64,000 nucleotides of DNA, taken from Aquimarina sp. MAR_2010_214 (lineage in GTDB: Bacteria > Bacteroidota > Bacteroidia > Flavobacteriales > Flavobacteriaceae). Both the position numbers and the translations under genes were made by a program. The notes below the pieces were generated by a model that made no database searches, was not told where the DNA came from, and saw only the letters and a list, made by a program, of their open reading frames with translations. This document shows, piece by piece, positions 1-64,000 of this stretch; within the stretch, counting starts at the first letter, position 1, and each line of letters begins with the position of its first letter. The stretch lies in contig NZ_PJMS01000001.1 of the NCBI RefSeq assembly GCF_002846555.1, positions 1,364,001-1,428,000 on the forward strand. The letters are read 5' to 3'.

Positions 1-74
1 TGAATATCTACATCAAGTTCTTCACAAGAAATTATAGATAAAGCAATACTAACTAAGATGATTATTTTTTTCAT
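1..74 (-). CDS. TraQ-like lipoprotein, N-terminal part only
   Basis: The first 24 codons of a minus-strand gene run off the left edge. The translation begins MKKIIILVSIALSIISCEEL, a lipoprotein signal peptide with a lipobox ending in Cys17, so the product should be a lipidated envelope protein. It starts 11 bp after the stop of the TraO-like gene, the same order as in Bacteroides transfer operons, where the lipoprotein TraQ (DUF3872) lies near TraO. The acidic stretch after the lipidated Cys fits that family. The family assignment is inference from position and 24 residues; the lipoprotein call is solid. Confidence 0.5.
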   Translation of the reverse strand, partial: MKKIIILVSIALSIISCEELDVDI

Positions 75-85
75 TGTTATAAAGT

Positions 86-631
86 TTAAAATTTAAAGGC
101 AAGTCCAAGCCCAATCATGAATTTGTTTTTTCCTATCTCGCTTTCAGGATGGTAAAAATGAGTATATCTAGCTATAGCAGAAAGATGATTTGTTATTTTG
201 ACATCTGCTTCTGCAGCTCCATAACCACCATAAATAGCCCCTCCCTTCGTAGTTATAAACTCTCGTTCTTGTAATTGTATTTCTGAAAAATCAATAGATT
301 CATTCCCTATAACTCCACCAACTCCGACAGAAAAGAGAAATGACTTACTGTAATTACTTATCAAAGGTATATTTGTGAAATACCCTACATTAAGAGTATA
401 CACTTCTATTGGAATGTCATATCCAGTTTGTTTTTCTTCGAGAAAGCCTGCATATCCCCCAATCTCAAAATATCGTCCAATATTTTTATCTGGATAATAA
501 TGAAAATTACCCGCAGCAGAATAGCCATTATTTGAATAGCCAATCAAACCGCTTACCTCATTTGAATACTGACCGCTTACAGTACAAAATGCTAGTAACA
601 TAATAAGCAGAATTATATGTTGTTGTTTCAT
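86..631 (-). CDS. TraO-like conjugal transfer outer-membrane protein
   Basis: A protein of 181 aa if it starts at the ATG at 631, which puts a signal peptide (ending near SGQ) at the N-terminus and sits 4 bp after the upstream stop; a longer frame to 664 would overlap that gene. The rest is a small beta-barrel-like protein of alternating strands, rich in Gly and aromatic residues and ending in a Phe (LGLAFKF), as expected for the outer membrane. Size, the GGYG segment and position after the coupling protein gene fit the Bacteroidota TraO family, a mating-apparatus component. It could be another small porin-like protein; the family call is moderate. Confidence 0.55.
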   Translation of the reverse strand: MKQQHIILLIMLLAFCTVSGQYSNEVSGLIGYSNNGYSAAGNFHYYPDKNIGRYFEIGGYAGFLEEKQTGYDIPIEVYTLNVGYFTNIPLISNYSKSFLFSVGVGGVIGNESIDFSEIQLQEREFITTKGGAIYGGYGAAEADVKITNHLSAIARYTHFYHPESEIGKNKFMIGLGLAFKF

Positions 632-635
632 GATC

Positions 636-926
636 TTAATTTTGTTTGTTACTTGTGATTCCATAATGATTTAATAATAGATTAGTTTTAAATACTTCAT
701 TTTTCATAAGTCTGATTTCTGTTTTTAGATGCTCATTTTCTAGTTCAATAAGATTAATGGTATTACTGTCGTTAAAAGTTAATGTCCTTCCTCTCAGCTT
801 TTCTATTGATAGGTATACTAGCCCTATTGTTACTGCAATCATTATTGAGATAGATGATCGGTAGATTTTATCACTCAAAAACCAGTTTTCGGTTTTGTTC
901 CATAAATTGTTTTCACTTGTTTCCAT
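636..926 (-). CDS. Small single-pass membrane protein of the transfer operon
   Basis: A 96-aa protein I do not recognise. It has a short N-terminal soluble part, one hydrophobic segment at about residues 27-43 (ISIMIAVTIGLVYLSIE), and a Glu/Lys/Leu-rich C-terminal half (about 58-85) likely to form a coiled coil. It lies 11 bp downstream of the coupling-protein gene and 4 bp upstream of the TraO-like gene, so it is co-transcribed with both. A role at the inner membrane between coupling protein and mating channel is plausible but only inferred from position. Confidence 0.55.
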   Translation of the reverse strand: METSENNLWNKTENWFLSDKIYRSSISIMIAVTIGLVYLSIEKLRGRTLTFNDSNTINLIELENEHLKTEIRLMKNEVFKTNLLLNHYGITSNKQN

Positions 927-937
927 AATTTTGATTT

Positions 938-2608
938 TTAGAAATTAATTAAATTGCCATCTTCTTTTTGGTCTATACCTGCAATGCCCAAAACTTCATT
1001 GATGATGTTGTTGTAATTACGTTTGAAATATTCTTCGGGAGTTTTGATGTTATAGGTATGTTTTATTTCAGGTTGTTCAGAAATCAAAAACTTAGTCTTT
1101 AAAAATTCTCGGGGTGTTCCTTCTGCTACAATTCCATAGAATTCCCCTTTATCCAAATTCATAATATCAGTAACCTTAACACGATCTCTTTCCTGAATCG
1201 ATTCATTTTGTCCTTTGCTCTTACTTCTTCCTAATTGCCAAGCTAATCCTCCAGATTTTCCATCATTCTGCGAAGTGGTTACAAAAGTTCTATCTTGTTT
1301 ACTGAAAATAGATTTTATCATTTCTGCAGTTTTTACATTTGCGGTTCGCCCATAAATTTGCGTACCTAAATTTGAAAGAATAGATTGAGCAGCCTCTTTT
1401 CCATTTTGAGCTTCGATTTGACCATAATCCTGTGCAGCATAGATTGTAGAAATTTTATTGGATCTTGCTGTGGCTAAAAATTCCGTTAGTCTAGGAATGA
1501 AAATTGTAGGAGCTTCATCAATTATAATTGTACTCTTATATTTATCTTCTTGATTCATTAACCGCAGTGTAGAAGATAGAATAAGGGAAATGACTGGGGC
1601 ATATGTAGCTGATAAAGTACTGTCATTACCAATGCACATAAACTTTGGATCGCTGGGATCATTAAGGTTTAATGAAAAATCATTCCCAGATAGAATCCAA
1701 AATATTTCAGGGTTATTAAGTGTTGATAAAGCATTTTGAAGTGTTGACATCACACTCGCTACTAATTTATTAGCTTTACGATCCATTGCTTGCCTCAAAC
1801 TAGAAATCATTCCAGAAGCTTCGGTATCTGTTCCTACCATTTCTATAATTTTCTCTATATCGACATGTAAAAACATGCTAATGATATGTGGTATGGTGCA
1901 ATACTCTGGGTGATTATTTCTCATATACCACATCACGCCTGTTAGAATACTTTGAGCTTCCCTATCAAAATATTCTCTCTGCTTTATAGTTTCTGGCAGA
2001 AGGTTTTGAATAAGGGTTTGACTTAATTCAAAAGCATGGGCAGATTTGAGAAGGTATTTTGGGGAAATCGGATTAACTCTATTACTTCTAGAAGGATCTT
2101 TAAAATCTACAAAAAATGTACTTACCTTAGTTGAATCTTTATATTCGTATAATAGTTTTTCACTCATGGAAGGTGCTTTAAAATCATAAAAGACACCGGC
2201 CATTTCATTTTTTGCGGATTGAATGATTGTTGGTTCGATTACGCTTTTCGATTTTCCTGCACCAGCTCCACCTTGTACATATATATTTCTATAGATGTTA
2301 TCAATTGTTATGATTCCTTTTTCTGTCTTAAAACTTAAACTTTCTGAGTTATCACTATTTTCAGAATCAGCAACTTCAATATCATTAATTTTATCAATAT
2401 TCTTTTTAGCAACCAGTTTATTGATCCAGTAATAAAAGGGAAATACTGTGACCAATAAGTTAACTAAAGGAAAAAAGTAGATAAGTACTCCGAAGGCATA
2501 ATGAATCTTAAAATATTTGCAGAATAGGTAACAGCTATATACTGTCCAGATTTTTATTAAAAAAAATAAAGTGTGTCCTAATGCTTCAATTATATTGATG
2601 TCTTTCAT
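938..2608 (-). CDS. mobC: VirD4/TraG-type conjugative coupling ATPase (MobC of Bacteroidota)
   Basis: A 556-aa type IV coupling protein. Two N-terminal hydrophobic segments (about 10-28 and 38-60) anchor it in the inner membrane. The Walker A motif GGAGAGKS is at 113-120, and a Walker B-like run (STIIIDEAPT) lies near residue 360, followed by TraG/VirD4 C-terminal motifs including TIYAAQDYGQIEAQ. It links the relaxase-bound DNA strand to the mating channel and pumps it out with ATP. The start codon overlaps the relaxase stop by 4 bp, the usual mobB-mobC arrangement. Length is slightly short for TraG but normal for Bacteroidota MobC. The all-alpha domain cannot be delimited by eye. Confidence 0.88.
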   Translation of the reverse strand: MKDINIIEALGHTLFFLIKIWTVYSCYLFCKYFKIHYAFGVLIYFFPLVNLLVTVFPFYYWINKLVAKKNIDKINDIEVADSENSDNSESLSFKTEKGIITIDNIYRNIYVQGGAGAGKSKSVIEPTIIQSAKNEMAGVFYDFKAPSMSEKLLYEYKDSTKVSTFFVDFKDPSRSNRVNPISPKYLLKSAHAFELSQTLIQNLLPETIKQREYFDREAQSILTGVMWYMRNNHPEYCTIPHIISMFLHVDIEKIIEMVGTDTEASGMISSLRQAMDRKANKLVASVMSTLQNALSTLNNPEIFWILSGNDFSLNLNDPSDPKFMCIGNDSTLSATYAPVISLILSSTLRLMNQEDKYKSTIIIDEAPTIFIPRLTEFLATARSNKISTIYAAQDYGQIEAQNGKEAAQSILSNLGTQIYGRTANVKTAEMIKSIFSKQDRTFVTTSQNDGKSGGLAWQLGRSKSKGQNESIQERDRVKVTDIMNLDKGEFYGIVAEGTPREFLKTKFLISEQPEIKHTYNIKTPEEYFKRNYNNIINEVLGIAGIDQKEDGNLINF

Positions 2609-3447
2609 AATTCTAGTTCTTTTGATTTATCTAAATTATTTTCTTGTATTAGGCTTTTATATTTTATCTTTTCTTCAGGAGTTCCATTCTTTAAAGCATA
2701 TTGTACTTCAAACTTCTCATTCAGGCTTCTTTCGTATTTAAATTGCCTATCAAATGATTGTTCATTTTTGATAACCCATTGCATTCGGTCAAAACTTGCG
2801 TTAGGTACATTTCTACCTCTTAGTTTATGATTATTAGTGTTCCTGGCACTTCTGTGCGGACTTAATCGGATTCGTTTTTCTTTATGAGACCTGCTAACAA
2901 CAATATGTACGTGACTTTGTAGCCCAGGTTTTAATTCCCCACTTTTAGCTTTGCCATTGATGACTTCTTTTTCTGTGCCTTTGTACTTTCGTTTGTGCTC
3001 AGTTTTTCCGAAGTATACAATGTCGTTTTTCGAGATATTGTTTCGGAAATTTGAAGCATAGTTTTTCATTGCGTTTCTCGCATACTCACGGATGTTAGTA
3101 TTATATTTTTCAAATTCTTTTTTACTCATTTGGTTTACGTTATCAATCCCTTTTCTACCAGTTGCCTTTTCTGCCAAATAGCTCAATTCTTTTTCGCTAA
3201 AATTCAATGTAACAGTGAAATATTTATCTTCTTTTCTGGTTAGTCCTTTGCCTCTGGTATTTTGATCGATCTTTTGCATAGCAGTTGTAGAGGATAGTTT
3301 ATTTTGATGTTGATCAAAAAAGAATTGTTGGCGATCATACTTTTTCTCTGCAATGAGTTCTTGATTTTCTTTATTTAGATAAAAGGTATATTTAGAACAA
3401 CTTCCTTTACTGTCAGCAGTAGTTTTATGTATAATACAAACTGGCAT
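2605..3447 (-). CDS. mobB: MobB-type relaxase (DUF5712-like)
   Basis: A 280-aa protein between bfmA and the coupling-protein gene. The centre has an HUH-like segment, LQSHVHIVVSRSH, with His179 and His181, followed by a basic region (about 187-235) suited to DNA binding; a Tyr-rich segment at 120-146 may hold the nicking tyrosine. This matches Bacteroidota MobB/DUF5712 proteins, which nick oriT and stay bound to the transferred strand. The start overlaps the bfmA stop by one base and its end overlaps the coupling gene by 4 bp, so all three form one operon. Which Tyr is catalytic cannot be decided from the sequence. Confidence 0.75.
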   Translation of the reverse strand: MPVCIIHKTTADSKGSCSKYTFYLNKENQELIAEKKYDRQQFFFDQHQNKLSSTTAMQKIDQNTRGKGLTRKEDKYFTVTLNFSEKELSYLAEKATGRKGIDNVNQMSKKEFEKYNTNIREYARNAMKNYASNFRNNISKNDIVYFGKTEHKRKYKGTEKEVINGKAKSGELKPGLQSHVHIVVSRSHKEKRIRLSPHRSARNTNNHKLRGRNVPNASFDRMQWVIKNEQSFDRQFKYERSLNEKFEVQYALKNGTPEEKIKYKSLIQENNLDKSKELEL

Positions 3448-3848
3448 TATCTTAATTTTGAGTTCAATTGTTCTAATGATTCACTAATCTTTAATAGATC
3501 ATTTTTTAGCTCAATATCTTTTTCTTTTACTCTTCCAAAAATAGAGTTGAGATTCTGAATTAAGTCTTTGAAAAAAGAGGTGTTCTGTTCAATAGATTCT
3601 GATAATGACACTTGTAACGGATAAAGAATTTCAGATTCTTGTGTTTTGAAAAAACCGACAATTCTACGATCAATAACCTTTATCATTTGAGAGGGAGTTT
3701 TGTCATTTATTAGTGCAGGGTCTTGTCCTGTTTTTTTGAAAAACAGTATCATATCTTCTGTGAATTTTCCGATAGGACGGTTAAATTCTTCAGAAAGATT
3801 CCTCAAATCCTTATGGGGTTTTTCATTAATCACAATACTCTTTTTCAT
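3447..3848 (-). CDS. bfmA: BfmA/BtgA-family mobilisation accessory protein
   Basis: A 133-aa protein starting MKKSIVINEKPHKDLRNLSE, typical of the BfmA/BtgA family of Bacteroides mobilisation proteins: a ribbon-helix-helix-like N-terminus (about 1-45) and a helical C-terminal part (about 70-130) likely to form a coiled coil. Such proteins bind oriT and help the relaxase form the relaxosome, and often repress their own operon. It is the first gene of the mob operon, directly downstream of the inverted-repeat region at 3849-4065, which fits binding there. Confidence in the family is high; the DNA-binding fold is inferred. Confidence 0.8.
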   Translation of the reverse strand: MKKSIVINEKPHKDLRNLSEEFNRPIGKFTEDMILFFKKTGQDPALINDKTPSQMIKVIDRRIVGFFKTQESEILYPLQVSLSESIEQNTSFFKDLIQNLNSIFGRVKEKDIELKNDLLKISESLEQLNSKLR

Positions 3849-4065
3849 CTGTTTTATAATTTTTAATGTTGAAAATCAGATCATTACATAGATGTTATAA
3901 GAATCTTATAAATCGTTATAAATTTTAACTTGTTCTAATTGATTGATATCCCATTGATTAGCCTCGCAGAGCAAGTTGGGTTCACTGCGTTAGCATGAAT
4001 CCTACTTGCTGTTCTTAAAATAAGAACACACTCACCGTTTCTTAGAATTGGGTATCAAAGGGAAA
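3849..4065. other. Candidate oriT and mob-operon control region
   Basis: Non-coding region in front of bfmA with dense symmetry. AGCAAGT (3970-3976) pairs with ACTTGCT (4004-4010); CGCAG (3965-3969) pairs with CTGCG (3985-3989); TGTTCTTA (4010-4017) and TAAGAACA (4021-4028) form a perfect 8-bp palindrome with a 3-nt centre. Nearer bfmA, TTATAA occurs three times between about 3894 and 3923, possibly an operator. The position directly upstream of bfmA-mobB is where oriT lies in Bacteroides mobilisable elements. The nick site cannot be placed by eye. Confidence 0.55.
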
Positions 4066-4863
4066 TTAAAATCTACGACTCTCTCCATTAAGAGGAATCA
4101 CATTAAACATGTGGTAGATACGATCATCGATGCGTTTATGATTTTCTTTAGCATCCCCATCATATTTTTTTACGAGTTCTTTAATAGTAAGATTAGTAGA
4201 GCAAAAAGTCTTTGTACCGATAGCTTTAAAGCGATTATATCGCATTTCTAAAATCTCTCTCATGAGCTCCTTTCTAATACCAAAGTCGTTCGCGATTCTT
4301 TCACTGCCCAGATCATCAAAGTATACTTTGCCTTTTGAGTAATTTTCAATTACACTTTCACCACCTCCTGCGGAATTATTTTTTTTGTTTTCTTTATTAA
4401 ATTTTGTGGTGATGGTAAGACAAGAGACATTAGTAAACCATAATTGTGGAATATTATGTGCTTTTCCGATACTTTGCATGATTTCAAAAAATGAAGTTTT
4501 GCCAACTCCACAATTTCCAGCAAGCATGATACCTTTTTGTAATTGCCCATTTTCTACTATTTCTTCAAATGAGGGATCATTTGCAAAATAGCGACAAAGG
4601 ATATCGAGTATGTGTCGATTTTCATCATCTACAATGAATGCTCTGCGTTCTTTCAAGTAATATGCTTTTGCAGCCTTATAGAACTCTTTTTTAAGCCACT
4701 CTAGGGGTAAGGTCATATTTTTAATTTTAATAGGTTCTGGTGTATTATGAAGCTTTTCGAAGTATTCTATAGTTTTTCTTTGTCGCGCAATTCTTTCTTT
4801 TTTTTCTTCGGGAGTTTCCAACCCAAACTTTTCTTTTACTCTTTGTCCTAATGAATTTTTCAT
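4066..4863 (-). CDS. DnaC/IstB-like AAA+ ATPase (helicase-loader type)
   Basis: A 265-aa ATP-binding protein with Walker A GNCGVGKT at 116-123 and Walker B VYFDDLG at 180-186, followed by an arginine-containing sensor region (about 195-235). The layout is that of DnaC/IstB-type ATPases, which load replicative helicase or assist DNA-processing partners. Its start overlaps the upstream winged-HTH gene by 4 bp, so the two probably act together as an initiator plus helicase loader, for replication of the excised element or for retention after transfer. A generic mobile-element ATPase without helicase loading is possible. Confidence 0.72.
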   Translation of the reverse strand: MKNSLGQRVKEKFGLETPEEKKERIARQRKTIEYFEKLHNTPEPIKIKNMTLPLEWLKKEFYKAAKAYYLKERRAFIVDDENRHILDILCRYFANDPSFEEIVENGQLQKGIMLAGNCGVGKTSFFEIMQSIGKAHNIPQLWFTNVSCLTITTKFNKENKKNNSAGGGESVIENYSKGKVYFDDLGSERIANDFGIRKELMREILEMRYNRFKAIGTKTFCSTNLTIKELVKKYDGDAKENHKRIDDRIYHMFNVIPLNGESRRF

Positions 4864-5303
4864 TTTTTTCTTGGATTTGCGTTGATGATTTTTGATTTTT
4901 TCTTTTTAAAAGAAAATGTATTATTACTATGTATTATTATATTGTCACTTTCCGCACTTTGCGAATCCTGTATGTGCGAAGTGCGGACTGCTAGATTATG
5001 GGAGTGCGCAATAACAGTTTTCAGGTAGTGCGAAACATTAAGGTATCTAACAGAGCCATTCTGAGTTCTAACCACTTTTCTAGTGATCATTTTTTTGCTT
5101 ACAAGCGTTTTAATTATATTTGAGACTCTACTCTCGGATACGCCAAAGAATTCAGAGAAATATTTATTTCCAGCGTAGCATCCACCTTTTACATGATCCT
5201 CAAGGCTATCAATTTCTACAATGAATATTTTTTCCTGAATAGATAGGTCTTTACTAAGCCAGATTTCTTTAGGTATCCATATTCCTTTGAATGCTCTATT
5301 CAT
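4860..5303 (-). CDS. Winged helix-turn-helix protein, probable element replication initiator
   Basis: A 147-aa protein with an N-terminal segment FKGIWIPKEIWLSKDLSIQE and a winged-HTH core (about 35-95: GCYAGNKYFSEFFGVSESRV, then IIKTLVSKKMI). This arrangement is common in replisome-organiser-like proteins of phages and mobile elements that sit beside a DnaC-like gene, as here. The C-terminus (about 125-147) is strongly basic. It shares 1-bp overlap with the upstream excisionase-like gene and 4 bp with the ATPase gene. Initiator function is inferred; a transcriptional regulator is the main alternative. Confidence 0.6.
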   Translation of the reverse strand: MNRAFKGIWIPKEIWLSKDLSIQEKIFIVEIDSLEDHVKGGCYAGNKYFSEFFGVSESRVSNIIKTLVSKKMITRKVVRTQNGSVRYLNVSHYLKTVIAHSHNLAVRTSHIQDSQSAESDNIIIHSNNTFSFKKKKSKIINANPRKK

Positions 5304-5602
5304 TACCTTCTACTTGATTGTACTAGCCCTGGATTTTTTTGAGCAAGTTTCAAAAGTTGTGATTTGGAAAAAAACACAGATCTACCAATTTGAAAATAAG
5401 GCACTTTACCTTTCTTTTTCCAAGCTATAAGGCTTGTTACTGATATACCAAGAAATTTGGCTGCTTCTTTTTGTGATAGTCGATCTTCTGTAGGGTTAAT
5501 AGGAGTTTGTTGTATAAACTCTGTCTTACGCAATCTATCGATTACAACCTCTACAATACGTTCTAGGTCTTTTTTGGAATGTGTTATTAATTGGAAACTC
5601 AT
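5303..5602 (-). CDS. Excisionase-type helix-turn-helix protein
   Basis: A 99-aa protein whose second half is a MerR/excisionase-type HTH: LSQKEAAKFLGISVTSLIAW then KGKVPYFQIGRSVFFSKSQL (about residues 43-85), the wing-containing fold used by Xis proteins. The N-terminal 40 residues are charged and helical. It is the first gene of the replication module on the minus strand. In Bacteroidota elements such proteins bend DNA at the attachment site for excision or regulate excision and transfer genes. The exact role, Xis or regulator, cannot be separated by sequence. Confidence 0.72.
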   Translation of the reverse strand: MSFQLITHSKKDLERIVEVVIDRLRKTEFIQQTPINPTEDRLSQKEAAKFLGISVTSLIAWKKKGKVPYFQIGRSVFFSKSQLLKLAQKNPGLVQSSRR

Positions 5603-5739
5603 ATGACACTGTTTTTAAATTAAACCACCTTAAATAGTTTAGGTGTTTGAACAGGTCAAATTTGGATAAATAATGAGTAGAAAAAATTTGACGAAAAAAA
5701 TTGTCAGAGCAAATGAGTAGTACTAATGAAAATAAGGAA
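5603..5739. promoter_or_regulatory. Control region upstream of the excisionase-like gene
   Basis: A short gene-free stretch with repeated motifs: AATGAGTAG occurs twice in direct orientation (5672-5680 and 5712-5720, 40 bp apart), and between them TGAC (5689-5692) and GTCA (5703-5706) form an inverted pair around an A-rich centre. Close to the gene, ACCACCT and AGGTGTTT form an imperfect dyad (about 5627-5648). These could be binding sites for the excisionase-like or winged-HTH protein. Function is inferred only from symmetry and position. Confidence 0.35.
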
Positions 5740-6777
5740 TTATTTATTAATCAATTTGTCAAGTATAGTTTTCAAATCATACTTGATTTCGTTTGAAAAA
5801 TCTGATTTCTTGTACAACTTGGTTCTAAAAGTCACATCACCTATCAAGAGTTTTATATCTGGAAATGATTTAATTAAATTTTCATACAACCTATTAGCAT
5901 TCAAATTCAGGATAATAGATTCATTGCTAAAAAACTTTAAGAGTCCAACGAAATCTGAGAGCTCCTCTATAGTTAGATTTGTTGTGTATTCTTGAAAATC
6001 AAATATTTCTTTAATATAAAAACTCTCTGGAACATTCTTTTTGTACACTGTGCATTGTTGTATAAATAACCGAAAAAATGTGTTATTATAATCTTTGGGC
6101 ATATATTCAGTCCAAAAAGTCTCCATAGCTAATTTTAGAGCTTTTTGAGACAGCTTGTTCGAAATGTATAGAGGATTCTTATTTTTACTCCTTTTGAGAG
6201 CTTCTTTTAACGTTACTATTGAATAATCTTGATCTATGACTTCTTTATAAATTTTAAAATCATCATATATCCATCTATTGATTCCATTATGGTCAATATT
6301 TAAATTATCATAATATGAATAGAATTCATTGTAATTGCTTCTTTCCAACCCTAACTCAAAACAAGTCTTAACCATGTCTCTAATACTTCTAGCATCGGTT
6401 CCTTTGAGATGGGAATTTTTAATGTCTTTCCTAAACTGAGTTTTCCATTCATTGAGAGTCATGATGAATAAGGATGCAGATAAAAATTTTGGGTCATGAA
6501 GTAGTAATGGTTGATTATTAAAATAAATCTGTTCCCAATGCTCAACACGATAAATCTTTCTCACTTTAAAAATGGTTTTAACTATAAGGCTCGTGATTTT
6601 TTCATCAAGCAAACTTTTTTTTTCTTGATTAATTTTGCAACTAACTGATTTTCTCAAAAGAAAAAAAAGACGATCCAGTATATCTAATTTAAGTCCTTCA
6701 GAGATTATACTATTAATATCTGTTTGTAAAGTGTTCTCGCCCTTAATAGCTGATTTATTCATATGTCCCTGATTCAC
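5740..6777 (-). CDS. Uncharacterised 345-aa protein next to the integrase
   Basis: I do not recognise this protein. It is predicted to be soluble and largely helical, rich in Lys, Leu, Ile and aromatic residues, with no signal peptide, membrane segment, nucleotide-binding motif or obvious catalytic motif. A notable stretch is the KGTDARSIRDMVKTCFELGL region (about 140-160). It starts 26 bp after the integrase stop on the same strand, so it is read with integrase and lies between the integration and excision/replication functions. It may be an accessory integration factor or cargo. No function is claimed. Confidence 0.7.
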   Translation of the reverse strand: MNQGHMNKSAIKGENTLQTDINSIISEGLKLDILDRLFFLLRKSVSCKINQEKKSLLDEKITSLIVKTIFKVRKIYRVEHWEQIYFNNQPLLLHDPKFLSASLFIMTLNEWKTQFRKDIKNSHLKGTDARSIRDMVKTCFELGLERSNYNEFYSYYDNLNIDHNGINRWIYDDFKIYKEVIDQDYSIVTLKEALKRSKNKNPLYISNKLSQKALKLAMETFWTEYMPKDYNNTFFRLFIQQCTVYKKNVPESFYIKEIFDFQEYTTNLTIEELSDFVGLLKFFSNESIILNLNANRLYENLIKSFPDIKLLIGDVTFRTKLYKKSDFSNEIKYDLKTILDKLINK

Positions 6778-6803
6778 GCTGATTCATTTCAAATTAACTA
6801 TAT

Positions 6804-8045
6804 TCACTTAATTTTATCCCAAGTATTATCCATTTCACTACGTTTTAGATCCTCAGCAATCTTTACATAACGTCTAAAACTTTCCTCTTTTTTGTGACCG
6901 GTGATGTTACGCACTACCATTTCTTTCATACCTAACACCAGGCTATTTGTTACAAAAGTTTTACGAGCTGTATGACTCGTGATGAGCTTGTGCTTAGGAA
7001 CTGTCTTATCAATTCGTTGTTGTCCAACATACCTTGTTGTTGTTATAGGAGTGTTGATTTCTGCTTTTTCACAACACTCTTTGATGTATTTATTGAACTT
7101 CTGTTGTGAGATGATAGGCAAAGGTTCATAAATGGTGTCTTTGTATTTCTCCAAAATAGCTTTAGAAAATCGATTTAAAGGAATTCGAGTGTTATTAGCT
7201 CTTGTTTTCTGAATTGTTAGTGTAATCGCATCATCACTAATATTTGATGGTTTAAGAGAGCTGGTATCACTTATCCGTAATCCCGTAAAACAGTTGAAAC
7301 AATAAACATCTCTTACTTGGCTTAATCTATTGGATTCGAATTCAAAATTATATAGTGTCATTAGCTCATCCATTGTAAGGTAGATAATCTCTGTTTCATC
7401 TATTCTAACTTTAAATTTTTTAAACTTTAGATTGTCGTGATATTCTTTGTCATGCGACCACTTCATAAATGTGTTTAGGACTTTTATGATGAATGCTAAA
7501 TAACTATTCTTGTTCTTTCGGATCAGAAATGTATAATCCTGTATTTTTTCAAAGAAGTTGTTGTCAATGGATTCAAAGGTCAGTTTATAACCAGTAGAAA
7601 TTTCAAAATCCTGTAAAAAGTTACGTGTGGTAGCATATGATTTAATAGTCCGTGGAACTTTTACTGATTTACAGGTCTCAATAAATTCTTCAAAGGAAGG
7701 GAAGAATAGGTGTGTAAGCTCAACTTTCTCGATACCAGAAGTAAGTTTTTCTAAAATGTATTCTTTTGTAGGGACGATATTATTCAGGAGAATATATCTA
7801 TCAAGCTTCTTTATGTTTGCTTCCAGTTCATCAATGATCTTATTGTATTCGATGTAGTTGTTGTATTCTTCTTTTCTTTTTTGAGCTTTTATTCTTTCTT
7901 TTCTAGTATCCCAATTGCTTTCAGAACATTTTACGCCTTTTACCGCTTTAAAGATTTTAAATCCATTGGTCGCGATAACCATCCTAATGGGAGCTAGCCC
8001 AGCTTTACCGATTTTGTCCTTTCTTAAATGAAATGAAACTTGCAT
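6804..8045 (-). CDS. int: Tyrosine recombinase integrase of the element
   Basis: A 413-aa integrase. Residues 1-80 form an arm-type DNA-binding domain typical of Bacteroidota integrases (starting MQVSFHLRKDKIGKAGLAPI); 110-205 are the SAM-like core-binding domain; 220-405 the catalytic domain with Arg257 (FTGLRISD), His358 and Arg361 (SHTARKTF), His384 (ITGHKK) and the nucleophile Tyr393 (FRRYVKIAE). All expected catalytic residues are present, so it should be active. It sits at the element edge and reads inward, as in CTnDOT-like and other Bacteroidota elements. Two GGGCAAC repeats lie just upstream. Confidence 0.93.
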   Translation of the reverse strand: MQVSFHLRKDKIGKAGLAPIRMVIATNGFKIFKAVKGVKCSESNWDTRKERIKAQKRKEEYNNYIEYNKIIDELEANIKKLDRYILLNNIVPTKEYILEKLTSGIEKVELTHLFFPSFEEFIETCKSVKVPRTIKSYATTRNFLQDFEISTGYKLTFESIDNNFFEKIQDYTFLIRKNKNSYLAFIIKVLNTFMKWSHDKEYHDNLKFKKFKVRIDETEIIYLTMDELMTLYNFEFESNRLSQVRDVYCFNCFTGLRISDTSSLKPSNISDDAITLTIQKTRANNTRIPLNRFSKAILEKYKDTIYEPLPIISQQKFNKYIKECCEKAEINTPITTTRYVGQQRIDKTVPKHKLITSHTARKTFVTNSLVLGMKEMVVRNITGHKKEESFRRYVKIAEDLKRSEMDNTWDKIK

Positions 8046-8077
8046 TAGTGTATAGTTTGATATAAATATACTAAATA

Positions 8078-8096
8078 GGGCAACAAAAAGGGCAAC
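8078..8096. promoter_or_regulatory. Paired GGGCAAC direct repeats, candidate integrase arm sites
   Basis: GGGCAAC occurs at 8078-8084 and again at 8090-8096, spaced 12 bp start to start, 33 bp upstream of the integrase start and between it and the candidate junction. Closely spaced short direct repeats in this position fit arm-type binding sites for an integrase with an arm-binding N-terminal domain. Binding is inferred. Confidence 0.35.
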
Positions 8097-8202
8097 TTTT
8101 TTGAATAAAAATTGATTTAATTGGATTTTAATTTATTTAACATAATCTATGTATAGTAGTCTAAAAGGGTTTAAAAGGATTTAAGTATAATTAAAAATAA
8201 TG

Positions 8203-8221
8203 GTACTCCCACCTCGAGTAC
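8203..8221. other. Hairpin at the probable element-chromosome junction (attachment-site candidate)
   Basis: GTACTC (8203-8208) and GAGTAC (8216-8221) form a 6-bp stem around the 7-nt loop CCACCTC. It lies between the integrase and a strong terminator, on the chromosomal side. A stem with a 7-nt loop followed by a terminator resembles the 3' end of a small RNA gene, a favoured integration target, but I cannot fold a full tRNA here. The left end of the element is outside the window, so the matching repeat cannot be seen. Confidence 0.3.
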
Positions 8222-8228
8222 TTAGATC

Positions 8229-8256
8229 AACCCTTTGATTTTCAAAGGGTTTTTTT
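8229..8256 (+). terminator. Rho-independent terminator outside the integrase
   Basis: AACCCTTTGA (8229-8238) and TCAAAGGGTT (8242-8251) form a perfect 10-bp stem with a 3-nt loop, followed by a T run. On the plus strand it would end a transcript coming from within or across the element edge, perhaps the remnant RNA gene suggested by the adjacent hairpin. Confidence 0.75.
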
Positions 8257-8614
8257 GTTTTTGCCTGCTTCTTGCTTTTTTCTTTTAGATTTAAAATAGA
8301 TGGGTCAATTTCATAGGGATATACAAGCAATACAGTTTAATCAAAATGCACTTATTTGTAGTGTTTTCTCTTATTATGCATTCTATGTTGTCAATCAGTT
8401 TGTCATTTAACCCTCGTTCTGGTTTTACTTTTTTGAAAATAAATCAAATTGCCTCAGAAATAGTTTTATTCTCTTTCAGGGACTAAAGAAACAGCTTGAA
8501 AATCAAATTCTTCAGTAAAAAGTGCTATATCTATTTGAATCTTGAAAAGAATATCAATAGTAATTATTGGATACTCAGATAACGAGAATAACTTGTAATT
8601 GTTCTCGGTACTAA
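8257..8614. other. Gene-free stretch with a possible gene remnant
   Basis: No intact gene is visible. On the minus strand 8466-8612 is open without an obvious start and encodes a protein-like peptide (contains YKLFSLSEYPIITID, then FTEEFDFQAVSLVPERE and stop). It runs directly out of the end of the AraC gene in another frame. It may be the 3' remnant of a gene lost when the region was rearranged, or chance. Nothing else was recognised. Confidence 0.25.
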
Positions 8615-9595
8615 TTATCCTTTTATCCTACTTGGACTAACTCCGAATTTTCGTTTAAATGCTGTAGAAAAATGCTGTGGGTTTTTATAGCCAATCCTAT
8701 CTGAGACCTCGTTGACAGAAAGTTTTTGATTTAGTAACATCTTTTTTGCCTGTTCCATTTTTGTGTCTCTTATGTAACCAAAAACAGTTGTCCCAAATAC
8801 ATTTTTAAATTCTTTTTTCAATGTACATTCGTTGGTACTCACTACTCTAGCTAAATCGGATAAACACATTGGGTTATTTAGTTTGGCTAAAACAATTTCC
8901 TTTGCATAATACATCTTATCAATAATGGTTTTAGAAGTATTGATATTCACAAGACATACATCACACAATCTAATTTGCTCTAATTGTAACAATAAAAGTT
9001 CTAAAACCTTAGCTTCCAAAAACAACTGTCTGTATTTGTTTTTCCATGAACAATTTATTATTTCATATATAATAATGAGCATAGGAGGGGTAATGGGATG
9101 ATTGTGTGGGCTTAAAAAACCTATTTCTTTATTTTGTATTATTTTTTTGAACGTATCGAATAAACCATCATCAGGCAGGTATTGCTCAAAAAATTTAGGT
9201 TGTAGATTGATTTCAAAAATGTAAAAATCTTTTGAGTTCCACTCCATTTTCCCTTTAATATCGTTGCAATAAAAAATGTTATGTGTATTATTACCAATAG
9301 AAAAATCGGTAGGTAGAGCTTCTATTGAAGTACTCGAACTTCCTTGAAGGGTGAAGTGCATTTCTACGGTTTCTTCATTAAACTCAAAAAAAAGAGTTGT
9401 TTTTTGTGAAAGTGTACTACTACCATAGCCTATTTTAAAATTATCCAGTACAATTTCTTTGTACCATCCTCTAAAATTCTTGTAATTGTAGGATATGTTT
9501 AATTCATGAGTGCCTGCAACATCAATATCATATTGGTGTTTTCCAGATTCAAACATGATATCCTGAACATCCTCTAAACATAATTTGAGTCCCAT
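8615..9595 (-). CDS. AraC-family transcriptional regulator
   Basis: A 326-aa regulator. The C-terminal 100 residues carry two HTH motifs of the AraC/XylS type: LSDLARVVSTNECTLKKEF (about 245-263) and VNEVSDRIGYKNPQHFSTAF with the ending KRKFGVSPSRIKG. The N-terminal 200 residues form a ligand- or partner-sensing domain of the kind seen in PchR-like regulators of siderophore receptors. It is divergent from the TonB receptor operon at 9690 with 94 bp between the start codons, so it most likely controls that operon, probably in response to the transported compound. The effector is unknown. Confidence 0.85.
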   Translation of the reverse strand: MGLKLCLEDVQDIMFESGKHQYDIDVAGTHELNISYNYKNFRGWYKEIVLDNFKIGYGSSTLSQKTTLFFEFNEETVEMHFTLQGSSSTSIEALPTDFSIGNNTHNIFYCNDIKGKMEWNSKDFYIFEINLQPKFFEQYLPDDGLFDTFKKIIQNKEIGFLSPHNHPITPPMLIIIYEIINCSWKNKYRQLFLEAKVLELLLLQLEQIRLCDVCLVNINTSKTIIDKMYYAKEIVLAKLNNPMCLSDLARVVSTNECTLKKEFKNVFGTTVFGYIRDTKMEQAKKMLLNQKLSVNEVSDRIGYKNPQHFSTAFKRKFGVSPSRIKG

Positions 9596-9627
9596 ATATT
9601 ATTCCGTTACACGTATATAAACTTCCC

Positions 9628-9667
9628 TTTTGCGTAGTTGAATTTTTTTTTCAACAGTATTTTTGCG
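9628..9667 (+). promoter_or_regulatory. Promoter and candidate AraC operator of the receptor operon
   Basis: A perfect Bacteroidota -7 box, TATTTTTG, lies at 9658-9665, 25 bp before the receptor ATG. Just upstream is the dyad GTTGAA (9637-9642) / TTCAAC (9650-9655), and TTTTGCG occurs twice in direct orientation (9628-9634 and 9661-9667), 33 bp apart or about three helical turns, as AraC proteins often bind. The box is seen; regulator binding is inferred. Confidence 0.45.
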
Positions 9668-9689
9668 CTTTCAAATTTAACTATTTAAA

Positions 9690-12068
9690 ATGAATCTAAA
9701 TAAAACAATTAAAAAAATTAATCTCTGTATTACTCTAATTATATGTGTATTAAGTTCTTATGCTCAGAAAACTATCAGCGGAAATGTAACGGATGAAACA
9801 GGAAATCTAATTGAAAGTGCCGATATTATCATTTTAGGTACAGTAAAAGGAGTTTCTACTAATGCAAAAGGAGAGTATAGGATTACCAATTTATCCAATA
9901 AGTCATATTTTATAAAAGCCAACTATTTAGGATTTGCATCACAAACAACAAAGATTGACCTAGAAGAAGATAATACTATACTAAATTTTGTGTTGAAAAA
10001 ATCTACTAATGAGCTGGAAGAAGTTATTATTTCAGGTGCAAACAACCGTCTAGAGAATATACAAACAACAGCCGCTTCTATATCGGCAATTAGTTCTAAA
10101 GAAATAGCTCAATTGCAAATCAGTCAAATAAGCGAGTTAAATAGCATTTCTCCAAATTTTAGGGCTTATGACGATGGAGCAAATGGTGCTTTTACAATGA
10201 TTAGCAGTAGAGGTATTACTACTTATGATAATAAACCAGTTGTTGGAGTATATATAGATGATATCCCGTATTTTAATGGATATTCATTTCCTATAGCACT
10301 ACAGGATATCGATAATATTGAGTTACTAAGAGGTCCTCAAGGTACGCTTTACGGAAGAAACTCTTTAGCAGGTGTAGTCAGAATAACAACAAAAAAACCT
10401 ACCAATACAATAAATGGCTACATAAAAGCAGGCTATGGTAATCTAGAGGCAAAAGAACTAGCTCTAACATTTAATGCACCTCTAGTAGAAGACAAATTAT
10501 TCTTTAGAGCAAGTACTAATATAATTGACAGGAATGGTTTCATAAATAATAGTTTTAACAATAAAGAACTACAAAACAGAAAAAATATTGATGCAAACTT
10601 TAAATTAAAATATTTGGCAACAGATAGGTTAAGATTAGGTTTCCTATATAATGTACAACGCAAAGAATCTGATGCCTATGCGTTTTTGATTTCTTCTTCA
10701 CAAAATGCATTACAAGATCTTTTAAAAGATCCATACAAAGTTAATTTTGATGTGGATGTATTTAGAAAGACCGTAAATCAAAACATTGCCTTTAATATTA
10801 AGTATGACTTCTCAGGCTTTAATATAAACTCAATTTCGGCCTATCAAACTACAGTAGAAGATGGTGCAGATGATTATGACTATACTCCTCTTGATATTCA
10901 GTCTTCATCTGGACTTTCGAAGGTCAAGAACTTTTCACAAGAATTTAGATTCGTCTCTAACGGTGATTCTAACCTAAAATGGGTAGGAGGGCTGCTTTTA
11001 TATCATAATATGTTTCAGCTTGACAGAAATCTAAACACAGGAAACGATATTGGGCAAATTAATCCAACTTTAGAACCATTGGCACCATTTACACGTTTAG
11101 ATGATTCTAAAAATACTCAAAAAGGAATTGCAGTTTATGGGCAAGCATCGTATGATATTATTGATAAATTAATACTTACTGGAGGGGTGCGGTTTGATTA
11201 TGAAGAAAGTAGTCTTGATATTAAAAGAACATTTAACACATCTGCTTTTCTACCGGGCAGTTTTGAAAAAACTGCAGAATTCAATGCGTTTTCACCCAAG
11301 TTGTCATTAAGCTATACTGCCAATGATGATGTATTTGTATTTGCTAGTATTGCAAAGGGATTTAGACCTGGAGGGATCAACGAATTTGTACTCGATAAAC
11401 AAAAAGCGACCTTTGACAATGAAAGTAGTATAAATTATGAGATAGGTGTAAAAACTAATTTTTGGGATAATAGAATAAAGTTAAACCTTACGGGCTTCTA
11501 TACATCCTATACAGACCAACAAATCTATACTATAGTTGATCTGTCTGCCTTTGCATTTGGTAATGATAATATTGGTGAATCAAGAATTTTTGGAGCAGAA
11601 CTGGAAGCTAAAGCTTCTCTTGCCAAAGGTTTAACTCTCGGACTAAATTTAGGGTACTTAAACGCTGAAATCAAAAAATATGAGGAAACAGTGATAAATC
11701 CTCAAGATGGTTCAACAACTCTGGTTGATCGGTCAGGAAAATCACTGCCTGTTTCCCCTGAAATTAATGGAAATATCACCCTAAACTATATTCAGCCTAT
11801 CACTAAAAAGATAGACTTTGAAACAAGTCTGGACTATAATTACCAAGATGACATTTATTTTGACATTCCTAATCAAATGCTTCAAAAGGCTTATGGCTTG
11901 CTTAACGGTAAAGTAGGAATAACTTCGAAAAATATAGATGTGTTTGTGTGGGCTAAAAACTTAACCGATGAAGCTTATTTCAGCTATGGTTATGGTGTTG
12001 GTGGGTTTCAAGCATCGACTTTTGCATTGCCTAGAACCTATGGCACTACATTGACCTTTAAATTTTAA
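9690..12068 (+). CDS. TonB-dependent outer-membrane receptor
   Basis: A 792-aa receptor: signal peptide ending near SSYAQ (residue 25), a carboxypeptidase-like regulatory domain (about 28-112), a plug domain (about 120-235, with IELLRGPQGTLYGRNSLAGV), and a 22-strand-type barrel ending in Phe (TLTFKF). It imports a scarce ligand across the outer membrane using TonB energy. The plug motif and the neighbouring AraC regulator point to a siderophore or similar metal chelate, but the ligand cannot be read from sequence. It is the first gene of an operon that continues with tiny gaps to 18761. Confidence 0.9.
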   Translation: MNLNKTIKKINLCITLIICVLSSYAQKTISGNVTDETGNLIESADIIILGTVKGVSTNAKGEYRITNLSNKSYFIKANYLGFASQTTKIDLEEDNTILNFVLKKSTNELEEVIISGANNRLENIQTTAASISAISSKEIAQLQISQISELNSISPNFRAYDDGANGAFTMISSRGITTYDNKPVVGVYIDDIPYFNGYSFPIALQDIDNIELLRGPQGTLYGRNSLAGVVRITTKKPTNTINGYIKAGYGNLEAKELALTFNAPLVEDKLFFRASTNIIDRNGFINNSFNNKELQNRKNIDANFKLKYLATDRLRLGFLYNVQRKESDAYAFLISSSQNALQDLLKDPYKVNFDVDVFRKTVNQNIAFNIKYDFSGFNINSISAYQTTVEDGADDYDYTPLDIQSSSGLSKVKNFSQEFRFVSNGDSNLKWVGGLLLYHNMFQLDRNLNTGNDIGQINPTLEPLAPFTRLDDSKNTQKGIAVYGQASYDIIDKLILTGGVRFDYEESSLDIKRTFNTSAFLPGSFEKTAEFNAFSPKLSLSYTANDDVFVFASIAKGFRPGGINEFVLDKQKATFDNESSINYEIGVKTNFWDNRIKLNLTGFYTSYTDQQIYTIVDLSAFAFGNDNIGESRIFGAELEAKASLAKGLTLGLNLGYLNAEIKKYEETVINPQDGSTTLVDRSGKSLPVSPEINGNITLNYIQPITKKIDFETSLDYNYQDDIYFDIPNQMLQKAYGLLNGKVGITSKNIDVFVWAKNLTDEAYFSYGYGVGGFQASTFALPRTYGTTLTFKF

Positions 12069-12077
12069 GATAACAGG

Positions 12078-12494
12078 ATGAAAGTAGCAATCTATATCAT
12101 TCGATTTTTATTAGCTCTAATGTTTATTTATGCGGGTATCGAAAAATTGTTCCTGCCCTATGATCCTTCGATATTTAGAGCAAATGCAGTGGGTAGTGAT
12201 CCGCTGTTTTTTGAATTTTATGATTTCTTGCAGAATAGTGGATATCTCTATTTTGTAGGCTTTTTTCAATTGCTGTGTGGTGTTTTATTAGTTTTCAAAA
12301 GAACCTATATTTTGGCAGCCATAATGCTTGTGCCTTTGATACTTTGCTTGTTGATGACCCATGTGTATTTTTCTAAAAACACCTTCTATATCCTTTTTGA
12401 CTCCAGTATGTTTTTGTTGAATACAATACTGATTATGGGTAGGTACAAAGAATGGTATCCTATCCTTTTCCAAAAAAATAAAACTCTCATCTAA
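12078..12494 (+). CDS. DoxX/MauE-like membrane protein
   Basis: A 138-aa integral membrane protein with four predicted hydrophobic helices (about 5-20, 55-72, 80-97, 104-122). The opening IIRFLLALMFIYAGIEKLF and the size match DoxX/MauE-like proteins, small quinone- or redox-associated inner-membrane proteins. It begins 9 bp after the receptor stop and ends 13 bp before the methyltransferase gene, so it is part of the same transcript. Its role in this operon is unknown. Confidence 0.7.
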   Translation: MKVAIYIIRFLLALMFIYAGIEKLFLPYDPSIFRANAVGSDPLFFEFYDFLQNSGYLYFVGFFQLLCGVLLVFKRTYILAAIMLVPLILCLLMTHVYFSKNTFYILFDSSMFLLNTILIMGRYKEWYPILFQKNKTLI

Positions 12495-12507
12495 TAAAGA
12501 ACAGACA

Positions 12508-13179
12508 ATGAACAATAGTGTAAACATATTTGAAGGCGACCGTGCTATCAATTACGATGAATTTGTTCAATGTTGGATTCCCAATTATGATTACTTCATA
12601 TCGACACTGCCACAAATGTTAAAAAGTGTTTGTGAAAAGGAAATTTTGGTTGCCGGTTGTGGTACGGGAAATGAAATTCTAGCTTTCGCCCAAGCCAAGG
12701 AAGACTGGTCAATAACAGGTGTAGACCCCTCACCCGAAATGGTTAGCATAGCTAAAAAGAAACTGCATCACTATAAAAACATCAAACTTATCAAAGGAGA
12801 AGTAACACAGTTACCCACAAACGAACTTTTTGGTGCGGCAACTTTGCTACTTGTTTTACATTTTATAAAAGATGACGGTAGTAAGCTACAATTGTTAAAA
12901 GAAATAGCACAAAGACTACGACCTGGATCCCCCTTTGTCCTAATGAGCATTTTTGGCAATAAAACAGAGCTTAAAAAGAACTTGGAAATTTTGAAACAAT
13001 TACTATCTCCTTTTCTGAATAAAGAGGACATAGACGAACGAATAGATAGAATTACCAATACCCTGTATCACGATACAGAGGAGCGACTTATCAAATTGTT
13101 GATCGATACTGGTTTTGAAAAACCTGTACGCTTTTTTCAAACGTCTATATACGGTGCTTGGATAACCAAAAAAGTATAA
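12508..13179 (+). CDS. Class I SAM-dependent methyltransferase
   Basis: A 223-aa cytoplasmic methyltransferase. Motif I is EILVAGCGTGNEILAF (about 46-61), the acidic motif II is TGVDPSPEMV (about 71-80), and motif IV-like LLLVLHFIKDD lies near 111-121. This is the Rossmann-fold Methyltransf_25/11 type that modifies small molecules. Its place between a receptor and exporters suggests it modifies, makes or inactivates the transported compound. The substrate cannot be predicted; there is no biosynthetic partner enzyme in the operon. Confidence 0.82.
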   Translation: MNNSVNIFEGDRAINYDEFVQCWIPNYDYFISTLPQMLKSVCEKEILVAGCGTGNEILAFAQAKEDWSITGVDPSPEMVSIAKKKLHHYKNIKLIKGEVTQLPTNELFGAATLLLVLHFIKDDGSKLQLLKEIAQRLRPGSPFVLMSIFGNKTELKKNLEILKQLLSPFLNKEDIDERIDRITNTLYHDTEERLIKLLIDTGFEKPVRFFQTSIYGAWITKKV

Positions 13180-13222
13180 CAATGAAACTCAAGATTACCA
13201 TGCCATCAAAAAATAATAGAGT

Positions 13223-14635
13223 ATGGATTTAATAGCAAAACAAAAAGAATTCATACTGACCGGAGCTCTAGCGAAAGTTATGTGGAAGTTATCGCTTCCG
13301 GCAATTATCGCTATGGTGCTTTTTGGATTAAATGCCTTTATGGACACTGTTTATATAGGGCAATTGATGGATGAAATTGCGCTTTCTGGAGTTGCTTTAG
13401 CATATCCATTAACCTCTATTACTTTAGGTCTGGGGGCATGGGCAGGAACAGGAGGTGGAAATTTACTGAGTATCGCCCTGGGCAAAAATGATACCAACAC
13501 ACAACGTTCTATTTTATCCAATGCAACTATTTTAATGCTCATAACCACGTTGTTGTTCGCTATTCCATCTTATGTTTTTGCTGAAGAATTAATCGAATTG
13601 ATGGGAGGAAATGGAGCAGTTAAAATGTATGGAGTGTTGTATCTGAGAGCTACTTTATGGGCATCACCTTTCTGGGTATATGGATTGGGACTGAATTTTA
13701 TAGTAAGAGCTGAAGGTAAAATGAAAGAAGCAGCTATAATGATGTCTTTCGGTCTCATTATAAATCTTATACTCACCCCTATCTTTATTAAATATTTTAA
13801 TATGGGAGTAGAAGGGGCTGCGTGGGCAACTAATACAGGAATGCTGATTTACTGTATTATGGGCTATCGCTATTTTAAAAAAGGAAAAGCTTCCTTTACC
13901 GCAAATATCGACTCATTAAAATACAATAAACCCATTTTTAACAACATTGTTAAAATGGGTTTCCCTGGACTTATGATGTCTATCATGGGGCTGGTACAGG
14001 CATTGGTGGTTTTCATTGCCATATCTAAGTATGGTACAGTAGAAGATCTTGCATTTTTTGCTTCTGCAAATAGAATTCTACTTTTTCTGATGACTCCTCT
14101 TTTTGGTTTAATGAGATCTTTGCAGCCTGTAACGGGCATCAATTATGGGGCAAAACAGTATAAAAGAGTGAAGAGTAGTTTTGTTTTGTTTTCAAAAACA
14201 GGCTTTTGGCTTGTATTTCCTTTTTGGCTTTTGCTGACCATTTTTCCACAACAAAGCCTTTCATTAATGTTACCAGATGTACAGTTTTCTACAGACAATT
14301 TATGGCATTTTAGAATCTATGTTTTTGTTCTCCCATTTTTACCTCTTGTTTTTATGGCATTAACCTATTTTCCTGCTATAGATAAATCTAAGCCTGCAAG
14401 TATATTGGTTTTGGCCAGACAACTTATATTTTATATCCCTTTAATGATTTTTCTACCAAAATGGTTTGGAATAGGTGGTATTTATTATGGAGCAACATGT
14501 ATAGATATTGTAATCACCATCTGGATTGTCTTTCTCTGCTTAAAATCATTTAAATCCTTATCAGAACTACAAGATAATGGGCAAAACATACCCAAAATAG
14601 TTATTAATTCAGATTTAAAATCAATAGAAAAATGA
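13223..14635 (+). CDS. MATE-family multidrug/toxin or metabolite exporter
   Basis: A 470-aa transporter with 12 hydrophobic segments arranged as two homologous halves (about 15-215 and 235-445). MATE features include the N-terminal LWKLSLPAIIAMVLFG-like helix and the SRAxG-type loop as FIVRAEGKMKEA (about 152-163). It would export a small molecule by H+ or Na+ antiport. It follows the methyltransferase by 43 bp and overlaps the next ABC gene by 4 bp. In this context it may export a chelator or detoxify the imported ligand; that is inference. Confidence 0.88.
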   Translation: MDLIAKQKEFILTGALAKVMWKLSLPAIIAMVLFGLNAFMDTVYIGQLMDEIALSGVALAYPLTSITLGLGAWAGTGGGNLLSIALGKNDTNTQRSILSNATILMLITTLLFAIPSYVFAEELIELMGGNGAVKMYGVLYLRATLWASPFWVYGLGLNFIVRAEGKMKEAAIMMSFGLIINLILTPIFIKYFNMGVEGAAWATNTGMLIYCIMGYRYFKKGKASFTANIDSLKYNKPIFNNIVKMGFPGLMMSIMGLVQALVVFIAISKYGTVEDLAFFASANRILLFLMTPLFGLMRSLQPVTGINYGAKQYKRVKSSFVLFSKTGFWLVFPFWLLLTIFPQQSLSLMLPDVQFSTDNLWHFRIYVFVLPFLPLVFMALTYFPAIDKSKPASILVLARQLIFYIPLMIFLPKWFGIGGIYYGATCIDIVITIWIVFLCLKSFKSLSELQDNGQNIPKIVINSDLKSIEK

Positions 14636-15516
14636 AATTAGAAATAAAAAACTTATCAAAAACATATAAAAACGGGGTAAAAGCCCTACAAGACGTATCG
14701 CTTACAATAGGTAAGGGAATGTTTGGGCTTTTGGGACAAAATGGAGCCGGAAAATCTACCCTTATGCGTACTATTGCTACTTTACAAGACCCCGATTCTG
14801 GAAGTATTGATTTTAATGGAATAGATGTATTGCATAAACCAGATGAACTACGAAAAACACTGGGGTACTTACCACAGGAATTTGGTGTTTATCCTAATGT
14901 AACTGCCGAAGAGTTATTGACCCATATAGCAGATATGAAAGGGGTTACTCAAAAAAGCGAACGAAAAGAACTGGTTTCGACACTACTACAACGCGTAAAT
15001 CTATATGAAGCACGCAGCAAAAAACTAGACGGTTTTTCTGGGGGGATGAAACAACGTTTTGGTATTGCCCAAGCGCTGCTCGGAAATCCACAATTGATTA
15101 TTGTAGATGAACCTACCGCAGGATTAGACCCAATGGAACGAAACAGGTTCTATAACCTACTATCTGAATTGGGTGAAAATACCGTAGTTATTTTATCTAC
15201 CCATATCGTAGAAGATGTAAGTACATTATGTAATGAAATGGCCATTATAGGCAACGGAAAACTATTGCTTACAGGTAAGCCCCATCAAATTGAAAGTGAG
15301 TTAAATGAAAAATTATGGGAATTGGAAATCGATAAATCAGAATTGGAAACCTATACTAAAAACCATACCGTTATATCCAATCGTTTTCATGGCGGAAAAA
15401 TGCTGATTACCCTTTTGGATGATGATATGCCCAATGAAAAATGTTGGAAAAAAATGCCAACATTGGAAGATGCTTACTTTAACCTTATTTCCAATCAACA
15501 AAGCTTAACTGTATGA
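14632..15516 (+). CDS. ABC transporter ATP-binding protein
   Basis: A 294-aa ABC ATPase: Walker A GQNGAGKST (35-43), Q-loop YLPQEFG (about 80-86), signature FSGGMKQRFG (about 138-147), Walker B LIIVDEPTAGLD (about 157-168) and the switch His in STHIVEDV. The C-terminal 70 residues form the extension common in CcmA/NatA-type exporters. It overlaps the MATE gene before it and the permease after it by 4 bp each, so it certainly pairs with the 1082-aa permease. Confidence 0.93.
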   Translation: MKLEIKNLSKTYKNGVKALQDVSLTIGKGMFGLLGQNGAGKSTLMRTIATLQDPDSGSIDFNGIDVLHKPDELRKTLGYLPQEFGVYPNVTAEELLTHIADMKGVTQKSERKELVSTLLQRVNLYEARSKKLDGFSGGMKQRFGIAQALLGNPQLIIVDEPTAGLDPMERNRFYNLLSELGENTVVILSTHIVEDVSTLCNEMAIIGNGKLLLTGKPHQIESELNEKLWELEIDKSELETYTKNHTVISNRFHGGKMLITLLDDDMPNEKCWKKMPTLEDAYFNLISNQQSLTV

Positions 15517-18500
15517 AAACGATATTTAGCATCATAAAACACGAACTAAAAACAAGAGTGTTCACGTGGCTGTCTCTTATCTTTTTTATTATGTTGGTGT
15601 TTCAAGGTATTTGGTATACCAAAGGAGCCTTCGATTATTATGTAAATGATGGCGTTTTAATGAACGCTCCTGCAATTATCTATCAAAATTATGCGGGTCT
15701 GGGAATGCTTATGGTAATTATCATAGCAATTGTTACAGGGGGAGTATTGTACAAAGACATTCAACATAAAACTGCACAATGGATGTATAGTATGCCTGTA
15801 AATGAAAAACAGTTTTTTGTAGGACGCTATCTAGCTGCTTTTCTGTATTTAATGATTTTAGGTACCGGAATGTTCGTAGGAATGTTGCTGGTTCCTTATT
15901 CGGGTATTGGAGAAGCACATCGATTTGGTCCTGTTCCTATTGGGCAGATGTTTCATGCGATATTGTTTTTCTATATTCCCAATGTATTGGTTTATGTTTC
16001 ACTCATTTTTGCCAGTATTGTATTCTCTAAGCGAATGGCTGTTGGCTATTTGGCAAGCTTTGTATTAGTTATTCTATTTGTAGTAATGCAGGTATCCTAT
16101 GAAGGTGGTGGAGGAAGTCTCATCTATTTTTATTTAGACCCATCTGGTTACGTTTCTGTAGAGAATTATATGGATTACCTTACTACTGCACAAAAAAATA
16201 CTGAATACATTAAGATAACGGGTTATGTGCTTGCCAATAGATTGATATGGATAGGGGTTGCATTGTTTCTTTTTATCCTTGCCTATAGAAAATTTAGTTT
16301 TAAAGATTTTGTAAATGCCGGTAGTTCTACAAAAACTAAAATCAAGGTAATAGATGCACCTAATAAGGCAAAAAGCAGTATACTACCTAAGGTAAATATC
16401 TCTCAGACCTTTAAGGATTTTGTAATCAAGCTATTTAGGCTTTCAAAGCTTGAGTTGTTGAACATTGTTCGGCCAACATCCTTTAAAATCATTTTATTTG
16501 TAATGATACTAATGATTTTATTACAAAACCTATTATTTAACACCAGTTATTATATAGGAAATGAAATGCCGCTGACCAGTAATATGACCTTCTTTAGGTT
16601 GCCTTGGGGCGTGTTCATTACAATGCTGTTGATGATATGGTCGGGCGAATTGTTCTTTAAAGAAAAAACAGTGAAAATATGGCAAATTACAGATGCCTTG
16701 CCCGTGCCCGTTTGGGTGACACAAGTTTCTAAACTCATTGCAACCTATGCTTTAGCGCTTATTTTATGTTTAGGATTTGTAGTTGTGGGGATGTTCTCAC
16801 AAATTATCGAAGGCGGATTTTCGTTGATAGACCTTAAACAATATGCGATTGATATTCTAGGATTCAGGTTAGGGTTCGTAAACTTTGTATTCCAGATTTC
16901 ATTGGTGTTTTTTATTGCTGGACTTACAGGAAATCGATTTTTAACCCACATACTTACCGTTGGTTACTTTTTGATCAATATTATATCGTTCGATATGGGG
17001 CTCTTTGAGCAAATACGCCACGGTTATGCACTTGTACCGGGTATAGAAGACTTTTCTGAAGTTAGTGGTTATGGCATTCTAAGCAAATCTGCATATTGGT
17101 TTGCTGCAATGTGGGCATTGTTGGCAACAACCTTTGTACTTTTAGGAGTATTGTTTTGGCATCGAGGCGTAGGAAAAAAATGGTATAGAAAATTAATGGG
17201 TAACCAATTAAGTATTGGTAGTAAAATAGCCACAATATTATTTTTTGCTGGATTTATAGGGGTACAGTTTTACCTGAATCAACAGATATACGCAAATGGA
17301 AATTTTACACTCTCAGAAGCACAAGAAGCTCTAGATGCCGATTATGAGAAAAACTACAAATACATAGCAAAAAAATCACAACCAAAATATGAAAAAGTAG
17401 ATTTGATAATGGATTATTATCCTGATATACGTAAAGTTAATTATCAGGTTAACATAAAATTGACTAATAAAAACGTAGATACATTATTTCTGACTTTTAA
17501 AGATTTTATAACAATCCATAAAATTGCTTTGAATGGTAAAGATTTGCAAAAAGTAAGTGAAGATATTGATCACCACATTATAGGATACCTTGTGCCAAAA
17601 GCTACTCAAAAAGATAGTTTACTTACTTTAAATCTTCAGGCGACAAAACAGTATATTGGGCTTTCGCAAAGCGAATTACAACCCGATATTACTAAAAACG
17701 GTTCTTTTGCTCCTATTAAAGAGTTTCTGCCTGTTATTGGGTATGATAGCGATATTGAATTGACCGAAAACCGAAAACGCCAAGACAATGGGTTAGAAAA
17801 ACTAGGTTCTAGAATGGCCAATACAGATGATAAAAAGGCCTTGTCGCAAAATGTGTATAGTCCTGATGCGAATAGGTTAACAGGTTCAATAATCATTAGT
17901 ACAAGCTTAGAACAAACAGCCATAGCTCCTGGTGAAATTGTAAAAAGCTGGAAAGAAAATGAACGCAATTTTTATAAATATGTTATCGATTCTCTTTTAC
18001 CTTTTAATTGGTGTGTAGGTACTGCTAATTATAATAATTATGTACAGGATAATTATGGTGGTATCAAATATCAAATATATGCCGATGCTAAGCATCATTT
18101 CAATATCTCATTTTATCAAGATGCCATTAAAAAAAGTATCACATATTATCAATCTGTTTTTCAAGGATTTTCACCTAAGGAATTGAGGTTTTATGAAATT
18201 AATAAATGGAACGATGAAGATTTTTATGCCTTTGCCAATGTAATTGCCATATCAGAAAAAGAAGGGTGGTTTGCGAATACAAAGTATATGGCTGAAAAAG
18301 CATACATATATCAAACCGTTGCTGCTCAAATGGCAAAATTGTGGTTAAACAATCATATGGAAATAGCCAATGTACAAGGTGCCGATATGCTACGGGTAGC
18401 CATACCAGAAGCCTTGGCACTTAGCTTTGTTGAAAATGCCTTAGGCAAAGAAGCTATTGAACATATTATTAAAAAGAAAAAAGACAAATACGGTAAAGAC

Positions 18501-18761
18501 AGAAACAATGAGCCTAACGTAGAACAACCATTGATTTATGCTGACGGAATAGAGTATTTGGAAGCCAATAAAGGAGCTATTAAACTGTATAATTTAAGTA
18601 AAGAAATTGGGGATGATTTGTTTAATAAAACTATTATAGAATATTTAAATGCAAACTCCAACCATCTAATTGTCTTTGAAGAATTATACCAACAGTTGTT
18701 AAAAACTGTACCAAAGGTCAAAAAAGAAGCTATAAAAACAACATTTGAGACGGTAGAGTAA
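15513..18761 (+). CDS. ABC permease fused to a degenerate M1-aminopeptidase domain
   Basis: A 1082-aa fusion. Residues 1-580 contain about twelve membrane helices in two ABC-2-type permease blocks (about 15-260 and 330-580). Residues 620-1080 are an extracytoplasmic M1-peptidase-like domain. The family's usual HEIAHQWWG zinc motif is replaced by AAQMAKLWL at 938-946: His to Ala938, Glu to Gln939, His to Lys942. The third ligand after ANVQGAxMLS is also lost (Val962). The family is recognisable from the conserved ANVQGA (952-957), but this copy should not bind zinc, so it is probably a pseudo-enzyme used for binding. It works with the ATPase encoded just upstream. Confidence 0.85.
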   Translation: MKTIFSIIKHELKTRVFTWLSLIFFIMLVFQGIWYTKGAFDYYVNDGVLMNAPAIIYQNYAGLGMLMVIIIAIVTGGVLYKDIQHKTAQWMYSMPVNEKQFFVGRYLAAFLYLMILGTGMFVGMLLVPYSGIGEAHRFGPVPIGQMFHAILFFYIPNVLVYVSLIFASIVFSKRMAVGYLASFVLVILFVVMQVSYEGGGGSLIYFYLDPSGYVSVENYMDYLTTAQKNTEYIKITGYVLANRLIWIGVALFLFILAYRKFSFKDFVNAGSSTKTKIKVIDAPNKAKSSILPKVNISQTFKDFVIKLFRLSKLELLNIVRPTSFKIILFVMILMILLQNLLFNTSYYIGNEMPLTSNMTFFRLPWGVFITMLLMIWSGELFFKEKTVKIWQITDALPVPVWVTQVSKLIATYALALILCLGFVVVGMFSQIIEGGFSLIDLKQYAIDILGFRLGFVNFVFQISLVFFIAGLTGNRFLTHILTVGYFLINIISFDMGLFEQIRHGYALVPGIEDFSEVSGYGILSKSAYWFAAMWALLATTFVLLGVLFWHRGVGKKWYRKLMGNQLSIGSKIATILFFAGFIGVQFYLNQQIYANGNFTLSEAQEALDADYEKNYKYIAKKSQPKYEKVDLIMDYYPDIRKVNYQVNIKLTNKNVDTLFLTFKDFITIHKIALNGKDLQKVSEDIDHHIIGYLVPKATQKDSLLTLNLQATKQYIGLSQSELQPDITKNGSFAPIKEFLPVIGYDSDIELTENRKRQDNGLEKLGSRMANTDDKKALSQNVYSPDANRLTGSIIISTSLEQTAIAPGEIVKSWKENERNFYKYVIDSLLPFNWCVGTANYNNYVQDNYGGIKYQIYADAKHHFNISFYQDAIKKSITYYQSVFQGFSPKELRFYEINKWNDEDFYAFANVIAISEKEGWFANTKYMAEKAYIYQTVAAQMAKLWLNNHMEIANVQGADMLRVAIPEALALSFVENALGKEAIEHIIKKKKDKYGKDRNNEPNVEQPLIYADGIEYLEANKGAIKLYNLSKEIGDDLFNKTIIEYLNANSNHLIVFEELYQQLLKTVPKVKKEAIKTTFETVE

Positions 18762-18803
18762 TTATGTAGAATGATAAAATTCAATCAATATGGATACTAT
18801 TCT

Positions 18804-18840
18804 AAAAGGGTTTGACTGGTTTTAAAGTCAAACCCTTTTT
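18804..18840 (+). terminator. Rho-independent terminator of the ABC/receptor operon
   Basis: AAAAGGGTTTGACT (18804-18817) pairs perfectly with AGTCAAACCCTTTT (18826-18839) around an 8-nt loop, with T residues in the 3' arm. It lies 43 bp after the permease stop and ends the operon that began at 9690. Confidence 0.85.
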
Positions 18841-18975
18841 GAGAGTTATAGAACTTATTCAAAACTTAATATCAAGTAAAGGCCTTTTCCATTTTTGCAG
18901 TATGATTTTTACTGTATTTCAATAAATATCTAAAAAAATAACACAAAAAATGTTTTAATTTAGAATCATTCTTAA

Positions 18976-19019
18976 TAGATTTGCTTCAAAATTATTTTTA
19001 TTTAATTTAAATAAGAATA
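18976..19019 (+). promoter_or_regulatory. Promoter with Fur-box-like palindrome
   Basis: TAGATTTG (18976-18983) is a perfect TAnnTTTG -7 box. Just downstream, TTATTTAA-T-TTAAATAA (18998-19014) is a perfect 17-bp palindrome, extending with one mismatched pair to 18993-19019. AT-rich palindromes of this kind sit at Fur-controlled promoters in Bacteroidota. Placed over the start of transcription it would repress the siderophore operon when iron is plentiful. The box and palindrome are seen; Fur is inferred. Confidence 0.5.
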
Positions 19020-19038
19020 GAACCAAAACTAATTATAA

Positions 19039-21465
19039 ATGAAAAATCAATTATCAATAATTATTACATTGTTATTGTTGAGTTTCTTTTCATATTCTCA
19101 AAATGGAATTGTAAAAGGAACTACGACAGATAATGCTCAAAAAGTACTATCGGGAGTTAATATCTTGATAAAAAATTCGACCCTTGGAGTACAGTCAAAT
19201 ACAGATGGAACCTTTGAAATTGCCAATATAGAAAATGGAAACTATACTCTTATTATTTCTTATTTAGGTTTTAAAACAAAAGAAATTTCTTTTTCAATAG
19301 AAAACAATCAGACAAAGGAACTTGGCTTTATCACTTTGTATGAAGGAAATGAGATTTTAGCCGAAGTTATAATAGAAGGAACTCGCAAAAATAAGTTTTC
19401 AAGAAAAAAAACTGCTTATGTTGCTAAACTGCCCCTAAAAGATATAGAGAATTCTCAAGTATATAGTACTGTAACTACAGAACTATTAAAATCACAAGTA
19501 GTCACGAATTTTGAAGATGCATTAAAAAATGCAGCAGGTGTTGAAAAATTATGGTCTTCTACCGGGCGTGGTGGTGATGGTGCAGGTTATTATTCTTTAC
19601 GTGGTTTTTCTGTACAACCTCAATTGGTTAATGGAATACCAGGACTTACTAACGGGACTATCAATGCTGCCAATATCGAAAGAATTGAAGTCGTAAAAGG
19701 GCCATCAGCAACCCTTTTTGGAAGTGCAGTAACTTCTTATGGAGGTCTTATAAATGTAGTGACAAAAAAACCATATGTAGGATCAGGAGGAGAGCTTTCA
19801 TTTACATCTGGGACTTATGGTTTTAATCAACTAAGTGGAGATTTTAATACAGCACTTGATGCAGATAAGAATATTTACTTTAGGCTAAACACATCTTATG
19901 CTACAGAACAGAGCTTTCAAGATGCTGGTTTTAGAAAATCATTTTTTGTTGCTCCGTCACTTTCCTATCGTGTCAATAATAGGTTGTCATTTTCATTCTA
20001 TGGAGAAATTTCGCAAGCAGAACAAACCAACCCTATGTTTTTGTTCTTGAATAGGAGTGCACCTACAGAGGCTGCTAATTTAGATCAATTAGGGTACAAT
20101 TATAAATTATCATTCACCAGTAATGAACTAACCTTAGAAAACCCTACCCAAAATTATCGTGTAGAAATAGACTATAAACTTTCTGATACATGGCAATCAC
20201 AGACGATATTGTCAAAAAGTGCTACATCAACCAAAGGGTATTATTCTTTTTTGTTTGATTATGGTATTCTGGGTAATGATACGTTTTCTCGTTTTGTTAG
20301 TAAACAAAATGCGAATACACAAACAACTGATATTCAACAAAATTTCATAGGAGATTTTAAATTAGGATCAATCAGAAATAGAGTAGTTTTTGGTATAGAT
20401 TACTTTAATTCTACTCAAACAGATAATAGTAGTGGTTTTGCTTTTTATGGAAATGTAACCCCAGAAGGAGGAGCTAGTAGTGATAATCCTTTTACTCCAG
20501 ATGTAGAAACGAATCCATTTCCACTATCTGAAGCAGGAGTAGATGCCGTACTCGCATCTCAGGGAATTGCTAATATAAAATCTAAATCACACGTATATAG
20601 TGCTTATATTTCTGATGTCGTTAATATTCTTCCATCTTTATCGGCTATGGTAGGTTTACGATTAGACGTATTTGATAATGAAGGTGACCTTTCAAACCTT
20701 GATGATGATTATGATCAAACAGCTTTCTCTCCAAAATTTGGAATTTTATACCAACCTATACAAGATAAACTATCAGTATTTGCCAATTACCAAAATGGAT
20801 TTACAAATGTAGCACCTGCACTAGTTGGTGATCCAACTGCTGGTCCGCAAACACTAAAAACGTTCGATCCAGAACAAGCTAATCAATTAGAATTTGGGGT
20901 GAAAGCTAATTTATTTAATAATAGATTAAACGCGACTATAAACTATTATGACATAAAGGTCAAAGATCGGGTTATTACAGATCCAACTTCTCCTTTTAAT
21001 AAAATACAAGGAGGAGAAGTAGAAAGTAGCGGTTTTGAAATTGAGGTAAATGCAAACCCCGTAGACGGACTTAATATTAAAGCTGGTTTTAGTAATAATG
21101 ATAGTGAAACCACAAAATCTGATAATGTAGAAATCTTAAATCGTAGACCATTAGAAGCTGGTCCTGAAACCATTTATAATTTTTGGACGGATTATGAATT
21201 TCAGAAAGGAAAGCTTGAAGGTTTTGGATTAGGACTAGGTTTTAACGGAGCAAGTGAACGTTTTGCAATTAATTATGCTTCTACAGGAGATTTTATTTTA
21301 CCTAGTTATACCGTTGCCAATGCATCTATTTTTTATCAAGCAAATAAATATAGAATTAGCCTAAAGCTCAATAATGCCTTTAATAAGGAATATTATAAGG
21401 GATGGTCAACAATAACACCGCAAGCCCCTAGAGCGTTATTTGCCAATATAATTTATAAATTTTAA
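19039..21465 (+). CDS. TonB-dependent siderophore receptor
   Basis: An 808-aa receptor: signal peptide ending near FSYSQ (residue 21), carboxypeptidase-like domain (about 24-105), plug (about 140-255) with the siderophore-receptor hallmark IERIEVVKGPSATLFGS, and a barrel ending in IIYKF. The barrel includes SPKFGILYQPIQDKLSVFAN and the C-terminal FNKEYYKG motif typical of FhuA/FecA-like receptors. Following genes encode DUF3325/DUF3649-like and PepSY proteins, a partner set known from siderophore loci, which supports ferric-siderophore uptake. The siderophore is not identifiable. Confidence 0.92.
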   Translation: MKNQLSIIITLLLLSFFSYSQNGIVKGTTTDNAQKVLSGVNILIKNSTLGVQSNTDGTFEIANIENGNYTLIISYLGFKTKEISFSIENNQTKELGFITLYEGNEILAEVIIEGTRKNKFSRKKTAYVAKLPLKDIENSQVYSTVTTELLKSQVVTNFEDALKNAAGVEKLWSSTGRGGDGAGYYSLRGFSVQPQLVNGIPGLTNGTINAANIERIEVVKGPSATLFGSAVTSYGGLINVVTKKPYVGSGGELSFTSGTYGFNQLSGDFNTALDADKNIYFRLNTSYATEQSFQDAGFRKSFFVAPSLSYRVNNRLSFSFYGEISQAEQTNPMFLFLNRSAPTEAANLDQLGYNYKLSFTSNELTLENPTQNYRVEIDYKLSDTWQSQTILSKSATSTKGYYSFLFDYGILGNDTFSRFVSKQNANTQTTDIQQNFIGDFKLGSIRNRVVFGIDYFNSTQTDNSSGFAFYGNVTPEGGASSDNPFTPDVETNPFPLSEAGVDAVLASQGIANIKSKSHVYSAYISDVVNILPSLSAMVGLRLDVFDNEGDLSNLDDDYDQTAFSPKFGILYQPIQDKLSVFANYQNGFTNVAPALVGDPTAGPQTLKTFDPEQANQLEFGVKANLFNNRLNATINYYDIKVKDRVITDPTSPFNKIQGGEVESSGFEIEVNANPVDGLNIKAGFSNNDSETTKSDNVEILNRRPLEAGPETIYNFWTDYEFQKGKLEGFGLGLGFNGASERFAINYASTGDFILPSYTVANASIFYQANKYRISLKLNNAFNKEYYKGWSTITPQAPRALFANIIYKF

Positions 21466-21490
21466 GTAAACGGTAATATTAGTTAAATAC

Positions 21491-21528
21491 AAGCAACTAT
21501 AAACATCTAGTATATAGTTGCTTGTTTT
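21491..21528 (+). terminator. Terminator-like hairpin after the siderophore receptor gene
   Basis: AAGCAACTATA (21491-21501) pairs with TATAGTTGCTT (21513-21523) as an 11-bp stem followed by GTTTT. It lies 25 bp after the receptor stop and 11 bp before the next start, so it probably attenuates downstream transcription or stabilises the receptor mRNA, giving more receptor than accessory protein. Confidence 0.6.
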
Positions 21529-21539
21529 ATCAAAATGAA

Positions 21540-21869
21540 ATGATATCAATTAGTGTTTTATTAATCTTTTTTAGTAGTTTTTTACTGTATAATGCTTCAA
21601 AAATGGGTGTTTATAGTAAAGAGCTTATTACTAAAAAATGGATACAACCAAACATAAAAGTTTCAAAACTACTGGGAATTACGTGTCTACTAATTTCACT
21701 AATACTCTTTTCTATTTCTTTTGGAAGAGTCTCAGGAATTCTATTTTGGCTTTTCTTATTGATTATAATTTTAGGATTATTTATCATAGTAGCGCCTTTA
21801 AAACAAGTGACCTATAAACAGGTGTTGATTTTATTTTTGGTTCTACTATTAGTTGAATTCATATACTAA
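21540..21869 (+). CDS. Small membrane protein, DUF3325-like
   Basis: A 109-aa protein from the ATG at 21540 (a TTG at 21522 would extend it into the terminator stem and is less likely). It has three or four hydrophobic helices and almost no soluble parts. Size, topology and position between a siderophore receptor and PepSY protein fit the DUF3325 family of iron-uptake operons, though the sequence similarity is weak by eye. Three bases separate it from the next gene. Its function in iron uptake is unknown. Confidence 0.55.
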   Translation: MISISVLLIFFSSFLLYNASKMGVYSKELITKKWIQPNIKVSKLLGITCLLISLILFSISFGRVSGILFWLFLLIIILGLFIIVAPLKQVTYKQVLILFLVLLLVEFIY

Positions 21870-21872
21870 ACT

Positions 21873-22175
21873 ATGCCAGCAAATCCAAAATATTTAGACA
21901 AGTCACCTTGGCAACAATTTGCTAAAGTATCTGCCGGAATTATAGGAGGATACATTATTTCGGCATTGTTTCACATGTGCTTACCGCTCTGGCTGCCATA
22001 TCCAAGAGAGATTTTGATTACATCTATACTTACCTTATTTGTTGTTTGGTGTGTGCTTTTGATTATTCCTTTTTTATTTAAAAATGGCTGGAAAGCATGG
22101 GGGATGTATCTGCTGATCATAGTTGCGTTATATAGCATTTATTATGTAGGAAACCTAAATAATCCTTTTATATAA
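21873..22175 (+). CDS. Small membrane protein, DUF3649-like iron-transport accessory
   Basis: A 100-aa protein with three hydrophobic helices (about 18-40, 47-70, 75-92). The start SPWQQFAKVSAGIIGGYIIS and the WKAWGMY segment resemble DUF3649 proteins annotated as iron-transport accessories next to PepSY reductases. Its stop codon touches the start of the PepSY gene by one base, so translation is coupled. Family call is moderate; a direct role in iron transport is only inferred from the operon. Confidence 0.6.
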   Translation: MPANPKYLDKSPWQQFAKVSAGIIGGYIISALFHMCLPLWLPYPREILITSILTLFVVWCVLLIIPFLFKNGWKAWGMYLLIIVALYSIYYVGNLNNPFI

Positions 22176-24256
22176 TGAGTAAAAGAAGTTATAACGTGTT
22201 TTTTAATACACATACTGTAAGTGGTATCGTTATAAGTGTTGCCTTATATGTTATTTTTTTTGCTGGTGCATTTGCATTGTTTAAAGAAGAAATTGCAATA
22301 TGGGAAGAAGGGGAACTAATTGGTCATACAGAAAGAGATGATATTGATTATGATAAAATTTTTGAAACACTAGATGATCGATATGAATTAACAGGCAGAG
22401 ATTTACAACTTAACTTTGGCGAAAAAAGTGATCATATCTTTGTTTTTATGGGAGCTAGTAAAGATTCGCTAGCTTCCGAAAAAGGAAAAAAGGCGAATTA
22501 TTTTTCTGTTGATATTAATTCTGTTGAAACTAAAACATACTCTGAACGATATAGTTTAGGTGAATTTTTATATCGATTACATTTTTTTGCTCAATTGCCT
22601 GTAATAGGGATGTACTTGGCTGGTTTTATATCTTTCTTTTTTCTATTTGCTATAGTAACAGGTGTTATTGTTCATTGGAAAAAAATCATTCCAAATTTCT
22701 ACTCATTTAATCCCAAAATAGCTTTAAAAAAAGTTTGGACTGATGCACATACAGTTCTTGGTGTTATTGGGTTACCATTTCAGTTTATTTTTGCGGTTAC
22801 TGGGACTTATTTTTGTTTAAGTGTTTTAGTGTTAATCCCTGCTAATGCCTTATATAATAACGATCAGGTCAAGCTTATGGAGGATTTACGCCCAGAACGT
22901 AAAACCTATGAATGGATTGGCAAGGCAAAAAAGAGTCCGCCCAGTTTTAATGATTTTTCTCAAAAAATGACCAATGATTTGTTAGATTTTCATATTACAA
23001 ACGGGTTTATAAAAAATTATGGTGGCTCCAATATGAAATATGTTTTAATTGGAGAGTATAAGGATAACAAGCGTTTTATTGGTACTGGCCGTAGGGTTCT
23101 TGATGCTTTTTCAGGAAAAATAGAAGAACAAAAGAATCCTGATAAATTAGTATATACTGAAGATGTTCAACGTTTAGTTGGGCGCTTACACTATGGAGAT
23201 TTTGGAGGTATTCCCATGAAAATAATCTATTTCAGTTTAGCTTTAATCACGTGCTTTGTGATCATTACTGGGGTGTTGATTTGGATTGAAGCTCGTAATA
23301 AAAAAAGTATGACAATTAGCCAAAGACTATACACTGCTAAAGTTGGTCATATTTACCTTGCTATTTGTTTATCAATGCTTCCCATAACTGCATTAGCATT
23401 TTTATTCGTAAAATTTTCAAATGGATATTTCGAAGATAAACAAACAGCTATCTACTATTTTTATTTTATTACTTGGTTAATAGTAATCTTGTTTTTTCGA
23501 TTTAAAAGAGATAACTACATTATCAATAAGTACAGTTTATTATTTGGAGCCATTTTTGGATTTCTTGTCCCAGTTACTAACGGAATCATGTCAGGAAATT
23601 GGCTATGGAGTTCATTTAGTCAACATCAATATGAAATTTTATTGATTGACATAATGTGGATTATAATTGCCAGTATTTCATTAATTTTTTATCTAAGAAT
23701 ACGTCCAAAGGTTAAAAATCAAAGCATTTTTGACAAAAACCCTATTGATTATAAAAATATTTCAGCTTTAAAAGCTGAAGAAACCAAAAAGATGACTCAT
23801 AACAACTATATGGAAACAAATACAATAGCAACAACAGCTAAGAACGATAATTACATGTCAGTTAGGACAAAAATTATTATACTATGGATGTTTATCATTC
23901 TTGGTTTTATATTTCATCATATATATGGATTAGCCAGCATATTTTTTAATGAATCAGTATTGATAGAAGGGGCTACTGGAGAAACTCCGTTTTGGGCACA
24001 TCAATGGCGTATTTTAATGGAAGGACTCGCCTTCTTTTTTGCTGTATTGACTGTGCAACTATCCAAAAGTTGGTTTAGATGGGCTTCTTTTGTTTGGGCA
24101 ATTATTGTAGCTTTATTTAACGTGTATCACGTTGCTGAAGCCATTATGCATGAAGCTAGTAATTATTCAGAAATTTTAATACTACTTTTAATGGCGGTAG
24201 CGAGCATCTTTTTGGTTATAAATTTGAATACATGGAGGAAAATCAAAGCATTCTAG
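22175..24256 (+). CDS. PepSY-associated membrane protein (PiuB-like) with extra C-terminal domain
   Basis: A 693-aa inner-membrane protein. Residues 1-530 follow the PepSY_TM/PiuB layout: an N-terminal helix (FNTHTVSGIVISVALYVIFF), a periplasmic PepSY domain (about 45-120), paired helices with His residues (LHFFAQLPVIGMYLAGF; TDAHTVLGVIGLPFQF) likely to bind haem, a second periplasmic part, and more helices. Residues 545-693, after a linker rich in Lys, Thr and Asn, add a separate four-helix domain not usual in the family. Such proteins are thought to reduce siderophore-bound iron or pass electrons. The fused tail is the odd feature. Confidence 0.8.
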   Translation: MSKRSYNVFFNTHTVSGIVISVALYVIFFAGAFALFKEEIAIWEEGELIGHTERDDIDYDKIFETLDDRYELTGRDLQLNFGEKSDHIFVFMGASKDSLASEKGKKANYFSVDINSVETKTYSERYSLGEFLYRLHFFAQLPVIGMYLAGFISFFFLFAIVTGVIVHWKKIIPNFYSFNPKIALKKVWTDAHTVLGVIGLPFQFIFAVTGTYFCLSVLVLIPANALYNNDQVKLMEDLRPERKTYEWIGKAKKSPPSFNDFSQKMTNDLLDFHITNGFIKNYGGSNMKYVLIGEYKDNKRFIGTGRRVLDAFSGKIEEQKNPDKLVYTEDVQRLVGRLHYGDFGGIPMKIIYFSLALITCFVIITGVLIWIEARNKKSMTISQRLYTAKVGHIYLAICLSMLPITALAFLFVKFSNGYFEDKQTAIYYFYFITWLIVILFFRFKRDNYIINKYSLLFGAIFGFLVPVTNGIMSGNWLWSSFSQHQYEILLIDIMWIIIASISLIFYLRIRPKVKNQSIFDKNPIDYKNISALKAEETKKMTHNNYMETNTIATTAKNDNYMSVRTKIIILWMFIILGFIFHHIYGLASIFFNESVLIEGATGETPFWAHQWRILMEGLAFFFAVLTVQLSKSWFRWASFVWAIIVALFNVYHVAEAIMHEASNYSEILILLLMAVASIFLVINLNTWRKIKAF

Positions 24257-24287
24257 ATCCTTTATGTTCTAATAGTCTCAGCAAAAA

Positions 24288-26489
24288 TTAATAACAATCC
24301 ATCTTAAGTTGCCCTTTATTTTGATAATAACCTATAGGCTTATTATTGACTTCTCTACATATTTCATCTAATACATTAATAACCTCTTTTTGCATAATAA
24401 CAGAGCCGCAAATTAGTACAACTCCGTTTTTATCTAATGTTTTTGTAATTAGGTTACTATTTCTTTTTAGCAAATGCTGTACATATATTTTTTCTTGCTG
24501 GGCTCTTGAATACGCAGGATAAAAAGTAGTTAAGCGACTGTTTTTTAGGCTTTCTCGGATTGTTTCGTTATACAGTTCATTAGATTGTTTATTTCGTCCT
24601 CCCCAAAATAGATGTGTTTTTATATTCTTATTATTTTGGCTAATCATTCCTAGAAAAGGAGCTATTCCTGTTCCGTTTGCAATCATAATAACCTCTTTTG
24701 CATAGGTTGGAAAATTAAAATCAGGATTTCGCTTTATTGATGCCGTAATATTATCGTTTTTGCTAAGCTTACTAAAATAGGTTGAACATATACCGAATTC
24801 ATGTTTTTTAATACTCAAAAGAATATCGTCATCAATTTTTCCAATAGAGTACAGGCGTTCTGCATCATCACCTTCTGGATAAAAAGCTAGCAGATCTCCT
24901 GATTGGAATTGTATTTTCTCTTCTGGACGTAAACGCAGTATAAATGTATTGTCAATATTTAGTGGTGATCTATGAACAACAATGAATTGTTTATTGTTTT
25001 TAGATTTTGTAGTCTTTTGTAACTGTTTTACCTGTATTGGTAAATCAATCTTTTCTCCCCATTTTAAAGACCAATTTTTAAAGGATTCATAGGATTGATT
25101 ATTTATAGTGTATAGTTCTATAATCGATTTAAATTTTGGATGGGATTGTAACATTTTGTCAACGTCTATTGCATATTTACAAAAATCAGGATATGCTAAT
25201 GAACCGAAACCGATAACCGAAAATTTAATTTCTTTTTTAGGTTCATTTTTCTTAAAAAGTAACTCAAAACTTTTTGCATTTGCAGGAGGCTCTCCTTTAC
25301 CATAAGTTGCTGTAAATACAATCAAGTGTTCTACTGTTTTATAAGAAGAGTATTTGTTTAATTCTGAAATAAAAACTGTTTTCCCCAAATCAATTAAAGC
25401 ATTATAGCAAAGTTTTGCATAATCAAATGTATTTCCGGTTTCTGAGCCAACCAAAATGATGTATTCGGATTTGTCTTTATGATAAACATTTTTTAGCACT
25501 AGACTTTTCTTTCTTCGTTTGAGAGTCATTAAAAAGCCTGAATACATAAAAAACAGAATAGAACAACTGGAAATAAGTAAAATAATAGACCATAAGATAC
25601 TTCCTTGCCCTGTATGTAATACCATGCTCCAATGTGATAGTAATGTATTAAAAGGGTACTCTGCTTTACTTAATATTTCGCCTGTAAATTGATTAATATT
25701 CAATTCCTTATCAGATAGTTTTATATGAAAATAATCTTCACGATCATCAGAAAAAGGGAACTCTACTTTTCTGACATTTTTAAGTTGTATTTGATTAAAA
25801 ACTTTAAAATCTTTGATTTGCTGTTTGGGAATTTCTTTTATATTCTCAAAATCAATTTGATGTTTGATTATATTGGATGGTAATAGTGAAAATTTTTCTA
25901 ATGACAAATACACACCTGTTAGCGCTATTATGATAATAGGAATCAATGTTAACCTGCCTATTTGTATGTGATAATATTGCTCAAAATTCTCTTTTATAAC
26001 TTTAGAAAAAAAACGGCGTATACCTTGTTGTCTTTTAATAATCAAAAGGACTCCGGTAGTTGCAATTAAAAACAATATAAGAGAGACTAACCCTACAAAA
26101 AAGCGACCAGTACTTTTTAGAAATAAAGAACGATGTAGGTTGGTGACAAACTTAAAAACAGGCTCTTTTTCAATAATATCACCTACCTTTTTACCAGTTA
26201 AAGGATCGACATAAAAAGTTTTGTTTTTTCCTTCCTTGGTAATTACAGAGGTTGATACAAAATCATTATTATCGATTTCAATTTCAATTATCTCATCATA
26301 ATTTTTTTGTAATACTGTTATAGTTTGTGCAAGAGTAATGTTTTTTATGTTTTTTGCAGCATAAGGTTCTAGCTGATTCGATATAGGTTCGAATGCTAAA
26401 ATAATTCCTGTTAATGAGGCTATACCTATAAAAGCAAATGAAGATATAGCCAAAGCAAGGTGGCTATATCTCCAAATTGAAATCGTCAT
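24288..26489 (-). CDS. PepSY membrane protein fused to flavodoxin and FAD/NAD(P)H reductase
   Basis: A 733-aa fusion enzyme. Residues 1-330 are a PepSY_TM part with four helices (about 8-30, 130-152, 176-196, 296-320). Residues about 345-490 are a flavodoxin domain with the FMN loop VGSETGNTFDYA and the GKGEPPANA loop. Residues about 505-733 are a ferredoxin-NADP+ reductase-like module with RLYSIG (FAD), MIANGTGIAPFLGM (NAD(P)H) and LICGSVIMQKEV. Electrons would flow from NAD(P)H via FAD and FMN to the membrane part, to reduce ferric siderophore or haem iron. It is the last gene of the minus-strand iron operon. Confidence 0.88.
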   Translation of the reverse strand: MTISIWRYSHLALAISSFAFIGIASLTGIILAFEPISNQLEPYAAKNIKNITLAQTITVLQKNYDEIIEIEIDNNDFVSTSVITKEGKNKTFYVDPLTGKKVGDIIEKEPVFKFVTNLHRSLFLKSTGRFFVGLVSLILFLIATTGVLLIIKRQQGIRRFFSKVIKENFEQYYHIQIGRLTLIPIIIIALTGVYLSLEKFSLLPSNIIKHQIDFENIKEIPKQQIKDFKVFNQIQLKNVRKVEFPFSDDREDYFHIKLSDKELNINQFTGEILSKAEYPFNTLLSHWSMVLHTGQGSILWSIILLISSCSILFFMYSGFLMTLKRRKKSLVLKNVYHKDKSEYIILVGSETGNTFDYAKLCYNALIDLGKTVFISELNKYSSYKTVEHLIVFTATYGKGEPPANAKSFELLFKKNEPKKEIKFSVIGFGSLAYPDFCKYAIDVDKMLQSHPKFKSIIELYTINNQSYESFKNWSLKWGEKIDLPIQVKQLQKTTKSKNNKQFIVVHRSPLNIDNTFILRLRPEEKIQFQSGDLLAFYPEGDDAERLYSIGKIDDDILLSIKKHEFGICSTYFSKLSKNDNITASIKRNPDFNFPTYAKEVIMIANGTGIAPFLGMISQNNKNIKTHLFWGGRNKQSNELYNETIRESLKNSRLTTFYPAYSRAQQEKIYVQHLLKRNSNLITKTLDKNGVVLICGSVIMQKEVINVLDEICREVNNKPIGYYQNKGQLKMDCY

Positions 26490-26501
26490 TTATTCGTATT
26501 G

Positions 26502-26993
26502 TTATTGTGGCATCATACGAATATATCGTATAAACCCTTTTCCTTCAACTTTACTTTTTATGGTTTCAGATGTTAGCTCAAACTCTACATCATTCTTGTA
26601 ATATTCTTGATCTTCTACAGCAGTTTCAAAACGTATTTTATAGCCAGAGTCAATCTTATTGCTTTCAATTTCAATAATATTGATAGATCGTCCACCACCA
26701 CTTACAGTTGCTCCCGTAATAGCGTCAATATCTTGACGTTTTTTTCCATAGAATTTCCACCAATCGGTAATATCATGATACCATTCTTCATCGTCACCTT
26801 GTACATATAGTGTTTTTTCATAGTTGCCATTTGGGTCTAATAAAGAAATGACAATATATGCACCTTCTCCGGTATAATTTGTCATTTGTATCATGCATTT
26901 GTAAGTATTACTTTCTATACTACTTTTAAATCCAAATAGTGTAAAAATTGTAACTGCTATTGAAAACACTTTAAATATTACTGTTTTTTTCAT
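26502..26993 (-). CDS. Periplasmic DUF2271-like protein
   Basis: A 163-aa protein with an N-terminal signal or anchor helix (about 6-24) and a compact beta-rich domain containing the conserved segment DIDAITGATVSGGGRS, the hallmark of DUF2271 proteins. These accompany PepSY reductases in iron-uptake operons. It may be an FMN-linked or haem-linked partner: the DxxTGAT motif resembles the flavinylation-type DGxTGAT sequences, though Thr modification is not established here. Gaps of 1 bp and 12 bp link it to its neighbours. Confidence 0.72.
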   Translation of the reverse strand: MKKTVIFKVFSIAVTIFTLFGFKSSIESNTYKCMIQMTNYTGEGAYIVISLLDPNGNYEKTLYVQGDDEEWYHDITDWWKFYGKKRQDIDAITGATVSGGGRSINIIEIESNKIDSGYKIRFETAVEDQEYYKNDVEFELTSETIKSKVEGKGFIRYIRMMPQ

Positions 26994-26994
26994 T

Positions 26995-28491
26995 TTATTT
27001 TAAAAAATTTAAATCTACGTTTTTTCTTTTTAATACTTCATTTTCACTTGCCAAATCAAATACAGATTCTTCAAAATCAGTTTTAATAGTCTTATCGGCT
27101 CCAATAGATAATAAATATGCTAAGATTTTATTATTCTGGGCATTCATCGCTGCTTTATGTAAAACTGTAATTCCTTCTTTATTCTTAGCATTGATGTCGA
27201 TATTATAATAAGGAACCATTTTTAATAATTCCAGATCATTTTTCTCTATGGCTAAATGATACATTGTATTTCCGTTTTTTTGAGGTTTGGTAATATCCAA
27301 TCCTTTTTTAGTCAAAGCATCTATTTTCTTTTTGAATTGATCAACCTTATTAGGGTTATATGATTTTAGTGTATAGTATCCTAAATCATTCCCTTTAGAA
27401 TCAATTACATTTACATCGGCTTTTTGACTAATCAGAAAATCAACCACATCTATTGTATTATTTTTTATGGCATTGGTTAGCGCAGAATGTCCTTCTTTAT
27501 TAATGGTATTTATATCATTTGTCTTTTTTACCAATAATTTTACTACCTCTAAGGTATTGCTATGAGATGCATTTAACAAAGGAGTATTACCTTTATCATC
27601 CTTTTGATTACTATTCACCTCTTTATCTAAAAAGTAGTTGAATGTATTTAAGTCTCTATTACCATAAGCGATGTTATGCAGTGGTGTTATTCCATCTTTA
27701 TTAGTAATGTTCGGGTTAATGCCTAAACCTTCTAAGTACTTGATAAAACTCAATGGATTATAACCGCTACGTGAGCCTATAGTAGCTGCCAAAATAGCGT
27801 TATCCCCGTTGACACTTGGATTTTTATAAGGCAATCCCTTTTTTATTAATAACTCCAACATGGTTTTGTTGCCCTTATAAGCTGTATAGTTAAAAACTCC
27901 GTTTCCATTGTTGTCTATGCTATCAAGGTTAAGCCCTTTGCCCGCAAAATAATCTACAAGTTCAAAATCTTTTAAATGACCAATTAATAGTAATAAAGCA
28001 TTGGCTCCTTTTTCATCTAAATCACTTTTAACATCAATCCCGTTTTTTATAAATACATCGTAGATTTCTGTATTAGTTTGTCCTGCGACGGCAGCAAAAG
28101 TTAATGGTGAAAAATTGTGTGAATCTTTTAAATCTAATCTGGCATTATTATTAATAAGATGTTTTACCAATTCAAGATTTCCTTTATAAGCTGCCCAAAA
28201 TACATAGGTTCGTTTATCATGGGTTAACTTGTTAACGCCATTCCCTTTTTTAGAAAGCAAATGTTTTATTATAGTATTGTCTGCTTTTTCCAAAATAGCA
28301 TATACTACAGCATCGAATCCATATCGATTCAATTCTGAAGGATTATTCCCTTCTGTTATTTTTTGCTCTATCGCCTCTACAGAGGGCTTGGTTTCCCAGA
28401 ATTCTCTTTCTAAAAAAACATTTTTTGTCTGAGCTTGTATGCCACTTACAAACAAAATAAATGCTGTGGCTAATAATTTTATTGTATTCAT
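26995..28491 (-). CDS. Exported ankyrin-repeat protein in the iron operon
   Basis: A 498-aa protein if started at the ATG at 28491, which opens a clear signal peptide (MNTIKLLATAFILFVSGIQA) 10 bp after the receptor stop; a longer frame to 28614 overlaps the receptor gene. The mature part is about a dozen ankyrin repeats, seen as recurring G-x-TPLH/ALx-A blocks such as KDGITPLHNIAYGN, DKGNTPLLNASHSN and KEGITVLHKAAMNA. Ankyrin arrays bind partner proteins. It sits between the receptor and DUF2271-like genes, suggesting it scaffolds periplasmic uptake or reduction proteins. The function is unknown. Confidence 0.85.
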   Translation of the reverse strand: MNTIKLLATAFILFVSGIQAQTKNVFLEREFWETKPSVEAIEQKITEGNNPSELNRYGFDAVVYAILEKADNTIIKHLLSKKGNGVNKLTHDKRTYVFWAAYKGNLELVKHLINNNARLDLKDSHNFSPLTFAAVAGQTNTEIYDVFIKNGIDVKSDLDEKGANALLLLIGHLKDFELVDYFAGKGLNLDSIDNNGNGVFNYTAYKGNKTMLELLIKKGLPYKNPSVNGDNAILAATIGSRSGYNPLSFIKYLEGLGINPNITNKDGITPLHNIAYGNRDLNTFNYFLDKEVNSNQKDDKGNTPLLNASHSNTLEVVKLLVKKTNDINTINKEGHSALTNAIKNNTIDVVDFLISQKADVNVIDSKGNDLGYYTLKSYNPNKVDQFKKKIDALTKKGLDITKPQKNGNTMYHLAIEKNDLELLKMVPYYNIDINAKNKEGITVLHKAAMNAQNNKILAYLLSIGADKTIKTDFEESVFDLASENEVLKRKNVDLNFLK

Positions 28492-28501
28492 TTTATTTAA
28501 T

Positions 28502-30958
28502 TTAAAATTTATATCGCAATACTGTTCCAAAACTAACAGGTTGAATCCTGTTAAGATATACTGTACGATATGCATTATATCCAATTTCATTAAAAACATT
28601 ATTTGCGAAAACATCTAAACTTAATTTGTTATTAAATTTATATGATGCTTGTACATTTACCGTAGTATATGCTTTTAAGTCAAATGGTTTAACCCCAGGC
28701 ACTACTCCAGTATGTGTATAATTCCTGGACCATACATTATGTGGTCGTTCTCCTAAATAATAAGCTCCCGCACCTAAAGACAGACCTTTTACATGTTTTT
28801 TGAAGTTATAACGTGCCCAAAAATTGGCTGTATGTTTAGGTGTATTTAGAGGGCTAGAATTAAAATAATATGATGCGTGGTTCTTATATTTGGCATCTAA
28901 GTAAGAATAGCCTCCGATTATTTCTAAATTTGGTAATACTCGACCAATTAATTCTATTTCTATACCATTTCTGGTATCTTCTCCTCCTTTTAAATAATAT
29001 CCTAAGAAATTACCTGCAGGATCAATTGCTTGTAGGTTTAGATTTTTACTACTCGTTAAGAAGTAAGTAACATTAAAACGTAAGGCTTTGTTTAACCATT
29101 TAGATTTAATTCCTGTTTCGAATTGATCCCATCGTTCTGTACCCAACTCTTCACCATTAATATCTCTATAAAATGATGTCATAGGGTTAGAGCTGCTGGC
29201 ATAAGAGCCAAAAATAATAATATTTTCGTTTGGCTTAATATTTATTCCTGCCAGAGGGTTAAAAGCATCATCACGTTTGGCACCAGTTAGGCTACGGCCA
29301 ATAAAATTACCTTTTGTTCTCTCTAAAGAGGTGTATCGCAGTCCTAAAAATACATCTGCCCATTTTGTAACAGAGATTTTATCTTGAATAGTGAAACCAT
29401 AAGATTTTGTTTTTGATCCTGTAGCTCTTGCCGGATTAACTGTTAACGATATCGCTGATGGTAAGGTGTTATTTATTGGTTGAGTTACATCTATAATATC
29501 TACATAAGTAGGAGGATCATTATTAGGGTCATTATCATTATCTGGATAGTTAGCTGTATAAGCAGTATTGTCAAAAGTTGTGTTTCTATAATCTACACCA
29601 ACTTGAAACGTATGCTTTAGAAATCCTGTTTCAATAGCTTTACCAACAAGATCAATCTGCAGCACACTATTTTTATCACTTCTTCCTCCACCATAATACT
29701 CTCTGTATCGTTGTGTATTAGATAATTCAGGTAAACCTGATCTTCCTCCACCTTCAAAAGCATAGGCTCCTTCATTATAAGTTTCTAGGTCAGAAGCAAA
29801 ATATCCAGCTTTTATAGTTAAATCACTGTTTATTTTTCTTTCGAACCTTACAGCATAAGTACTGTTTACAGAAGTATATCTATCGGATTCGAAACCTAAA
29901 AATTTTGAATCTGGTAATTTCAAAATATTATTAGTGCTGTAATCTCCAAGATTGATTGTACCTTGATCAGGAGTTGTACTATTATCTGTATAATCCATTT
30001 CTAAAACAATAGAAGTTTTATCATCTGGTCTCCATGCTAGAGAAGGATTAATATAAAAACGTTCTGAGTTTACTTTTACTCTATAACTGTCTGCTCTATC
30101 ATATGAACCAGCAACTCTAAAAGCTACTGTTTTTTCTTTATTTAATGGGCCATAAAAATCAAAAGTAGGGCGTACTTTTCCGTAGCTACCTGCTCTTAAA
30201 GTTACTTCGCCTCCACTATAAAATTTTGGAGTTTTGGTAACTATATTAATTACGCCTCCTACAGAACCTAAATCTCCTCCCAGACCTTGGCTAATTGCAG
30301 AAATACCTTTTAATACCTGAATGTTATCTACTCCAGCCATATCAGTAACAATACCAACTCCTCTAAAATCAGAATTAATTCTAACTCCATTTTTTAGTAG
30401 AGGAATACCTCTATATCCTCTTAAAGACATACTCTCTCTAATGTTGCCATAAGTAGCAAAAGTATAAACACCAGCTACATTTTTGGTAACTTCACTTAGA
30501 GTGAGTGCATTTTGCTGATCAATAAGTTTGTTAGACAAGATCGAGATACTTTGTAATTGCTCATTTGGTTTTAAAGGAAGTCGAGTTAGTGTTTCTAGTT
30601 TTTCTGCTCTTTTATTTCTAGAGCCAAAAAGCTCAACTTCTTCTAACTGAGTATCATTTTGTAATACAAAAATAAGATTTGATAAATCTCCTGATACAGC
30701 TATCTTTTGGCTAAGTTCATTATATCCAACAGCACTAGCTACTATCTCGTAGGTGGCAAAAGGAACATTGTTAATGGTAAAAGCACCATCTTCTTGTGCC
30801 TGTGCACCTAGATTGGTTCCTTTAATAAAAACATTTGCATAAGGAACCGACTCGTTAGATTCGCTTTTTACAACACCTTGTATAACAGCTTGACTATACA
30901 TTAAATTTAAGCTACATAGAAGAAGTAGTAATAGGGGTAATTTTTTTAAGACTGACAT
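28502..30958 (-). CDS. TonB-dependent siderophore/haem-type receptor
   Basis: An 818-aa receptor: signal peptide ending near LNLMYSQ (residue 23), carboxypeptidase-like domain (about 25-105), plug (about 130-245) with DNIQVLKGISAISQGLGG and GGVINIVTKTP, and a barrel ending in LRYKF. The FNEIGYNAYR segment near the end is typical of siderophore receptors. It follows the DUF6607-like gene by 30 bp and shares the operon with ankyrin, DUF2271-like and PepSY-reductase proteins, which fits uptake followed by reduction. The DUF6607-like neighbour hints at haem, but the ligand is not determined. Confidence 0.9.
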   Translation of the reverse strand: MSVLKKLPLLLLLLCSLNLMYSQAVIQGVVKSESNESVPYANVFIKGTNLGAQAQEDGAFTINNVPFATYEIVASAVGYNELSQKIAVSGDLSNLIFVLQNDTQLEEVELFGSRNKRAEKLETLTRLPLKPNEQLQSISILSNKLIDQQNALTLSEVTKNVAGVYTFATYGNIRESMSLRGYRGIPLLKNGVRINSDFRGVGIVTDMAGVDNIQVLKGISAISQGLGGDLGSVGGVINIVTKTPKFYSGGEVTLRAGSYGKVRPTFDFYGPLNKEKTVAFRVAGSYDRADSYRVKVNSERFYINPSLAWRPDDKTSIVLEMDYTDNSTTPDQGTINLGDYSTNNILKLPDSKFLGFESDRYTSVNSTYAVRFERKINSDLTIKAGYFASDLETYNEGAYAFEGGGRSGLPELSNTQRYREYYGGGRSDKNSVLQIDLVGKAIETGFLKHTFQVGVDYRNTTFDNTAYTANYPDNDNDPNNDPPTYVDIIDVTQPINNTLPSAISLTVNPARATGSKTKSYGFTIQDKISVTKWADVFLGLRYTSLERTKGNFIGRSLTGAKRDDAFNPLAGINIKPNENIIIFGSYASSSNPMTSFYRDINGEELGTERWDQFETGIKSKWLNKALRFNVTYFLTSSKNLNLQAIDPAGNFLGYYLKGGEDTRNGIEIELIGRVLPNLEIIGGYSYLDAKYKNHASYYFNSSPLNTPKHTANFWARYNFKKHVKGLSLGAGAYYLGERPHNVWSRNYTHTGVVPGVKPFDLKAYTTVNVQASYKFNNKLSLDVFANNVFNEIGYNAYRTVYLNRIQPVSFGTVLRYKF

Positions 30959-30988
30959 GGTTGTATTATTTATTGGTTGTATTTGTAT

Positions 30989-31894
30989 TTATTTAATAAC
31001 AAAGGATTCAATGACTTTATTAATATCTTTTTCTTTTATATTTTCATCAGAAAATAAATGTTTATATAATGGTTTGTTATCGACTTTGGCTTCTAATACC
31101 AGGTCAGCATTTCTACCATAAACATTTTCCCATTTGTTACGAACCAAAGCCCATTTCTGGTTGTTTTCTTTCCACCAGTTTGCGGCGGCTTTACATTTAC
31201 TATCGTCTACTTTTACATAAGTATTATATCCTTTTTCCTTAGCCAAAATAACATCAGCTTTACCTGCTTCACGTATTACTTTATCATTATTTTGATCATG
31301 GACCCAACCGTTTTTAGTAATCTCATGCCTATTTCCTCTAACAGTTACATTGTAATCGCTTCTTTTGGTATATTCTCGTCTTGGTAGTGGTGCATCTGTT
31401 CTGTTTTCCCAAAAACTTTTTCCATCTACATGCACCCAGGTTGCAGAACCTTCATAACGAGGACTATCGTCTACCTGATATACTTTTTGAGTCCATTGTC
31501 CTTTTACTTCAGACGCAGACTTACTCTCGTAGTTCCAAGAATTATTTCCATTAAACATATAAAAATTGGTGTTTTGATATATCCAATCTTGTCTCCAATG
31601 TTTTACAATATGAGGTTTTGATGGATCTCCAACCTGTAATAAATGCTGAATAGAAACTTTGTTTTTATCATCTTCAATTAGCTGGGCCCATTCTAGTGCT
31701 GAAGCAACTTTTGTCTTTGAAGGTTTATAAAGAGAATCTTTACTATACTGAAAAGTTTCAGCAAAATTAAAAGTCACTTCATAACAGCCACACATCTTTT
31801 TTATGGCATTTTTATCCTGGACCTTTTTGCTCTGCGCATTTGTAGTAAATACAAATGCTAATAATAAAAGTGATGAAAAAGTAAATCGTTTCAT
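30989..31894 (-). CDS. Secreted DUF6607-like protein
   Basis: A 301-aa exported protein with a signal peptide (MKRFTFSSLLLLAFVFTTNA) and a mature domain starting with the conserved KMCGCYEVTFNFAETF segment, recognisable as the DUF6607 family. It is rich in Trp and Tyr (for example HWRQDWIYQN and KGQWTQKVY), suggesting a beta-barrel or lipocalin-like pocket. It is the first gene of the minus-strand iron operon and faces the remains of an hmuR-hmuY-type haem locus, so a role in haem handling is likely but unproven. Confidence 0.72.
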   Translation of the reverse strand: MKRFTFSSLLLLAFVFTTNAQSKKVQDKNAIKKMCGCYEVTFNFAETFQYSKDSLYKPSKTKVASALEWAQLIEDDKNKVSIQHLLQVGDPSKPHIVKHWRQDWIYQNTNFYMFNGNNSWNYESKSASEVKGQWTQKVYQVDDSPRYEGSATWVHVDGKSFWENRTDAPLPRREYTKRSDYNVTVRGNRHEITKNGWVHDQNNDKVIREAGKADVILAKEKGYNTYVKVDDSKCKAAANWWKENNQKWALVRNKWENVYGRNADLVLEAKVDNKPLYKHLFSDENIKEKDINKVIESFVIK

Positions 31895-31920
31895 TTTTGA
31901 ATATTTAAAAAATTATCAAT

Positions 31921-31957
31921 TCTTATTTAGATTGAATTAAAATAAGATATATATTTG
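31921..31957. promoter_or_regulatory. Divergent promoter with Fur-box-like palindrome
   Basis: TCTTATTT (31921-31928) and AAATAAGA (31940-31947) frame a dyad centred on G31934, a 27-bp palindrome with two mismatched pairs. A perfect plus-strand -7 box, TATATTTG, follows at 31950-31957, so the palindrome lies between the -33 and -7 regions of the lost receptor gene and 26 bp from the divergent DUF6607-like start. This is where Fur would repress both directions. The similar palindrome at 18993-19019 supports a shared iron regulator. Confidence 0.5.
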
Positions 31958-31974
31958 CTGCAAATTTATTAAGA

Positions 31975-32166
31975 ATGAATCTAAATAGAAATAGATTTTT
32001 GCTTTATTTTTTAATTTTTTGCTTTAATTTCCTTTTTGCGCAAAAAAATGAAATAGAAAAAGATTCTGTTAAAACAGAAAAATTGGAAGAAGTAGTTGTT
32101 ACGGGTCAATATTCTCCACAATCAATTAAAAAATCAGTCTTTGAAGTAAAAATTATTAGATTATGA
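31975..32166 (+). pseudogene. Truncated TonB-dependent receptor (HmuR-type N-terminus)
   Basis: Sixty-three codons encode a signal peptide (ending FLFAQ), a short charged linker, and the start of a receptor plug, KLEEVVVTGQYSPQSIKKSV, then switch to an unrelated sequence and stop. A functional receptor needs about 650 more residues. The promoter and start are intact. The break point lies at about 32150-32161, where HmuY-like sequence begins in another frame. Confidence 0.85.
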
Positions 32167-32350
32167 AACCAGAAATAGTATTGGAAGTGGTTGGCGATTC
32201 CCATATTCATCAACAGCAAAATTGCTTGATGATAGGTATTATATCATAAAAGATACCATTGGTAATTATTATAAACTTCGTTTTACCGCAGTTGTAAATG
32301 AAAGTAATGAAAGAGGAAACCCTAAATTTGAGTATACTTTGTTAAAATAA
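32159..32350 (+). pseudogene. C-terminal remnant of an HmuY-family haemophore
   Basis: In the +1 frame relative to the receptor fragment, the DNA encodes about 63 residues ending at TAA 32348-32350. It contains TRNSIGSGWRFPYSSTAKLL, then DDRYYIIKDTIGNYYKLRF and ERGNPKFEYTLLK. This is the conserved C-terminal end of HmuY-like haem-binding lipoproteins (YYIIKDxxGNYYKLRF, then GNPxFEYxLL). The signal peptide and first two thirds are missing. Together with the receptor N-terminus it shows one deletion that removed most of an hmuR-hmuY pair. Confidence 0.8.
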
Positions 32351-32390
32351 TGAAGTGTGTTTTTTGTTTTATAACCATAGTGTTAATGTT

Positions 32391-32423
32391 AACTCTCCAT
32401 GTCTTTTGATATGGAGAGTTTTT
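32391..32423 (+). terminator. Terminator retained downstream of the hmuY remnant
   Basis: AACTCTCCAT (32391-32400) pairs with ATGGAGAGTT (32411-32420) in a 10-bp stem with a 10-nt loop, followed by TTT. It is 40 bp after the HmuY-like stop and shows the original operon ended here. Confidence 0.8.
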
Positions 32424-32578
32424 AGTATTGAAATAGTTTAAATTTTCTGTTTTCACTTTTGAATTTTAGAATATGATTTTGAATGTTAATTGGTTAGATG
32501 TTGTTTTGTTATATCAAATCCATAAAATAACGATCTAAGTATTGGTTTGTTCAATAACATATCTTTAATCATATAGTT

Positions 32579-32767
32579 CTAGATTAAAATATTTTTCTCT
32601 ATCAATATTCCGTTATATCCCTTGAAACATATGTAAGGTTGACCTTCCTTGAGTTTATGAGTTTTTCCAAACTCCTTGAAATCAAACGCTACACTGTCAT
32701 GATATGGAGTTCGATATCCATCTCGTGTTCGGGAATTAAAAGATCCCTTTGGTTTCAAAGAATCTTT
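32579..32767 (-). pseudogene. Open 3' remnant of an unknown gene
   Basis: About 62 uninterrupted codons on the minus strand end in TAG at 32579-32581 and are cut by TAA upstream, with no start codon. The peptide is protein-like: RTRDGYRTPYHDSVAFDFKE, then KTHKLKEGQPYICFKGYNG. I do not recognise the family. With the hmu scar next door it suggests that this gap (32424-32836) is a zone of gene loss. The rest of the gap shows no gene. Confidence 0.35.
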
Positions 32768-32857
32768 TTATTTTTAGCTAATTTGTATACTTTATTAAAT
32801 CATATACTGTTTTATTAATAGCATGGTCGATAGAAGGTGAATTCTAAATTAGAATCT

Positions 32858-35800
32858 ATGGAAAAATTTTATGCCAAGATTGTTGTGGTTTTAGTATTAA
32901 TTTGTTGCCAGTATGATGCGCTAGCCAATGAGAAGTATAGTATTGAACAGATCACAGTTAAAGATGGTCTGGCTAGTAACAATATTCGTTCTATCTATCG
33001 TGATCATTTGGGCTATTTATGGATAGGTACTGTTGGAGGATTGCATAAGTTTGATGGTTTTTATATGCAAAAATTCTTCTATGATGACGAAAATGATAAG
33101 TCCATACCAAACAATCATATTAATTTTATTATTGAGGATGATTCTTTAAATCTATGGATTGGCACACGTCGGGGATTAGCACGTTATAACAGAGAAGAAG
33201 ATTCATTTTCAACTATCGTATTTGATGAAAACTCTGCAGGAGTTCATTCTTTTAGTAAAGAAAATAATCAACTGGTATTTGGTTTTTCTACTGGATTGGC
33301 ATTCTTCAACTATAAAACTAATGAGTTCGATGTAAGACTCTTTGAAGGAGAAGGCCCAGATTATTCTATTTCTAAATTGGCTAGTTTTGATAGTGAAAAC
33401 TTTGTCATTGGATCAACTAGAGATGGGCTATGGGTATATAATAAGTCATCAACCAATATGATTCAAATTGGGGATAATGAAATTGAAGGTGTTTATGATG
33501 TCTTGGTCGACAAAAAAGGAATACTATGGGTTGCTACCAATAAAAATGGGATAAGACTTTTTGAAAAAAATGGAGAAGAGATTTTTGATAAGACCGTAAA
33601 TCAACTGATAGACCCTAAGTATCATTTTGTAACAGATTTAGTTGAAAAAGGGAATGAGCTATACATTGCTACCGATGGTGGCGGGATCATAATATTTGAT
33701 CAAATAACCCGAAAGATTAGGAAATTACAACATCAAAAAGGAGTAGAGAATTCATTACTCTCTTTACCTAGTAATTCTATTACCGATTTATATTTTGACC
33801 ATTTTGGAAACCTTTTTGTAGGTACAGTTCGTACTGGTTTGATCTGGATCAATGAAGTATCTGCTCAATCTTTTGCTGAGGTTCCTTTTGGTAATCATTT
33901 CGGGTTGTCTAATCCAACTGTTTTAACACTATTTGAAGGTAATGATGGTAAAATCTGGATAGGAACCGATGGAGGAGGGTTAAATGTGTTTGATCCTAGA
34001 CATAATACATTTGAACATATAAAGGAATTTCAAGAAGGAAAAATTGTTTCGATATGCGCATACGGAAAGGATAAGCTTTTGGTGAGTTTTTATCATGATA
34101 AAATTAGAGTATTTGATAAAAAACGAAATACGTTTGAAAAAGAAGACAATACCTCTTGGTTAGAAGAGTGGAGTGATTCAGATTCTTATATCCCTACATA
34201 TCTTTTTCATGACAAATATGGTAATATCTGGAATTTTGGAAGAGAAAAAGTAGAGCTAAGGACTAAAGATGGTGAAATAGATGTATTAGCAAAGAATAAT
34301 GGGTGGGATATAAAACAGTCTATAACGATTAATATTATTGAAGAAATCAATGATGAAGAATTTGTTGCCAGTGGAGTGGATGGAGCATATCTAATAAATA
34401 CTTCAAAAAAATCGGTTAGCAATATTTTTTCATTATCTGATGAGAAATGGAATTGCGAAAAGTATAATAATTCTATTTATTCGATGATCAAAATAAAGGA
34501 TAGTATATGGATGGCTTCTTCTATAGGACTCTTCTGCTACGACAATAAAAAGAAACAAATCTATTATAATAAAAACAAATTTTTCTCAGCTGTGCAGAGC
34601 GTTACAGAAGGAGTAGACAATAGCCTATGGCTAGGAACCAATAATGGACTGTATCGTTATTATCTTTCTGATAGAAGCTATCAACTTTACGGGAGATTTA
34701 AAGGAGTACGAATCCATGAATACATGAGTGGTTCAGTATTAAAATGTAGAAATGGAGATGTGTATTTTGGAGCTGCAGATGGATTAGTAAAAATTAATGC
34801 CAATCAAGATGTTAATGAATCATTAACTGCTCCTGTGACTTCTATTGTTGATATCATAACTGATGGTGTTCGAAAAACAGAACATCAAGAGGGTAACCTG
34901 CTAAATAATAAAATTAAATTAGTTTGGGATAATTCAAGTTTACGTTTCAATTTGGTAGTAAATGAAAAAGATATTTTTCGTAATAGAATATATAAAATTC
35001 AATTTGATGGATATTTAGATAAAGTTATAGAAACTACTAATCCGCAAGTTTATTTTACGCATATCCCGCATGGAAACCATGAAATAAAAATATGGTGCAA
35101 TCTTACAGATGGAAGTTGGCCTAAAGAATATACGTCAATATCACTTTTTGTTCCATTACCCTGGTGGAAAAGTTGGTGGTTTATTGGCGGTGTTATTTTT
35201 CTGACATTATTTGTTTTTATTCAGATGTCATTAGACTTTAAAAAGCGAGAAAAACTAAAGGCTGAGCTATTTATAGAAAGAGAACGGAAAGAACAAGAGA
35301 AGTTACTTCACAAAAAAAAGCAAGAATTCTTTACTAATATTTCACACGAACTAAGGACTCCTCTAAGCCTGGTTTATGGTCCGTTAAAGCGTTTGTTGGG
35401 TGAACAGGTTTTTACAAAAGAAGAGGTCTTTCGAAATATAAAAATAATGCACGGCGCTACCCTTAAAATGAAACGATTAGTAGAGCAGGTTTTGGATATT
35501 CGAAAGTTTGAAGTAGGGATAGGAGAGGTCAAATTGGATATGTTGCAGTTAAATGATTGGTTACATAAATATTTAAAACAGTTCGAACTCGAATTTGAAA
35601 CAAAAGGCATAACTCTTGTTGTTAAACTGCCAGAGAAAGAAAAGGTTGTAGCTCTAGATGAAGATAAATTGGATAAAATCCTTAGCAATTTATTAGTCAA
35701 TGCGATTAAGTATTCTCCTCAGAATGGACAAGTGTTTTTAAGTTATACAAAAAAAGCTGATAAAATTGAATTTGTGATTGCTGATGAAGGACCAGGGGTT

Positions 35801-36832
35801 TTAGAAGAAGAAAAGGAGGTTATTTTTGATCGCTTCTTTCAAGGAAGTAATCATTTAGGAGGTTCAGGAATTGGATTAACATTTGTTCGTAAACTAGTAG
35901 AGTTTCAGCATGGCAAAATTTGGGTAAATAATAGACCCGAAGGAGGAGCCGAGTTTAGTTTTTACCTACCATATACAAATAATATACTATCAGAAAATAA
36001 TGACAATCCAGCATTTGATGAGGTTTATTCTGATAAAAATGAATTTGTACAGGATAATAATTATGAAGTATTGCGAGATAAAGTGATTTTGATTGTTGAA
36101 GATGATATCGACTTGAGAACTTTTATTGCTAGAGGACTTGAACAGTATTGTAAGGTCATTGAAGCTGCCAACGGAGAAGAGGCATGGCATTTGGCCCTGT
36201 CTCATTTACCAGATATTATTATTTCTGATATAATGATGCCAAAAATGAATGGTTTTCAATTATGTGAAAAAATCAAGAATGATGTTCGCATAAGTCATTT
36301 AGTAGTTATACTCTTAACTGCTAAGAGTGATGAAGAAAGTCGATTATTAGGATATAAAGGGGGGGCTGATGCATATCTGTCAAAACCTTTTAGTTTGGAT
36401 TTGTTATGTGTTCGAGTGGTGAATATTATTGAAAATCGAAGTCTTCAAAAAGAATTAGTAAGAGTGAAACAAAAAATTGTTCCCTCATTGATAACCTACA
36501 ATAATACGGATGAGGTTTTTCTTAAAAGAGTGATTACTATTATAGAAAATAATCTCGATAACCCTAATTTTAATGTAAATATGTTAAATGCTGATTTTGC
36601 AATGAGTAGATCTGCATTTTATGCAAAAATGAAAACTATATCTGATTTAGGTGTTAACGAATTTATTAAACTCATTAGAGTTGATGCTGCTGCAGAATTA
36701 TTAAGAAACACCAATCTCCCTGTAAACGAGATAGCCATGAAAGTCGGGTTCGACAACCAACGATATTTTAGTACAGTTTTTAAAGAAATGAAACATTCTA
36801 CACCTACTCAATATCGTGAAAGTGAAAAATAA
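32858..36832 (+). CDS. Hybrid two-component system regulator (HTCS)
   Basis: A 1324-aa one-protein signalling system from the ATG at 32858 (a GTG at 32837 adds 7 residues before the signal peptide). Domains in order: signal peptide (about 1-24); two-component propeller repeats (about 30-700, repeated DxxGxLWIGT/N motifs); Y_Y_Y domain (about 715-780); one membrane helix (about 785-805); histidine kinase with phospho-acceptor His830 in SHELRTP and ATP motifs ADEGPG and GGSGIGLTFV; receiver domain with Asp1124 in SDIMMPKMNG; AraC-type HTH at the end. HTCSs sense oligosaccharides in the periplasm. The GH5 genes start 460 bp downstream and are its likely targets. Confidence 0.93.
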   Translation: MEKFYAKIVVVLVLICCQYDALANEKYSIEQITVKDGLASNNIRSIYRDHLGYLWIGTVGGLHKFDGFYMQKFFYDDENDKSIPNNHINFIIEDDSLNLWIGTRRGLARYNREEDSFSTIVFDENSAGVHSFSKENNQLVFGFSTGLAFFNYKTNEFDVRLFEGEGPDYSISKLASFDSENFVIGSTRDGLWVYNKSSTNMIQIGDNEIEGVYDVLVDKKGILWVATNKNGIRLFEKNGEEIFDKTVNQLIDPKYHFVTDLVEKGNELYIATDGGGIIIFDQITRKIRKLQHQKGVENSLLSLPSNSITDLYFDHFGNLFVGTVRTGLIWINEVSAQSFAEVPFGNHFGLSNPTVLTLFEGNDGKIWIGTDGGGLNVFDPRHNTFEHIKEFQEGKIVSICAYGKDKLLVSFYHDKIRVFDKKRNTFEKEDNTSWLEEWSDSDSYIPTYLFHDKYGNIWNFGREKVELRTKDGEIDVLAKNNGWDIKQSITINIIEEINDEEFVASGVDGAYLINTSKKSVSNIFSLSDEKWNCEKYNNSIYSMIKIKDSIWMASSIGLFCYDNKKKQIYYNKNKFFSAVQSVTEGVDNSLWLGTNNGLYRYYLSDRSYQLYGRFKGVRIHEYMSGSVLKCRNGDVYFGAADGLVKINANQDVNESLTAPVTSIVDIITDGVRKTEHQEGNLLNNKIKLVWDNSSLRFNLVVNEKDIFRNRIYKIQFDGYLDKVIETTNPQVYFTHIPHGNHEIKIWCNLTDGSWPKEYTSISLFVPLPWWKSWWFIGGVIFLTLFVFIQMSLDFKKREKLKAELFIERERKEQEKLLHKKKQEFFTNISHELRTPLSLVYGPLKRLLGEQVFTKEEVFRNIKIMHGATLKMKRLVEQVLDIRKFEVGIGEVKLDMLQLNDWLHKYLKQFELEFETKGITLVVKLPEKEKVVALDEDKLDKILSNLLVNAIKYSPQNGQVFLSYTKKADKIEFVIADEGPGVLEEEKEVIFDRFFQGSNHLGGSGIGLTFVRKLVEFQHGKIWVNNRPEGGAEFSFYLPYTNNILSENNDNPAFDEVYSDKNEFVQDNNYEVLRDKVILIVEDDIDLRTFIARGLEQYCKVIEAANGEEAWHLALSHLPDIIISDIMMPKMNGFQLCEKIKNDVRISHLVVILLTAKSDEESRLLGYKGGADAYLSKPFSLDLLCVRVVNIIENRSLQKELVRVKQKIVPSLITYNNTDEVFLKRVITIIENNLDNPNFNVNMLNADFAMSRSAFYAKMKTISDLGVNEFIKLIRVDAAAELLRNTNLPVNEIAMKVGFDNQRYFSTVFKEMKHSTPTQYRESEK

Positions 36833-36869
36833 TTCCAGTTCTTATATCAAATAACTATATAAAATCATT

Positions 36870-36901
36870 TCTGTGGATAGGCATATCCACAGATTTTTTT
36901 T
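36870..36901 (+). terminator. Rho-independent terminator of the HTCS gene
   Basis: TCTGTGGATA (36870-36879) pairs with TATCCACAGA (36884-36893) around a 4-nt loop, followed by eight T residues. It lies 37 bp after the HTCS stop, so the regulator and the glycosidase genes are transcribed separately. Confidence 0.9.
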
Positions 36902-37020
36902 CTTCTCTGAAAACAAAATAATTCAATTTTCCTTTTGGGTAATTTCACGTCAGAACTGGTATAATATCTGTTTTTCAAAGAACGTACTAGTTTAGATTTT
37001 ACTTTTCGTTTTTGTTGTTC

Positions 37021-37100
37021 CGCAAAGTCGGGAGACTTTACGGGGGTCATCCTGAGTGTGTCGAAGGGCTCGATACACCATTCGTACTTCACGGCATTCC
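37021..37100. repeat. Dispersed REP-like intergenic element
   Basis: Contains an AAAGTC/GACTTT hairpin (37024-37039) followed by GTCATCCTGAGTGTGTCGAA and GGGCTCGATACACC. The CATCCTGAG(N)GTCGAAG core (PFDxLRMT when read on the minus strand) recurs in intergenic regions of many Flavobacteriaceae as a REP-like repeat. Only one copy is in the window; recognition is from memory of the motif. Confidence 0.5.
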
Positions 37101-37115
37101 TTTAGACGGATTTTG

Positions 37116-37293
37116 GTTAAAATAAGGGTATGTTGGACAAAATCAAACATCATTTGGATAGTATTGAACATGATAAAAACTAAAATTTGGTTGCTTTGAT
37201 TGTTCTATAAAATAAACTGATTTATAAAACTAAAATTCACGAACAGTTTACTTATAGGTAAAAAAAATAATCTTTTAACCAAAATTTTTAACC
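37116..37293 (+). repeat. Shared leader element, copy 1 (upstream of first GH5 gene)
   Basis: About 178 bp directly before the first GH5 start, repeated with about 85-90% identity at 39203-39377 and 47704-47879. Conserved blocks include TTGGACAAAATCAAACAT, GGATAGTATTGAACATG, the central AAACTGATTTATAA, GAACAGTTT, and the ATCTTTTAACCAAAATTTTT run before ATG. The spaced CAAACAT/TGAACAT pair is a plausible HTCS binding site. It carries the promoter and 5' leader of the gene. Confidence 0.7.
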
Positions 37294-38982
37294 ATGAAAA
37301 AATTATTTTCAAAAGTGCTTTTGTCAATGGTACTACTCTTATTCTTTTTTGGAAATGGGTATGCACAAGCGATAAAAAATGATGCTGTTTCTGCCAACGG
37401 CCAATTACAAGTTAAAGGCTTAAAATTATGTAATCAATATGGTAATCCAATTCAACTAAGAGGAATGAGTACCCATGGTATTCAATGGTATGGACAATGT
37501 GTTACCGACGCCTCCTTAGATGCTTTAGCAAATGATTGGGATGCCGATATTCTTCGTATTTCTCTTTATGTTCAAGAAGGAGGGTATGAAACAGATCCTG
37601 TTGGTTTTACTGCTAAAGTCGCAAAGATGATTAACATGGCAACTGATCGGGGTATGTATGCTCTGGTAGATTGGCACCAGTTAACTCCGGGTGACCCAAA
37701 TTACAACACCGAGAATGCAAAAACCTTTTTTACAGACATTGCTACTCAATTCAAAGACTACAATAATATCATTTATGATATTTGTAACGAACCAAACGGA
37801 GTTCCATGGGCAAATGTTAAAAGGTATGCTGAAACTATGATTCCTTTTATTCGCAAGATTGATGCAGATGCACCAATATTAATTGGCACACATGGTTGGG
37901 GTTCACTAGGAGGTGATATGACTGGTACTAAGGAGATTGTAAATAACCCTGTGAATTTCTCAAATATCATGTATACCTTCCATTTTTATGCTGCTTCACA
38001 TGGGCATTATTATGAAAGATTTGATTGGGCATCAGATAGGTTACCTCTATTTATTTCAGAATTTGGTACACAAACATTTAGTGGTGATGGTCCAAATGAT
38101 TTTGATACGTCCAAAAAATATCTGGATTTATTTCGTAGAAAAAAGATCAGTTGGATAAATTGGAATTATTCTGATGATTCTCGATCTGGTGCCGTATGGA
38201 ATGCAGGAACATGCACAAGCGGAAATTGGACTGATGCTAATTTAAAAGAAGCCGGAAAATGGATAAAAAAGAGAATATTACTTCCCGCAGATGATTTTCC
38301 AACTCAAACTAATAATATAGCCCTTGGTAAAACAGTTACCGCCTCATCTATAGAAACAGCAAATTTCCCAGCAAATTTTGCCGTTGATGGTAAGAATACT
38401 ACTCGTTGGTCTAGCAGATATTCAGATCCACAATGGATTTCTATTGATCTGGGAGCAATTGCCAATATTAATCGGGTAGTCCTTAATTGGGAAGTAGCTT
38501 ATGGAAAGGCTTATCGTATTGAAGTTTCAAATGATGGTACGACATGGAGATCTATATATTCAACATCAAATGGTGATGGAAGAGTAGATGACTTAAGTGT
38601 TTATGGAACAGGACGATATATTAGAATGCATGGTGCTGCCAGAGGAACTGCTTATGGGTATTCATTATATGAATTTGAAGTTTATGGTGCTTTTGCAAGA
38701 GGAACACTTAATAGTAAATCATTAAGCGCTATTGATGTAAAAGCATACCCAAATCCTTTTACAAATACTATTAACTATGCATTTAACTTGGCAGAGCGTA
38801 CTCATGTAACAATGAAATTATTTTCTTTACAAGGAACTGAGGTCGATGTAATAATTGACAAAACGTTACCCGCCGGGAACCACAATCTTAAATATGATGG
38901 AACTTCGTTAAATAGTGGCATGTATATGTATAGAATGCAACTGGATAAAGGTAAGACCATGTATAACTATTTGATCAAATAG
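37294..38982 (+). CDS. T9SS-secreted GH5 endoglucanase with discoidin-like domain
   Basis: A 562-aa secreted enzyme: signal peptide (1-25, ending NGYAQ), GH5 catalytic domain (about 35-333), a discoidin/F5-8C-like carbohydrate-binding domain (about 340-464), and a T9SS type A sorting domain (about 476-562, starting YPNPFTNTINYAF). Catalytic Glu166 lies in YDICNEPNG (acid/base) and Glu256 in LFISEFGT (nucleophile); WHQL and HGWGSL are also typical of the cellulase-rich subfamily GH5_2. It likely cuts beta-1,4-glucan or related glycan outside the cell. It is the first of three paralogous secreted proteins here. Confidence 0.92.
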   Translation: MKKLFSKVLLSMVLLLFFFGNGYAQAIKNDAVSANGQLQVKGLKLCNQYGNPIQLRGMSTHGIQWYGQCVTDASLDALANDWDADILRISLYVQEGGYETDPVGFTAKVAKMINMATDRGMYALVDWHQLTPGDPNYNTENAKTFFTDIATQFKDYNNIIYDICNEPNGVPWANVKRYAETMIPFIRKIDADAPILIGTHGWGSLGGDMTGTKEIVNNPVNFSNIMYTFHFYAASHGHYYERFDWASDRLPLFISEFGTQTFSGDGPNDFDTSKKYLDLFRRKKISWINWNYSDDSRSGAVWNAGTCTSGNWTDANLKEAGKWIKKRILLPADDFPTQTNNIALGKTVTASSIETANFPANFAVDGKNTTRWSSRYSDPQWISIDLGAIANINRVVLNWEVAYGKAYRIEVSNDGTTWRSIYSTSNGDGRVDDLSVYGTGRYIRMHGAARGTAYGYSLYEFEVYGAFARGTLNSKSLSAIDVKAYPNPFTNTINYAFNLAERTHVTMKLFSLQGTEVDVIIDKTLPAGNHNLKYDGTSLNSGMYMYRMQLDKGKTMYNYLIK

Positions 38983-39008
38983 CATCCAAATAAGCTTCAA
39001 ATAGTTAG

Positions 39009-39050
39009 CAAGAAAGCTGTCCATCCCTCAATGAGGCAGCTTTCTTTATT
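39009..39050 (+). terminator. Terminator of the first GH5 gene (shared type)
   Basis: AGAAAGCTG (39011-39019) pairs with CAGCTTTCT (39037-39045), followed by TT. The same AAGAAAGCTGTC...GCTTTCTT hairpin follows the second GH5 gene and the deacetylase gene, so the terminator was copied together with the genes. Confidence 0.75.
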
Positions 39051-39202
39051 CCATTCTGGAATTTATAAATTATTGTTGCTTGTATACGCACTCTAAATGG
39101 CTGTTTTAGGAGTTTTTAGGTGTTGGTATAACAGCGAATTTGAGATAAAGGATTCGACATAAAATATCATGAACAATTTCATTACTTGATCACGTACTAT
39201 TG

Positions 39203-39377
39203 TTTAAAATAAGGGTATGTTGGACAAAATCAAACATTATTTAGATAGTATTGAACATGATAAAAACTAAAATTTAGTTGCTTTGAATAACTATAAAGAC
39301 GAACTGATTTATAAATAAAATTTGCAAACAGTTTACTTGTAGATAAAAAATTAATCTTTTAACCAAAATTTTTAACC
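39203..39377 (+). repeat. Shared leader element, copy 2 (upstream of second GH5 gene)
   Basis: Near-identical to copy 1, with the same order of conserved blocks and the same TTTAACCAAAATTTTTAACC before ATG. Similarity to copy 3 extends further upstream to about 39159 (ATAAAATA and CTTGATCACRTRCTAT), so copies 2 and 3 are more closely related in this flank. The rest of the 38983-39377 gap holds only the terminator. Confidence 0.7.
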
Positions 39378-41801
39378 ATGAAAAAAATATTTCCAAAAGC
39401 TTTTTTATTAATAGTGTTACTCTTATTCTTTTGTGAGAATGGATATGCACAAACAATAAAAAATGATGCCGTTTCGACCAACGGCCAATTACAAGTTAAA
39501 GGCTTGAAATTATGTAATCAGTATGGTAACCCAATTCAATTAAGAGGAATGAGTACACACGGTATTCAATGGTTTGGGTCATGTTATACAGACGCTTCCT
39601 TAGATGTTTTAGCAAATGATTGGGATGCTGATGTTCTTCGTATTTCTCTTTATGTTCAAGAGGGGGGGTATGAAACAGATCCTGTTGGTTTTACTGCTAA
39701 AGTTGCAAAAATGATTAACATGGCAACTGATCGAGGCATGTATGCTGTGGTAGATTGGCACCAGTTAACTCCGGGTGACCCAAATGCAAATACCGAGAGT
39801 GCAAAAACCTTTTTTACAGACATAGCTACTCAATTCAAAGGCTACAATAATATCATTTATGATATTTGTAATGAACCAAATGGAGCTGATGTTACATGGC
39901 CAAAGATTAAAAAATATGCTGATACTATTATCCCTGTAATTCGCGCCATAGATGCAGATGCACCAATATTAATAGGAACACATGGTTGGGCCTCACTTGG
40001 TGTATCTATGGGACTAAGTTCTCAGGACATTTTAGATGACCCCTTGAATTTCTCAAATATCATGTATGCCTTCCATTTTTATGCTGCATCACACCAAGAT
40101 GCATATTTAAAAGAAGTTGATTTGGCATCAGACAAGTTACCCATATTTGTTACAGAATTTGGCTCACAAAATTATAGTGGAGAAGGCCCAAATGATTTTA
40201 CTATGACCGATAAATATCTGGATTTATTTCGTAGAAAAAAGATCAGTTGGATAAATTGGAATTATTCTGATGATTTTCGCTCTGGTGCCGTATGGAAACA
40301 AGGAACATGCAAAACTGGAAAATGGACAGATGCTAATTTAAAAGAAGCCGGAATAGAGATAAAAAAGAGAATATTATTTCCTGCAGATGATTTTCCAGTT
40401 GACATAGTAACTCCTCTTTTTGCCCCAAGTGATTTAACCGCAATAGCTATCTCAAAAAGCCAAATCGACATTAATTGGTTAGATAAATCCAATAATGAAG
40501 ATTTATTTAGAATAGAACGTTCTGCAAATGGTACTAGTGGTTGGACATCTATTGCAACAACTACGGCAGATGCAACCTCATATTCTGATACCGGTCTTAC
40601 TGCCAATACAACCTACTATTATAGAGTAAGAGCTGAGAATACAGCGGGTAATTCTAAGTATTCTAATACTGTTAATGCAACTACGTTGAAAGATGGAATT
40701 CCTCCTCCTTCTGGAGAGAATATAGCTCTTAATAAAACAGCCACTGCTTCATCACTAGAAGCACCAAGTTTCCCCGCTTCTTCTGCAGTCGATGGTAAAG
40801 GTGCTACGCGTTGGGCTTCTGTTGAAAAGGTTGATCCCCAGTGGATTTCTATTGATCTGGGAGCAAATGCTAAGATTGATCGTGTAGTGCTAAACTGGGA
40901 AGCAGCCTATGCAAAAGCTTATCGTATTGAAGTTTCAAACGATGGTACAGCGTGGACGTCTATATATTCTACATCAAATGGTGATGGTAAAATAGATGAT
41001 TTGAATATCACAGGAACTGGGCGATATATCAGGATGTATGGAACAGCCAGAGGAACTACCTATGGGTATTCATTATATGAATTTGAAGTTTATGGTACTA
41101 TTGGAGATATTCCTCCTCCTGGAGAGAATATAGCTCTTAATAAAACAGCCACTGCTTCATCTATAGAAACATCAAGTTTCCCCGCTTCTTTTGCAGTTGA
41201 TGGTGATAATACTACGCGTTGGGCTTCTGTTGAAAAGGTTGATCCCCAATGGATTTCTATTGATTTGGGAGCAATTGCTAAGATTGATCGCGTAGTGCTT
41301 AATTGGGAAGCAGCGCATGCAACCACTTATAGTCTCGAAGTTTCAGATGATGGCACGACATGGACATCAATATATTCCACATCAAATGGTGATGGTAAGA
41401 TAGATGATTTGAGTATTACCGGAAACGGGCGATATATCAGAATGCACGGAACAGTCAGAGGAACTCCTTATGGATATTCATTATATGAATTTGAAGTTTA
41501 TGGTGCCTTTACAAGTGGAGCACTTAATAGTGTATACCCGTTAAGTGCTATTGATGTAAAAACATATCCAAATCCTTTTACTAATGATATTAATTATGCA
41601 TTTGATTTAGCAGAACGTACTCATGTAACTTTGAAATTGTTTTCCTTAAAGGGAGCAGAGATCGATGTAATAATTGACAAAACTTTACCAGCTGGAAACC
41701 ATATTCTTAAATATGATGGTACTTTGTTGAGTAGTGGTATTTATATATATAGAATGCAACTAGCTAAAGGTAAGGTCATGTATAACTATTTGATTAAATA
41801 G
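39378..41801 (+). CDS. T9SS-secreted GH5 endoglucanase with FN3 and two discoidin domains
   Basis: An 807-aa paralogue of the preceding enzyme: signal peptide (1-25), GH5 domain (about 35-333) with Glu166 in YDICNEPNG and Glu260 in IFVTEFGS, then a fibronectin type III domain (about 345-432), two tandem discoidin-like domains (about 445-568 and 576-708), and a T9SS type A sorting domain (about 718-807). The loop before the nucleophile carries four extra residues compared with the first enzyme. The added modules probably extend reach and substrate binding. Both enzymes should act on the same class of beta-glucan. Confidence 0.92.
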   Translation: MKKIFPKAFLLIVLLLFFCENGYAQTIKNDAVSTNGQLQVKGLKLCNQYGNPIQLRGMSTHGIQWFGSCYTDASLDVLANDWDADVLRISLYVQEGGYETDPVGFTAKVAKMINMATDRGMYAVVDWHQLTPGDPNANTESAKTFFTDIATQFKGYNNIIYDICNEPNGADVTWPKIKKYADTIIPVIRAIDADAPILIGTHGWASLGVSMGLSSQDILDDPLNFSNIMYAFHFYAASHQDAYLKEVDLASDKLPIFVTEFGSQNYSGEGPNDFTMTDKYLDLFRRKKISWINWNYSDDFRSGAVWKQGTCKTGKWTDANLKEAGIEIKKRILFPADDFPVDIVTPLFAPSDLTAIAISKSQIDINWLDKSNNEDLFRIERSANGTSGWTSIATTTADATSYSDTGLTANTTYYYRVRAENTAGNSKYSNTVNATTLKDGIPPPSGENIALNKTATASSLEAPSFPASSAVDGKGATRWASVEKVDPQWISIDLGANAKIDRVVLNWEAAYAKAYRIEVSNDGTAWTSIYSTSNGDGKIDDLNITGTGRYIRMYGTARGTTYGYSLYEFEVYGTIGDIPPPGENIALNKTATASSIETSSFPASFAVDGDNTTRWASVEKVDPQWISIDLGAIAKIDRVVLNWEAAHATTYSLEVSDDGTTWTSIYSTSNGDGKIDDLSITGNGRYIRMHGTVRGTPYGYSLYEFEVYGAFTSGALNSVYPLSAIDVKTYPNPFTNDINYAFDLAERTHVTLKLFSLKGAEIDVIIDKTLPAGNHILKYDGTLLSSGIYIYRMQLAKGKVMYNYLIK
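40700..41510 (+). repeat. Tandem duplication of discoidin-domain coding DNA
   Basis: Two adjacent units of about 400 bp (roughly 40700-41110 and 41111-41510) are near-identical: both begin CTCCT...GGAGAGAATATAGCTC and contain CCCCAGTGGATTTCTATTG or its one-base variant. The repeat duplicates one discoidin domain in frame. High DNA identity implies recent duplication or gene conversion. Confidence 0.8.
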
Positions 41802-41817
41802 CACCCAAATAGTTATT

Positions 41818-41850
41818 AAGAAAGCTGTCTCTTAATGAGATGGCTTTCTT
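41818..41850 (+). terminator. Terminator of the second GH5 gene (shared type)
   Basis: The hairpin AAGAAAGCTGTCTC / GAGATGGCTTTCTT (one mismatch) with a 5-nt loop lies 17 bp after the stop. The rest of the 41802-42126 gap shows no gene; a TTTGGACAAC at about 41900 weakly resembles the shared leader motif. Confidence 0.75.
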
Positions 41851-42126
41851 TTCTCTACTATAATCTGAAATTTTTTAGAGGATATTCAGGGTGAAAATTT
41901 GGACAACAAATATTTGGTCAATATATGTAGTATCCAAGATCAATATATGAATTTCAATTAAAGAAACACTTTTTAACGGTCGAAACCTTTGTGTCTGATC
42001 TGATTTTAAAGTGTCTAATGCTATTTGTTAATTCAGAATTCTTATCTGTACTCAAAACAAGCAATTGTTGAAGTAGTTTTTCGATTTTTTAGGACTTATA
42101 AAACTTAAATACAAACTCAAATCGTC

Positions 42127-45100
42127 GTGAACAAAAAAATACACCTAACTTCTCTGCTATTCACTATACTTTCTTTTAGTGCTTTATTTTCTCAAACAGT
42201 AGAATTAAGCACAGATGTGAATTCTAATACAATATGTAGAGGGAATGCTATTCAAGTTACAGTTGATGTAAACCCATCTTCGGTCGCTTATACGTACAAT
42301 TGGAAAAACCTTACAACCAATCAGTTTATTAAAAGTGTAAATGGAGATGCAGGAACTTTTCATGTTTTTCAGAGTGCTGATCGTTTATTAGAAAATACAA
42401 CTATTCAAGTAGAAGTATTTGGAAGTCCATCAGGAGTCGTATCGGGGACCATTGATATCATTGTTGTACAATCTTTAAACCCAGGGGCACAGGGAGATGT
42501 TTTGCTTTGCAATCTATCAGGAAGTATCGATTTATTTGATCGATTGAGAGGAACACCGGATCGTGGAGGAACCTGGAACCCACCTTTGGCAAATGGAGAT
42601 AGAGGTACTTTTAACGTTGAAGTTGATGCACCCGGAGAATATAAATATATCCTTAAAGGAACTGTTCCATGCCCAAATAGTGAAGCTAGTGTGATGGTAA
42701 GAGAATGTAAGAACGATGATTTTGATAATGATGGAGTTATCAATGATATCGATCTTGATGATGATAATGATGGTATTTTGGATGCCGAGGAGAATGGAAG
42801 TTGTAATGCAGGAGGTCTTACCGAAACAAGACCTATTGTTGATATTGATTTTGGTCAAGGAAATTCAACTACAGACCCTAATGTTATTAGCCATACCTAC
42901 ACAGCAATCTATGCTCAAGATGGAGAGTACAATGTTGCCACTTCATTGGATATGTTTAACTCTGTGAGTTGGGACCCCGAATTTGCTTGCACCAATGATA
43001 ACCCAATCCCTCATATTGATGGTAGTGGAGATATTGATGGACGCTATTTGATGGTAAATATTAAGGATAATTTTGTAAACAAGGCGCTGTACCGATTAGA
43101 AAACATTCCAATTGTTCAGGGTACTGATTATAATTTCAGAATTGATTTGGTGGGATTATGCAGTGATCCCGTTGCGTGTATTGATATTCCAATGTTGGAT
43201 TTGGAACTTATTGATCAAGTGACCGGAGCGATCATTGGTTCTGAAACTTCCCAAGGTCTGGGGGTTGCAAATGATGATATCTGGAGACGGTTACTACTTA
43301 ATTTTACAGCACCATCTTCAACTTTTTTGACTTTGATTATCAGAAATCAACAGCCCAACGGAGCCGATGGGAATGATGTAGGAATTGATAATATCCGATT
43401 TGCACCTTTGGAGTGTGATTTTGATCGTGATGAAGTGCCCAATTACTTGGATTTGGATAGTGATAATGATGGTATTTATGATTTGGTAGAAGCAGGGTTT
43501 GGAAACCTTGATGCTAATGGTGATGGAATTGTTGATGGTGCCATTGACCCATCGAATGGAGTTCCCGTAAATGCTACAGGAGGACTCACTCCTTTACCTC
43601 ATTACTTGGATATAGATGCTGATGATGATGGTATTCAGGATAATATAGAAGGGCAGTCTACCGCAGGATATATTGCTCCTAGCGGTAATGATACAAACAG
43701 GAATGGAGTGGATGATGCATATGAGGCTGGAAATAAAATAGATCCAGTAGATACAGATAGTGACGGAACACCGGATTATTTGGATTTGAACTCTGATGAT
43801 GATTGTTTAACAGATACAATAGAAGGATATGATCTTGATCAAAATGGAGTTGCTGATAGTATTCCTGCAGGTACTGATACTGATGATGATGGTTTGGATG
43901 ACGCTTTCGACACTATAACATTAGATACATCAACTTCAATGATCAACGCCACAGATGATAGAGAACTCCCAACGGATTTTCCTGATTTTTATACTCCTGG
44001 AGGTGATGTCGATTTTAGAGAGGAATATGTAGCAATAGATGAAAAAGTAAATGTTCAAATCTGTACAAGAAATTCTACAACCATTAATCTTTTTGATAGT
44101 TTGGTAGATACTGCAATTATTGGCGGTGTTTGGTCTGGACCTGATATCTTGGTAGGTGGTCATCTGGGTACGTTTGATGCATTAACAAATACAGCAGGAC
44201 AATACAGCTATACACTTCCAATAATTGACTCTTGCCCTAAACGTAAAGCAGAGGTAACCATAACAGTGATCCCAGATCCTGATGCTGGAGTAAGCACATC
44301 ATTGAATTTGTGCGCAAGAGACGAAATAATTAATCTCATTGACAGCCTGGGGGCAACAGCTCAAACAGGAGGAACATGGACCGATCCTAGCGGAAATCCT
44401 TTTGGGATTAACGATCAGGGAAGTTTTAACCTTTCAACAGATTCTTCTGGCTTGTATACATATACAATAGGTATAGCACCATGTAACGATATAGCAACGG
44501 TAGACGTAATTATTGGAACGAGTGCAGATCCAGGAGATTCAGGTGCTGTATCGTTTTGTTCAACAGATGTAATAGTAAACTTATTTGATAGCTTGGCAGG
44601 GGCACCAAACACAGGAGGTATCTGGACTGATCCCAATGGAAATCCATTTGGGAGTGATCACCTGGGGACTATAGATCCAACAAATGCAACTACATTATCA
44701 GGAAATTATACATACACAGTTACAAGTGCAACATGTCCCGATTCATCATCAAGTATAATTGATGTGAGTATAGAAACAAGCCCCACATTGCTGCTTGATA
44801 GCACTTCTTGTTCATTTGATAATGCTACTTACAATGTGATTTTTACCACCAATGGCATCTGGGATATAACAACAGATCCACCAGGTGTTGGAACTATAGA
44901 TATAACTGCTGGTACGATTACCGGAATTACTTTGGGAGTCGATATTACAGTGATTGCTAAAAACCCTGTAAATGTAGCATGCAAAACAACCTTAACAATT
45001 GCAGCACCAGATTGTAGTTGTCCTGATATAACAAAACCTATCAACCCTGGTAATGAAGTCATATGTGAAGGAACTCCAAACCCAATACTTTCTGTTCAGG

Positions 45101-46020
45101 TTTTGGCAGAACAAACTGCAAATTGGTATGCTCAGGATGGAACTCTGTTGGTTGCTAATGAAACAACTTATACCCCAACAGATACAACAATAGGTGATTA
45201 TGTATACAGTGTAGAAGCTTTTGATACCACTACTGGTTGTTTTAGTGATCAGATTGAGGTGTTATTTAGCATTATACCTGTTCCCACAATAGAATTAGAT
45301 TCTGAGGCTGTTATCTGTGTTGATGAATTGGGTGAACCATTGGATACAGGGAGTTTTCCAATCATAAATACATTCCTTAGTGAAGCAGATTATGCTTTTG
45401 TATGGAGTCTTAACGGAATCGAAATTGTTGGGGAGACCGGAGCTTCTGTACAAGCGATACGCCCAGGAACATATCGTGTAACATATACAAATATTGTTTT
45501 TGGTTGTTCCAATAGTGCAGAGATAAGTATTGAAGCTACTATTGGTCTGGAGAACATGAGTTTATCATTAACAAATGGAGCTTTTGCCGATAGTAATACT
45601 ATTGTTGCATCTGTTATAGGTGATGGGGTTTACTCATATTCATTGGATAATGGATCTCCGCAAGAAAGTAATGTATTTACTAATGTAGCTCTTGGACTTC
45701 ATACTGTTACCGTTTTTGATATCAATGGGTGTGGAACGCTTACAGATGAGATTTTTGTTATAGGTTTTCCAAAGTTTTTTACACCTAACAACGATGGTTT
45801 TAACGATACATGGAATGTTATAGGGGGTGCAGATCTGCCCGATATGAATATTTATATATATGATCGATTTGGGAAACTTTTGACACAAATACAAGGTGCT
45901 GGTCTTGGTTGGGACGGTACTTATAACAGTCGTAACCTACCTTCTTCAGATTATTGGTTTACAGCCAAACTGATTGATAGTTCAAAAATCTACCGTAGTC
46001 ATTTTACATTGAAACGATAA
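42127..46020 (+). CDS. Large T9SS type-B surface protein with Ca-binding and Ig-like repeats
   Basis: A 1297-aa secreted protein starting at GTG 42127, which opens a clear signal peptide (ending SALFSQ); no ATG fits. It has thrombospondin-3-like acidic repeats (DxDxDG type) around residues 198-220, 430-460, 490-510 and 540-600, likely binding Ca2+. Four related repeats of about 85 residues (LFDSLxGxxxTGGxWxDPxG) follow at about 640-920, then Ig-like segments and a C-terminal T9SS type B domain ([15 protein letters not shown] onward). Such proteins serve as adhesins or gliding-associated surface fibres. A PorP/SprF gene follows 36 bp later, the usual partner for type-B cargo. Confidence 0.85.
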
Positions 46021-46056
46021 TAAATAACATCATTCATAATTAAGAAATAAAGATCG

Positions 46057-47052
46057 ATGAGAAGTAAAAAAATAGCACTACTAGTAGTAATGACCTTATG
46101 TATAAAGATTATGATTGCGCAAGAAGGTTTGCCAATATATTCTGACTACCTCACAGATAATTATTATTTGATACATCCATCAATGGCAGGAGCATCAAAC
46201 TGCTCTGAAGTACGATTGACTGGACGTAAAAACTGGGTAGGAGAAGAAGATTCGCCCGGGCTTTTTACAGTTGGTTACAATGCAAGAATTACAGAGAGTT
46301 CTTCTATAGGAACAACTGTATATCAGGATAAAAATGGTTTTCATTCGCAAACGGGAGCATACTTGACGTATGCGCATCATTTGATGTTTTCAAGAAGTGA
46401 AGTTGATTTAAATAGGTTATCCTTTGGATTGAGTGCAGGTACTATTCAATATCGATTGGATCAGAGCCGTTTTGTACCCAATGGAGATCCCATAATATCT
46501 AGTAATTCAATAAATACAAGTGCGTTTAATATTGATTTTGGGTTCTCTTATCATGTATATAACTTCTACATACACCTTACTGGAAAAAATTTACTAAAGA
46601 ATTCAGGAATTAATAACGATATACAAATCACTAGTGATTTGAGACACTATTTGATGTCTGTAGGATATGTTATCGATAAACAAAACAGTGAATGGTCTTT
46701 TGAACCATCATTATTATTTTCTCATAGAAAAGGGATTGATCAATCTTCTATTGATTTTAATCTGAAAGCATATAAGGATATGTCTTTTGGAAAATTATGG
46801 GGAGGATTATCATATAGACGAAGTCTAGATGCTGTTAAGATTATTCAGGGTGCCGAATCCAGAAGTCAAAATTTGAATTATATCACACCTTTTTTGGGAG
46901 TTAATTATAATAAATTTATAGTAGCCTATACCTATTCATACCAATCGAATCCTATAGTATTTAATAATGGGGGGTTTCATCAAATTACATTAGGAATTGA
47001 TTTTTCTTGTAGAGCCAAAAGATATGCTTGCTATTGCCCGGCTGTTAATTAA
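46057..47052 (+). CDS. PorP/SprF-family type IX secretion outer-membrane protein
   Basis: A 331-aa protein with a signal peptide (ending IMIAQ) and the PorP/SprF hallmark near the mature N-terminus: PIYSDYLTDNYYLIHPSMAG, followed by RKNWVG. The rest is a beta-barrel of about 14 strands. PorP/SprF proteins anchor or export specific type-B cargo, and here the cargo is almost certainly the 1297-aa protein encoded 36 bp upstream. The C-terminus has an unusual Cys-rich tail (SCRAKRYACYCP). Confidence 0.88.
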   Translation: MRSKKIALLVVMTLCIKIMIAQEGLPIYSDYLTDNYYLIHPSMAGASNCSEVRLTGRKNWVGEEDSPGLFTVGYNARITESSSIGTTVYQDKNGFHSQTGAYLTYAHHLMFSRSEVDLNRLSFGLSAGTIQYRLDQSRFVPNGDPIISSNSINTSAFNIDFGFSYHVYNFYIHLTGKNLLKNSGINNDIQITSDLRHYLMSVGYVIDKQNSEWSFEPSLLFSHRKGIDQSSIDFNLKAYKDMSFGKLWGGLSYRRSLDAVKIIQGAESRSQNLNYITPFLGVNYNKFIVAYTYSYQSNPIVFNNGGFHQITLGIDFSCRAKRYACYCPAVN

Positions 47053-47142
47053 AAATTTCTGTTTATTATATCTAATACCCTTTCTTTCTCACAAAAACTA
47101 ATCGAATACATCATCTTCCCGATACATTGTTTTGTGTCATCG

Positions 47143-47400
47143 GTAAATAAGTTAATGCTAATTTTGCGATACGTAGGGTTTGATTTTTATGTAAAAATGG
47201 AAACTATATCTGATTGTGCGTTAACGAATTTATGAAACTCATTACAATAAATTCTTCTACAGAGGTATTAAAAAATACAGACCTTCCTACTAGCAAAATA
47301 GCTATGAAAATTGGACTTGATGACCAACAATATTGTAGTGCAGTTTTTAAAGAAATAAAATAGTGTACATCTACTTACTATCGTGAAATTGAAAAGTATA
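47143..47400 (+). pseudogene. Decayed tail of a second HTCS (AraC HTH remnant)
   Basis: The DNA at 47143-47400 matches the last 230 bp of the HTCS gene (36577-36832) base for base over long runs, for example AAACTATATCTGATT, GTTAACGAATTTAT, AAACTCATTA and CAGTTTTTAAAGAAAT. It is broken by deletions, frameshifts and stops, so it is not translated. A second HTCS once stood before the deacetylase gene, as the intact one stands before the GH5 genes. The rest of the 47053-47879 gap holds a REP-like repeat and leader copy 3. Confidence 0.8.
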
Positions 47401-47463
47401 ATTTTTTAGAGAACAGTTTAGGCCTTTGACCTCAGTTCGATGTAAACAATAGTGTTTATTAAA

Positions 47464-47520
47464 GTGTCAATTCGAGTGGTTTTTCAGAATAAAATGGAGA
47501 AAAACTATATCGAGAATAGT
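47464..47520. repeat. Second dispersed REP-like intergenic element
   Basis: A palindromic stretch with TCAATTCGAGTGGTTTTTC and GAGAAAAACTATATCGAGAA flanking an A/T-rich centre. The pattern of CGAGTG...TATCGAGAA is a common intergenic repeat of Flavobacteriaceae as far as I recall. It differs from the element at 37021. Confidence 0.45.
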
Positions 47521-47703
47521 GATTTTCTTATGTCGAATTTAGGTTTTTAATCATTTGTTGCTAATAATAATTAAACAAAATCGGTTTTTCATCTCTGAGT
47601 GAGATGAAGAGTTTTAAGCAGTAGTATACACTAATGTAAAATTTAAATAAAGAGTGTTATATAAAATACCTTCAACAATTTTTTCACTTGATCACATGCT
47701 ATA

Positions 47704-47879
47704 GGTTAAAATAAAGCATATTGGACAAATTCAAACATCATTTGGATAGCATTGAACATGGTAGGAATTAAAATTTGGTTGCTTTGGTTAATTATTAAGA
47801 CAAACTGATTTATAAAACTAAAACTCGCGAACAGTTTGCCTATAAATAAAAATAAATCTTTTAACCAAAATTTTTAACC
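47704..47879 (+). repeat. Shared leader element, copy 3 (upstream of the deacetylase gene)
   Basis: The third copy of the leader, more diverged (TATTGGACAAATTCAAACAT and GGATAGCATTGAACATG) but complete, ending in the same ATCTTTTAACCAAAATTTTT before ATG. It places the deacetylase under the same control as the two GH5 enzymes. Confidence 0.7.
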
Positions 47880-50800
47880 ATGAAAAAAATATTATCAAAA
47901 GTTTTTTTATCAATGGTGTTACTTCTATTTCTTTTTGGGAATGGATACGCACAAACAAATGATACCACACCTAAAAACAGAATAGCTATACCACCACCAT
48001 ACGACTATTCTGATAATGTCCCACATTCAGTTAATCATCCAGGTAGTGATAAAATACCGTTATCAAAAGTTCCTATGTTTGTATCTATAGGCTGGGATGA
48101 TAACGCAATTTCTGGAGATCCTCTTAGTAAAAAATTAAAACCAGGTACCAAGGATAGTATACCGCGTCACAAAAATGGAGGGATGAAATGGATACTTGAT
48201 TTTCTTGCAGGACTACAAAATCATGAAGGAGTTGGTAATAAAAGAACCTATGATGGCACATATGCCAAGAATACTTTTCTAAATACCTCACGCCCTATTA
48301 CCGAATGGGTCTGGGAAGATTCCAAATATGTACGTAAAGCTTTGAGAAGAGCTATGGAAGAAGGGCACGAAGTAGGAAATCATACCCGTACACATTTAAA
48401 AAAACCTCTGAATGGTAAGACCATGACAGTAGATCAATGGAGAAAAGAAATCAAGGATTGTACTGATGATTTTAAGAAACCTTATCCAGAACAAGGTGTT
48501 GGTCTTACTCGCTTATTTGGATTTAGAGCCCCACGCTACGAATTTAATAACAATACCTATACTGTATTAAAAGAGCAGGGGATAATGTATGACTGCAGCG
48601 GTTATGGAGGCAGTAAAGAACATACTGTGGCAGATGGGAGACATTATTATTGGCCATATACTATGGATAATGGTCTGCCAGGAAAAAGAAATCTTAAACA
48701 CCCTGGTATATGGAGAATGCCTAAACATGGTCTCATAGATTCAATAACAGGTAAGAAACGTTCATCTACTGATTATACTTTACTGAATGGTAAGAACGGG
48801 ATGAATTATGATGAGTTTTTGGGAGCCTTAAAGCGTACGCTTGATGAGCGAATGAAAGGTAACAAGGCTCCATTTATATTTGGAGGACATACAGAAATAT
48901 ATACAGATGGAGCTGGTTTTCTTAACGATAAAAGCCCAACATCAGAAGCAGAAAGGAGAAAAGCTATTGAGAAATTTTTGATCTATGCCAATAAGTTTGA
49001 TGATGTTAGAATTGTTAGTACCAAGCAAATCCTTGATTGGGTTCGTAATCCGGTAGCATTAGATGATTTGTCAGACAATCATGAGCCGCCTAATAATAGC
49101 CAAATGGAGGCTATTGATGCACCTGCAGCGCCTACTAATTTATCAGCAACGTCTAATTCTAATAGTCAGATTAATATCACCTGGACGGATAATTCTATAA
49201 ATGAAAGTAAATTTATAGTAGAACGTTCTGCAGATGGAGCTAGTGGATGGAAAAATGTTGCTGAACTAAAAAAAGATGCAACGAACTATCTAGATACTGG
49301 TTTAACTGCGAATACCACTTATTATTACAGGGTAAAGGCCAAGAATTTTGGAGGAGATTCTAAGTATTCTAATACCGCTAATGTAACTACTCTTAGTCGT
49401 GGTACTGTCCCTGCAGCGCCAACCAGTCTAAAAACTGTCTCTGCTATAAGTACCCAGATTGAATTGAATTGGACAGATAATGCTAATAATGAAGATTCAT
49501 TTAGAATAGAACGTTCTGCAAATGGCACTAGTGGTTGGACATCTGTTGGTACCACTGCTATAAATGTAAGTTCATATACCGATAAAGGCCTCTCATCTAA
49601 TACGACCTACTACTATAGAGTAAGAGCCGAAAATACTATAGGAAACTCTACATATTCTAATACAGTTAATGGAACGACCACAGCAGGAAATATAGCCCTT
49701 GGTAAAACAGCCACTGCTTCATCTTTAGAGACACCAAGTTTCAAAGCTAATCTTGCTGTTGATGGGAAAGATACTACCCGTTGGGCTTCTAAAGAAAAAG
49801 TTGACCCTCAGTGGATTTCTATTGACTTAGGAGGCGTTGCCACTATTGAGCGGGTAGTTTTAAATTGGGAAGCTGCCTATGCAAAAAAGTATGAAATTAA
49901 AGTTTCAAACGATGGCACAACGTGGACAACACTATATGCTACATCGACTGGAGATGGAGGAATAGATGATCTAAGTATTTCTGGAACAGGACGATATATT
50001 AGAATGTATGGTACTGCCAGAGGAACTTCTTATGGGTACTCATTACATGAATTTGAAGTGTACGGTACTATTGGAGAAGGAACAGCTCCAAAAGCACCTA
50101 CTAATTTATCAGCAACTGTTGTTTCAAAAAGCCAGATTGATTTAAGTTGGACAGATAATGCTAATGATGAAGATTTATTTAGAATAGAACGTTCGGCGAA
50201 TGGTACTAGTGGTTGGACATCTGTTGGGACCACTACAGCAAATGCAACTTCATATTCTGATACCGGTCTTACTGCCAATACAACCTACCATTACAGAGTA
50301 AGAGCTGAGAGTGCGACTGGTAATTCTTCGTATTCGAATCCTGTTAATGCAACCACTTCGTCAGATGGAACTCCTTCTGTAGGGAATATAGCCCTTAAAA
50401 AAAGAGCTGTTGCGTCATCTTTAGAAACACGCAAGTTCCCAGCTTCTTATGCAGTTGATGGTGACAAAAATTCACGTTGGGCCTCTACAGAAAAACATGA
50501 TCCTGAATGGATTTATGTTGATTTGGAAGGAGTTGCCACTATCGAGCGGGTAGTTCTAAATTGGGAAGCCGCTTATGCAAAAAAGTATCGTATTGAAGTT
50601 TCAAATGATGGCAATATATGGACATCAATATATGAAACATCGACTGGAGATGGAGGAATAGATGACTTAAATATTTCTGGAACTGGACGATATATTAGAA
50701 TGTACGGCACGGCAAGAGGAACTCCTTATGGATATTCATTACATGAATTTGAAGTGTATGGTACCTATGGAAATAGAGCACAAAATAGGTCGGAGCTATT

Positions 50801-51059
50801 AAGTACTATAAAGGTAAAAACATATCCAAATCCTTTTACCAATGATATTAATTATGAATTTGATCTGAAAGAAAGAACTCATGTAACTTTGAAATTGTTT
50901 TCCTTAAAGGGAGCTGAGATCGATGTAATAATTGACAAAGTTCTACCAGCAGGAAACCACATTGTTAAATATGATGGGAGTTCCTTAAGTAGTGGTGTTT
51001 ATATATATAAAATGCAACTAGATAAAGGAAAGACCATTTATAACTATTTGATCAAATAA
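47880..51059 (+). CDS. T9SS-secreted polysaccharide deacetylase-like protein
   Basis: A 1059-aa secreted protein: signal peptide (1-25), a NodB-type deacetylase domain (about 60-400) with Asp73-Asp74 (GWDDN), His168 and His172 (GNHTRTH) as the metal triad and the FRAPRY motif at 215-220, then FN3 domains (about 415-505 and 510-600), a discoidin domain (about 602-730), a third FN3 (about 735-825), a second discoidin (about 835-960), and a T9SS type A sorting domain (about 970-1059). CE4-type enzymes remove N- or O-acetyl groups from polysaccharides. It likely prepares an acetylated glycan for the GH5 enzymes. Signal peptide, accessory domains and C-terminus are shared with them. Confidence 0.85.
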   Translation: MKKILSKVFLSMVLLLFLFGNGYAQTNDTTPKNRIAIPPPYDYSDNVPHSVNHPGSDKIPLSKVPMFVSIGWDDNAISGDPLSKKLKPGTKDSIPRHKNGGMKWILDFLAGLQNHEGVGNKRTYDGTYAKNTFLNTSRPITEWVWEDSKYVRKALRRAMEEGHEVGNHTRTHLKKPLNGKTMTVDQWRKEIKDCTDDFKKPYPEQGVGLTRLFGFRAPRYEFNNNTYTVLKEQGIMYDCSGYGGSKEHTVADGRHYYWPYTMDNGLPGKRNLKHPGIWRMPKHGLIDSITGKKRSSTDYTLLNGKNGMNYDEFLGALKRTLDERMKGNKAPFIFGGHTEIYTDGAGFLNDKSPTSEAERRKAIEKFLIYANKFDDVRIVSTKQILDWVRNPVALDDLSDNHEPPNNSQMEAIDAPAAPTNLSATSNSNSQINITWTDNSINESKFIVERSADGASGWKNVAELKKDATNYLDTGLTANTTYYYRVKAKNFGGDSKYSNTANVTTLSRGTVPAAPTSLKTVSAISTQIELNWTDNANNEDSFRIERSANGTSGWTSVGTTAINVSSYTDKGLSSNTTYYYRVRAENTIGNSTYSNTVNGTTTAGNIALGKTATASSLETPSFKANLAVDGKDTTRWASKEKVDPQWISIDLGGVATIERVVLNWEAAYAKKYEIKVSNDGTTWTTLYATSTGDGGIDDLSISGTGRYIRMYGTARGTSYGYSLHEFEVYGTIGEGTAPKAPTNLSATVVSKSQIDLSWTDNANDEDLFRIERSANGTSGWTSVGTTTANATSYSDTGLTANTTYHYRVRAESATGNSSYSNPVNATTSSDGTPSVGNIALKKRAVASSLETRKFPASYAVDGDKNSRWASTEKHDPEWIYVDLEGVATIERVVLNWEAAYAKKYRIEVSNDGNIWTSIYETSTGDGGIDDLNISGTGRYIRMYGTARGTPYGYSLHEFEVYGTYGNRAQNRSELLSTIKVKTYPNPFTNDINYEFDLKERTHVTLKLFSLKGAEIDVIIDKVLPAGNHIVKYDGSSLSSGVYIYKMQLDKGKTIYNYLIK

Positions 51060-51090
51060 CCCCTTCATATACTCATATCAAATAGTTATT

Positions 51091-51127
51091 AAGAAAGCTG
51101 TCCACTCCTCAATGAGACAGCTTTCTT
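51091..51127 (+). terminator. Terminator of the deacetylase gene (shared type)
   Basis: AAGAAAGCTG (51091-51100) pairs with CAGCTTTCTT (51118-51127), the third copy of the hairpin found after both GH5 genes. Confidence 0.8.
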
Positions 51128-51162
51128 TAATTAAATTCGATACAATTTTCTGTCGAAAATCG

Positions 51163-51196
51163 CACTGACTGATGTAAATTATTATATCAGTCAGTG
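51163..51196. promoter_or_regulatory. Long inverted repeat, candidate operator upstream of nrdG-nrdD
   Basis: CACTGACTGAT (51163-51173) and ATCAGTCAGTG (51186-51196) are perfect 11-bp arms separated by 12 nt. No T run follows, so it is not a standard terminator. It is the only strong symmetry in the 330-bp gap before nrdG and may be the binding site of a dimeric regulator. It does not match the FNR-like sites found further right. Confidence 0.4.
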
Positions 51197-51416
51197 TTAT
51201 TTGTATATAGAGTGGTTTATTCTAGAAGTGATTCTAGCAATAAATAACTCATTTCTTCAAGATGATGTAAATTCTCGAGTAAGGACTATTTGTCTACATT
51301 AGAAACTTAGTTTTCTTGTTGTTAATAACATTTTTAATAACTCATTTTTATTAATTTGAAATGAGAAGTTTCTATGCTTAATTTTATAAATGATAAAAAG
51401 GTCTTTTAATAGTGTA

Positions 51417-51869
51417 ATGATGAATTTTTATGATTTTCATATAGTGCTTCAGGAAGTACCAGGGGAAATAAGTATATGTTTTAGTATTTCAGGGTGTCCT
51501 TTACGATGCAAAGGGTGTCATTCACCTTTTTTATGGAAAAAGGGGAGTGGAGAAAAATTAACTAAAAAAATATACAAGGATATACTCAATCAGTATTCTG
51601 GATTTGCTACCTGTGTTGTTTTTATGGGTGGAGAATGGCACAAAAAAGAATTGATAAACAACTTAAAACACGCTAAAGAGAAAGGATATAAAACCTGTTT
51701 GTATACAGGCTTAGAAAAAGTAGATGATAAAATCTTATCTCAATTAACCTGGATTAAAACCGGAAGATGGGATCAATCTCTTGGAGGACTAAATAGCGAA
51801 ACCACCAATCAAGAATTTATAGAAGTAAAAACCAATAAGCGACTTAATTACTTATTTATTAAAAATTAA
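51417..51869 (+). CDS. nrdG: Anaerobic ribonucleotide reductase activating enzyme NrdG
   Basis: A radical SAM protein of 150 aa from ATG 51417 (an upstream ATG at 51390 would add nine residues not typical of the family). The [4Fe-4S] motif CPLRCKGCH (Cys27, Cys31, Cys34) follows the standard lead-in GEISICFSISG; MGGEW is the GGE motif that holds SAM. It makes the glycyl radical on NrdD under anaerobic conditions. It ends 6 bp before nrdD, the reverse of the common nrdD-nrdG order. Confidence 0.9.
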   Translation: MMNFYDFHIVLQEVPGEISICFSISGCPLRCKGCHSPFLWKKGSGEKLTKKIYKDILNQYSGFATCVVFMGGEWHKKELINNLKHAKEKGYKTCLYTGLEKVDDKILSQLTWIKTGRWDQSLGGLNSETTNQEFIEVKTNKRLNYLFIKN

Positions 51870-51875
51870 AAACTC

Positions 51876-53756
51876 ATGATACGACTTTCAGATGATCAAA
51901 TAGCAAATAAAATAGACTTTATAACTCATTATTTAGATTCTACCAATGCAGCAGACGGTTCTAAAGTAGATGCTAACGCCAATGTAACTTCAAAAAACAT
52001 TGCAACAATGGAAGCAGAATTAAATAAAGATATTAATATACAGGTAAATAGGGCATTGGTAAAACAAAAAATAGCTGCTCTGTATGGCGATGATCTGGCA
52101 GAAGAATATATAAGGCAGATAGAGTCACATGAAATATATGTACATGATGAGACTTCACTAAAACCATATTGCGTTTCTATAAGTATGTATCCGTTCTTAT
52201 TAGATGGACTTACAAAACTAGGAGGCGAAAGCAAAGCGCCAAAACATCTTGAGAGTTATTGTGGTGAGTTTGTTAACCTTGTCTTTGCAGTAAGTTCACA
52301 GTTTGCAGGAGCATTGGCGACCGTAGAGTTTTTGATGTATTTTGATCATTTTGCTGCTAAAGATCTTGGAGAAGATTATTTACAGACTCATGAAAAACGC
52401 ATTGCAAATCATTTACAACATGTAGTTTATGCGGTTAATCAACCCGCCGCCGCAAGAGGGTATCAATCCGTATTTTGGAACATCTCACTATACGACGAAG
52501 CCTATTTTAATAGTATGTTTGGAGATTTTGTATTTCCCGATATGACCAAACCAAAATGGGAAAGTGTAAAAAAACTACAAGACTTCTTTATGAAATGGTT
52601 CAATAAAGAACGAAAAAGAGCCGTGCTTACTTTTCCTGTAGTTACTGCGGCAATGTTAGTGAAAAATGGAACTCCTGTCGATAGAGAATTTACCGAAATG
52701 TGCGCACAAGAACTTAGCGATGGAAATTCTTTTTTTATATACCAATCCGAAAACGCAGATAGTTTAGCATCTTGTTGTCGTTTACGAAATGAAATTAGTG
52801 ATAACACCTTTAGCTATTCTTTGGGTGCTGGCGGAGTAGCAACAGGGTCGATTAATGTAATCACTCTTAATATGAACCGGTTGATTCAAAAAAAGGCTGA
52901 TATGGTTGAAGAAGTGCAAAAAGTTCATAAATATCAGGTTGCCTATAGAACACTTATAGACGAATATAATGAAGCGGGATTATTGCCTGTTTATCAAGCG
53001 GGTTTTATCGCATTGGACAAACAATTTTTAACAGTGGGTATTAACGGTATGGTAGAAGCTGCCGAAAGTCAGGGGATTGAAGCAAGCAATAACACAGCAT
53101 ATAAGAACTTTGTAAATAGATACCTAAAAGCAATTTACCAGGAAAACAGGGCAGCAAAAGAAAAATACGGATATATGTTTAACACAGAATTCGTTCCTGC
53201 TGAAAATCTAGGGATAAAAAATGCAAAATGGGATAAAGAAGATGGACTATTTGTACCTAGAGATTGCTATAATTCATATTTCTATGCGGTCGAAGACAAT
53301 AAAGTAAATGCTCTGGATAAAATAATGTTACACGGTAAAGAGATTATACAATATCTGGACGGAGGTTCTGCACTACACCTTAATCTCGAAGAAGCACCGA
53401 ACAAAGACGGGTTTATAAAACTAATTCATGCAACGGCCGCTGCAGGATGTAACTATTTCTGTTTTAATATAAAAATTACAATATGCAATGAATGTTCACA
53501 TATAGATAAGCGCACTATGTCTATGTGTGGTGATTGCGGTTCTAAGAATGTAGATCATGCTACCCGAGTAATAGGATATTTAAAACGAGTATCTAATTTT
53601 AGCTCTGGCCGACAGGGTGAACATCAATTAAGACATTACCATACGCAGCCTGAAAAACCTAATTTGGCAAATAAAAGAATTGAAATTTTGACAGAAAATC
53701 AACCCGAATACCAGATTGATGATCATGCCCAAAACTTAGAAGTTATTAAAACATGA
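51876..53756 (+). CDS. nrdD: Anaerobic ribonucleoside-triphosphate reductase NrdD
   Basis: A 626-aa class III reductase. It lacks an N-terminal ATP-cone, making it shorter than the E. coli enzyme. The catalytic core includes LASCCRLRNE (about 288-297); the C-terminal zinc site has CNECSHI and CGDCGS; the glycyl radical site is in RVIGYLKRVSNF near residue 585. It reduces ribonucleotides without oxygen using the radical made by NrdG. Together they let the bacterium make DNA anaerobically. The stop codon lies inside an FNR-like site that serves the next gene. Confidence 0.92.
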   Translation: MIRLSDDQIANKIDFITHYLDSTNAADGSKVDANANVTSKNIATMEAELNKDINIQVNRALVKQKIAALYGDDLAEEYIRQIESHEIYVHDETSLKPYCVSISMYPFLLDGLTKLGGESKAPKHLESYCGEFVNLVFAVSSQFAGALATVEFLMYFDHFAAKDLGEDYLQTHEKRIANHLQHVVYAVNQPAAARGYQSVFWNISLYDEAYFNSMFGDFVFPDMTKPKWESVKKLQDFFMKWFNKERKRAVLTFPVVTAAMLVKNGTPVDREFTEMCAQELSDGNSFFIYQSENADSLASCCRLRNEISDNTFSYSLGAGGVATGSINVITLNMNRLIQKKADMVEEVQKVHKYQVAYRTLIDEYNEAGLLPVYQAGFIALDKQFLTVGINGMVEAAESQGIEASNNTAYKNFVNRYLKAIYQENRAAKEKYGYMFNTEFVPAENLGIKNAKWDKEDGLFVPRDCYNSYFYAVEDNKVNALDKIMLHGKEIIQYLDGGSALHLNLEEAPNKDGFIKLIHATAAAGCNYFCFNIKITICNECSHIDKRTMSMCGDCGSKNVDHATRVIGYLKRVSNFSSGRQGEHQLRHYHTQPEKPNLANKRIEILTENQPEYQIDDHAQNLEVIKT

Positions 53757-53796
53757 TAATTGTCATATTTAGTTCTGTTTCCATTCGTGATTTTTG
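53753..53796 (+). promoter_or_regulatory. FNR/HcpR-like site and -7 box before the 598-aa gene
   Basis: ATGAT-AATT-GTCAT (53753-53766) is a perfect-pattern dyad of the TGAy-N4-rTCA type used by FNR-family regulators. A -7-like box GATTTTTG (one mismatch to TAnnTTTG) follows at 53789-53796, 29.5 bp from the dyad centre, so the dyad sits near -41.5, the class II activator position. Transcription would start near 53801. The pattern repeats at 56224 and 59811. Confidence 0.5.
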
Positions 53797-53900
53797 ACAG
53801 CTGCATATGTGTTAATGTATGTTGAGAAAATTAGGATGATTATGGTATTATATCATAGTGAACTAATACATAACTAAACCAGTACAAAACTTAATTCATT

Positions 53901-55697
53901 ATGATGAAATTACATTCATTTCATATTCCTGTAATGGGAATAGGTTTTACTATTGATACTCCATTAAAAGTTTCTCATCTAGGAATAGATTCTGTTATTT
54001 CATTAGTCGATGATATTCTATTAGAAAAACTAAGAAAGATGTATTGTGATACATTCGAAATGCCATATAATGAAATCACAGAAAGCATAGAAGATTTTAG
54101 GGCAAAGAGGATTACTTCTTACCTTAATTTGATGAATGATCTGGCAGAAGAAAAGTTTAATCAACTTAAAAGTATTACAACAGAATGTAGTAATGAATTG
54201 AAGCAATATTTCAATATTTTACCCGACACATCCTCATTAAAACAACGATTTAAAAATCTTACATCCAATGATTTTAATTTTAATGGGATCAAAGATTTAA
54301 TAGAATCAAATTTATCAATGGGTAGTATTGATGTTAATATTATGACCAAAGTTGATAAAGAAAATTATCAAAAAAAAGAAAAACTACCTTCTAAGTATAA
54401 TGATGCACATGCAGCACTTAGAGGATATGCTAATAGTGATTTATCATCATCAGTAATACTTTCTGCTGGGATGAACCCCAGACTGTATAGCTATATGGAA
54501 GAGTTTGAAGATTTTTATCCAAACGAGAACGGAGAAATAAAAAAGAAAATAGTTTTAAAAGTAAGTGATTATAGATCTGCGTTAATACAAGGAAAGTTTT
54601 TGGCCAAAAAAGGGTTATGGGTTTCAGAATATAGAATCGAATCCGGACTTAATTGCGGTGGACATGCATTTGCAACAGATGGGTACCTTATGGGGCCAAT
54701 ACTAGCTCAGTTTAGAGATCAGAAAGAAGAATTGATTTCTGAAACACATAAAATCATAACAGAAGTATTATCTCGTAAAAATCGATATACTCCTCAATCT
54801 CCTTTACCGATTAAAATCACTGCCCAAGGTGGGGTAGGTACAGCAGAAGAACACCAGTTTTTACTAGACCATTACAAAGTAGATTCTGTAGGGTGGGGAA
54901 CTCCGTTTCTTTTAGTGCCAGAAGCAACAACAGTAGATAATGCTACATTAGATAAATTAGTAAAGGCCAAAGAAGATGATTTATATTTAAGTGATATCTC
55001 ACCATTGGGGATACCATTTAATAGCCTTAAAGGAAACACAAAAGATCAGGAAAAGTTAACTTTAATAGAAAAGGACAGGCCTGGTAGCTCATGCCCTAAA
55101 AAATTTGTTGCACTAAACAAAGAATTTACAGAAAAAGGGATATGTACAGCATCACGACAATATCAACATGTAAAGATTAAGGAGTTAGATAAAAAGGGGC
55201 TTTCTAAAGAAGACTACCAAAGAGAATTTAACCAAATTGTAGAAAAATCATGTACTTGTGTTGGTCTTGGGACTTCTGCACTATTAAAGTACAACCTAGA
55301 TACTAAAGTTGAAGGAGAAGGAGTTTCTATATGCCCTGGGCCAAATATGGCTTATTTCTCTAAACTTATGAGTTTAAAAGAAATTACAAGTCATATTTAT
55401 GGAGAGTCTGACGAGGTTGTACGAGCAGATCGTCCTAATATGTTTATAAATGAGCTTACTATCTATATTGATTTTTTAAAAAATAAGCTTGAAGAAACAA
55501 AGCATTCTATAAATGATAAACAAAAACGATATTTATCGACGTTTGTCAAAAATCTAAAAGAAGGAGTTTCTTATTATGAAAATATCTTTAGTGATATAAA
55601 AATCGCTTTCGAAAATTCTAAATCACAAATATTAAATGACTTAGATAAAGGAAGAACGACTTTAAACAAAATAAACTCAGAAATTGATGATTTGTAA
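53901..55697 (+). CDS. Uncharacterised Cys-rich TIM-barrel-like protein
   Basis: A 598-aa cytoplasmic protein with no membrane segment. The middle resembles FMN-binding TIM barrels of the nitronate monooxygenase/glutamate synthase type: KITAQGGVGTAEEHQFLLDH, then VDSVGWGTPFLLVPEAT (about 307-345). The start also has the short GIGFTIDTPL phrase. A block of cysteines follows: GLNCGG (about 254), PGSSCPKK (about 398), KGICTAS (about 414), KSCTCVG (about 452) and SICPGP (about 477), enough for an iron-sulphur cluster. The C-terminal 100 residues form helices with coiled-coil character. I know no characterised homologue. It lies between nrdD and an Rrf2 gene and has its own FNR-like promoter, so a redox role in anaerobiosis or NO stress is inferred. 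Confidence 0.75.
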   Translation: MMKLHSFHIPVMGIGFTIDTPLKVSHLGIDSVISLVDDILLEKLRKMYCDTFEMPYNEITESIEDFRAKRITSYLNLMNDLAEEKFNQLKSITTECSNELKQYFNILPDTSSLKQRFKNLTSNDFNFNGIKDLIESNLSMGSIDVNIMTKVDKENYQKKEKLPSKYNDAHAALRGYANSDLSSSVILSAGMNPRLYSYMEEFEDFYPNENGEIKKKIVLKVSDYRSALIQGKFLAKKGLWVSEYRIESGLNCGGHAFATDGYLMGPILAQFRDQKEELISETHKIITEVLSRKNRYTPQSPLPIKITAQGGVGTAEEHQFLLDHYKVDSVGWGTPFLLVPEATTVDNATLDKLVKAKEDDLYLSDISPLGIPFNSLKGNTKDQEKLTLIEKDRPGSSCPKKFVALNKEFTEKGICTASRQYQHVKIKELDKKGLSKEDYQREFNQIVEKSCTCVGLGTSALLKYNLDTKVEGEGVSICPGPNMAYFSKLMSLKEITSHIYGESDEVVRADRPNMFINELTIYIDFLKNKLEETKHSINDKQKRYLSTFVKNLKEGVSYYENIFSDIKIAFENSKSQILNDLDKGRTTLNKINSEIDDL

Positions 55698-55720
55698 ATA
55701 GCACTCTGGTAGAAAAACTA

Positions 55721-56170
55721 TTATTTCAAATCAAACCCCTTTAAAGAAATTACAGTTCCTTCTATTTCAATTTCTTCAACAAGTTTTGAAATCGTTTTAT
55801 CTCTAAATTCATTCAATATTTTTTTCTTGAAAGGAGATACAGTAAAATGTACAGGACAGGGGTTTTTATCACTACATTTTGATAACCCAAGAAAACATTT
55901 GTCAAATTTATGAGTGCCGTCAATACAACAGATGACATCCCAAATCGATTTCTCTTTATTGTTTTTATCCAGAAAAAAACCTCCCCCGGGACCTTTAGTC
56001 GAGGAAACCAGCTTATTTGAGGTCAATTGCCTTAATAATTTGGCTAAAAAAGGTTGAGGAGTTTCTAAGTCTTCAGCAATTTTTTTTACACCTATTTTGT
56101 TAGTCTCATCAGAGTGTATTGCCAGATAAAGTATAGCCCTTATAGCATATTTACAAGCATTAGATAGCAT
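55721..56170 (-). CDS. Rrf2-family Fe-S transcriptional regulator
   Basis: A 149-aa regulator starting MLSNACKYAIRAILYLAIHS, the standard Rrf2 opening, with a winged HTH at about 25-65 (VKKIAEDLETPQPFLAKLLR then GPGGGFFL wing). Three cysteines lie in a C-x6-C-x5-C pattern (CFLGLSKCSDKNPC), close to the C-x5-C-x7-C cluster motif of NsrR and C-x5-C-x5-C of IscR, so it probably senses NO or Fe-S status through a cluster. It is divergent from the copper genes and convergent with the 598-aa gene (24 bp gap). Cluster type cannot be told from sequence. Confidence 0.88.
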   Translation of the reverse strand: MLSNACKYAIRAILYLAIHSDETNKIGVKKIAEDLETPQPFLAKLLRQLTSNKLVSSTKGPGGGFFLDKNNKEKSIWDVICCIDGTHKFDKCFLGLSKCSDKNPCPVHFTVSPFKKKILNEFRDKTISKLVEEIEIEGTVISLKGFDLK

Positions 56171-56189
56171 AATAGCACTTTTTTTTAAT

Positions 56190-56268
56190 CAAATATAATA
56201 AAAAAGATCGTTTTGTCTTTTTTGTGACTTTTATCATGTTTTTTTTATGGTAATTGAGACTATATTTG
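56190..56268. promoter_or_regulatory. Divergent promoter with central FNR-like site
   Basis: Two perfect -7 boxes face away from each other: TATATTTG on the minus strand (56190-56197) for the Rrf2 gene and TATATTTG on the plus strand (56261-56268) for the 125-aa gene. Between them lies GTGAC-TTTT-ATCAT (56224-56237), an FNR-like dyad centred 30.5 bp before the plus box and 33.5 bp before the minus box. It fits activation of both directions by one FNR/HcpR-type protein. The plus -7 box ends 4 bp before the ATG, suggesting a leaderless or near-leaderless mRNA. Confidence 0.55.
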
Positions 56269-56272
56269 CCGT

Positions 56273-56650
56273 ATGAAAAGTACGGTAATATTGTTTGTTG
56301 CTTTCCTTATGCTTATAAAGCCTCTTTGGCCTATAGGAGAGTATATTATGAACTATGATTACATCGTAAAAAATCTGTGTGAAAATAAAGACAGGCCTCG
56401 ATTAAAATGTAATGGTAAATGTTATCTGGTAAAACAATTAGCCAAACAATCAGAAGAAACAAATACCAATCCGTTCAAAAAAGAGCAATCCAAAAATAAA
56501 ACTCAAGAAATCGTCTTTTTTCAACTGTTATTTCAGTTTGATTTAAAAAAAGAACCTGAAAACACATTAGAGAACAATTATAAAACTACTTCAGAAATTA
56601 TTTCTAAGTTACTTATTACAGATCTTTCTCCACCTCCAAAGTTTGGATAG
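56273..56650 (+). CDS. Small membrane-anchored Cys protein upstream of the copper receptor
   Basis: A 125-aa protein with an N-terminal signal or anchor helix (about 4-20), then a conserved-looking segment with Cys36, Cys46 and Cys50 (LCENKDRPRLKCNGKCYLVK), a Lys/Gln/Glu-rich middle, and a C-terminal SPPPKFG. Proteins of this type occur in Bacteroidota before TonB receptors; I know no function. The three cysteines could bind a metal such as copper. It is the first gene of the operon with the copper receptor (98-bp gap). An internal Met13 is an alternative start but would cut the signal helix. Confidence 0.65.
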   Translation: MKSTVILFVAFLMLIKPLWPIGEYIMNYDYIVKNLCENKDRPRLKCNGKCYLVKQLAKQSEETNTNPFKKEQSKNKTQEIVFFQLLFQFDLKKEPENTLENNYKTTSEIISKLLITDLSPPPKFG

Positions 56651-56748
56651 TTCAATATAAGTGTATTTGTTTTTGAAGGTATACCATACCTATAAAAACC
56701 GCTACACAAACTTATTTATATGTTGAATTATTTATAAAATATACTTTA

Positions 56749-58815
56749 ATGAAAACCAGTATTAGGGTGACCTCTTTGTATAAGATATTGAGGGCACCGT
56801 TTAAAAGGGTAAATACCCTATGGTATATCCTGCTTTTTCAAATTATCCCCTGTTGGATTAGTGCTCAGGAAGAAATCCCTAATAAAGAGGCAGATAGTAT
56901 TATGTCTGTCAATTTAGAAGAAGTGATTTTGATATCTGCAAGGAAAGAATTGGATTATCAAAAACAACCTAAACCATTATCCTCGTTGGATGAATACCTA
57001 GAGCTTTCGCAAAAAGTGGGTATGATAAAACGAGGAGCCTATGCCTGGGAACCTGCACTAAATAATATGACATCAGAAAGGCTCTCGGTTACTATAGATG
57101 GGATGCGAATCTTTGGTGCATGTACTGATAAAATGGATCCTATAACCTCGTATGTAGATGTGTCTAATCTAGCCAAAGCACATGTTGCATCTGGACAACA
57201 AGGATCAGAATACGGAAACTGTATAGGAGGCGCAATAGATCTGGAGTTGGATAAAAGTAATTTTAGAGAAACAGGATTTAAAGCAAGTTTAGAAGACGGA
57301 TTTGAAACCAATAACCAATTAGTGGTTTTAGGAGCAGAAGCGAATTATTCAAATTCTGATTTTTATGTAGATGGAGATATCATTTATCGCAAAGCGGAAA
57401 ATTATACTGCAGGAAACGGCGAGGAAATTAATTTTTCTCAATACACAAAGTATAACATTTCTGTAAACGGAGGGTATAAGATTGATGAGGATAGAGCACT
57501 CACAGCAACTGCAATTTATGATGAGGCACGAGATGTAGGGTATCCTGCCTTACCCATGGATGTTTCTTTGGCACGTGCAATTATTGCATCTGTTGGTTTT
57601 GAACAAAGTACTATTGGTGTGTTTAGCGATTGGAAGTCTAAAGTGTACTTTAATAAAGTTACTCATGTGATGGATGATTCTAAAAGACCAGATGTACCTA
57701 TTCGAATGGATATGCCGGGATGGAGTGATACATATGGGTTTTTCTCTGAAGTGAATCTAAAAACCAAAAAACAACACTTTTTGATGAAATGGGATGGGTT
57801 TTATAATAAGTCTCTTGCAGAAATGACAATGTACCCAAATAACCCCAATGAGAACCCCATGTTTATGCTTACTTGGCCCGATGTACGAACTTGGAATACA
57901 GGTTTATATGCAGAAGATAAGATGAGCTTTAAAAAAAGTTCTTTAAAACTATCTGCAAGATTAGCAGTGCAAAATAATAATGTAGCTGATGAATTTGGAC
58001 TTAATAGTCTCAGAATCTTTTATCCAGATATGGAAGAATCTAAAACAAGGTTTCTTAAAAGTGCTTCGCTTCAATATCATAAACATTTAGAACCCATTCA
58101 CATCAATGCAGGACTATCCTATGGAGAACGTGCACCATCGGTATCAGAAGGGTATGGATTTTATCTTTTTAATAGTTTTGATAATCACGATTATATTGGT
58201 GATCCAAACCTAAAAAATGAACAATCTATAGAGGCTAATGCTAAAATTTCTTTAGAAAAATCGAAACTAAAAATTGCTCTGGAAGGAAATGTTTTTCGAA
58301 TGCCAAATTACATTATTGGAGAGGTAAATGAATCGCTAAGTACTATGACAATTGGGGCAGATGGAGTAAAAATATACGAAAATCTAGAGTATGCTGATTT
58401 GATTAATGTGTCTTTGAGTACAGAATACAAAATCCTACCAGAACTTGCATGGTCTGCTTCAGTATCCTACCATCAGGGAAAAGATGATACCGATCGTAAT
58501 TTGCCTTTTATAAGTCCTGTATCATATCGGTCTGGTATTAAATATAATAAGAACAGTTTTTCAGGAGAAGTTACCATGAAAGGTGCTGGAGATCAAACAA
58601 ATTTTAATCCAGAATTTGGTGAAGATAAAACATCAGCTTATACCATTTTTTCGCTAACTCTGGGAAAAACCTTTTATATAGCTAACGATGTGGTATACGC
58701 CAAGGCAGGTGTAGAAAACATTTTTGATGAATACTATTCAACGTATGCAGATTGGAAAAATGTTCCTAGAATGGGACGCAATTTCTTCATTACACTTTCA
58801 TATAAAATCAATTAA
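56749..58815 (+). CDS. OprC/NosA-like TonB-dependent copper receptor
   Basis: A 688-aa outer-membrane receptor with a signal peptide (ending WISAQ, residue 40), plug (about 60-170) and barrel ending ITLSYKIN. It has no carboxypeptidase-like domain, unlike the iron receptors in this window. The plug contains TIDGMRIFGACTDKMDP with Cys125-x3-Met129, and the barrel has THVMDD with His306-x-Met308: the CxxxM and HxM ligands that bind copper in Pseudomonas OprC. NosA, the same family, supplies copper for nitrous-oxide reductase. Copper import is therefore likely, and the anaerobic/NO neighbours fit a need for copper in denitrification. Confidence 0.82.
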   Translation: MKTSIRVTSLYKILRAPFKRVNTLWYILLFQIIPCWISAQEEIPNKEADSIMSVNLEEVILISARKELDYQKQPKPLSSLDEYLELSQKVGMIKRGAYAWEPALNNMTSERLSVTIDGMRIFGACTDKMDPITSYVDVSNLAKAHVASGQQGSEYGNCIGGAIDLELDKSNFRETGFKASLEDGFETNNQLVVLGAEANYSNSDFYVDGDIIYRKAENYTAGNGEEINFSQYTKYNISVNGGYKIDEDRALTATAIYDEARDVGYPALPMDVSLARAIIASVGFEQSTIGVFSDWKSKVYFNKVTHVMDDSKRPDVPIRMDMPGWSDTYGFFSEVNLKTKKQHFLMKWDGFYNKSLAEMTMYPNNPNENPMFMLTWPDVRTWNTGLYAEDKMSFKKSSLKLSARLAVQNNNVADEFGLNSLRIFYPDMEESKTRFLKSASLQYHKHLEPIHINAGLSYGERAPSVSEGYGFYLFNSFDNHDYIGDPNLKNEQSIEANAKISLEKSKLKIALEGNVFRMPNYIIGEVNESLSTMTIGADGVKIYENLEYADLINVSLSTEYKILPELAWSASVSYHQGKDDTDRNLPFISPVSYRSGIKYNKNSFSGEVTMKGAGDQTNFNPEFGEDKTSAYTIFSLTLGKTFYIANDVVYAKAGVENIFDEYYSTYADWKNVPRMGRNFFITLSYKIN

Positions 58816-58839
58816 AAAAACATAATTAAAAATAAACAA

Positions 58840-59688
58840 ATGAAAACCATAAAATTAATTTTTACAGCAATCATTCTTTCAACCATTTTTGTCTCATGTA
58901 GTTCTGATGATGATGAAATGATATTAAATCCTATGGATGGATTTAATATAGTAACCTCTTTTGATGCGAACAATCATTCTATCGAACTATATTCTAAGAA
59001 AAACGATTTTAGCATAGGATATAATGAGGTACACTTACGTATTAAAGATATGGCAACAAAAAGTTATATTTCTCAATCCGAAATTTCTTGGATGCCTGTT
59101 ATGCATATGACACAAATGAAACATTCTTGCCCAAAATCTACTCTGACTGTTACCGAAGATAAGACGGTTTCTAAAGGATTCTTGGTTTTTCAAATGCCAG
59201 GTAATACAGATGAATATTGGGATCTTATTATTACCTATACAATTAATGGAGAAGAATTTACGGCCAAAAACACTATAGATGTAATATCACCTAAAGATGG
59301 TAAACAAAAAGTAAGCACATTCAAGGGTAGTGATGGTACTCGCTATATTTTGACTATGACCGGACCAGTAGAGCCAAAAGTTGCAGTAAATGATTTTAAT
59401 GCAATGCTTTTTAAAATGGAAAATATGATGACTTTTCCTGTAGTAGAAAACTATAAAATTACAGTAGATCCTCGCATGCCTGGCATGGGTAATCATAGTT
59501 CGCCAAACAATGAAGATTTGAGCTATGATGCAGCATCAAAAATGTACAAAGGAAAATTGTCTCTTACCATGACAGGATATTGGAAGATTAACCTAAAATT
59601 ATTAAACGAATCTCAAGAAGTACTAAAAGGAGAAGACGTTACCACAGATAACGTGGAAAGTAGTTTGTTTTTTGAAATTGAGTTTTAA
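58840..59688 (+). CDS. Met/His-rich copper-binding-type lipoprotein
   Basis: A 282-aa lipoprotein (lipobox ending VSC at Cys20, then SSDDDE). It has two related beta domains (about 35-150 and 155-282), each with a metal-site candidate: WMPVMHMTQMKHSCP (Met85, Met88, His89, Met90, Met93, His95, Cys97) and RMPGMGNHSSPN (Met213, Met216, His219). MPxMxH motifs are typical of FixH/YtkA-like and CopC-like folds that bind copper. It follows the copper receptor by 24 bp and is probably its surface or periplasmic copper-passing partner. The receptor pairing is inferred. Confidence 0.72.
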   Translation: MKTIKLIFTAIILSTIFVSCSSDDDEMILNPMDGFNIVTSFDANNHSIELYSKKNDFSIGYNEVHLRIKDMATKSYISQSEISWMPVMHMTQMKHSCPKSTLTVTEDKTVSKGFLVFQMPGNTDEYWDLIITYTINGEEFTAKNTIDVISPKDGKQKVSTFKGSDGTRYILTMTGPVEPKVAVNDFNAMLFKMENMMTFPVVENYKITVDPRMPGMGNHSSPNNEDLSYDAASKMYKGKLSLTMTGYWKINLKLLNESQEVLKGEDVTTDNVESSLFFEIEF

Positions 59689-59708
59689 AATTCCTCTTTT
59701 CTTTTTTG

Positions 59709-59738
59709 AAAGGCCACTCGAAAGAGAGGCCTTTTTTT
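59709..59738 (+). terminator. Rho-independent terminator of the copper operon
   Basis: AAAGGCC-A-CTC (59709-59719) pairs with GAG-A-GGCCTTT (59724-59734) around a GAAA tetraloop, with one A-A mismatch, followed by T residues. It lies 20 bp after the lipoprotein stop and separates the copper operon from nadA. Confidence 0.88.
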
Positions 59739-59810
59739 ATGGGAGTAGAATGAATTTTGAAATGAGTTCTTTTATTAAAAATTATAAAAAAGACTTTTTT
59801 ATCTTTAATT

Positions 59811-59854
59811 ATGATTTTTGTCATAGTATTCACATTCAAAGACCTCTATTTTTC
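59811..59854 (+). promoter_or_regulatory. FNR/HcpR-like site and -7 box before nadA
   Basis: ATGAT-TTTT-GTCAT (59811-59824) is the third TGAy-N4-rTCA dyad of the region. A near-consensus -7 box, TATTTTTC (one mismatch), follows at 59847-59854, 29.5 bp from the dyad centre, the same geometry as at 53753 and 56224. It implies activation of nadA-nadB under anaerobic or NO conditions. Confidence 0.5.
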
Positions 59855-59862
59855 GCGATGTA

Positions 59863-60807
59863 ATGAATACTATGATAAAAGTGGAGCTAAAAGAAAAAAT
59901 AAATAACATAAAGAAAGAGAAAAATGCTGTAATCCTTGCACATTATTATCAACGGCCAGAAATACAGGAGGTTGCTGATTATGTGGGGGATAGTTTAGGA
60001 TTATCTCAAAAAGCAGCAGAAATTGATGCAGATATTATTGTCTTTGCAGGTGTGCACTTTATGGCAGAGACTGCAAAAATTCTTAATCCATCAAAAAAAG
60101 TAGTATTGCCAGATTTAACTGCCGGGTGTTCATTAGCAGATTCGTGTCCCCCTGATGCATTTGGTTCTTTTGTAAGATCACACCCTAATCATGTTGTGAT
60201 TACTTATATCAATTGTTCGGCAGAAATTAAAGCAATGAGTGATTTGGTTTGTACCTCTTCTAATGCGCTTAAAATTGTAGAATCAGTACCAAAGGATACA
60301 CCTATCATTTTTGCTCCGGATAAAAACCTGGGTAAATACATCATAAAACAAACCGGTAGAGACATGATACTTTGGGACGGTAGTTGCATAGTACATGAAG
60401 CATTTTGCATTGATAAATTGCTGGATTTATATCAAGATAATCCAGGGTCGGTGATTATAGCGCATCCTGAATCTGAAGAACATATTTTGAAAACCGCAAA
60501 GTATGTAGGTTCTACTGCCGGGATGATAAATTATGTAAAAGAACATCCAAAAGAGAAATTTATAGTAGCTACTGAAGCAGGTATTTTACATGAAATGAAA
60601 AAAGAAGTACCCAATACAGTATTGATTCCGGCTCCAGCCGAGGAGGATAATACTTGTGCTTGTAGTGAGTGTAGTTATATGAAAGTAAATACACTTCAGA
60701 AATTATATGACTGTCTACTTAATGAAACTCCCGAAATAAATGTAGCAGAAGATATAAGAAAAAAAGCTTTAACTCCTATTGTACGAATGTTAGACCTCTC
60801 TAAATAA
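59863..60807 (+). CDS. nadA: Quinolinate synthase NadA
   Basis: A 314-aa enzyme that condenses iminoaspartate with dihydroxyacetone phosphate to quinolinate for NAD synthesis. The signature [20 protein letters not shown] is at about 24-43, and the [4Fe-4S] cysteines are in [13 protein letters not shown] (about 84-96), DLVCTSSN and [10 protein letters not shown] (about 263-272), with HPE (about 206) and TEAG as further family motifs. The cluster is oxygen-sensitive. It is followed 4 bp later by nadB and has an FNR-like promoter, which suggests the pair serves NAD supply without oxygen. Confidence 0.95.
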
Positions 60808-60811
60808 AAGA

Positions 60812-62401
60812 ATGATGATATCTGTAGATTATTTAGTAATTGGATCAGGTGCTGCCGGATTAACTTTTGCAGTTAAAATAGCAGAAAAATTTAAAAACAA
60901 AAGGGTTTGTATCGTAACAAAAGCCGATGATGACGAATCTAATACAAAATATGCCCAGGGAGGAGTAGCAGTGGTATTAGATGCCGAAGAAGACTCTTTT
61001 CAAAAACATATACAAGATACTTTGATTGCTGGTGATGGTTTGTGCGATTCTGCAGTCGTTAAAATGGTGGTTAAAGAAGGCCCAAAAAGACTTAATGATT
61101 TAATACAATGGGGAGCTAATTTTGATTTAGATTATAACGGAAATTTAGATCTAGGTAAAGAAGGAGGACACTCAGAATATCGTATTGTTCATCATAAAGA
61201 TATTACAGGTCGCGAAATAGAAACTGCATTACTAAATCGTATTCATCAATTGCCTAACGTTAATATATTAAGTCATCATTTTGCAATTGATCTAATTACA
61301 GAACATCAATTGCAAATACAAGATCGTGAACATATTTCTTGTTATGGAGTCTATACTCTGAATCAAAAAACTGGAGAAATAAAAACGATAAAAGCCACCG
61401 TTACATTGTTAGCAACAGGAGGTATTGGTAAAGTATACGGTCATACTACTAATCCTGTTATTGCAACTGGTGATGGAATTGCAATGGCCTATAGGGCAAA
61501 AGCAAGAATTAGAGATATGGAGTTTGTTCAGTTTCATCCAACAGCATTATATGAAGATAACGATGGACAATCTTTCCTGATTTCTGAAGCAGTAAGAGGT
61601 TTTGGAGCCTATCTAAGAAATAAAAACGGTCATAGGTTTATGCTGGATTATGATGAAAGAGGAGAACTTGCTTCACGAGATATTGTTTCAAAAAGTATAG
61701 ATAACGAGCTTAAAAAATCAGGAGATTCTAGTGTCTATTTAGACTGTACTCATCTTCAGATAAATGATTTTAAAAAACACTTCCCTACAATTTATAAAAA
61801 ATGCATGGCCAATCATATCGACATAGAAAAAGATTGGATTCCGGTAGTTCCGGCATCACATTATTTATGTGGTGGTATTGAGGTTAATAAAGATGGTATG
61901 ACATCTATTCAAAATTTATTTGCCTGTGGAGAATGTTCGAGAACAGGTTTACATGGAGCAAACCGGTTAGCTTCAAACTCTTTACTAGAAGCCTTGGTAT
62001 ATGCGCATAATAGTTACCAATACCTTTGTTCTAATGTTGTACAATCGGTTTCATTAGCAATTCCCGATTGGAATGATCAGGGAACTCATGTTAATAAAGA
62101 ACACATCATCATAAAACATAATACCAGACAATTACAAGCCTTGATGAGAGACTATGTTGGTATTGTGCGTAGTAATCACCGTTTGACAAAAGCTAAAGAA
62201 CATTTAGATGTAATGTATAGAGAAGTAGAAGAATTATATAAGGATTCGAAGGTAAATACGTCATTATGCGAATTACGAAACATGATTAATATTGCGCATT
62301 TGATTATCGGACAATCTTTAGAAAGAAAAGAAAATAAAGGAGGATATTTTAATATAGATAATAGTACTTCTCCAGAAATTTTAGAAATACAGAACCCTTA
62401 A
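60812..62401 (+). CDS. nadB: L-aspartate oxidase NadB
   Basis: A 529-aa flavoprotein that oxidises aspartate to iminoaspartate, passed to NadA. The N-terminal FAD motif is DYLVIGSGAAGLTFAV (about 5-20); KYAQGGVAVVLDAEEDS (about 46-62), the GGHSEYRIVHHKDITG region and the C-terminal GANRLASNSLLEALVY motif are all family marks. It can use fumarate instead of oxygen as electron acceptor, which fits the anaerobic setting. It belongs to one operon with nadA and the thioredoxin-like gene (11 bp downstream). Confidence 0.95.
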   Translation: MMISVDYLVIGSGAAGLTFAVKIAEKFKNKRVCIVTKADDDESNTKYAQGGVAVVLDAEEDSFQKHIQDTLIAGDGLCDSAVVKMVVKEGPKRLNDLIQWGANFDLDYNGNLDLGKEGGHSEYRIVHHKDITGREIETALLNRIHQLPNVNILSHHFAIDLITEHQLQIQDREHISCYGVYTLNQKTGEIKTIKATVTLLATGGIGKVYGHTTNPVIATGDGIAMAYRAKARIRDMEFVQFHPTALYEDNDGQSFLISEAVRGFGAYLRNKNGHRFMLDYDERGELASRDIVSKSIDNELKKSGDSSVYLDCTHLQINDFKKHFPTIYKKCMANHIDIEKDWIPVVPASHYLCGGIEVNKDGMTSIQNLFACGECSRTGLHGANRLASNSLLEALVYAHNSYQYLCSNVVQSVSLAIPDWNDQGTHVNKEHIIIKHNTRQLQALMRDYVGIVRSNHRLTKAKEHLDVMYREVEELYKDSKVNTSLCELRNMINIAHLIIGQSLERKENKGGYFNIDNSTSPEILEIQNP

Positions 62402-62412
62402 TATAGTATGAT

Positions 62413-63036
62413 ATGATGAATGAAATAATTAAAGAAAGTATAGCCAAAGGGATTTCTTATGTGGCATATGTCGAACTAATAAATCGCTTTGTTGCAGAAG
62501 AAAAAACGACAGGAGCAGAACAGACGAAACAACGGATTGATTTTACTAAGTTAAATGCGAGTAGAATGCGAAGACTTGATAAAACTCTTATAGTACCAGA
62601 GCAATCCAAACAAGTTTTTCTGGATCTGAAAGAAAAGCAAACCTGGTTTGTTCTTATAGAAAGTTGGTGTGCCGATGGCGCACAGACTATTCCTATCTTA
62701 AATAAAATAGCAGAAGCTTCACCTGCTATTGATTTAAAAGTTTTGTTACGAGATGACAACCCTGAAGTTATGGATCTTTTTTTGACAAATGGAACGCGCT
62801 CTATACCTAAACTCATAATTGTAGATAATGATGGTAATGTATTAAATACATGGGGGCCAAGGTCACAAGCAGCAACAAACCTGGTTCTGGCTTATAAAAA
62901 GGAAAATGGAAAAATAGATGATTCTTTTAAAAAGTTTCTTCAAGTATGGTATAATAAAAACAAAGGAGAAGCTATTGTTGAAGATCTTGTGAAAGTAGTT
63001 GAAGATTCACTTACGCTGGAAAAAGATTTTGATTGA
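62413..63036 (+). CDS. Thioredoxin-like protein with incomplete CxxC motif
   Basis: A 207-aa soluble protein with a thioredoxin-fold domain (about 68-185). The active-site position reads ESWCADGAQTIP: the first Cys is kept but the second is Gly, so it cannot form the usual disulphide. Family members in Bacteroidota commonly carry WCxDxxQ at this place. The cis-Pro loop is present as TRSIPKLI. It might act by mixed disulphide or bind a cofactor. It is the last gene of the nadAB operon and ends 20 bp before a bidirectional terminator. Confidence 0.75.
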   Translation: MMNEIIKESIAKGISYVAYVELINRFVAEEKTTGAEQTKQRIDFTKLNASRMRRLDKTLIVPEQSKQVFLDLKEKQTWFVLIESWCADGAQTIPILNKIAEASPAIDLKVLLRDDNPEVMDLFLTNGTRSIPKLIIVDNDGNVLNTWGPRSQAATNLVLAYKKENGKIDDSFKKFLQVWYNKNKGEAIVEDLVKVVEDSLTLEKDFD

Positions 63037-63055
63037 ATAATGTTACCTACATATG

Positions 63056-63100
63056 AAAGAGGGTGTCTAAAAATATACTTTTTAGACACCCTCTTTTTAT
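63056..63100. terminator. Bidirectional terminator between the nadAB and norB-ric operons
   Basis: AAAGAGGGTGTCTAAAAA (63056-63073) pairs perfectly over 18 bp with TTTTTAGACACCCTCTTT (63079-63096) around a 5-nt loop, with T residues following on the plus strand and A residues on the other side. It ends transcripts from both directions. Confidence 0.92.
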
Positions 63101-63113
63101 GAATGAAAAGATA

Positions 63114-63869
63114 TTAATCTTTAACAAGCGAAGATGTTTTCGATTTTTCTATGATGTTCTTCTCTAATTCCACTGCTTTAGGAAATAAAATGTTGTTTTC
63201 TAAGTGAATATGTAAGTGTAAATTCTTTTCAAATTCTTCTAATAACGAAAAAGTAACACGATAGGTGTTGCAGGCATCCTCTGGTGGAGTATAATTATCT
63301 GTTAATGAAGCAATTTTCCGAAATCGTTCTCCTTCATTGTCATGTTCTTGCATCATCATCCCAATAGGATTTTCGACGGTTCCGAAATGGGGAGGTTGAA
63401 CGGTATTATTTTGCGCTAAGCTTGTTACCATTTTTCTAATAAAAGGGAAGAGTATAATTTCTTCTTTTTTCATGTGTTGCGTAAGTTCTCCTCCGGCTTG
63501 ATGAAAGAGTTCATAGATTTCTAGTAACTCTTGGTGCCGCCCTCCATGTACCTTACATAATTTTCCTAAGTATTGAGTCACTATTGGTATCTTTTCTTCA
63601 ACATAACGATGATGTGTTTTTTCGATATAGTCTGCTAATAAATCAAGTGGCCAGGATTGATAATCAATTGCAGTATCATCTTTTTTGGTTAATACATCAT
63701 TCAGACTCTCTAAAATATGTTCAATTTCGATCCCATTCTTATTACAAACTTCTTCTAATGTTCTATCTCCTCTACAGCAAAAATCAATTCCATGTTTTGA
63801 AAAAACAACAGCGGTTCGGTAATCCTTTGCTACGAATTGTCCTACCTTGGTTTTTATTAATGTTTCCAT
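63114..63869 (-). CDS. ric: Iron-sulphur cluster repair di-iron protein RIC (ScdA/YtfE)
   Basis: A 251-aa protein: the ScdA N-terminal domain (about 1-60) with HGIDFCCRGDRTLEEVC (Cys31, Cys32), then a hemerythrin-like domain (about 80-240) with metal-binding His residues in HHRYVEEKIP, HGGRHQEL, HMKKEE, MQEHDNEG and HIHLENNILFP. RIC proteins repair iron-sulphur clusters damaged by nitric oxide and peroxide. It starts 8 bp after the stop of the norB-like gene, so NO reduction and cluster repair are co-transcribed. Confidence 0.93.
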   Translation of the reverse strand: METLIKTKVGQFVAKDYRTAVVFSKHGIDFCCRGDRTLEEVCNKNGIEIEHILESLNDVLTKKDDTAIDYQSWPLDLLADYIEKTHHRYVEEKIPIVTQYLGKLCKVHGGRHQELLEIYELFHQAGGELTQHMKKEEIILFPFIRKMVTSLAQNNTVQPPHFGTVENPIGMMMQEHDNEGERFRKIASLTDNYTPPEDACNTYRVTFSLLEEFEKNLHLHIHLENNILFPKAVELEKNIIEKSKTSSLVKD

Positions 63870-63876
63870 AATGTAT

Positions 63877-64000
63877 TTATTTTAAAATTGTTTTTATTTT
63901 GTTCTTTAATGTTAGGTCAAACACGAACCAGCAAGTAGTTACTATGCCAATTGCAAAAATGATATCACCAATAGATCGTAACCATTTTAAAATAGTCATT
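63877..64000 (-). CDS. norB: C-terminal end of nitric oxide reductase large subunit (NorB-like)
   Basis: The last 40 codons of a minus-strand gene that continues beyond the right edge; stop codon at 63877-63879. The peptide MTILKWLRSIGDIIFAIGIV followed by TTCWFVFDLTLKNK is a final membrane helix preceded by W-L-R-x-x-G-D-x-x-F-x-x-G, the usual C-terminal pattern of NorB/qNOR haem-copper nitric oxide reductases. Directly followed by ric, it indicates an NO-detoxification operon. Identification rests on this short piece plus context. Confidence 0.6.
   Translation of the reverse strand, partial: MTILKWLRSIGDIIFAIGIVTTCWFVFDLTLKNKIKTILK

Follow-up and report, generated by a model that had tools for sequence, protein, structure and literature searches.

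A putative low-oxygen promoter element of fixed spacing in Aquimarina sp. MAR_2010_214 and its candidate regulators

The FNR site, TTGAT-N4-ATCAA, has an A as the base after RTCA, and the flanks of FNR and FixK sites differ from those of the sites described here. The rhizobial low-oxygen cascade runs from FixL through FixJ to FixK, FixJ being a receiver plus a LuxR-type output; hFixL-FxkR-FixK has been described as a second form. Motifs given for HcpR in PMC1274295 are TGTGA-N6-TCACA, TTGAC-N4-GTCAA and, for HcpR2, GTAAC-N4-GTTAC.

The window analysed here (64,000 nucleotides) contains three intergenic copies of an element with consensus (A/C)TGAY-N4-RTCAT, located 23 (sometimes 24) bases before a TAnnTTTG box (Table 1). 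The candidate system shares the CRP fold and class II spacing with E. coli FNR and the Bacteroidota FNR-type regulators carrying CxxC, and CRP/FNR family membership and a nitrogen-oxide link with HcpR. It differs from FNR in the site itself and in its likeliest regulator, a receiver-CRP fusion (REC-CRP) whose CRP part (last 235 residues) has no CxxC near the start and only 0-2 cysteines in 10/10 aligned rows, and thus not the cysteines of the FNR [4Fe-4S] cluster. RTCA is followed by T rather than A in each of the 29 N23 sites at the 598-aa gene, and in 34 of the 38 sites in the genome stretches examined. The preliminary description had called these promoters FNR/HcpR-like, a label that the evidence does not support: FNR and the FNR-like HcpR1 motif have A at this position, the HcpR2 motif differs, and a search of the genome at E 1e-40 found no Cys-type FNR. 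A Cys-type FNR was hence dismissed as the activator in this genome, whose aligned CRP rows also show no CxxC. HcpR was likewise rejected, since the sites differ from the HcpR1 and HcpR2 motifs of PMC1274295 (variant motifs, such as that of P. gingivalis, lie outside this comparison).

A FixL-type PAS kinase, a FixK-like CRP-family output and a cbb3 oxidase target are held in common with FixL-FixJ-FixK, while the Bacteroidota host and the TAnnTTTG box are not. The REC-CRP output consists of cNMP_binding plus HTH_Crp_2 domains (Pfam) in place of the LuxR type; a separate FixJ step is missing because receiver and CRP domains form one protein, and the candidate sensor-regulator pair would thus be shorter by one step than the cascade of rhizobia. 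Among the open-access papers surveyed, none was seen to describe this regulon. We consider it likely that an activator binds the three sites as part of a low-oxygen regulon spanning the genome, with predicted roles for REC-CRP and its kinase, NAD synthesis, copper supply and the 598-aa protein.

Table 1. Features of the window and candidate regulators encoded elsewhere in the genome (G000).
Feature	Sequence	Position	Strand	Remark
nrdG, activating protein for NrdD		51390..51869	+	
nrdD, anaerobic ribonucleotide reductase		51876..53756	+	directly upstream of site 1
Site 1 dyad	TGATAATTGTCA	53754..53765	+	upstream of 598-aa gene
Site 1 -7 box	GATTTTTG	53789..53796	+	N23, 1 mismatch to TAnnTTTG
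598-aa protein		53901..55697	+	behind site 1; no Pfam or NCBIfam family
Rrf2-family regulator		55721..56170	-	divergent from site 2
Site 2 dyad	TGACTTTTATCA	56225..56236	+	next base T; oriented towards 125-aa gene
Site 2 -7 box	TATATTTG	56261..56268	+	N24, exact
125-aa protein, CNGKCYL motif		56273..56650	+	first gene behind site 2; no family match
TonB-dependent receptor		56749..58815	+	copper-receptor-like, below family cut-off
Lipoprotein-like protein		58840..59688	+	weak YtkA-like match, below cut-off
Site 3 dyad	TGATTTTTGTCA	59812..59823	+	upstream of nadA
Site 3 -7 box	TATTTTTC	59847..59854	+	N23, 1 mismatch
nadA, quinolinate synthase		59863..60807	+	behind site 3
nadB, L-aspartate oxidase		60812..62401	+	
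Receiver-CRP fusion (REC-CRP)		G000 335015-336076		cNMP_binding plus HTH_Crp_2 output
FixL-like haem-PAS kinase		G000 336073-337308		just before REC-CRP; HisKA, HATPase domains (Pfam)
DNR-like CRP protein		G000 4763000-4763599		

Geometry, genome-wide occurrence and conservation of the element

The three dyads lie where the preliminary description had placed them, its coordinates being those of the dyads plus one flanking base on each side, and the distance from dyad centre to box, measured at all three sites, is 29.5 or 30.5 bases as it had stated. The first TGA of the site 1 dyad doubles as the nrdD stop codon (53754-53756). Read towards rrf2, site 2 has its exact box at N27 and lacks the T behind the dyad. 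The window holds nine TGAY-N4-RTCA dyads, of which the three intergenic ones (intergenic bases make up 5,724 of 64,000 in the gene list made for this analysis) are sites 1-3 and six lie within genes. Taken by itself the dyad is no rarity: 27 of 300 Markov-simulated windows had as many as the real one. The regularity of dyad and box does exceed chance, as had been claimed: with an exact dyad, a box with at most one mismatch and N22-24 on both strands, the window has 3 matches vs a simulated mean of 0.40, and 3 was reached in 1/300 windows. Under a matrix built from 19 sites of the regulon that lie outside the window, sites 1 (24.5) and 3 (20.6) are the top two scores of the window, followed by 11.4; site 2, with its N24 spacer, falls outside this scoring. 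The region upstream of nrdG-nrdD contains no consensus site and scores 1.7 at best, which counts against the low-oxygen regulon.

Across the genome, the dyad plus box pattern gives 30 matches vs 2 in the reversed control, and N23 with a box of at most one mismatch gives 69 vs 20. The 23-base spacer accounts for 16 of the 30 matches, compared with a mean of 2.3 for the other six spacers (Poisson P 4e-9). Many matches stand ahead of cbb3, nap, nor, nos and related genes, the outcome anticipated by the preliminary description. By family checks, the genes behind sites include ccoS, a fused ccoN/O, a ccoI-type heavy-metal P-type ATPase, a porin-napA operon, norC/norB-type genes and a cytochrome c gene that leads into nosZ. 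Also behind sites are moeB (molybdopterin), hsp20, clpB and five uspA-type genes. Some matches resemble chance occurrences: 5392621 is antisense within a long gene, and at 3077403 the next start is 312 bp off.

All three sites are kept in relatives. The dyad lies upstream of the 598-aa gene in 19/20 genus genomes, counting that of the window, with an N23 box (at most two mismatches) in 17/20. In a wider set of 78 loci of this gene the dyad is present upstream in 36 (1.8 expected) and absent in 42; a box with at most one mismatch occurs at N23 in 28/78, and no other spacer between 8 and 44 exceeds 4 loci. Outside the genus, 0/10 orthologues examined (13 found) have the dyad within 500 bp. In genomes G008 and G047 the dyad at the 598-aa locus points to hemN instead. 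In all seven examined genomes with the gene order of site 2 the box is exact and stands at N23 or N24, and nadA is preceded by a dyad and an N23 box in 13/13 genus genomes having the gene, the window's included, the box having at most one mismatch in 12. The spacer counts (28/78 loci and 16/30 genome matches) pin the dyad to one place, where it overlaps the -33/-35 region; with the element held 23 (sometimes 24) bases before the box, a CRP/FNR-family dimer would thus occupy the place of the -33 element (class II). Motif, spacing, target set and conservation are seen directly in the sequences and point to a low-oxygen promoter element, and the genome-wide targets and fixed spacing are consistent with the earlier proposal that one CRP/FNR-type activator serves, in class II layout, an anaerobic set that takes in NAD synthesis, copper-type genes and the 598-aa protein. 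It would supply a precise low-oxygen promoter code for this Bacteroidota group, namely the dyad plus a -7 box at 23 bases.

Candidate regulators and alternative readings

The likeliest activator appears to be REC-CRP, encoded beside a FixL-like kinase. The kinase PAS domain has FixL 1d06 as best PDB match (E 1.3e-13), with aligned His and Arg that we take to be the haem ligand and distal residue as in FixL; HisKA and HATPase domains complete the FixL-type architecture. The kinase gene adjoins REC-CRP in 29/30 loci, and exact sites are found after REC-CRP in 30/30 and before the kinase in 18/30. Among g1 genomes at least 90% complete, the median number of exact N23 sites is 9 with REC-CRP (n=40) and 1 without (n=15). 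At least five sites occur in 38/43 genomes with REC-CRP or FNR (the others being G005 with 1, G016 with 4, G035 with 3, G037 with 2 and G051 with 4) and in 1/12 with neither. Of three outliers lacking REC-CRP, two (G008 and G047) encode a Cys-type FNR within their cco cluster, with sites of this kind around it. The recognition helix GxATESxIR is found in 10/10 REC-CRP rows and 9/11 rows of the relatives' CxxC FNR; in the tree the REC-CRP rows fall beside the FNR rows, none inside, on long branches (alignment and tree cover 11 of the 12 FNR loci, G081 being left out along with L010, a LacI-type match). FNR and REC-CRP do not significantly exclude each other within the genus (P 0.08, n=63); G040 carries both. 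A tandem CRP pair at 5631-5633 kb has matches of at least 55% identity in 15/63 g1 genomes and is interrupted in G004 and G029, and was set aside as regulator on these grounds.

It is also possible, if unlikely, that the sites belong mainly to the DNR-like protein, the regulon then answering to NO rather than oxygen and the REC-CRP pair having another role. P. aeruginosa DNR (3dkw) is the first of 54 PDB sequences matched by this protein (E 4e-15), its recognition helix GLRVETVIR also has E and R, and many of the targets are denitrification genes. REC-CRP genomes that also have the DNR-like gene show higher site counts (P 1e-4, although P values across genomes overstate independence because the genomes share ancestry), and in G050, with 9 sites, it is the only candidate found, neither REC-CRP nor FNR being detected. 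However, 17 REC-CRP genomes (at least 90% complete) without the DNR-like gene have 1-11 sites (median 7), G038 has the gene and 0 sites, cbb3 oxidase genes among the targets fit oxygen control, and sites flank the REC-CRP and kinase genes themselves. The roles of REC-CRP and the DNR-like protein are not separated by these counts because site number correlates with the DNR-like gene as well.

A fixed dyad-to-box spacing is typical of activators, and the constant 23 bases argue against reading the dyads as sites of a CRP/FNR-family repressor or of a non-oxygen signal (carbon, stress), with the anaerobic interpretation owed to gene names only. The universal-stress genes, hsp20 and clpB among the targets would suit such a reading, as would the predicted carbon-sensing role of Flavobacteriales CRP-family proteins (PMC8510549), but the target list fits low-oxygen respiration and two genomes place a Cys-type FNR among the same sites; we consider it improbable. 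A chance origin of the three sites, given the AT-rich DNA, can practically be dismissed: common as the bare dyad is, conservation of dyad and spacing across genera, the genome-wide counts, the simulation and the matrix scores all contradict it. Under the preferred low-oxygen reading, the switch is probably run by an oxygen-sensing kinase, not the usual FNR protein. Low oxygen would lead the FixL-like haem-PAS kinase to phosphorylate REC-CRP, whose dimer would take over the job done by Cys-type FNR in related organisms. With REC-CRP and its FixL-like kinase as the best candidate, oxygen is the probable signal; NO may come in via the DNR-like protein, which may share the same sites.

Genes behind the three sites

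The nadA-nadB pair seems to substitute, with no need of oxygen, for the kynurenine route, which requires it: 3-HAO is found in 56/57 genus genomes and nadA in 13/57. As the kynurenine route stalls without oxygen, nadA-nadB would make quinolinate instead, which predicts that the route of NAD synthesis changes with oxygen inside one cell. In anaerobic fungi NadB/NadA are reported to replace the kynurenine pathway (PMC8262920), a similar bypass of oxygen-requiring steps, whereas here 3-HAO and nadAB occur in one genome and nadA has a low-oxygen site. A link between nad genes and denitrifying growth is also seen in Table 2 of PMC6759348, where nadA, nadB and nadC are lowered in a Bradyrhizobium nasT mutant under denitrifying conditions; the regulator described there is an antitermination factor, unlike the CRP/FNR protein proposed here.

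The 598-aa protein, termed unknown in the preliminary description, turns out to have thousands of homologues, its gene often adjoining nadA-nadB (the strict nadA motif of the wider-loci survey recovered 10/19 nadA loci found by BLAST). It models as a flavin-type TIM barrel resembling FabK/FabX (NMO/FabK kind), of unproved function. Sequence searches of Pfam, NCBIfam and PDB assigned no family, NMO was absent among the 25 of 62 Pfam matches listed, and a profile search of PDB sequences returned three chance matches only and no FabX homology. Five cysteines (C397, C414, C450, C452 and C477) are invariant in 64 sequences of the family; by sequence position, their spacing differs from that of the FabX [4Fe-4S] ligands C300, C304, C308 and C320. 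With H. pylori FabX and its Neisseria homologue NGO1024, as described in PMC8626469 and PMC11300592, the modelled protein would share an NMO/FabK-type FMN barrel, cysteines located towards the C-terminus and a low-oxygen setting; it differs from FabX in length (598 vs 363 aa), in giving no profile match, in its cysteine spacing and in the unaligned catalytic His. It may be another low-oxygen enzyme, often encoded near nadA-nadB, and the model and promoter offer initial clues to structure and regulation for a large family whose members are annotated as hypothetical and no more.

A bolder reading, which we hold to be doubtful but worth stating, is that in Aquimarina a FixL kinase acting in one step on REC-CRP replaced an iron-sulphur FNR with the promoters unchanged. 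The regulon would then contain a set of oxygen-independent replacements: NadAB would stand in for the kynurenine route and HemN would serve haem synthesis, while the 598-aa family would be a flavin/iron-sulphur enzyme that forms unsaturated fatty acids with no desaturase, analogous to FabX but of independent origin. The system would provide a case for testing a regulator swap in which the sites stay.

For the operon behind site 2, a function in copper import is not supported as first proposed; it has behind it the gene order in G011 and a TonB-copper family match of the receptor that is far under the cut-off (138 vs 472 bits). The 125-aa, TonB and lipoprotein genes could provide copper for the copper-containing denitrification enzymes. 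The divergent Rrf2-family gene is present in 11/57 genus genomes.

Promoter sites in the window and genome

All three TGAY-N4-RTCA dyads of the preliminary description, each followed by a TAnnTTTG-like -7 box, were found in the window as described (sites 1-3), and these are the only intergenic ones among its nine such dyads. Counting dyads with a box of at most one mismatch at a spacer of 22-24 bases (N22-24), three were observed; simulated windows averaged 0.40 (n = 300), and one of them reached three. A weight matrix trained on 19 sites, all outside the window, scored sites 1 and 3 above every other window position, site 1 highest. The first TGA of site 1 is the nrdD stop codon, with the dyad serving the next gene; the weight-matrix scan of the window revealed no consensus site for nrdG-nrdD itself.

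The genome (G000) is a single contig (C1) of 5.98 Mb, of which the window covers 1364001-1428000, and in it the exact pattern with spacers 21-27 occurs 30 times versus twice for the backwards-read pattern. Spacer 23 accounts for 16 of these and the remaining six spacers together for 14; allowing one mismatch at spacer 23 yields 69 matches versus 20 in the control. Two of the 16 exact N23 matches look like chance.

Genes behind matches were read across 350 kb, made up of the window and 20 further stretches; these were picked around matches, so the sample is not random. The proposal that matches might fall at nos, nor and cbb3-type genes was borne out, as they include cbb3, nap, nor and nos genes. 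In profile checks napA, the fused cbb3 subunit I/II gene, hemN, nosZ and clpB scored above cut-off, the MoeB subfamily model also passed, and a heavy-metal P-type ATPase lay slightly below (344 vs 346 bits). Profiles also assigned the families of FixS/CcoS, Usp, HSP20, cytochrome c, PilJ, PAS and MlaE proteins, of a receiver-CRP fusion (REC-CRP) and its adjacent kinase, of a COX1-family gene downstream of a norC-type cytochrome and of an alginate-export-type porin upstream of napA. The names norC, norB, ccoQ, ccoP, ccoG, ccoH and nosL come from reading translations. Five uspA-type genes (one profile-checked) lie immediately downstream of sites; the one at 334094 is followed by hemN in the same orientation. 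Each sequence test applied here places the three sites in a real regulon, new in its details and known in its general kind.

A T directly follows RTCA in 29/29 N23 sites upstream of the 598-aa gene and in 34/38 sites of the G000 stretches read, and A or C directly precedes TGA in 28/29 and 34/38, respectively. The element is therefore (A/C)TGAY-N4-RTCAT. It differs both from the FNR consensus and from the HcpR motifs given in PMC1274295, and the original label 'FNR/HcpR-like' is not supported as it stood.

Coordinates of sites and associated features (G000 unless stated)
Feature	Position	Remark
Site 1	window 53754-53765	before 598-aa gene; first TGA 53754-53756
Site 2	window 56225-56236	before 125-aa gene/copper-type operon
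Site 3	window 59812-59823	before nadA-nadB
ScdA/hemerythrin-type gene	window 63114-63869	in denitrification cluster
Stretch with rest of denitrification cluster	1427877-1438906	L063
Low-oxygen cluster	280-345 kb	
uspA-type genes	289757, 304515, 308106, 334094, 341912	
REC-CRP gene	335015-336076	
128-aa membrane protein genes	2545607-2545993; 3065779-3066165	L064; L066
Site cluster	3065-3086 kb	
573-aa gene	3081713-3083434	L067
Exact N23 match	3077403	next start 312 bp away; chance-like
Exact N23 match	5392621	antisense inside long gene; chance-like
DNR-like protein gene	4763000-4763599	
Tandem CRP pair	5631308-5633150	L075
Copper-type set of G011	L168 5136-9282	exact N22 site

Conservation at the three targets

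The closest named homologues of the 598-aa protein are from Aquimarina. Among 110 genomes, 33 carry the gene. The genus accounts for 20, counting the window's own genome, and 19 of these 20 have a dyad within 500 bp upstream, the N23 box having at most one mismatch in 12 and at most two in 17. In G008 and G047 the dyad at this locus points to a divergent hemN instead; in G035 the 500 bp searched contain no dyad. Outside the genus, where 13 genomes have the gene, none of the ten examined has a dyad in that interval. A wider set of public loci (the best 80 of 581, some Aquimarina) gave dyads at 36 of the 78 with enough upstream sequence versus 1.8 expected from shuffles; a box with at most one mismatch occurs at spacer 23 in 28 of the 78, and no other spacer in the 8-44 range exceeds four.

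The rrf2 gene is present in 11/57 genus genomes. In genomes where it is transcribed divergently from the 125-aa operon, the dyad is present in 7/7, each time with an exact N23 or N24 box; in G019, G031 and G050 nadA itself is divergent from rrf2. In G011 rrf2 is on the same strand as the copper-type set, which lies directly downstream of genes read as nosL, nosD, nosF and nosY, a gene order that supports a copper supply role.

All 13 genus genomes (of 57) with nadA have a dyad upstream, and in each of them the best-matching box (0-2 mismatches) lies at N23. The oxygen-using 3-hydroxyanthranilate dioxygenase, the sole kynurenine-route step searched, is found in 56/57. The simplest reading is that nadA-nadB forms an oxygen-independent stand-in, turned on as oxygen falls. 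PMC8262920 states that fumarate can replace oxygen for aspartate oxidases and that anaerobic fungi have NadA/NadB in place of the kynurenine route. Table 2 of PMC6759348 lists nadA, nadB and nadC as lowered in a Bradyrhizobium nasT mutant under denitrifying conditions; thus a nad-denitrification tie has precedent there, under another regulator.

Candidate regulators

Eleven proteins of G000 match HTH_Crp_2, one being LacI-type by sequence. Four CRP proteins have a recognition helix with both E and R, namely REC-CRP, the DNR-like protein and the tandem pair. The REC-CRP gene sits inside the low-oxygen cluster, immediately downstream of the kinase gene, whose PAS domain aligns best with FixL, the haem-ligand His and the distal Arg being in place. 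Among the best 30 REC-CRP matches, all within the genus, the kinase adjoins in 29 and is preceded by an exact N24 site in 18, and all 30 have an exact N23 site downstream of REC-CRP, which in G000 lies before a gene of uspA type.

REC-CRP is present in 44 of the 63 genomes of set g1. Among those at least 90% complete the median site count is 9 with it versus 1 without, uncorrected for shared ancestry; the three outliers, site-rich without REC-CRP, are G008, G047 and G050. In G008 and G047 the cco cluster holds a gene for a CxxC-type FNR, amid the same sites; a search with that FNR (E 1e-40) found it in 4/63 g1 genomes and 20/47 others. The helix GxATESxIR is common to REC-CRP (10/10 rows) and FNR (9/11 rows). 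We take the regulator to have been swapped between FNR and REC-CRP, with the sites kept. The tendency of the two to exclude each other inside the genus is no more than suggestive (P 0.08), G040 has both, and five genomes that carry REC-CRP or FNR have few sites. For G050 neither REC-CRP nor, at E 1e-40, FNR was found, leaving only the DNR-like protein.

The tandem CRP proteins (helices GTSIESLVR and GTSIESLAR) have cysteines in common and are encoded near genes read as carbonic anhydrase and SulP transporter. The two 128-aa membrane proteins are very similar, as are their exact N23 promoters, despite lying far apart on the chromosome. The 573-aa gene, in the 3065-3086 kb site cluster, reads as ribonucleotide-reductase-like, additional to nrdD/nrdG of the window. 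The window end leads into a denitrification cluster: the ScdA/hemerythrin-type gene is followed, past the window, by a 749-aa gene whose translation reads like NO reductase, another Rrf2-like gene, a multicopper-oxidase/cytochrome c (nirK-type) gene, a cytochrome c gene preceded by an exact N23 site, and nosZ.
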